In this document: positions 1 through 19,263 of the stretch, piece after piece | How the letters are laid out: the number at the start of each line of letters is the position of its first letter | Numbering within the stretch: position 1 is the stretch's first letter | Source of the DNA: Anaerolineaceae bacterium | Lineage (GTDB): Bacteria; Chloroflexota; Anaerolineae; Anaerolineales; Anaerolineaceae | Direction of reading: 5' to 3' | Assembly: GCA_003158355.1 (NCBI GenBank) | Contig: PMIV01000099.1 | Span: 1 to 19,263 of the forward strand | DNA: 19,263 nt | Made by a program: the position numbers and the translations under genes | Notes under the pieces: model-generated | The model's input: only the letters and a program-made list of their open reading frames with translations | Database searches by the model: none | What the model was told of the DNA's origin: nothing

Positions 1-1782
1 CGCAATCTGGAATTGACCGAAACCATCCGGCGCGGAGAGGCCCAGGGTTCACTTCTTTCCATTTTGGATCAGACCGTCACTCCCATGGGACATCGGCTCA
101 TCCGCCAATGGGTAAGCAAACCCTTACTGGATATTGCGGCAATCAATGCCCGCCAGGATATTGTCGCTTATTTTCTCAAAGAAGGATTGACTCGTACTGA
201 ACTACGAGCTGCCCTTAATAAGATCACTGACCTGGAACGGATCATCAATCGCATCAGCGCCGGCATTGCCGCCCCGCGCGATTTGGTGGCGCTGCGCAAT
301 AATTTGGAGAGGCTGCCCGATCTGAAAAGCCTGCTCAAGGCCGAAGAACCGGTTCTGACCACATTGCGCGCTGAATTTGCCCTTTGCCCGGAAGTGTTGG
401 ACCTGGTCACCCGGGCCATTGCCGAAGACCCTCCCGCTACGCTGCAGAACACCGGCGTGATTCGGGCTGGCTATTCTGCCGAACTGGATAATATCATTGA
501 GATGTCGCGCAATGCCCGCGAATGGATCTCGAATCTTGAAAATGTCGAACGCGAACGCACCGGTATTAAAACGCTCAAAGTGGGTTACAACCGGGTTTTT
601 GGCTATTACATCGAAATCACCCACAGTAACACAAGCCAAGCTCCAGAAAACTATATCCGCAAACAAACTCTGGTGAATGCCGAACGCTACATCACCCCGG
701 AGATGAAAGAATATGAATCCCTGGTATTGAACGCAGAAGAACGCATCCACGAAGTTGAAAGCCGGTTATTCAAAGAACTTTGTCGGGAAATTTCGCAATC
801 AACGGCAGAGATATTACAAACCGCCCGCACGATCGGTGAGTTGGATGTTTACCTCTCTTTTGCAGAAGTTGCTGCTCTGGCAGGATATACCCGTCCGGAA
901 CTCGTTGAAGAACCGATTCTGGAGATTCATGACGGCCGTCACCCGGTGGTGGAAACCACTCTGCACGGAGAGCGTTTTGTGCCCAACGACACCATTTTTG
1001 AGCCTGGCGAGAGTGTGCGCATCATTACCGGGCCGAATATGAGCGGTAAATCCACTTTTCTGCGCCAGGTGGCTCTGATCGTCTTGATGGCGCAGATCGG
1101 CAGCTTTGTTCCCGCGGCAAGATCGCGGATCGGGCTTGTGGATCGTATCTTTACCCGCATCGGCGCACAGGATGAGATCCACGCCGGGCAGTCGACCTTT
1201 ATGGTCGAGATGATCGAAACAGCCAACATCCTCAACCACGCCACTCCCCGTTCTTTGCTCATTCTGGACGAAATCGGCCGCGGCACGTCCACCTATGACG
1301 GCCTCTCCATCGCCTGGGCAGTGGTCGAATACATTCACAACCACCCCAACCTCAAAGCCAGAACGCTGTTTGCCACCCATTTTCACGAGCTTACCCAATT
1401 GAGTGATCTCTTGCCGGGCGTACGCAACTACAACGTGGCGGTAACAGAATCCAACAATCAGGTGGTCTTCTTACATCACATCATTCCGGGCGGAGCAGAC
1501 CGTTCCTACGGTATTCACGTTGCTCAGCTTGCCGGGATTCCCCGGCCGGTGATCTTACGTGCCTCAGAAATTTTGCAGCAGCTCGAAGCTACCTCAGGCA
1601 CAACGGTTCAGGTCAACCCGGCTTCCTCCCAACAATTGGTTCTCTTCCCCGAGACCAATCCCCTGTTGGATGAATTGAAAAAACTGGATCTGAACACCCT
1701 GCCTCCGATCCAAGCGATCAATCTGCTCTATGAATGGCAAAAAAAATTCCTGGCCAATCCTGACCAGGAATCAAAGAAATAA
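1..1782 (+). CDS. mutS: DNA mismatch repair ATPase MutS, C-terminal part (5' end outside window)
   Basis: MutS recognises mismatches and, with MutL, starts mismatch repair in the cytoplasm. The frame is open from base 1 (RNLELTETIRRGEAQGSLL), the start of the core/lever domain III. The mismatch-binding and connector domains (about 270 residues) therefore lie upstream of the window, and the TTG at 13 is not the true start. The clamp region follows (NVERERTGIKTLKVGYNRVFGYYIE, split around bases 540-620). The ATPase has Walker A GPNMSGKST at 1030-1056, Walker B LLILDEIGRGTSTYDG near 1257-1300 and the ATHFHELTQL switch near 1372-1401. The dimerisation element follows, and the protein ends with the short C-terminal tail EWQKKFLANPDQESKK. 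It is convergent with the next gene, only 6 bp away, and its last codons double as a terminator for the opposite strand. Family assignment is very secure; MutS1 is preferred over MutS2 because no Smr domain is present. Confidence 0.97.
   Translation, partial: RNLELTETIRRGEAQGSLLSILDQTVTPMGHRLIRQWVSKPLLDIAAINARQDIVAYFLKEGLTRTELRAALNKITDLERIINRISAGIAAPRDLVALRNNLERLPDLKSLLKAEEPVLTTLRAEFALCPEVLDLVTRAIAEDPPATLQNTGVIRAGYSAELDNIIEMSRNAREWISNLENVERERTGIKTLKVGYNRVFGYYIEITHSNTSQAPENYIRKQTLVNAERYITPEMKEYESLVLNAEERIHEVESRLFKELCREISQSTAEILQTARTIGELDVYLSFAEVAALAGYTRPELVEEPILEIHDGRHPVVETTLHGERFVPNDTIFEPGESVRIITGPNMSGKSTFLRQVALIVLMAQIGSFVPAARSRIGLVDRIFTRIGAQDEIHAGQSTFMVEMIETANILNHATPRSLLILDEIGRGTSTYDGLSIAWAVVEYIHNHPNLKARTLFATHFHELTQLSDLLPGVRNYNVAVTESNNQVVFLHHIIPGGADRSYGIHVAQLAGIPRPVILRASEILQQLEATSGTTVQVNPASSQQLVLFPETNPLLDELKKLDLNTLPPIQAINLLYEWQKKFLANPDQESKK
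1739..1770 (-). terminator. Intrinsic terminator of the fmt-panE-amylase operon, inside mutS coding sequence
   Basis: Read on the minus strand, TTCCTGG, a 10-nt loop and CCAGGAA (7-bp perfect stem, 1770-1747) are followed directly by eight T residues (1746-1739). It begins 19 bp beyond the TAA of the minus-strand membrane-protein gene. On the plus strand the same bases encode the end of MutS (the T tract is the complement of CAA AAA AAA), and no U tract follows the hairpin in that direction. Termination is therefore expected for leftward transcripts only. Confidence 0.75.
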
Positions 1783-1788
1783 CTCAAC

Positions 1789-2841
1789 TTATTTTTTTAA
1801 TCCAACAGAAACGATCTGCAGCAGCAAGCCCACTGCGCAAACAATGCCGCCTATCCAACACCCCACCCAGACAATTTGATTAAGAAATACCAGGCCTTCG
1901 ATACTCACCAGAGAATTGAGCGCGGTAGCCGGTTGATTTTGAGCCCAACTGGTTAGATAGCTTTGTCCAAACCCTTTTGCAAACAAATAGACCAGAACGC
2001 AAATCCCGCCCGCCAGGAACATGGGAATTCCAAAAGAAGAAAACATTGATCTTAAGGAACGTAGATTTAGGAGAAATAAAAGGATAGCAAAGAAAAGAGC
2101 TGCCCAGGGAACATTGAGCAATAATTTTCGGATCGTGAAATACGTTTTATACATCTGGGAATTTGTGATCTCAGTATTTTCTGCTGTCTGAGCATCTATC
2201 AGGGTAATTGAAGCAGGCAGTGCTTGATAATATTTCTGCAAATACGAATTAAGGATAGGGGTGACTAATGAGAGGTACGGCTCAGTAGGTTTACAAATAG
2301 GGGCCTGTGAAAGATCGATGGTCGTTTGCTGCAGCATCCACTGTGAAAACAGCCGGATTTGCTCCACATTGCATTCGGGCAACGCCGCTATTACCTGATT
2401 TAAAACAACTGTACCTGCCTGACCCTGCAAATTTTCTTTAATGGGAGTGAGGTCAATTCGGATTTTTAAGTCATAGGTCTTTAAATTTACAAATTTGAAC
2501 AACGAGTCAAGAATTTGTTCAGTCTGGTTTTGAAGATAATTCTGCGGTAGAACCACAAGATAGAGATCAGTAACCTGTTGCAGAGACATTACATTAAAGA
2601 GCTTTTTGGGAGCAGATTGCGCATTTGTATCGGGGAGTGTAGTTTCTGCTAGAATCGCAGGTACCTGGTCATAAACCCGTTGTTGCACCAGCAGATTTTT
2701 AAAGAATTCTTCTGAGAACAAAGTCCTGTTCAAGGAAATTGAGAACAGAGTTAGGGTGAGTGTCAAAGTGAAAAATATGGCGATTAAAAACACCCAACCT
2801 TTAGCGACTGACGAACTTGTTGATTGTTTTTTCGGATCCAT
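1789..2841 (-). CDS. Conserved membrane protein of unknown function, four predicted TM segments
   Basis: I do not recognise a named family. The 350 residues show one N-terminal TM segment (about 16-37), a large polar region of about 200 residues (38-239), and three C-terminal TM segments (about 240-260, 272-291 and 318-345). Basic residues at both termini and in the short RSLRS loop (261-265) predict both ends inside and the large domain outside. That domain holds two cysteines, C157 (in ALPEC) and C183 (in APIC), which could form a disulfide. The ATG at 2841 follows the GH13 stop by 12 bp with a weak AGGGA ribosome site, so it is probably the last gene of the fmt operon. Function cannot be inferred; a role in the cell envelope is only a guess from topology. 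Confidence 0.85.
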   Translation of the reverse strand: MDPKKQSTSSSVAKGWVFLIAIFFTLTLTLTLFSISLNRTLFSEEFFKNLLVQQRVYDQVPAILAETTLPDTNAQSAPKKLFNVMSLQQVTDLYLVVLPQNYLQNQTEQILDSLFKFVNLKTYDLKIRIDLTPIKENLQGQAGTVVLNQVIAALPECNVEQIRLFSQWMLQQTTIDLSQAPICKPTEPYLSLVTPILNSYLQKYYQALPASITLIDAQTAENTEITNSQMYKTYFTIRKLLLNVPWAALFFAILLFLLNLRSLRSMFSSFGIPMFLAGGICVLVYLFAKGFGQSYLTSWAQNQPATALNSLVSIEGLVFLNQIVWVGCWIGGIVCAVGLLLQIVSVGLKK

Positions 2842-2853
2842 GGTCCCTATTCC

Positions 2854-4257
2854 TTATTCTTCAGGTGAAAGAAGCATCCCGGACCAACGGTTGAGATCAA
2901 TGGAAAGTATTCCTCCATGCAGGTCTTCAAATACTTCGTTCCCCAACAAGTTGCGCAAACGGTGTACTCCAGCCGGCAAATAGGTTGATAGATCAAGCAG
3001 TGCTTTTGCGCTTTGCCCGGACGCGTTCCCGATCACGATCACCTGGTTGGTGCCATCTTTCCGGGAAAAGGCAAAAATATTGTCGTTGGAAACAGGAATT
3101 ACTTCAAAAGTTCCGCGTCGTAAAGCGTTGTTTTCATTCCTTAACCGAATCATGCGTTTGACCCACTGTAATAACTCAATATTCCAATCGGGTTCATTCC
3201 AGGAAAAAGCACGGCGGTTATCCGGGTCAGGCCCGCCTTCCATACCTGTTTCATCTCCATAATAAACAGCGGGAGCTCCCGGAAAGGAAAAAAGTATCAA
3301 GAATCCCAAGCGCAGCTTTTCAACGTTTTTGTTGAGCAGGGTAAATATTCTTTCGGTATCATGAGAACCCAGCGAGTTATACATTGCATAGGCATTTTCT
3401 AGTGGGTAATGTTCGACCCAGGATTGCATTTCTTTAATAAAGATTCCGGCGTTTTTCTTTTCTGTCAATAAATCCAGGATCAAGGTGCGAATGGGGTAAT
3501 TCATCAATCCATCAAAATGGGTATCACGCACCCAACGACGATCGCCGTCCCAAATTTCTCCCAGTAAATAGGCCTCCGGGTTTGTTTGTTTCACAGTTTG
3601 GCGGAACTCGGTCCAGAAACCGTCATCGTTGATCTCATTGGGTACATCCAGCCGCCATCCGTCAATCCCCTGTTCCAGCCAGTAGCGTGCCACCCGGTAA
3701 ATATACTCACGCACCCTGGGATTATCTGTATTAAATTTAGGCAGGCTTTTATACTTCCACCATCCCAAATAAGTTGTTGCGTCCCCCGGAGAGTAGGCGT
3801 CTACCGGAAATTTTTTTACATGAAACCAATCTGCATAAGGTGAATTGCTTTGATTCTCTAAAATATCGTTGAAAGCAAAAAAGCCGCGGCCGCAGTGATT
3901 GAATACCCCGTCCAAGACTACACGCACCTGGTTGCGATGAGCGACATCCAGCAGACTCTTGAACACCTGCAAATTTCCCAGCTTTGGATCAATCTGAAAA
4001 TAATCGGTCGTATTGTAGCGGTGGTTCGAAGCGGAAAGAAAAATCGGGTTCAAATAAATGGCGTTGATGCCCAGATCGAGCAGGTAATAAAAACGGTCGA
4101 TCACTCCGCGCAAATCTCCGCCGTGGAAGGAGTAGATGGTCGGTTTTGAGCTCCACTCCACCATGTTGGCAGGATCGTTGGTCAGGTCTCCGTTGTAAAA
4201 TCGATCCGGGAAAATCTGATAAAAAATACTGTCTTTCACCCAGACCGGTACGCTCAT
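2854..4257 (-). CDS. GH13 alpha-amylase-family glycosidase (neopullulanase/cyclomaltodextrinase-like, no N-domain)
   Basis: A hydrolase acting on alpha-glucosidic bonds in maltodextrin, pullulan or cyclodextrin-type substrates. All four GH13 signatures are present: DGVFNH (116-121), GWRLDV with nucleophile D204, LLGEIW with acid/base E234, and SLGSHD with D300 stabilising the transition state. The WWKYKSLPKFNTDNP segment (166-180) is typical of the neopullulanase/maltogenic-amylase subgroup. The protein has 467 residues against about 580 for those enzymes: the catalytic barrel starts at residue 5 (VWVKDSIFYQIFPDRF), so the usual N-terminal CBM34 dimerisation domain is missing. No signal peptide is visible, so it probably acts in the cytoplasm on imported oligosaccharides. 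Its ATG overlaps the upstream reductase stop (ATGA, 4 bp), implying translational coupling. The exact substrate cannot be read from sequence. Confidence 0.93.
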   Translation of the reverse strand: MSVPVWVKDSIFYQIFPDRFYNGDLTNDPANMVEWSSKPTIYSFHGGDLRGVIDRFYYLLDLGINAIYLNPIFLSASNHRYNTTDYFQIDPKLGNLQVFKSLLDVAHRNQVRVVLDGVFNHCGRGFFAFNDILENQSNSPYADWFHVKKFPVDAYSPGDATTYLGWWKYKSLPKFNTDNPRVREYIYRVARYWLEQGIDGWRLDVPNEINDDGFWTEFRQTVKQTNPEAYLLGEIWDGDRRWVRDTHFDGLMNYPIRTLILDLLTEKKNAGIFIKEMQSWVEHYPLENAYAMYNSLGSHDTERIFTLLNKNVEKLRLGFLILFSFPGAPAVYYGDETGMEGGPDPDNRRAFSWNEPDWNIELLQWVKRMIRLRNENNALRRGTFEVIPVSNDNIFAFSRKDGTNQVIVIGNASGQSAKALLDLSTYLPAGVHRLRNLLGNEVFEDLHGGILSIDLNRWSGMLLSPEE

Positions 4258-5315
4258 TTAGAGTCTCGAATACTGGCAAGTAATTTTTCGGGGTGATTGG
4301 CGTATTCCTGTTTATCCAGGCGGCCAGCGGCCAGACCTTCCAGCGTCTCGGTTAAGACCCGATTGACCGGGGTATTAATTCCCAAATTCTCTCCTGCCCG
4401 AACGACTGCTCCGTTCAAGAAAGTGACTTCTGAACGAGTTTGTCCGGAATAGAGGTCGATGTGAAAAGAAGGCATTTTGGCGCCGCGTCCTTTGCCGAGT
4501 GCCAGGTAGCTGATCGGGCGGCTAATAGTCGAAGGGAATTCGGTCATCAGCCAAATTAAAGGATGAATGGGGGTTCCCGGCAGATTGACCACATGAATAT
4601 TGAGGCGTTGCATTACTGCCAGCGTCTCGCGAATCTGCTGAACTTCAACCTGATAGATTTGCGGATCAGAAAATATCTGCGCCGGTGTCCAATTTAAAAT
4701 AGCCGAAGTGGCATTCCCGAGCAAGTTCGAAAGCATTTTGGACCATTTCAAATCTGCTCTTCTTGGATATCCGCTGGCATTCAAACCTGCCAGTTTGAAG
4801 GCTTTTATTAATGTCAACGCAAACGGAGTGGTCGCTTCAATACCGATCCCGCGCATTTTTTCAACGGTAATCTTTCCCACTCCATTCTTGCTAATGGCAG
4901 TGGCAATGGAGGCTCCCAGAACGCGTTCCTTGCCCAATACAGTCTCAAAGGCAGCTTCATTTTCGACGCCATTTTGCAGACATAAAAGGGTTGGAAAAGT
5001 TTCCTTCCATTCGCGAATCCCCTCAACGACGCTGTTCGTATCAAAGGATTTGACTGCCACTAAAGCGGCGTCATAAGCATCACTTTGCATGGCCTCGGAC
5101 AACGACGCATAAACCGTCACACCCTTAATTGAATGCGAGCCGCCAGGGAGATTTAACGTCAACCCGCTGGATTTGGCTCTGGAGACTGATTCAGGCCGTT
5201 CAATAAACGAGACTTTGTTCCCGGCTAACGCCAGGCTGCCGCCAATATAAGAACCAATGGCGCCCATACCAAAACATAAAAAACGCAGTGGTTTTTGGGT
5301 TGAGAACTCAGCCAC
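4254..5315 (-). CDS. panE: 2-dehydropantoate 2-reductase (ApbA/PanE family)
   Basis: Predicted NADPH-dependent reduction of ketopantoate to pantoate in pantothenate/CoA synthesis. The N-terminal Rossmann fold has GMGAIG (16-21). The QNGVENE element (114-120) sits where the family keeps its conserved Asn, and a Lys in WSKMLSNLLGN (K193) matches the catalytic lysine region. The C-terminal helical domain carries RSEVTFLNG and NTPVN, as in PanE. At 353 residues it is somewhat longer than the usual 290-310. The start is GTG at 5315, supported by GGAGG at 5325-5321, 5 nt away; it overlaps the fmt stop by 8 bp. The family also contains 2-ketoacid reductases of other specificity, so the exact substrate is probable rather than certain. 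No other pantothenate gene is in the window. Confidence 0.85.
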   Translation of the reverse strand: MAEFSTQKPLRFLCFGMGAIGSYIGGSLALAGNKVSFIERPESVSRAKSSGLTLNLPGGSHSIKGVTVYASLSEAMQSDAYDAALVAVKSFDTNSVVEGIREWKETFPTLLCLQNGVENEAAFETVLGKERVLGASIATAISKNGVGKITVEKMRGIGIEATTPFALTLIKAFKLAGLNASGYPRRADLKWSKMLSNLLGNATSAILNWTPAQIFSDPQIYQVEVQQIRETLAVMQRLNIHVVNLPGTPIHPLIWLMTEFPSTISRPISYLALGKGRGAKMPSFHIDLYSGQTRSEVTFLNGAVVRAGENLGINTPVNRVLTETLEGLAAGRLDKQEYANHPEKLLASIRDSK

Positions 5316-6231
5316 GTTTTCCTCCGACCCAATCCGGGTTTCCGTTCAGAAAATCTTTTCCACCCATCCATTTTTTACCCGCGGGTTGTACCTGCAGCAA
5401 ACATAAAGCAGAATCACCCGTGCTCACAGCCGGTAAACCCTGATAGATAAAATGCTGTCCGGGTTTGCCATCAGCCTGTTCCATCACTTTTACCTGACGG
5501 ATCTTTAATAACTGCTCTTTCCAAAAGATATATGCTCCCGGCCAATCGTTATAAGCACGCACCAAACGCTCCAATTCAACTGCCGGTCGGGTCCAATCCA
5601 ATGCTCCATCTTCTTTTTTGAGCATAGAGGCATAGGTTGCCTCCCCGATCTGTTCTTTGGCGGTCAAGCTGCCGTCGATGATGGCAGGTAATACTTCGAG
5701 CAAGGTATCTCTGCCCAGAATTGCCAAACGGGTACTTAAAGAATTTTCGGTATCGTCAGCAAGTATCGCTACCTTGACCTGTTTGAACACCCACCCGGTA
5801 TCAATTCCGGCATCCATACGCATGATCGAAACACCGGTGAAGGCGTCCCCGCTCATAATGGCAGCCTGAATCGGAGCCGCACCGCGCCAGCGGGGCAAAT
5901 AAGAAGCATGCACGTTGATGCAACCGCAGGGAGGAAGATCCAATACATTTTGACGCAATATTTGACCGTAAGCAGCCACCACAATAACGTCCGGCTGCCA
6001 GCTTGCCAACTGCTCAAAAGATTCGGGCAGGCGTAATTTGATGGGCTGCATCACTGGTATTCCCAGTTTGTCAGCCAGAATTTTGATCGGCGGCGGGGTC
6101 ATTATTCTCCCCCGGCCCGAAGGTTTATCCGGCTGCGTCACCACACCCACCACCTGGAACGCATCAGCCAATCCCTGTAAGATCGGCACTGAAAAATCTG
6201 GCGAACCCATGAAAACAATTCTTTTATTCAT
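5308..6231 (-). CDS. fmt: Methionyl-tRNA formyltransferase
   Basis: Transfers a formyl group from 10-formyltetrahydrofolate to Met-tRNAfMet for translation initiation. The N-terminal formyltransferase domain carries the catalytic triad N106, H108 (INVHAS) and D144 (MDAGIDTG), together with the SYLPRWRGAAPIQ loop (110-122). The C-terminal OB-like tRNA-binding domain runs from about 205 to the end. At 307 residues it is normal size. I take the ATG at 6231; a TTG one codon upstream is possible but has no support. There is no Shine-Dalgarno sequence. An extended -10 element lies 7 nt before the ATG, so the mRNA is probably leaderless. It is the first gene of the operon with panE, the GH13 gene and a membrane protein; its frequent partner def is not adjacent. 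Confidence 0.97.
   Translation of the reverse strand: MNKRIVFMGSPDFSVPILQGLADAFQVVGVVTQPDKPSGRGRIMTPPPIKILADKLGIPVMQPIKLRLPESFEQLASWQPDVIVVAAYGQILRQNVLDLPPCGCINVHASYLPRWRGAAPIQAAIMSGDAFTGVSIMRMDAGIDTGWVFKQVKVAILADDTENSLSTRLAILGRDTLLEVLPAIIDGSLTAKEQIGEATYASMLKKEDGALDWTRPAVELERLVRAYNDWPGAYIFWKEQLLKIRQVKVMEQADGKPGQHFIYQGLPAVSTGDSALCLLQVQPAGKKWMGGKDFLNGNPDWVGGKRG
5321..5325 (-). promoter_or_regulatory. Ribosome binding site fixing the GTG start of the panE-like gene
   Basis: On the minus strand GGAGG stands 5 nt before the GTG at 5315, inside the last codons of fmt. No ATG with a comparable site exists near the Rossmann motif, so this site decides the start. Confidence 0.75.
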
Positions 6232-6238
6232 CAAAGCG

Positions 6239-6267
6239 ATTTTAACATGTCCTTTCTATTCTGCCGT
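6239..6267 (-). promoter_or_regulatory. fmt promoter with extended -10, predicted leaderless transcript
   Basis: On the minus strand TGTTAAAAT (6247-6239) is an extended -10 (TGnTAAAAT), matching TATAAT at five of six bases. A weak -35, ACGGCA (6267-6262, three of six), lies 17 bp upstream. Only 7 nt separate the -10 from the fmt ATG at 6231, so the start site falls at 6232 or 6231. Confidence 0.6.
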
Positions 6268-6272
6268 GTATC

Positions 6273-6301
6273 TTCTCAATTTTTTTCAACCCAGTTACAA
6301 T
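6273..6301 (+). promoter_or_regulatory. Promoter of the HEPN-like/glutaredoxin unit, predicted leaderless
   Basis: TTCTCA (6273-6278, four of six) and TACAAT (6296-6301, five of six) are separated by 17 bp. The expected transcription start is at 6308 or 6309, and 6309 is the A of the chosen ATG. No Shine-Dalgarno sequence precedes that ATG. Confidence 0.55.
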
Positions 6302-6308
6302 GATTAAA

Positions 6309-6662
6309 ATGGATTACTGGCAAATAGCGCACAATGAAATCAACAAAGCCTATCAAGCAAGGCAGAACCGCAATGAAGGCATGGCCCGCGTTTGTGCCCG
6401 CCGTGCTGCTGGGGCAGCGGTCAAAGGATATCTCTCTGCAAACAAGATCCCCATTCCCACACCTACCTCCATCGACCTGCTGCAGGATCGCAGGGCACTT
6501 GAACATATTCCCCAACAATTACGTTCAACAATGGAACATCTCACTTTGAGAGTAGGGGCTGATCATAACCTGCCCGCAGGAATTGATCTGCTCTCTGAAA
6601 CCACTGTTTTAATTGAAACGCTACAAAATTTAGGCTCCAAAGAGGATTCAAATGGCAAATGA
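6309..6662 (+). CDS. Small helical protein, possible HEPN-like domain
   Basis: A 117-residue, mostly helical soluble protein. The segment GMARVCARRAAGAAVKGYL (24-42) followed by IDLLQ (55-59) resembles the helical pairs of HEPN-domain proteins; I infer this by eye and cannot confirm it. An RxxxxH string, R72 to H77, agrees with the HEPN nuclease motif Rx4-6H, but a second chance match at R61-H66 shows how easily it arises. No nucleotidyltransferase antitoxin partner is next to it. An ATG at 6300 would add three residues but overlaps the -10 element; the ATG at 6309 sits exactly where transcription should start. The 3' end overlaps the glutaredoxin-like gene by 11 bp, so the two are translated from one message. 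Function unknown. Confidence 0.75.
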   Translation: MDYWQIAHNEINKAYQARQNRNEGMARVCARRAAGAAVKGYLSANKIPIPTPTSIDLLQDRRALEHIPQQLRSTMEHLTLRVGADHNLPAGIDLLSETTVLIETLQNLGSKEDSNGK

Positions 6663-6900
6663 AAAAATAAAGATTTATGGCAATTCCTGGTGCGGAGATA
6701 CCCGGCGCGCTCGTTCATTCTTTGAATCGAACAATATTGAATACGAATGGGTCGATATTGAGAAGGACCCTGAAGCTGCAAAACTTGTTGAAGAGATCAA
6801 TCACGGCTTTCGCAGTGTTCCCACAATTGTCTTTCCTGACGGTTCAACTCTAACAGAGCCTTCTACTTTGGAATTGAGCAATAAATTGGGAATAAACTGA
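6652..6900 (+). CDS. Glutaredoxin-like protein, mycoredoxin type with a single active-site Cys
   Basis: An 82-residue thioredoxin-fold protein, full length for this class. The active site is WCGDT (13-17): C14 is kept, but the resolving cysteine of a CxxC motif is replaced by Thr. The cis-proline loop RSVPTIVFPDG (54-64, P57) and the closing LTEPS turn are intact. Actinobacterial and Chloroflexi mycoredoxin-like proteins (TIGR02200-type) share this size and arrangement. The CGDT site implies monothiol chemistry, either reduction of mixed disulfides with a low-molecular-weight thiol or a binding role. It starts 11 bp inside the end of the HEPN-like gene. Its TGA abuts the stop of the opposing small gene with no intervening base. 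Family secure, partner and substrate unknown. Confidence 0.88.
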   Translation: MANEKIKIYGNSWCGDTRRARSFFESNNIEYEWVDIEKDPEAAKLVEEINHGFRSVPTIVFPDGSTLTEPSTLELSNKLGIN

Positions 6901-7140
6901 TTATCCACTTTTTTTTCTGGAGAGCAATAAAAGGATCAGTGCACCTGCAAATAATCCAATTCCCAACATGATTAACCCATTGTTTGAAGCTGGTTTCTCA
7001 AGCATCACATTCGAGTTCTGAGAAAGCCGCTCTTTGAGCGAATGAATAAAAGAAGGATCGGGTCGTACTGGCCGTAATGATTCAGAAAGTCGTTTTTCTA
7101 AAGAATTTAGATAAGTATATTCATCCATTTCGTTTGCCAT
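6901..7140 (-). CDS. Small single-TM protein downstream of the sigma factor, possible sigma regulator
   Basis: I do not recognise a named family. From the ATG at 7140 it has 79 residues: a charged N-terminal part rich in E, R and S, then a C-terminal TM segment (NGLIMLGIGLFAGALILLLL) ending in RKKSG, so the tail is probably cytoplasmic if inserted C-in, or the reverse. A TTG at 7161 (adding seven residues) and an ATG at 7128 are alternatives; a loose GGACG sits 8 nt before the ATG at 7140. It follows the ECF sigma gene by 26 bp on the same strand, the usual place of an anti-sigma factor. It has no zinc-finger (HxxxCxxC) or other known anti-sigma motif, so that role is only inferred from position. 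Confidence 0.7.
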   Translation of the reverse strand: MANEMDEYTYLNSLEKRLSESLRPVRPDPSFIHSLKERLSQNSNVMLEKPASNNGLIMLGIGLFAGALILLLLSRKKSG

Positions 7141-7166
7141 TTTGTTCGTCCATTTTTTCAAATAAA

Positions 7167-7754
7167 TTACATTTCACTTTGATAACCAATTTTAGCCATT
7201 TCTTCACGCAAGGCGATCAATGCCCGGTGGTATAAACTTTTTATTGCCCCTTCGCTTTTCCCCATGATATCGCCAATTTCTGCATTTGAATAATCTTCTA
7301 CAAATTTAAGGATCAACAATTGTTGGCGGTCAGGTGAAAGCTGGCGAATGCCCACCAAAAGTAGCTCCATCTCTTGCGATTTCTCAAGTGCCCGTTCAGG
7401 ATGATCTGAATGGGACGGCAACTCCAATTGGTCTTCAAGCGGCACCTCTTTACGCCGATGGCTGTCTCGATGCCAGTTCGCAATTAAATTGTGGGCGATC
7501 CGATATAACCAGGCAGAAAAAGGGACTCCTTTATCTACATAATTACCTATATGCCCGAATGCTCGATAAAAAACCCGTGAGGTGATATCTTCAGCATCAG
7601 CTTCTGAACCAATGCGGTAAAAAATATAACTGTAAATTCGTGATACATAGTGTTCATAGATATAGCTGAACGCTTCAGGATCGCCCTCACAGGCGCGTTT
7701 AACGGCATTCTCTTCGGTTATTTCGTTTAATCCTTGTTTCTGGATCAACTCCAT
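7167..7754 (-). CDS. ECF-type RNA polymerase sigma factor (sigma-70 family)
   Basis: Redirects RNA polymerase to a specific promoter set. The N-terminal sigma2 domain contains YIYEHYVSRIYSYIFYRIG, the DAEDITSRVFYRAF core-binding/-10 recognition element and FSAWLYRIAHNLIANWHR. A linker with acidic residues leads to sigma4: QLSPDRQQLLILKFVEDYS followed by the helix-turn-helix NAEIGDIMGKSEGAIKSLYHRAL. There is no region 1 or 3, and the 195-residue length is typical of ECF factors. I choose the ATG at 7754 because a perfect AGGTG ribosome site ends 9 nt upstream; a GTG at 7766 would add four residues. It lies 41 bp downstream of the membrane subtilase and upstream of a small TM protein on the same strand, so the three are probably co-transcribed. 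The ECF subgroup and target genes cannot be told from sequence. Confidence 0.93.
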   Translation of the reverse strand: MELIQKQGLNEITEENAVKRACEGDPEAFSYIYEHYVSRIYSYIFYRIGSEADAEDITSRVFYRAFGHIGNYVDKGVPFSAWLYRIAHNLIANWHRDSHRRKEVPLEDQLELPSHSDHPERALEKSQEMELLLVGIRQLSPDRQQLLILKFVEDYSNAEIGDIMGKSEGAIKSLYHRALIALREEMAKIGYQSEM

Positions 7755-7795
7755 AGAAAACAACACCTGTTCTGTAAAATGGTTATGTTACCCTT

Positions 7796-10222
7796 TCATT
7801 TTACTGCTATTGCAGCTTTGACTGCGGCGTAGGCATTTAAGATACCAAAACCTGAAGCATCATTGGGTACATTGCCAGAGGTTACACAGGCAGGCAATTT
7901 ACCTTGATAAGGGTCGGCTGTTTCTTCGAGGATCTTCTTGGTCAGGGCAATGTTACCAATCAACTTGGGATTTGCTGACCACATCAAAGCCACCACTCCG
8001 CTCACATGCGGCGCTGAAAAAGAAGTACCGTCCGCTTGAATATAGGCATTGTTCGGAAAAGAGGATACGACCCCCTCTCCGGGTGCGAGCAGATCAGGTT
8101 TGACCCGATTACTGCCATCGACCGTGACCGGACCCAAACTGCTGAATGTAGACAGCTCACCCGCCTCATTGATCGAACCCGCGGTAAATACATCACTGTA
8201 AATGGCCGGCGGATCGGTAACCGTGCTGCAGCCATAGTCACCGGAATTCCCGGCAGCTACCGACATAAAGATGCCCGCTGTTTCCAGATCATCCACAGCG
8301 GATTTATATATCTTTGCATCACAGCCTTCCACTTCTGGGCAACCCCAGGAATTATTGACGATCATCGCGCCTTTTGCCGGTATACCATCGGTGAAAGAAT
8401 TCCCTTTTTCTGGATAAGGAGCCAGCATAAACTGCATGCAATTTAAATAAACTGCCGTGTTCCCCAAATCTCTGGCCAGGTTCACGCAGCCGATCCACTG
8501 AGCATCCGGTGCGATGCCAATATTTTTACCCGTGATCAACCCCAGGGTCGCAGTTCCATGTCCTTCCGCATCGGTCGGGAAATTACTTTGGTTCCAAGGA
8601 TCCAGCCAATTGTAGTCATTTCCTTCATTTACCCCCCGGTAAGAAGATTTTAATTCAGGATGCAAACCGTCTACACCCGTATCGGTCTGACCGATGAGAA
8701 TGCCTTTACCGGTAATTCCCAACTCTTGCCGCACTTTATCAACACCGATCATTTTCAGGTTCCAGGATGGTTCACTGGGTTGATCTACCGGCCCGCTGTT
8801 CGTTAGCGGAATTTTTTTTTGTAATGGCCGCAAATGAGGGCTGGGTAAAATTCGATCCACATCACTGCGCTTCTGCAGCAGCATTGAATACAAAGGCCCG
8901 GCATCGACTTCAATTCCGTTCACCAGGTAATACGCGGTATAGCTCACATGCCATTGATCCAACTGTTTGCGAATCTCGGTTTGGGAATCATCGGCAGTTT
9001 TAACCAGATTATCGTAAACCGCCTGCCGCCGGGTGCTCAGGTCAGTTATTTGGTTTATCGCCGTCAAATCAGTTTGATTCTTCATGACCACGAAGATCTT
9101 GTCCCCATAAAAACCCGGCCGTCCAAATAACAAATACATCGCCCCGACCGCAGCCAGAGAGAGAATTCCTAAAATGATATTCGTTCTTCTGGATAGATGG
9201 AATCGATCATGAAACCGGAAAAATATTGCGAAAAGGATCACAACGAATAAGATGATTCCCAAGGTCGTATACGCCGCACGCGTCGCCCATTCTACGGTTT
9301 CACCGGGGGTTCCGTTGATCGCTAACGAGAGTTCATCCGCATCGAACCAGAGTAAGGGAAGGGCAAGCGCGCATCCGCTGATCAAACCCACACTGAATTT
9401 AGCCTTATCTACACTCTTGCGCCCGATCATGGCGAGTCCGACGATCAGCCAGGCACTGATCGGTAAGACGATGATCAATACCAGTTGAGAACCATTTTGT
9501 CCCAGGCCTGTTAATAAAATTAACAAAAATAGCGCAACAACAAAACCATCCAGAATAAAATCGCCCACCTTTAGTTCACGCTGCGGCGCTTGCGTTTTAC
9601 TGAATAAATAGGGGTATAAAACCTGAATCACAAAAAATGCAAAAACGATTCCCAGGAACAGATACAAAATGGTGTCTGATATGGAACCCAACGCTCCCCA
9701 TAAAACCCAGGGAATCGAAAGAGCCGCGGTAAGCAAGAATGCCATTCCCAGTGTTCCGGAGCTGGCACCCTGATTCTCCAGCGGTTTCCTTTTTCTCAGG
9801 TTGATCACAAATAACAAAATTGCAACAAATACCAGTACCAGAATTTGGTAAGCTGTGGTTTTTTGTTGGTCAGTGATGAACAACAATTTAATCGGATCCA
9901 ACAAAACGGCTAAACTGGCAGCCATGACCCAGATGCGAAATATATTTTTCAAACGCGGTGTTTTGACTACAAAATAGACGATCAAGAGAGAAATCAACAA
10001 AAGCAGCGCGCAAATTCCATGAACGATCCAACGAACATTCGGGATCGTGGTGGCACTCTCATAAATACTTTGTTCCAAAGACCAATTGGCCAATAAGTCG
10101 ATTGCCGAGACGATGATCACCCAAAACGAGAAAATGATAAACAACGCGATCGGGCCACAACCCCGAATTTTCTGATCATCTTCAGGAAAATCGTTATTTA
10201 CTTTTTCCATTATTTGTTCCAT
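7796..10222 (-). CDS. Subtilisin-like (S8) serine protease with an N-terminal 11-TM membrane domain
   Basis: Residues 1-370 hold about 11 TM segments (near 24-45, 65-86, 95-116, 124-142, 158-179, 181-207, 221-242, 247-267, 278-295, 317-338 and 348-368). The basic loops (KTPRLK, RKRK, SKTQAPQR, GRKSVDKAK, HDRFHLSRR) all fall on one side, predicting N-in and catalytic part outside. Residues 374-467 resemble an inhibitor-I9 propeptide (DKIFVVMKNQTDL to VDRILP). The S8 domain follows, close in style to bacillopeptidase F: D514 (TDTGVD), H555 (GHGT), oxyanion N659 (AAGNSG) and S734 (GTSFSAPHV). All catalytic residues are intact. ATG 10222 has AAGGA 7 nt upstream. Normal secreted subtilases have a signal peptide, not a polytopic domain. 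The membrane part matches nothing I can name. It probably heads a unit with the ECF sigma gene. Confidence 0.92.
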   Translation of the reverse strand: MEQIMEKVNNDFPEDDQKIRGCGPIALFIIFSFWVIIVSAIDLLANWSLEQSIYESATTIPNVRWIVHGICALLLLISLLIVYFVVKTPRLKNIFRIWVMAASLAVLLDPIKLLFITDQQKTTAYQILVLVFVAILLFVINLRKRKPLENQGASSGTLGMAFLLTAALSIPWVLWGALGSISDTILYLFLGIVFAFFVIQVLYPYLFSKTQAPQRELKVGDFILDGFVVALFLLILLTGLGQNGSQLVLIIVLPISAWLIVGLAMIGRKSVDKAKFSVGLISGCALALPLLWFDADELSLAINGTPGETVEWATRAAYTTLGIILFVVILFAIFFRFHDRFHLSRRTNIILGILSLAAVGAMYLLFGRPGFYGDKIFVVMKNQTDLTAINQITDLSTRRQAVYDNLVKTADDSQTEIRKQLDQWHVSYTAYYLVNGIEVDAGPLYSMLLQKRSDVDRILPSPHLRPLQKKIPLTNSGPVDQPSEPSWNLKMIGVDKVRQELGITGKGILIGQTDTGVDGLHPELKSSYRGVNEGNDYNWLDPWNQSNFPTDAEGHGTATLGLITGKNIGIAPDAQWIGCVNLARDLGNTAVYLNCMQFMLAPYPEKGNSFTDGIPAKGAMIVNNSWGCPEVEGCDAKIYKSAVDDLETAGIFMSVAAGNSGDYGCSTVTDPPAIYSDVFTAGSINEAGELSTFSSLGPVTVDGSNRVKPDLLAPGEGVVSSFPNNAYIQADGTSFSAPHVSGVVALMWSANPKLIGNIALTKKILEETADPYQGKLPACVTSGNVPNDASGFGILNAYAAVKAAIAVK

Positions 10223-10444
10223 TATTTTTCCTTACCCTGCAAGAATTCTTTGCTTGATCCATTTTATTCAATACTATTCAACTAATTCAGACCAGACCCA
10301 TAAGCACAAACCACCTGTTCCTTTTTTCACAGGTTTAATCTTGCTGTTTTCATAAAAAGGAATAAACTTAAATAGGTTCGTCTTTTTGATTATATGATAC
10401 AAATATTTTTCACGAAAGGCGATCACATTTCTGGAGGAGAAATC
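10223..10444. other. Divergent intergenic region between subtilase and hydrolase genes
   Basis: This 222-bp AT-rich stretch must hold the promoters of both flanking genes, but I see no convincing -35/-10 pair. It contains a perfect inverted repeat, ACCTGT (10313-10318), a 10-nt spacer and ACAGGT (10329-10334), which is operator-like in size. No ORF with coding character is visible. Confidence 0.5.
10433..10440 (+). promoter_or_regulatory. Ribosome binding site fixing the hydrolase start at 10445
   Basis: GGAGGAGA ends 4 nt before the ATG at 10445. An in-frame ATG at 10394 lacks such a site and would add 17 residues unlike the family N-terminus, so 10445 is preferred. Confidence 0.8.
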
Positions 10445-11281
10445 ATGCAGCAAATAGAGTTTTCCTGGAAGACAAAGAGTGGCTTAAATTTGTATGCCAA
10501 AGAATGGAAACCTGAGGGTAAAGTAAAAGCAGTAGTTGCCCTTGTGCATGGTCTTGGGGAACATATTGGTCGTTATGATCATGTTGCTGAAGCATTTGGC
10601 AAAGCGGGTTTTGCGATGGTGGGTTTTGACCAGCGCGGACACGGCAGATCAGAAGGAATTCGTGGTTACGAAACTTCGTATGATGCGATCATGGACGATA
10701 TTTCTCAAAACATTCAGAATGCCAAAGATCGTTACCCCGGTCTGCCCGTCTTTTTATACGGCCACAGCCTCGGTGGAAACCTAGTTTTGTTTTATGCGCT
10801 CACCCGAAAACCAGAGATAAAAGGCGTCATTGCTACAGCACCAGGCCTGGCTACCGCACAACCCCTCGCTCCAGGACTTTTAGCCATGACCAAGATTCTC
10901 TACCGTCTTGGCCCATCCATGAAGATCAAGAATGGACTCGATCTGGCTGGTCTTTCTCATGATCCAAAAGTAGCCGAGAAATATATTGCTGACCCTTTGG
11001 TTCATCCCTTCATTTCCCCTCGCCTCGCCCTGGACATGCTCAATGCCGGTAAATATTCGGTAGCGCATGCTTCTGAATTTCCGCTGCCATTACTCCTGAT
11101 GCAGGGTACAGCCGACCGCCTGGTCAGCCCCAAGAAAACCAAAGAATTCGCCCTGGCCGCTCCGCTCAGCAAGATCACCTATCGAGAATGGGACGGTTTC
11201 TATCACGAACTGCACAATGAGCCGGAACAGGCCGACGTCATAAAAGTAATGACCAATTGGATGGATCAGGAACTTAAATAA
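10445..11281 (+). CDS. Alpha/beta hydrolase, monoacylglycerol lipase-like (Hydrolase_4/S33 type)
   Basis: A 278-residue soluble alpha/beta-hydrolase that probably cleaves monoacylglycerols or lysophospholipids. The oxyanion-hole loop HGLGEH (35-40), the FDQRGHGRSEG strand (61-71), nucleophile elbow GHSLGG with S108, acid D224 (GTADRLV) and base H254 (GFYHELHNE) give a complete catalytic triad in the order and spacing of monoacylglycerol lipases. A cap region lies at about 135-210. There is no signal peptide, so it should be cytoplasmic. It is divergent from the subtilase and followed by a 32-bp gap before the next promoter; no terminator sits right after its stop, and the first strong hairpin is at 11433. 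Family secure, substrate inferred. Confidence 0.9.
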   Translation: MQQIEFSWKTKSGLNLYAKEWKPEGKVKAVVALVHGLGEHIGRYDHVAEAFGKAGFAMVGFDQRGHGRSEGIRGYETSYDAIMDDISQNIQNAKDRYPGLPVFLYGHSLGGNLVLFYALTRKPEIKGVIATAPGLATAQPLAPGLLAMTKILYRLGPSMKIKNGLDLAGLSHDPKVAEKYIADPLVHPFISPRLALDMLNAGKYSVAHASEFPLPLLLMQGTADRLVSPKKTKEFALAAPLSKITYREWDGFYHELHNEPEQADVIKVMTNWMDQELK

Positions 11282-11313
11282 ACTGATTTACCTGTTTTTG
11301 TTGTTGATGGAAC

Positions 11314-11342
11314 TTGACCTGATACTTATGAAAGAGTAAAAT
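11314..11342 (+). promoter_or_regulatory. Sigma-70-type promoter of the glyA-gcvT fusion gene
   Basis: TTGACC (11314-11319, five of six) and TAAAAT (11337-11342, five of six) are exactly 17 bp apart. Transcription should begin near 11349, giving a leader of about 168 nt before the ATG at 11517. Confidence 0.6.
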
Positions 11343-11432
11343 TGTTCAAATTCAAGAATCAAGCCTTTCCATTTTTTCTCTTTTAGGATTGGGTCAGGCT
11401 CTGAGTCGCGAATGACAGAATATTATCAAAAT

Positions 11433-11478
11433 AAAAAAACCACTCAATGATGTTTCACCTACATCGGGAGTGGTTTTT
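11433..11478. terminator. Strong two-part hairpin with A and T tracts in the glyA-gcvT leader
   Basis: A tract (11433-11439), CCACTC (11440-11445) and GAGTGG (11468-11473) followed by TTTTT (11474-11478) form an outer stem of about 11 bp including A-T pairs. Inside it, GATGT (11449-11453) pairs with ACATC (11461-11465). The symmetry allows termination in either direction. It can end read-through from the hydrolase gene. If transcription starts at the promoter at 11314-11342, the glyA-gcvT message must also pass it, which would make it an attenuator. Confidence 0.7.
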
Positions 11479-11516
11479 ATTTATTTGGTAAATTTTAACT
11501 TTAGGAGAAACCAGTT

Positions 11517-14500
11517 ATGAATGACCTTCTCTTTCACGGTGACCTTTCGGCAGTTGATCCAGAAATATTCAAATTGATCGATCATGAAGCGGAACGTCAG
11601 GCTCGCAAATTGATCCTCATTCCCTCCGAATCGACCGCTCCCGAATCAGTCCGAGAATCACTGGCGTCTCCGTTCCAAAACCTGTATGCAGAGGGATATC
11701 CGGATGAAGAAATGCGCCAGATGTCTGAATCGGAAATCCTGGATTATCCCGCGCGCTTGGCTAATTATCGACGCAATGCTGACCCCCGATACTACAAGGG
11801 AGTTGAGTATGCGGATGTTGTAGAGTCTTTAGCCCGCCGGCGTTGCGCTGAGGTATTTGCAACCGATAAAATTTCACCCGAGCAAATTTTCGTCAACGTG
11901 CAAGCTCTCTCGGGTGCTCCAGCCAATAATGCGGTTTACAGCGCTTTGATCGAGCCAGGGGATACTATTTTGGGCATGAATTTACTTCACGGTGGCCATC
12001 TTAGCCACGGTTCATCCGTCAACCGCTCCGGGAAACTCTATAAAGTTTTCCATTACAATGTCGATCCCCAAACTGAGAAAATCGATTACGACCAGGTGGA
12101 AGCCATAGCAAAAGAATGCCATCCTAAAGTGATCATCTGTGGTTTTTCTTCCTATCCCTGGGTGCCAGATTTTGCACGGTTCCGCGCCATTGCCGATAGT
12201 GTCGGTGCATACCTCCTGGCAGATGTCTCCCATATTGCCGGTATGATCGCTGCCAAAGTATTGCCCTCTCCGGTCGGTTACGCTCATATCATCACCTTTA
12301 CCACGCATAAGACAATGTGCGGCCCGCGTGGAGCCATTATCCTGACCACGGATTCAGCCCTGGCCAAAAAGATCGATAAAGGCGTTTTTCCAGGCGAACA
12401 AGGCGGCCCGCATGTGCATGTCATGGCTGCATTGGCAACGACCTTTCGTCTGGCTAAATCAGATCAATTCAAAGAACTTCAACTACAGATCATCAAGAAC
12501 GCCAAAGCGCTTTGCGATCAACTTATCAAACGCGGTCTACGAATTCCATTCGGTGGAACCAACACTCACCTTTTAAATGTCGATTGTAAAACGATCATCG
12601 GACCTGATGGGACTACTCTTTCCGGCGATATCGCAGCACGAATTTTGGATGTTGCCGGAATTGTTTTAAACCGCAATACTATTCCGGGGGATAAAACCGC
12701 TTTGTATGCATCGGGAATTCGTTTCGGTTCCCCCTGGATGACCCAGCGCGGACTGAAAGAAAAAGAAATGGTCCAGGTAGCTGATATGATCGCCGATATT
12801 TTGTTGGCAACCACCCCTTATACCGTGGAGACACGCAAAGGTCCTGCTAGCCGCGCCAAAGTCGATTTCAAAGTTCTGCAGGATGTACGCTTAAAAGTAC
12901 GCCAACTTACCGACCAGGCTGGTCATGATGTGATCACCGAGCATTCTGGCTATCCATTTTTCTATTACATTGATGACAAGCCCCTTGCTAAAACCGATTG
13001 GGTGGCTTTGGATATTCGCGGCGATCACCTGAATCACTTTATTACGTATACTTTCAGTTCTGCTGCTAATGAACTCAAAAAAGGCGCATCCCAACCAACT
13101 GTTATCCACACCCCAGAACGCGATGTGAACGGCATTCTCACCCTGGTGAATAGTGAGTTATTTCGATTTTCAATTAAAAAAGAAGATTTCGGTCTGGCGG
13201 CCACTTATTTGCGCGACCTTTCCGACGGGTATATCGCCTTTGATAATGACCTGCTGCGTCGTATTCCCGGCCCAATTGTCGTCGAAGAATCCACTGCTGC
13301 AGCGGTCACTCATGCAGATGGGAACACGCTCGATGCGGAAAAACCCTATTTCATCGGGGAAACCCTCGCTTTCGGAAAGGCACTGCCTGAATTTATCTGG
13401 CAAGAAAAAGAAAGCAGTGAACTGTTCCATACCCCTTTGTATGAGACCCACAAAGCCATGGGAGCCAAAATGGTTCCCTTTGCAGGATGGGAAATGCCAG
13501 TATGGTATTCTTCCGTTGTAGAAGAACACCTGGCCACCCGAGAAGCTGCTGGCCTATTTGATGTTTCACATATGGGTGTTTTTCAGGCCGAAGGTCCCGA
13601 GGCTTCTCTATTCCTGGATAGTGTTTGTGGTAACGATATTGGCGGATTGGCAGTGGGTGAATCTTGTTATACCCACTTCTTGGATCCTGACGCGAACGTC
13701 ATCGATGACACTCTGATCTATCACCGCGGTGTCGAAAAATATCTGGTGGTCGTAAACGCCTCAAACGATGCCAAAGATTGGGCCTGGCTCAATGCCGTAT
13801 TGGATGGCAAGGTGATGATTGACCGGGAACAGCCATCGGTAAAAGCAAATGGTCGAAAGGCAACCTTTCGCAACCTGCGCGACCCCAAAGCCGGCCAGGA
13901 CATGCGCGTGGATATTGCCCTGCAAGGGCCAAAATCACGTGATATCTTGCTTACGCTTGGCTGTGACGCTGCCACTACAAAAAAGATCAAAGCTCTAAAA
14001 CGGACTGAACTATGCGATGCTGTGGTGGGGAATTTTGACCTCGTCGTCTCACGCACCGGCTATACCGGCGAGAAGATGGCTTTTGAGCTCTTTGTCCACC
14101 CCGGCAAAGCGGTTGAACTCTGGAATGCCTTAATAAAAGTTGGCGAACCGCTTGGACTCAGACCTTGCGGGCTGGGAGCCAGAGATTCTTTACGAACAGA
14201 AGGCGGTTTGCCTCTATACGGTCACGAAATGGGTGGAGAGATGAATCTTGGCGTAGCGGACGCTGGATTCGGCTCTTATGTAAAAGTGTATAAACCCTGG
14301 TTCATCGGCCGCAGCGCGTATCTAAAACATGAAGCGAATCGTACTGCTGAGGTGATCCGGTTCCGGTTCAATGAAAAGGGGGTTCGTATGGCTCATAATG
14401 CGGACCCGGTGCTGGATGCCAAAGGAAAAGTAATTGGTGTGGTTACCAGTTGTGCAATTGACAAAGAGGGTTATCTGACCGGTCTGGCCTATCTGGATAA

Positions 14501-14645
14501 AAAATCCACTGCTGAGGGCACACCGATCAGTGTCTTCCAAAGTGCTCCAAAACAAGCGGGGAAAGCGCCTGTCGATTTAGTTGATGGTGACCGTGTAAAT
14601 TTGCCTACCCCTGCAACAGTTTTACCCCGGTTTCCTAAACTTTGA
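11517..14645 (+). CDS. Fused serine hydroxymethyltransferase / aminomethyltransferase (GlyA-GcvT)
   Basis: One 1042-residue frame joins two folate enzymes of glycine/serine metabolism. Residues 1-435 are SHMT (serine + THF to glycine + methylene-THF): E59 in AEGYP, D236 and H239 (LADVSHIAG), PLP lysine K265 (TTHKTMCGPRG) and R402 (SGIRFGSP). About 27 residues (63-89) are inserted between AEGYP and RYYKGVEY relative to E. coli GlyA. Residues 636-1042 are a complete GcvT (glycine-cleavage T protein): PFAGWEMPVWYSS (654-666), FDVSHMG (681-687), VIDD with the expected catalytic Asp (728-731), LVVVNASN (743-750), and the C-terminal barrel with KPWFIGRSAYL. The middle (about 440-635) is neither; residues 495-575 look like a decayed GcvT/YgfZ-like half. 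The ATG has AGGAG 9 nt upstream. gcvH and gcvP are not in the window. Both catalytic sets look intact. Confidence 0.95.
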   Translation: MNDLLFHGDLSAVDPEIFKLIDHEAERQARKLILIPSESTAPESVRESLASPFQNLYAEGYPDEEMRQMSESEILDYPARLANYRRNADPRYYKGVEYADVVESLARRRCAEVFATDKISPEQIFVNVQALSGAPANNAVYSALIEPGDTILGMNLLHGGHLSHGSSVNRSGKLYKVFHYNVDPQTEKIDYDQVEAIAKECHPKVIICGFSSYPWVPDFARFRAIADSVGAYLLADVSHIAGMIAAKVLPSPVGYAHIITFTTHKTMCGPRGAIILTTDSALAKKIDKGVFPGEQGGPHVHVMAALATTFRLAKSDQFKELQLQIIKNAKALCDQLIKRGLRIPFGGTNTHLLNVDCKTIIGPDGTTLSGDIAARILDVAGIVLNRNTIPGDKTALYASGIRFGSPWMTQRGLKEKEMVQVADMIADILLATTPYTVETRKGPASRAKVDFKVLQDVRLKVRQLTDQAGHDVITEHSGYPFFYYIDDKPLAKTDWVALDIRGDHLNHFITYTFSSAANELKKGASQPTVIHTPERDVNGILTLVNSELFRFSIKKEDFGLAATYLRDLSDGYIAFDNDLLRRIPGPIVVEESTAAAVTHADGNTLDAEKPYFIGETLAFGKALPEFIWQEKESSELFHTPLYETHKAMGAKMVPFAGWEMPVWYSSVVEEHLATREAAGLFDVSHMGVFQAEGPEASLFLDSVCGNDIGGLAVGESCYTHFLDPDANVIDDTLIYHRGVEKYLVVVNASNDAKDWAWLNAVLDGKVMIDREQPSVKANGRKATFRNLRDPKAGQDMRVDIALQGPKSRDILLTLGCDAATTKKIKALKRTELCDAVVGNFDLVVSRTGYTGEKMAFELFVHPGKAVELWNALIKVGEPLGLRPCGLGARDSLRTEGGLPLYGHEMGGEMNLGVADAGFGSYVKVYKPWFIGRSAYLKHEANRTAEVIRFRFNEKGVRMAHNADPVLDAKGKVIGVVTSCAIDKEGYLTGLAYLDKKSTAEGTPISVFQSAPKQAGKAPVDLVDGDRVNLPTPATVLPRFPKL

Positions 14646-14651
14646 ATCGAC

Positions 14652-14672
14652 CAGTGGATCAAAAATCCACTG
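14652..14672. other. Perfect inverted repeat between the fusion gene and the aminotransferase gene
   Basis: CAGTGGAT (14652-14659), a 5-nt loop and ATCCACTG (14665-14672) form an 8-bp perfect hairpin. No T tract follows in either direction, so it is not a standard intrinsic terminator. It may be an RNA processing or stability element within a shared transcript. Confidence 0.5.
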
Positions 14673-14697
14673 ATAGGCTCAATGAAATTGTCGATAT

Positions 14698-14704
14698 AAA
14701 GGAG
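14698..14704 (+). promoter_or_regulatory. Consensus ribosome binding site upstream of an ATT codon
   Basis: AAAGGAG is placed 8 nt before the in-frame ATT at 14713. The first ATG, at 14761, is 56 nt further on and has no ribosome site of its own. This site therefore argues for initiation at ATT. Confidence 0.65.
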
Positions 14705-14712
14705 AATACACT

Positions 14713-15939
14713 ATTAAGCAAACCCCATGGGAAAATCGTTTTTCACAAAGAACTCAACGAATGAAAAGTTCTGCCATTCGTGAACTGCTTAAAATCGCCG
14801 AACAACCTGATATTATCTCGTTTGCTGGCGGTTTACCCGCTCCGGATCTTTTCCCGGTAGATGAATTCAAAGCGGCTTGCATATCTGTACTCGAAAATTA
14901 CGGAACACAGGCACTGCAATACGGATCAACAGATGGATATCTTCCTTTGCGTGAAATGATCTCCCGTTATACTATTCGCTTGGGGATCAACCTGAATCCA
15001 GGCAACATTTTAATCACATCCGGTTCTCAGCAAGCATTGGATTTGCTGGGGATGGTACTAATCAATCCAGGTGACCATATCCTTGTCGAATCGCCAACTT
15101 ACCTGGGTGCTTTACAGGCCTGGAATACCTATGGCGCGGAATATATTCCAGTCAGGTGCGATGAATATGGTATGTGCACAGATGAATTGGAAGAAGCACT
15201 GCGGAAGGGACCTAAATTTATTTACGTTTTACCCAATTTTCAAAACCCGACTGGTGTTACCTTATCGCTGGAAAGGCGTAAAAAATTGGTTGAACTGGCG
15301 GATCGTTACGGCGTTCCCATTATAGAAGATGATGCATATGGACGTCTCCGCTATGAAGGGCAGGATTTACCTACCGTCCAGGTAATTGATGCTAAAAAAC
15401 AAGAACAAATGAGTTATTACAATGGCAATGTAATTTACGTAAGTTCCTTTTCTAAAATTCTCGCACCCGGTCTGCGTTTAGCCTGGATAATTGCTCCACC
15501 TGAAGTGATCGCCAAATTGATCACCGCTAAACAAGGGGTTGATCTACATACCTCAACTTTCAATCAAATTGTCGCTTATGAGGTCAGCCAGCAAGGGTTT
15601 TTAACTCGCCATATCTTGAAAATTCAAGAAACTTATCGGGTTCGCCGCGATGCGATGCTGGAATCACTTGAAGAACAAATGCCGGAGAGTGTAAGCTGGA
15701 CGCACCCCCAGGGGGGATTATTCCTTTGGATGGAAGTTCCATCGCAAATTGACACTATTGACCTATTGGGTAAAGCTCTCGATCAAAAGGTAGCATTTGT
15801 TCCAGGAATATCATTCTATGCTCAGGGCGGGATAACAAACACCATGCGATTGAATTATTCCTGTTGCAAACCCGAAGTGATAAACGAAGGAATTTGCAGG
15901 ATAGCCACATTGTTTAAAAAAGAATTGGTTAATAAATAA
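14713..15939 (+). CDS. Class I/II PLP aminotransferase (2-aminoadipate/MocR-type aminotransferase family), probable ATT start
   Basis: A fold-type I PLP aminotransferase. Numbered from the ATG at 14761 it shows FAGGLPAPDLFP (21-32), NPTG (162-165), DDAYGRL (190-196), the PLP lysine K232 in SSFSKILAPGLRLAW, and a C-terminal MRLNYSC with the carboxylate-binding Arg. This is the LysN/ARO8-like subgroup acting on 2-aminoadipate, aromatic or branched-chain amino acids; the exact substrate is unknown. The reading frame continues upstream of that ATG as WENRFSQRTQRMKSSAIREL, the usual N-terminal signature of this family. Between the stop at 14683 and the ATG there is no ATG, GTG or TTG; an ATT at 14713 stands 8 nt after AAAGGAG. 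I therefore place the start there, giving 408 residues. It probably shares a transcript with the GlyA-GcvT gene. Confidence 0.92.
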   Translation: MKQTPWENRFSQRTQRMKSSAIRELLKIAEQPDIISFAGGLPAPDLFPVDEFKAACISVLENYGTQALQYGSTDGYLPLREMISRYTIRLGINLNPGNILITSGSQQALDLLGMVLINPGDHILVESPTYLGALQAWNTYGAEYIPVRCDEYGMCTDELEEALRKGPKFIYVLPNFQNPTGVTLSLERRKKLVELADRYGVPIIEDDAYGRLRYEGQDLPTVQVIDAKKQEQMSYYNGNVIYVSSFSKILAPGLRLAWIIAPPEVIAKLITAKQGVDLHTSTFNQIVAYEVSQQGFLTRHILKIQETYRVRRDAMLESLEEQMPESVSWTHPQGGLFLWMEVPSQIDTIDLLGKALDQKVAFVPGISFYAQGGITNTMRLNYSCCKPEVINEGICRIATLFKKELVNK

Positions 15940-15943
15940 ATAG

Positions 15944-15978
15944 AAACGACATGGTGAAATCGAAACCATGTCGTTTTC
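15944..15978 (+). terminator. Intrinsic terminator after the aminotransferase gene
   Basis: AAACGACATGGT (15944-15955), a 9-nt loop and ACCATGTCGTTT (15965-15976) form a perfect 12-bp stem running into a short T tract, 4 bp after the TAA. It ends the glyA-gcvT/aminotransferase unit. The A-rich 5' side could also help stop leftward transcripts from the next gene. Confidence 0.88.
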
Positions 15979-16002
15979 ATATCTTTTTACTATGCTATTT
16001 AA

Positions 16003-17730
16003 TTAACTAGATTCCCAAAGTTTAAACCCTGAAAGAATTGAACCACCGACAAACTCACGCAAGAGTGAGTTATCCGGAATGATGTCTATATTGATTGGCA
16101 GGAACCATTCCAGCATGGTCAAGAGACGTTTTGCCTCAACATATTCAATCGTTCCAAAAGGAACCTGGCGCAACAGCGGTTCAACTACCGATTTCAATGA
16201 AGAGAGTTCATATACCAATGCTGAGTTGAACAATTTATCAGCGTTTTCCTGATAAGGGAAAATATATTCTTTTTCACCGCTGGTAACTGAATCCCAACGT
16301 TGAATTGTTTGCTGTGCCGAGTATCCGCGCTCACGAGCATCTCTCACGATACGCCGCAGCAGACGGGTATCGGTAGTAGAAATCCGATTATAACGGTCCA
16401 GGTTTAACTGGGTTAAACAAGAAGCATAAATTTTAAATGTCGAGGAAGTGGGAACCTCGGGCAACAGGCGCGGATCCAGACCGTGGATCCCCTCCAAAAT
16501 GATTAAATGATCTGTGGTGAGTTTTACGATCTCACCCGATTCTTGCTGTCCGGTTTTAAAATTGTATTTGGGTAATTGAACTTCCTCCCCGGCGATGAGA
16601 CACTGCAAATCATGAGCCAATTTATGATTGTCCATCGCTTCAAGAGCTTCGTAGTTGTAATTGCCTCTGGCATCTCTAGGAGTATTTTCACGGTTTACAA
16701 AATAATTATCCATTTCCATCGGATACGGTGAAAAACCCTGCGCTAAAAGTTGAATTGCCAACCTCTTTGAAAAAGTCGTCTTCCCGGAGGAAGAAGGACC
16801 AGCGATCAAGATAATTCTCGCCGACTCAGATCGATCAGCAATATGTTGCGCGATCTCTGCAATTTGCAACTCGTGCAAGGCTTCAGATATGAGAATCACT
16901 TCCCGCATATTTCCAGACACAATGGCATCATTCAACGCACCCACTGAATCGATTCCCAATCGCTTGAGCCAATTGCCGTATTGCCGAAAAGTGCTCAACA
17001 ATTTTGGATAACTTGTCGTGGGCAGCACTTGCTTGGGTGAGTTTCTGCGCGGAAAGTTCAACACAAAACCATCCCCTACAATACTTAACCCAAACCATTT
17101 CAAAAAACCCGTTGAAGGCAGCATATATCCGTGGTGATAATCGCGATGTTCCCCCAGTTGATAAAGCACCAGATATTCTTTTTGGCGGTACTTCAACAAA
17201 CGGACCTTATCCAGAAAACCCTTTTTCTGAAAATAATCAATCGCTTCTTGTAATGGCACATTCTGGCGGGTAAAAGGAAGATCCTGCGCCACTATTTCGC
17301 GCATTCTAGACTCTAAAAGTTTCAGCTCATCCAGGTTTAATGGCTCTCTGCCAATTACTTCACAATAATATCCACCTGCAGAAACCGAATGGTCAAGCGT
17401 CATGGAGGCCTGGGGAAATAATTCTTCAAACGCGGCCTCAAGCACAAAGGTAACCGAACGACGATAAATTCGTGCGCCATCATCATCAGCCATGGTGACC
17501 GGGCGCACCCGAGCGTCCATTTCAATGGAATAAGTTAATTCGCGCAGTTCACCATTAACAATTGCTCCCATAATGGGCGGTTCCTGCCATTCTGGCAGCA
17601 ACTTCATCAGTTCAAGCAATGAGGCATTCCTTGGACCAGTATAGACTCGTCCATCAGGTATGATAATCTCTATAGTATTTCGTGTTGAAGCGATCTTTGA
17701 ATTAATTCCATCCAACCCACTATTTGTCAT
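16003..17730 (-). CDS. TGS + threonyl/alanyl-tRNA synthetase SAD-like + uridine kinase-like P-loop fusion protein
   Basis: A 575-residue cytoplasmic fusion. Residues 19-78 are a TGS domain (IEIIIPDGRVYTGP), as at the N-terminus of ThrRS. Residues about 100-230 resemble the ThrRS second additional domain (DHSVSAGGYYCEV, HRDYHHGYMLPSTG). Residues 303-500 are a uridine kinase/phosphoribulokinase-type P-loop domain: Walker A GPSSSGKT (311-318), DNYF (341-344), LPKYNFKTG (386-394) and ILEGIHGL (411-418). Fusions of this layout occur in Thermotogae, Clostridia and Chloroflexi and are usually annotated as uridine kinase; the true substrate of this group is not established to my knowledge, and there is no synthetase catalytic core. 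ATG 17730 has GAGGT 6 nt upstream. It stands alone, with terminators on both sides. Confidence 0.92.
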   Translation of the reverse strand: MTNSGLDGINSKIASTRNTIEIIIPDGRVYTGPRNASLLELMKLLPEWQEPPIMGAIVNGELRELTYSIEMDARVRPVTMADDDGARIYRRSVTFVLEAAFEELFPQASMTLDHSVSAGGYYCEVIGREPLNLDELKLLESRMREIVAQDLPFTRQNVPLQEAIDYFQKKGFLDKVRLLKYRQKEYLVLYQLGEHRDYHHGYMLPSTGFLKWFGLSIVGDGFVLNFPRRNSPKQVLPTTSYPKLLSTFRQYGNWLKRLGIDSVGALNDAIVSGNMREVILISEALHELQIAEIAQHIADRSESARIILIAGPSSSGKTTFSKRLAIQLLAQGFSPYPMEMDNYFVNRENTPRDARGNYNYEALEAMDNHKLAHDLQCLIAGEEVQLPKYNFKTGQQESGEIVKLTTDHLIILEGIHGLDPRLLPEVPTSSTFKIYASCLTQLNLDRYNRISTTDTRLLRRIVRDARERGYSAQQTIQRWDSVTSGEKEYIFPYQENADKLFNSALVYELSSLKSVVEPLLRQVPFGTIEYVEAKRLLTMLEWFLPINIDIIPDNSLLREFVGGSILSGFKLWESS

Positions 17731-17856
17731 ATTTAAACCTCATGGGAATTAAGTATAATGCATTTCATTTTCAGAGGGAAAGAATGATTTTGATCCAAAT
17801 TATTACTGAATAAGTACGTAAATATTTTTTTCTTTTCCGTGCAATATATACGCAAT

Positions 17857-17888
17857 AAAAAGGTAGTTTTAGGATTCACTACCCTTTT
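17857..17888 (-). terminator. Intrinsic terminator of the ABC permease operon
   Basis: On the minus strand AAAAGGGTAGT, a 10-nt loop and ACTACCTTTT pair with one bulged base and run into TTTTTATT. It lies about 70 bp beyond the permease stop at 17960. The hairpin is nearly symmetric, but no genes converge on it from the plus strand here. Confidence 0.65.
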
Positions 17889-17959
17889 ATTTGTTGCTTC
17901 TCAAAATTCACATAAAACCCAAATTTTGCAGTAACTCTTTTTATGCGGTTAACAATTCA

Positions 17960-18796
17960 TCAACCCTTTACTGCTCCAGCAGCCACGCCTTTGATAATAT
18001 ACTGCTGCAGTGATAAATAGAAAATAATGATCGGGATGATTGCCAGAATAAGCATTGCCATCATTGCACCCATATCGCGGCTGCCATATCCCCCTTGCAA
18101 ATATTGAACTGCAATTGGGATTGTCTTGTAGTTGCTGCCGATCACAAGATAAGGTAAGAGATAATCATTCCAGATCCACATGGCATTTAATATCGCCACA
18201 GTTGTGGTAATTGGTTTCAGGATCGGAAAAACGATCAAGAAAAATGTCTGAAGCGGGTTGCAGCCATCCATAGTGGCGGCTTCTTCGATCTCATGTGGAA
18301 TATTTTTTATAAAGCCACTAAACACAAATACAGATAGACCTGCCCCAAACCCAAGGTAAAGGACTATGATTCCGATTGGGTTATCCAAATGAAGGATATT
18401 TGCCATTTTCGACATGGAAAACATGACCATTTGAAAGGGAACGATCATCGAAAATACCAGAAAGTAATAAATAAATGTACTCAATCTTGATTTAATACGA
18501 GTAATGCACCAAGCTGTCATTGAGGTAAAAAGAACGATAGCGCCTACAGAAAAGACTGTTATAAAAAGTGAATATCCAAACGCCTGAATAAAACCTGTCT
18601 TTGCGATACCGGAAAAATAGTTCTCCATCCCAACAAAAGTCTGTGTAGTCGGAAATGCGAAAGGTGTATCCGAAATAAAGAATCTACCTTTGAAAGAGTT
18701 CATTAAGACAATTAATATCGGGCTCAAGAACAAAATTGCCAGTATAAACAAAAATATAAAAGTGATACTATCCTGAAGGCGATTTTTGGAATTCAT
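17960..18796 (-). CDS. Carbohydrate ABC transporter permease, MalG/LplC-like (second permease)
   Basis: An inner membrane permease of a binding-protein-dependent sugar importer. The 278-residue length is standard. It has an N-terminal TM segment (about 12-33) followed by five more, and the EAA loop EEAATMDGCNPLQTFFLIVFPILKP (171-195) that docks on the ATPase, with the conserved Gly as G178. WNDYLLPYLV (around 210-220) is typical of CUT1-family MalG-type subunits. Its ATG shares one base with the stop of the upstream permease (TAATG), so the two subunits are translationally coupled. The solute-binding protein and ATPase are not in the window; a shared MsmX-type ATPase is common in such systems. 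Transported sugar unknown; oligosaccharides are plausible but inferred. Confidence 0.95.
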   Translation of the reverse strand: MNSKNRLQDSITFIFLFILAILFLSPILIVLMNSFKGRFFISDTPFAFPTTQTFVGMENYFSGIAKTGFIQAFGYSLFITVFSVGAIVLFTSMTAWCITRIKSRLSTFIYYFLVFSMIVPFQMVMFSMSKMANILHLDNPIGIIVLYLGFGAGLSVFVFSGFIKNIPHEIEEAATMDGCNPLQTFFLIVFPILKPITTTVAILNAMWIWNDYLLPYLVIGSNYKTIPIAVQYLQGGYGSRDMGAMMAMLILAIIPIIIFYLSLQQYIIKGVAAGAVKG

Positions 18797-19263
18797 TAGT
18801 TTTCTACCTCTTGGTTTCGGGTAAGCCTTAATTGCAGTAGCACAATAATGGCCACGAACAAGAAGAACACGACCGCTTTTGCTTGCCCTACGCCTTCATA
18901 CCCATTGCGGCCATAAAAAGTATTAAATATATCCAGGGCAAGCATTGAGGATGCTCTGGCTGGTGCTCCTGCAGTAAGAGCCAGGTTCTGATCAAAGAGT
19001 TTGAATGAATTGGAAACGGTCAGGAAAGTACAAATTGTGACTGCCGGCATGACCATTGGAATGATCACACCTTTTAAAACCTGCCAGGAATTTGCTCCAT
19101 CAATTTTGGCTGCTTCGATCAGTTCAGGAGAGATTCCCTGAATACCGGCAATATAGATGACCATCATATACCAAGTCATCTGCCAATTCATCAAAACAAC
19201 TAATCCCCAAAATCCATAATTAGCACTGTAGGTAATATCAACACCAAAATTGATGAGAATACC
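18796..19263 (-). CDS. Carbohydrate ABC transporter permease, MalF/UgpA-like (first permease, 5' end outside window)
   Basis: The C-terminal 155 residues of the partner permease. The frame is open to the window edge (GILINFGVDITYSANYGFWG), so the TTG at 19194 is not the start and about half the protein lies upstream. The EAA loop is present as EAAKIDGANSWQVLKGVIIPMVMP, followed by TM segments around TICTFLTVSNSFKLFDQNLALT and the final AVVFFLFVAIIVLLQL helix. The LTAGAP element is characteristic of MalF/UgpA-type CUT1 permeases. It overlaps the MalG-like gene by one base. A substrate-binding protein gene would be expected just beyond the window edge. Confidence 0.95.
   Translation of the reverse strand, partial: GILINFGVDITYSANYGFWGLVVLMNWQMTWYMMVIYIAGIQGISPELIEAAKIDGANSWQVLKGVIIPMVMPAVTICTFLTVSNSFKLFDQNLALTAGAPARASSMLALDIFNTFYGRNGYEGVGQAKAVVFFLFVAIIVLLQLRLTRNQEVEN

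Follow-up and report, generated by a model that had tools for sequence, protein, structure and literature searches.

The open reading frame at 11517–14645 (+) of the window, the 19,263-nucleotide stretch of DNA analysed here, encodes one polypeptide of 1042 amino acids that consists of three parts: an SHMT, a decayed copy of the glycine-cleavage T protein (GcvT; copy 1) and a further GcvT (copy 2). The frame runs from ATG to stop without interruption, has one full-length match in its own genome, and is preceded by AGGAG (11503–11507, +), a likely ribosome-binding site 9 nt 5' of the ATG. A Pfam search of the protein at E values up to 0.001 returned SHMT (PF00464, 433.1 bits) and GCV_T (PF01571 at residues 641–910, 243.7 bits); two aminotransferase models matched weakly within the SHMT part, and no domain was found between SHMT and GcvT. 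The initial annotation, which had described a fusion of these two enzymes in one polypeptide, was thus confirmed with regard to SHMT and GcvT, both of which lie above their Pfam cut-offs within the single frame; its count of parts did not hold, since the presumed linker contains the degenerate GcvT copy.

The continuity of the frame was reproduced in relatives. All 120 homologues listed (of 7893 matches, with 8000 scored) contain both Pfam domains, and 118 of them cover at least 99% of the query, the exceptions being P0005 and P0041. A scan of genome contigs gave 26 loci, at 22 of which a single frame covers practically all of the query; two of the remaining loci are cut by contig ends (L021 and L026), one is split by a frame change (L027) and one, a Syntrophomonadaceae locus, is an SHMT alone (L028). 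Moreover, 38 genomes of a family sample of 41 encode SHMT and GCV_T in a single open frame, in agreement with the earlier proposal that the frame does not represent two adjacent genes. The three exceptions are G319, in which the SHMT frame reaches the end of a 3696-base contig and GCV_T was not found, G329, with two frames, and G308, with a stop inside the GcvT part. The few broken members (the frame splits in L027 and G329 and the stop in G308) are what could be cited for an assembly artefact or a frameshift joining two ORFs, but this explanation is refuted by the single frame in the 38 genomes, by the full coverage of the 118 proteins and by the presence of the fusion in the complete chromosome of Pelolinea submarina (L014), and its remaining probability is negligible. 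The broken genes themselves, found in draft genomes (frame change in L027 at 5605–8701 and in G329:C15, stop in G308:C237), may reflect sequencing errors or decay.

The SHMT module comprises residues 1–475 (11517–12941, +). Its PF00464 score is above the gathering score of 27 bits and its score against the NCBIfam subfamily model PRK00011 is above cut-off (443.7 vs. 335 bits); the score for the equivalog PRK13580 (NF010094) lies far below its cut-off (313.7 vs. 735 bits). The residues S37, E59, Y93, H161, D236, H239, H264, K265 and R402, which we take to be the active-site positions of SHMT with K265 (codon 12309–12311, +) as the PLP lysine of the TTHK motif, are all present and are invariant in 59 aligned fusions. 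A full-length fold search listed SHMTs in every row, and the absence of GcvT from it is uninformative. An insert of about 27 residues (64–90; 11706–11786, +) was observed between YAEGYP and RYYKG, a place at which the aligned SHMT structures have almost no residues. Compared with GlyA (PF00464), the SHMT of the window is extended at its C-terminus by the GcvT remnant and GcvT.

Copy 2, the putative catalytic GcvT module, comprises residues 636–1042 (13422–14642, +). It scores above the cut-offs of PF01571 (25.6 bits) and of the gcvT equivalog TIGR00528 (255.5 vs. 235.85 bits), and narrowly misses that of the PRK00389 subfamily model NF001567 (287.1 vs. 300 bits, model positions 3–332 of 359). 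As counted on the alignment, D731 (codon 13707–13709, +), Y849, E857 and R889 correspond to residues 96, 188, 195 and 227 (D, Y, E and R) of the T. maritima T-protein, which are presumably its folate-binding residues, a catalytic role being assumed for the first. All four were kept in 173 of 177 copy-2 domains. The C-terminal barrel PF08669 has no Pfam match in the window; it is matched near the C-terminus in the relatives L050, L051, L052, L056, L058 and L071, and strands are predicted at residues 944–1036 of the window protein. Copy 2 resembles stand-alone GcvTs (PF01571; e.g. 1yx2, 1woo and 3a8i) in its TIGR00528 score and its four kept residues, and differs from them in being fused to SHMT, in being preceded by a decayed copy and in an insertion of about 18–20 residues before the QGP motif. 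To judge by the residues, both active sites look intact, as had been suggested from K265 in TTHK and VIDD at 728–731, and both catalytic sets are kept. Two divergent fusions from f48 genomes (L065 and L066), in which the GcvT match begins about 24 residues late, may have altered T activity; L065 is on a long branch in the GcvT tree.

Between the two enzymes, residues 495–594 (12999–13298, +) match GcvT positions 53–155 in profile comparison (hhalign Prob 97.2, E 3.2e-11) and in a fold search, so that copy 1 resembles the first part of GcvT by both approaches. Profile and fold comparison were used because the middle of the window protein is too worn for a single-sequence match: a PDB sequence search with this segment alone gave no matches at E up to 10, and the segment was not detected against the profile (i-E 5.7). 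The middle likewise misses an i-E of 1e-3 in 17 of 57 fusions. In 116 of the 120 proteins listed for a longer relative, the middle retains at least 225 of about 408 GcvT positions. Furthermore, the window retains KPYFIG (residues 609–614; 13341–13358, +), similar to the K-x-Y-F-[IV]-G that closes copy 1 in the long forms, as expected for the end of copy 1 after an internal deletion. Profile, fold and tree evidence are concordant, and the segment holds the remnant of a second GcvT copy.

In the remnant of the window, the DD motif is lost and the segment with the equivalents of Y849, E857 and R889 is absent, so the aminomethyltransferase catalytic set is lacking. Because the four residues are kept in copy 2 and lost here, copy 2 is likely the T site and copy 1 of the window is, as read from its residues, catalytically dead. 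Copy 1 also departs from copy 2 at sites that are invariant in the latter, with H685 replaced by D in 111 of 120 domains and Y735 by L in 84 of 120.

In the 57 fusions, which were picked as ORFs of more than 1000 aa, the middle is never shorter than 194 residues. Because it was chosen by ORF length, this set cannot prove that every fusion has a middle; the genome-contig ORF list, contig-cut pieces aside, contains no fusion without one. Inner copies of graded length (about 370, 348, 237 and 200 residues) occur in relatives. Two genomes each carry two different fusion genes, G192 with middles of 241 (L050) and 237 residues (L051), and G011 with middles of 348 (L052) and 210 residues (L053). In pairwise comparisons, six of eight attempted (L019 and L031 gave no values) and in which dS is saturated or nearly so, the middle evolves fastest (47–62% identity, dN 0.34–0.53), and the flanks are slower (dN 0.09–0.28 in SHMT and 0.16–0.21 in GcvT). 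The full-length model was predicted with confidence (pLDDT 90.7, pTM 0.88, blocks of residues 601–640 at 84–91), which would fit a fixed arrangement of the parts.

With regard to the origin of copy 1, two features common to both copies suggest a duplication within the fusion followed by decay. The stretch from W757 to the glycine of QGP is 44–46 residues long in 175 of 177 copy-2 and 39–47 in 118 of 123 copy-1 domains, compared with 22–28 in all 12 stand-alone GcvTs, 31–33 in three split GcvTs and 21–36 in five paralogues; an insertion shared by copies 1 and 2 and absent from the 12 stand-alone GcvTs points to duplication inside the fusion. The KP start of the K-x-x-F-[IV]-G motif is likewise found in 173 of 177 copy-2 domains, 65 of 123 copy-1 domains and one of the three split GcvTs, and in none of the 12 stand-alone GcvTs or five paralogues. 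In a tree built from SHMT and copy 2 together (46 rows, with the root chosen at L062), short middles nest among long ones via P0239 (335 residues), L052 (348) and L051 (237), and further short middles are placed elsewhere (L054, L055, L062, L065 and L066). Copy 1 forms one clade of 22 rows in the quick tree (100% SH-aLRT), and the free quick tree places it beside copy 2 and apart from the stand-alone GcvTs (97% SH-aLRT). However, the AU test favoured a tree that groups copy 2 with the stand-alone GcvTs to the exclusion of copy 1 (p-AU 0.925), its score exceeding that of the free quick tree by 41.9 log units, so that copy 1 could descend from another GcvT-like gene, and since the branches are long the tree by itself leaves the source open. 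An insertion of some other GcvT-like protein between SHMT and GcvT, later decayed, would also agree with signature residues of copy 1's own, such as the D in place of H685, but it is unlikely given the longer stretch from W757 to QGP and the KP start shared by the two copies and their union in the free quick tree, unsure as long branches make that tree.

The distribution of the fusion was read from the stronger matches listed in a sample of 301 genomes of the phylum; further fusions may exist among the weakest matches. Both domains occur in one frame in at least 55 of the 301 (two of which, G232 and G144, are cut by contig ends): in seven of seven genomes of the window's family, the window included, in all 18 other members of the order (G232 being cut by the contig start), in six of 13 other members of the class (G144 likewise) and in at least 24 of 263 genomes in the rest of the phylum. 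In four genomes (G189, G241, G280 and G287) the gene is broken by contig ends, stops or frame changes. In most of the 263 genomes outside the class the fusion was not seen among the matches listed, and the same applies to the class members G088, G128, G136 and G184, which have GcvT in frames lacking SHMT. A 1432-aa open frame around the G128 GcvT was taken as an artefact, as long open frames occur in several reading frames there. A search with the long form L056 listed, besides Chloroflexi and Anaerolineae proteins, relatives of 1226–1349 aa whose source names are Aerophobetes (two), Poribacteria (two), an Actinobacteria MAG, a Methanomassiliicoccales and a Thermoplasmata archaeon; these are the sources' own names, mostly of MAGs, including the two archaeal ones. 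The suggested restriction of the fusion to Anaerolineae was therefore not borne out, in view of the genomes outside the class and the proteins named from other phyla.

Split genes were found in three genomes (G037, G152 and G262), all of one family of the class (f4), in which SHMT and the middle form one ORF of 591–612 aa and GcvT a separate ORF. With 55 one-frame, three split and four broken cases in the 301-genome sample, homologues are not consistently split at this junction, which had been named as an observation that would speak against a fusion. The f4 GcvT nests with the fused GcvT of L068 (100% SH-aLRT), so the split arrangement looks like a later event, and the separation of the T protein in f4 indicates that covalent tethering is not indispensable.

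In the window's genome, which is 84% complete, the fusion is a single locus and its SHMT and T protein are the only ones detected; gcvH, gcvPA and gcvPB lie in a row on the 6.5-kb contig C82, where there is no gcvT. Across the 41 family genomes, the only SHMT above cut-off outside fusion genes or their pieces is at G302:C55, in a bin with 7% contamination, and the only GCV_T ORF outside fusions is at the contig start of G318:C338 and may itself be a piece. GDC-P was found in 36 of the 41, and in 20 of the 21 better genomes. In G318:C417, a further fusion gene, truncated where the contig ends, starts 17 nt after gcvPB; the gap after gcvPB in L110 is 17 nt.

Downstream of the fusion by 115 nt and on the same strand lies a fold-type-I PLP aminotransferase gene (14761–15939, +; PF00155), whose best NCBIfam matches are MocR-like aminotransferase domains, all 25 shown being below cut-off. 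It is directly downstream in 24 of 32 loci tested and not so in L016, L020, L025, L063, L070 and L071; L018 stops 41 nt after the fusion and L110 is cut within the fusion. This enzyme is possibly tied to glycine or serine. Adjoining it, in the window and in many relatives, is a frame at 16003–17730 (−) whose product resembles uridine kinase in its C-terminal part and ThrRS in an N-terminal stretch, both with matches below cut-offs. Just 5' of the fusion gene, a CCACTC/GAGTGG hairpin followed by a T-run (11440–11479, +) is the likely terminator of an alpha/beta-hydrolase gene; it was not reported by a simple scan, the loop exceeding the limit of that scan. A search for an upstream riboswitch found that no Rfam family reaches its gathering score in the window; the matches at 11200–11560 all lie below it.

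The T protein uses THF to take the aminomethyl carbon from the H protein, and SHMT exchanges methylene-THF and glycine with serine and THF. The explanation we consider probable is that the fusion protein is a bifunctional enzyme serving as the cell's SHMT and T protein, with THF cycling between the sites and the middle remnant acting as a scaffold. At the T site, the aminomethyl group of lipoyl-H protein would be transferred to THF, with formation of methylene-THF and NH3; at the SHMT site, methylene-THF would react with glycine to give serine, and THF would be set free again. Together the two sites would close a THF cycle that converts two glycines into one serine, or the reverse, while the dead remnant of the second GcvT would serve as an ordered docking scaffold, keeping the T domain in place on the body of SHMT. 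The computation supports this explanation through the single frame, the two residue sets, the detection of no other copies in the genome and the presence of GcvH, GcvPA and GcvPB elsewhere in it, as well as through the homology of the remnant, the nesting of short middles among long ones and the ordered predicted model. The two activities, an origin of copy 1 by duplication in the fusion, the scaffold function of the remnant, the local transfer or channelling of folate between the T and SHMT sites and the direction of flux are inferences. According to one report, formaldehyde can arise from H protein in its loaded state if T but no THF is present (PMC7733448), and a supply of THF beside the T site might accordingly be of benefit.

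The fast evolution of the middle is what a mere spacer might show and counts against this explanation. An enzyme that is bifunctional but involves no folate hand-over, in which fusion only ensures that the two activities are co-expressed in equal amounts and the middle acts passively as a spacer in decay, is a tenable reading to which we would give somewhat less than an even chance: it accounts for the fast middle, for short middles also outside the main short clade and for the split genes of f4, but it sits less well with a middle of at least 194 residues in the 57 length-selected fusions, with the order predicted for the middle and with its staying on SHMT after the f4 split. That copy 1 of the long forms, and perhaps of the window, serves as a folate-binding relay or a regulatory THF site between the enzymes would agree with the retention of all the equivalents of D731, Y849, E857 and R889 in 29 of 120 copy-1 domains; this role is quite improbable, as the other 91 (four of the 120 being short forms) lack the full set and three of the four residues would lie in a segment that is missing from the window remnant.

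GcvT as a fused module is already known; the window protein, itself a fusion of folate enzymes, carries in addition a decayed duplicate inside it. DMGDH, dimethylglycine oxidase, sarcosine oxidase alpha and TMAO demethylase, identified by PDB sequence matches, carry a folate-binding GcvT module C-terminal to another enzyme, as does the window protein. The partners in those proteins, as their names indicate, are oxidases, dehydrogenases or demethylases, whereas in the window protein GcvT occurs twice and is joined to a PLP enzyme with which it shares the folate. In plant mitochondria, glycine decarboxylase and SHMT convert two glycines into one serine in photorespiration as separate polypeptides; the chemistry would be the same in the window, on one polypeptide. 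An open-access literature search, with subscription journals mostly outside its coverage, found no paper on an SHMT–GcvT fusion, and passages of PMC1971073 and PMC3223725 describe none. The source names of the listed homologues nearly always give SHMT only or GcvT only, with P0211 (JGI) as the one to name the two, so that one of the functions, and the remnant with it, tends to be masked by annotation.

Methylene-THF is the product of both enzymes, formed from serine by SHMT and from glycine by the T protein, and direct hand-over between them is hard to test with separate proteins; the natural fusion is a defined object for testing it. The graded inner copies, in turn, show how a domain within a fusion can pass from catalysis to a structural role. 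More speculatively, and on balance doubtfully, an ancient SHMT–GcvT–GcvT fusion across several phyla may be a self-contained glycine/serine synthase that cycles THF between its two covalently linked sites outside the bulk pool, and whose inner GcvT changed from an enzyme into a domain for folate relay or docking before being reduced in Anaerolineae. If true, this would be a stepwise record of an enzyme domain becoming a scaffold.

Follow-up and report, generated by a model that had tools for sequence, protein, structure and literature searches.

The window (the whole 19,263-nucleotide stretch of Anaerolineaceae DNA that was analyzed) carries a gene of 1042 codons, at positions 11517 to 14645 of the forward strand, with Pfam matches to both SHMT (PF00464) and GCV_T (PF01571) in one frame. 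The original prediction that SHMT and the glycine-cleavage T-protein, GcvT, are fused in a single polypeptide thus stands as far as these two parts are concerned, but its two-domain description overlooked a middle domain of about 130 residues. As also predicted, the frame is continuous, with no internal stop over its 1042 codons (the opposite strand, when read in one frame, contains numerous stops), and at the GcvT boundary, inspection by eye showed no start codon preceded by a clear ribosome site. The features of the gene are as follows:

11517..14645, forward strand: gene for SHMT, a degenerate GcvT copy, and GcvT (1042 codons)
11503..11508, forward strand: AGGAGA ribosome-binding-like motif, 8 nt 5′ of the ATG (by eye)
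11517..12926, forward strand: SHMT module (residues 1 to about 470)
11706..11786, forward strand: insertion of about 27 residues in an SHMT loop (residues 64 to 90; from alignment with the Geobacillus stearothermophilus SHMT)
12309..12311, forward strand: K265, the PLP lysine (from the same alignment and from conservation)
12984..13376, forward strand: middle domain, a truncated GcvT-like copy (residues ~490 to 620, boundaries approximate)
13206..13232, forward strand: middle-domain family signature WLRxLSDGY (here YLRDLSDGY, residues 564 to 572)
13422..14642, forward strand: GcvT (T-protein) module (residues 636 to 1042)
13704..13709, forward strand: D730 and D731, the latter equivalent to D97 of the Escherichia coli T-protein

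The N-terminal module passes the SHMT family models (PF00464, 433 bits against a cut-off of 27; NF000586, 443.7 against 335), and its K265 lies opposite the PLP lysine of the G. stearothermophilus enzyme, K226 (numbered from PDB titles). Across an alignment of 88 fused homologues, hand-picked from those fetched, K265 is invariant, as are S37, Y57, E59, Y93, H161, D236, H239, and R402, which we take to be SHMT active-site residues. Two features set the module apart from the SHMT GlyA (EC 2.1.2.1; PF00464, NF000586): the insertion at residues 64 to 90, which falls between the E59 and Y92/Y93 motifs and contains positions that are nearly invariant among the 88 homologues, and the two GcvT-type domains that it bears C-terminally.

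The C-terminal module resembles the T-protein GcvT (EC 2.1.2.10) in being a full-length copy with the catalytic Asp. It passes PF01571 (residues 641 to 910; 243.7 bits, cut-off 25.6) and TIGR00528 (255.5, cut-off 235.85), and scores below the cut-off of NF001567 (287.1 versus 300). The second Asp of its VIDD motif (residues 728 to 731) is D731, which lies opposite the residue that differs between the structures 3a8i and 3a8k, the title of the latter naming ETD97N (the D97N mutant). Like K265, D730 and D731 are invariant in the 88 homologues, in keeping with the earlier view that both active sites look intact. Compared with free-standing and solved GcvTs, additional residues follow its first sub-domain (by eye); it is, moreover, not free-standing, and in a rooted tree it groups with the middle copy. 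When the GcvT part alone was used as the query, many of the 120 matches listed resembled contig-end pieces.

Three other frames of the window, all on the reverse strand, were also inspected. The product of positions 16003 to 17730 (575 aa) has a uridine-kinase-type domain and a weakly threonyl-tRNA-synthetase-like N-terminal part; that of 7796 to 10222 (808 aa) has a subtilase domain at residues 505 to 774, preceded by about 500 residues without a Pfam match; and that of 1789 to 2841 (350 aa) has no Pfam or NCBIfam match up to an E value of 0.001.

The middle domain and the two GcvT copies

The middle region has no Pfam match and, in a plain sequence search, no PDB match up to an E value of 10, such that its nature is revealed only by profiles, by intermediate sequences, and by structure. 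Profiles built over residues 434 to 632 align with the C-terminal GcvT in hhalign (prob 98.3, E = 1.9e-14; an unrelated control gave a prob of 0.8). The domain was folded on its own for comparison with the PDB, because the rows shown for the full-length model were SHMT only, and the PDB matches of the resulting AlphaFold model belong to the GcvT superfamily. An unrelated linker is therefore ruled out by the profile comparison, its control, and the structure matches, and we conclude from the former, from the model, and from fuller copies in relatives that the middle copy has a GcvT fold. In the window's protein, this copy is without most of the GcvT region beyond the first sub-domain, and the catalytic Asp is absent (I540 stands opposite D731, in a column that is alignment dependent). 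Among the structural matches are YgfZ/IBA57 and the N-terminal domain of MnmE, GcvT-fold proteins that have other roles and no T-protein activity; the middle domain is like them a GcvT-fold module without the catalytic Asp and differs in consisting of about one sub-domain, in being tandem-duplicated inside the fusion, and in its attachment to SHMT.

The fuller copies occur in Aerophobetes, archaea, and other Chloroflexota, in which the middle domain is nearly complete. The fetched loci gave 120 middle copies for comparison, 118 of them distinct; 105 of the 120 have at most 270 residues, and 15 have more than 300. An Asp occupies the D731 column in 11 of the 15 long copies (10 of 14 distinct ones, L038 and L072 being the same) and in 7 of the 105 short copies (L047, L062, L063, L064, L065, L069, and L071, the last a truncated long copy). 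An IDD, LDD, or MDD motif is found in long copies including L042, L067, L068, L071, L094, L117, and L038; the copy of L076 (Aerophobetes) has an IDE motif and directly matches solved aminomethyltransferases (1yx2, E = 3e-28), and the archaeal loci L086 and L133 carry a complete fusion whose long middle copy has lost the IDD motif. Short copies retain the WLRxLSDGY region.

In an unrooted tree (13 middle copies, 30 of 79 C-terminal copies plus that of the window, and 18 of 21 standalone GcvTs), the middle copies form one group and the free-standing GcvTs another (100/100 each), and the C-terminal group is weak (81/7). In a tree rooted with three outgroups of the sarcosine-oxidase kind (nine middle copies, 13 C-terminal copies plus the window's, and eight standalone GcvTs), the middle copies are placed as sisters of the C-terminal ones (100/99), which themselves form a group at 98/96. 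The free-standing GcvTs in the trees are all from Chloroflexota, some middle copies are long-branched, and some rows are of odd composition; left out were L096_M, L120_M, and L122_M (truncated C-terminal copies caught as middle copies), L072 (a duplicate of L038), and repeated standalone rows. Following the first sub-domain, the middle and C-terminal copies have additional residues in common that are missing from free-standing GcvTs (by eye). Given their sister relationship, an origin of both copies in one old tandem duplication would fit.

Distribution, integrity, and splits of the fusion

A scan of named species genomes with the middle-domain motif yielded 439 stretches, of which 413 were confirmed and 80 were kept. 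By title, 62 of these 80 loci are from Chloroflexota, and the other 18 are labelled Aerophobetes (seven), Spirochaetes (three), Acetothermia (two), Planctomycetota (two), archaea (two), Bacteroidetes (one), and other (one), which contradicts the proposed restriction of the fusion to Anaerolineae. Both archaeal records (Methanomassiliicoccales, Thermoplasmata) are titled as chromosomes. The C-terminal domain of the Bacteroidetes record (L084) is nested among those of Anaerolineae, and the locus sits on a 9-kb contig, such that mis-binning or recent transfer is likely. Having been picked by the middle motif, the 80-locus set can reveal only fusions with a middle domain; the motif is also present in each of the 43 complete fusions that were collected through their similarity to the protein of the window. 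In a sample of the phylum (301 genomes), the fusion occurs in at least 14 family labels. One genome (G192) has two different copies of the fusion (L030 and L037).

The domain order is conserved. All 80 kept loci read from SHMT into the middle domain without a change of frame, and in each of them the middle domain is matched by the GcvT profile as well; in 74, the frame continues unbroken into GcvT as far as the contig reaches. In three of the remaining loci (L055, L061, and L068), the contig ends at or before GcvT; in L131, the frame enters GcvT and meets a stop after about 34 of its residues; and in L070 and L071, it stops inside the middle copy. Among the 120 best homologues listed, 118 have 1037 to 1065 aa and at least 99% query coverage, the exceptions being P0005 (889 aa, 85%) and P0041 (993 aa, 95%). 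In a sample of the order (61 genomes), 44 carry both SHMT and GCV_T within a single open frame that is no shorter than 970 aa (hand count). Of the other 17, eight (G232, G304, G320, G335, G337, G343, G346, and G350) have SHMT in shorter frames of 161 to 805 aa, several of them at contig ends; G326 has a stop in the frame; G308, G331, and G342, all of family f89, have SHMT only in frames of 397 to 448 aa; and G317, G327, G336, G339, and G348 gave no match. The fusion is intact in single-contig genomes such as G176 and G351, which, with the full-length homologues, rules out an assembly or frameshift artefact.

Homologues are thus not consistently split at the junction, as the alternative to a true fusion had supposed, but splits do occur in one family. 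Family f4 offers natural REARRANGEMENTS: three of its four sampled genomes are split, and one (G283) is fused. In G152, a 612-aa frame with SHMT and the middle domain is directly followed by a 431-aa GcvT frame; in G037 and G262, the two parts lie on different contigs. The f4 loci L031, L032, L033, and L034 are all divided between the middle domain and GcvT, and SHMT retains the middle domain, which suggests that this domain serves SHMT. In L031 and L032, the match to the middle domain stops ahead of the KPYFIG-type tail.

A different arrangement is found in family f89, in which SHMT occupies frames of its own and a GcvT of the fusion type is joined to GcvP (L165, positions 677 to 4864, forward strand, 1395 aa; L166, positions 472 to 4647, reverse strand, 1391 aa). 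In a third tree, made to place this GcvT (five middle copies, 21 C-terminal copies plus the window's, and six standalone GcvTs), it falls inside the clade formed by the C-terminal domains of the SHMT fusions, beside that of the window (96/94), and the linker between GcvP and GcvT has an LPxFxW stretch that by eye resembles the end of the middle domain. On this evidence, a transfer of the T domain from SHMT to GcvP is probable in f89. The link to SHMT is therefore not indispensable, given that GcvT is separate in f4 and is attached to GcvP in f89. A 1432-aa frame of G128 was rejected as a GcvP-GcvT fusion: it has GcvT at its end and, on reading, no recognisable GcvP.

Genome context and partner genes

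In the window's genome and in G176, a single-contig relative rated 99% complete, no SHMT and no GcvT other than the fusion was found; as the window's genome is 84% complete, a free-standing glyA or gcvT may have escaped its assembly. The window's genome encodes gcvH, gcvPA, and gcvPB, in this order, on another contig, as well as FolD and a formate-THF ligase that is spread over two overlapping frames (of 296 and 322 aa; G000:C135:1705-3415), possibly through a frameshift. In the order sample, GDC-P is present in 57 of the 61 genomes, among them each of the 44 whose fused frame is intact (hand cross-tabulation). Additional proteins with a GCV_T domain occur in most other genomes of the order (as many as 19 matches in one genome, mostly in frames of 700 to 900 aa and some in frames of about 400 aa) and may supply a second T-protein there, and a few fused genomes (such as G309 and G332) have a second, weaker SHMT-like gene.

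Genes for gcvH, gcvPA, or gcvPB lie near the fusion at 22 of 130 loci, that is, in the fetched flanks of 21 of the 80 named loci (nine on the same strand and 12 on the opposite strand) and, on the opposite strand, at L037. The gcvH gene is directly behind the fusion in L063, L069, L117, and L122, and gcvH-gcvPA-gcvPB is directly ahead of it in L062; at these five loci, the fusion occupies the position of gcvT.

Proposed function and alternatives

Sequence and structural model together give one frame with three domains, conserved catalytic residues, sister GcvT copies, and partner genes in the genome. The best explanation, and in our judgment a very likely one, is a bifunctional one-carbon enzyme that would combine SHMT and T-protein with a non-catalytic GcvT-like adaptor between them; both activities, either direction of flux, and the role of the adaptor are inferred. 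The N-terminal SHMT would interconvert serine plus THF and glycine plus 5,10-methylene-THF. Together with GcvH and GcvPA/GcvPB, whose genes lie elsewhere in the genome, the C-terminal T-protein would interconvert aminomethyl-lipoyl-GcvH plus THF and 5,10-methylene-THF, ammonia, and reduced GcvH. One chain could thereby couple glycine cleavage (or its reversal) to the formation or breakdown of serine, and a route of synthesis starting from formate would be available through FolD and formate-THF ligase, provided that the ligase is functional. The middle copy of Anaerolineae, having lost the catalytic Asp and much of the fold, would have no catalytic part and serve as an adaptor, probably on the side of SHMT.

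Direct hand-over of methylene-THF between the two sites would be plausible and is attractive because both sites use this folate. The fusion's GcvT matched the dimethylglycine dehydrogenase/oxidase, sarcosine oxidase alpha, and TMAO demethylase types, in which, as here, a GcvT domain is joined to a partner enzyme with which it exchanges one-carbon units; several GcvT-domain fusions of this kind channel intermediates. The present fusion differs from them in that the partner is the PLP-dependent SHMT and that there are two GcvT copies.

A realistic possibility, toward which we nonetheless do not lean, is that the fusion merely ensures co-expression of independent enzymes, with methylene-THF diffusing freely and the middle domain a decaying spacer. 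The middle segment has a mean column identity of only 27% and a length of 195 to 378 residues, as a spacer might, and the splits in f4 point the same way; yet nine of its columns (including L132, L135, S136, D137, and G138 of the WLRxLSDGY region, in segment numbering) are invariant across 64 diverse members, eight of these lie beyond the SHMT tail, and 15 more are nearly invariant, and a mere spacer leaves unexplained why the domain stays on SHMT after the split. That retention would be explained if the fusion were a folate-channelling machine in which the dead T-protein copy is a folate-holding or docking module that coordinates both sites, a reading that we consider rather unlikely.

That the GcvT part has become a folate-sensing or regulatory domain of SHMT and is no longer a T-protein is very improbable: GcvT-fold proteins with other roles do exist (YgfZ/IBA57 and the MnmE N-terminal domain, as noted above), but the catalytic Asp pair is invariant, no GcvT other than that of the fusion was found in G176 or in the window's genome, both of which have gcvP, the fusion sits in the gcv operons of some lineages, and a GcvT of the same type is fused to GcvP in f89. 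Extremely improbable, finally, is an artefact of assembly or frameshift, or two products made by internal initiation or cleavage, given the long single frames of the order sample, single-contig genomes included, and the lack of a visible ribosome site at the GcvT boundary, and even allowing for the few broken loci (L131, L070, and L071) and for cleavage being invisible in sequence.

The bifunctional enzyme that we favor belongs to well-known families on both sides, and its three-part architecture, spread, and decay series appear to be new. We found no description of an SHMT-GcvT fusion in the open-license PMC literature, and in excerpts of a study on Bacillota (PMC10327494), GcvT and GlyA are treated separately. 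The named homologues among those listed are called after one half only, except for P0142, whose name gives both activities.

Methylene-THF is common to SHMT and the glycine cleavage system, which hold a central place in one-carbon metabolism and in carbon assimilation through glycine, and a natural single-chain version would allow a direct test of channelling. The fusion is widespread in uncultured bacteria and is mostly annotated as one of its halves, such that annotation-based pathway calls may miss glyA or gcvT in the genomes that bear it. These lineages also show a duplicated domain at graded stages of decay, and a T domain in different settings: on SHMT, free, and on GcvP.
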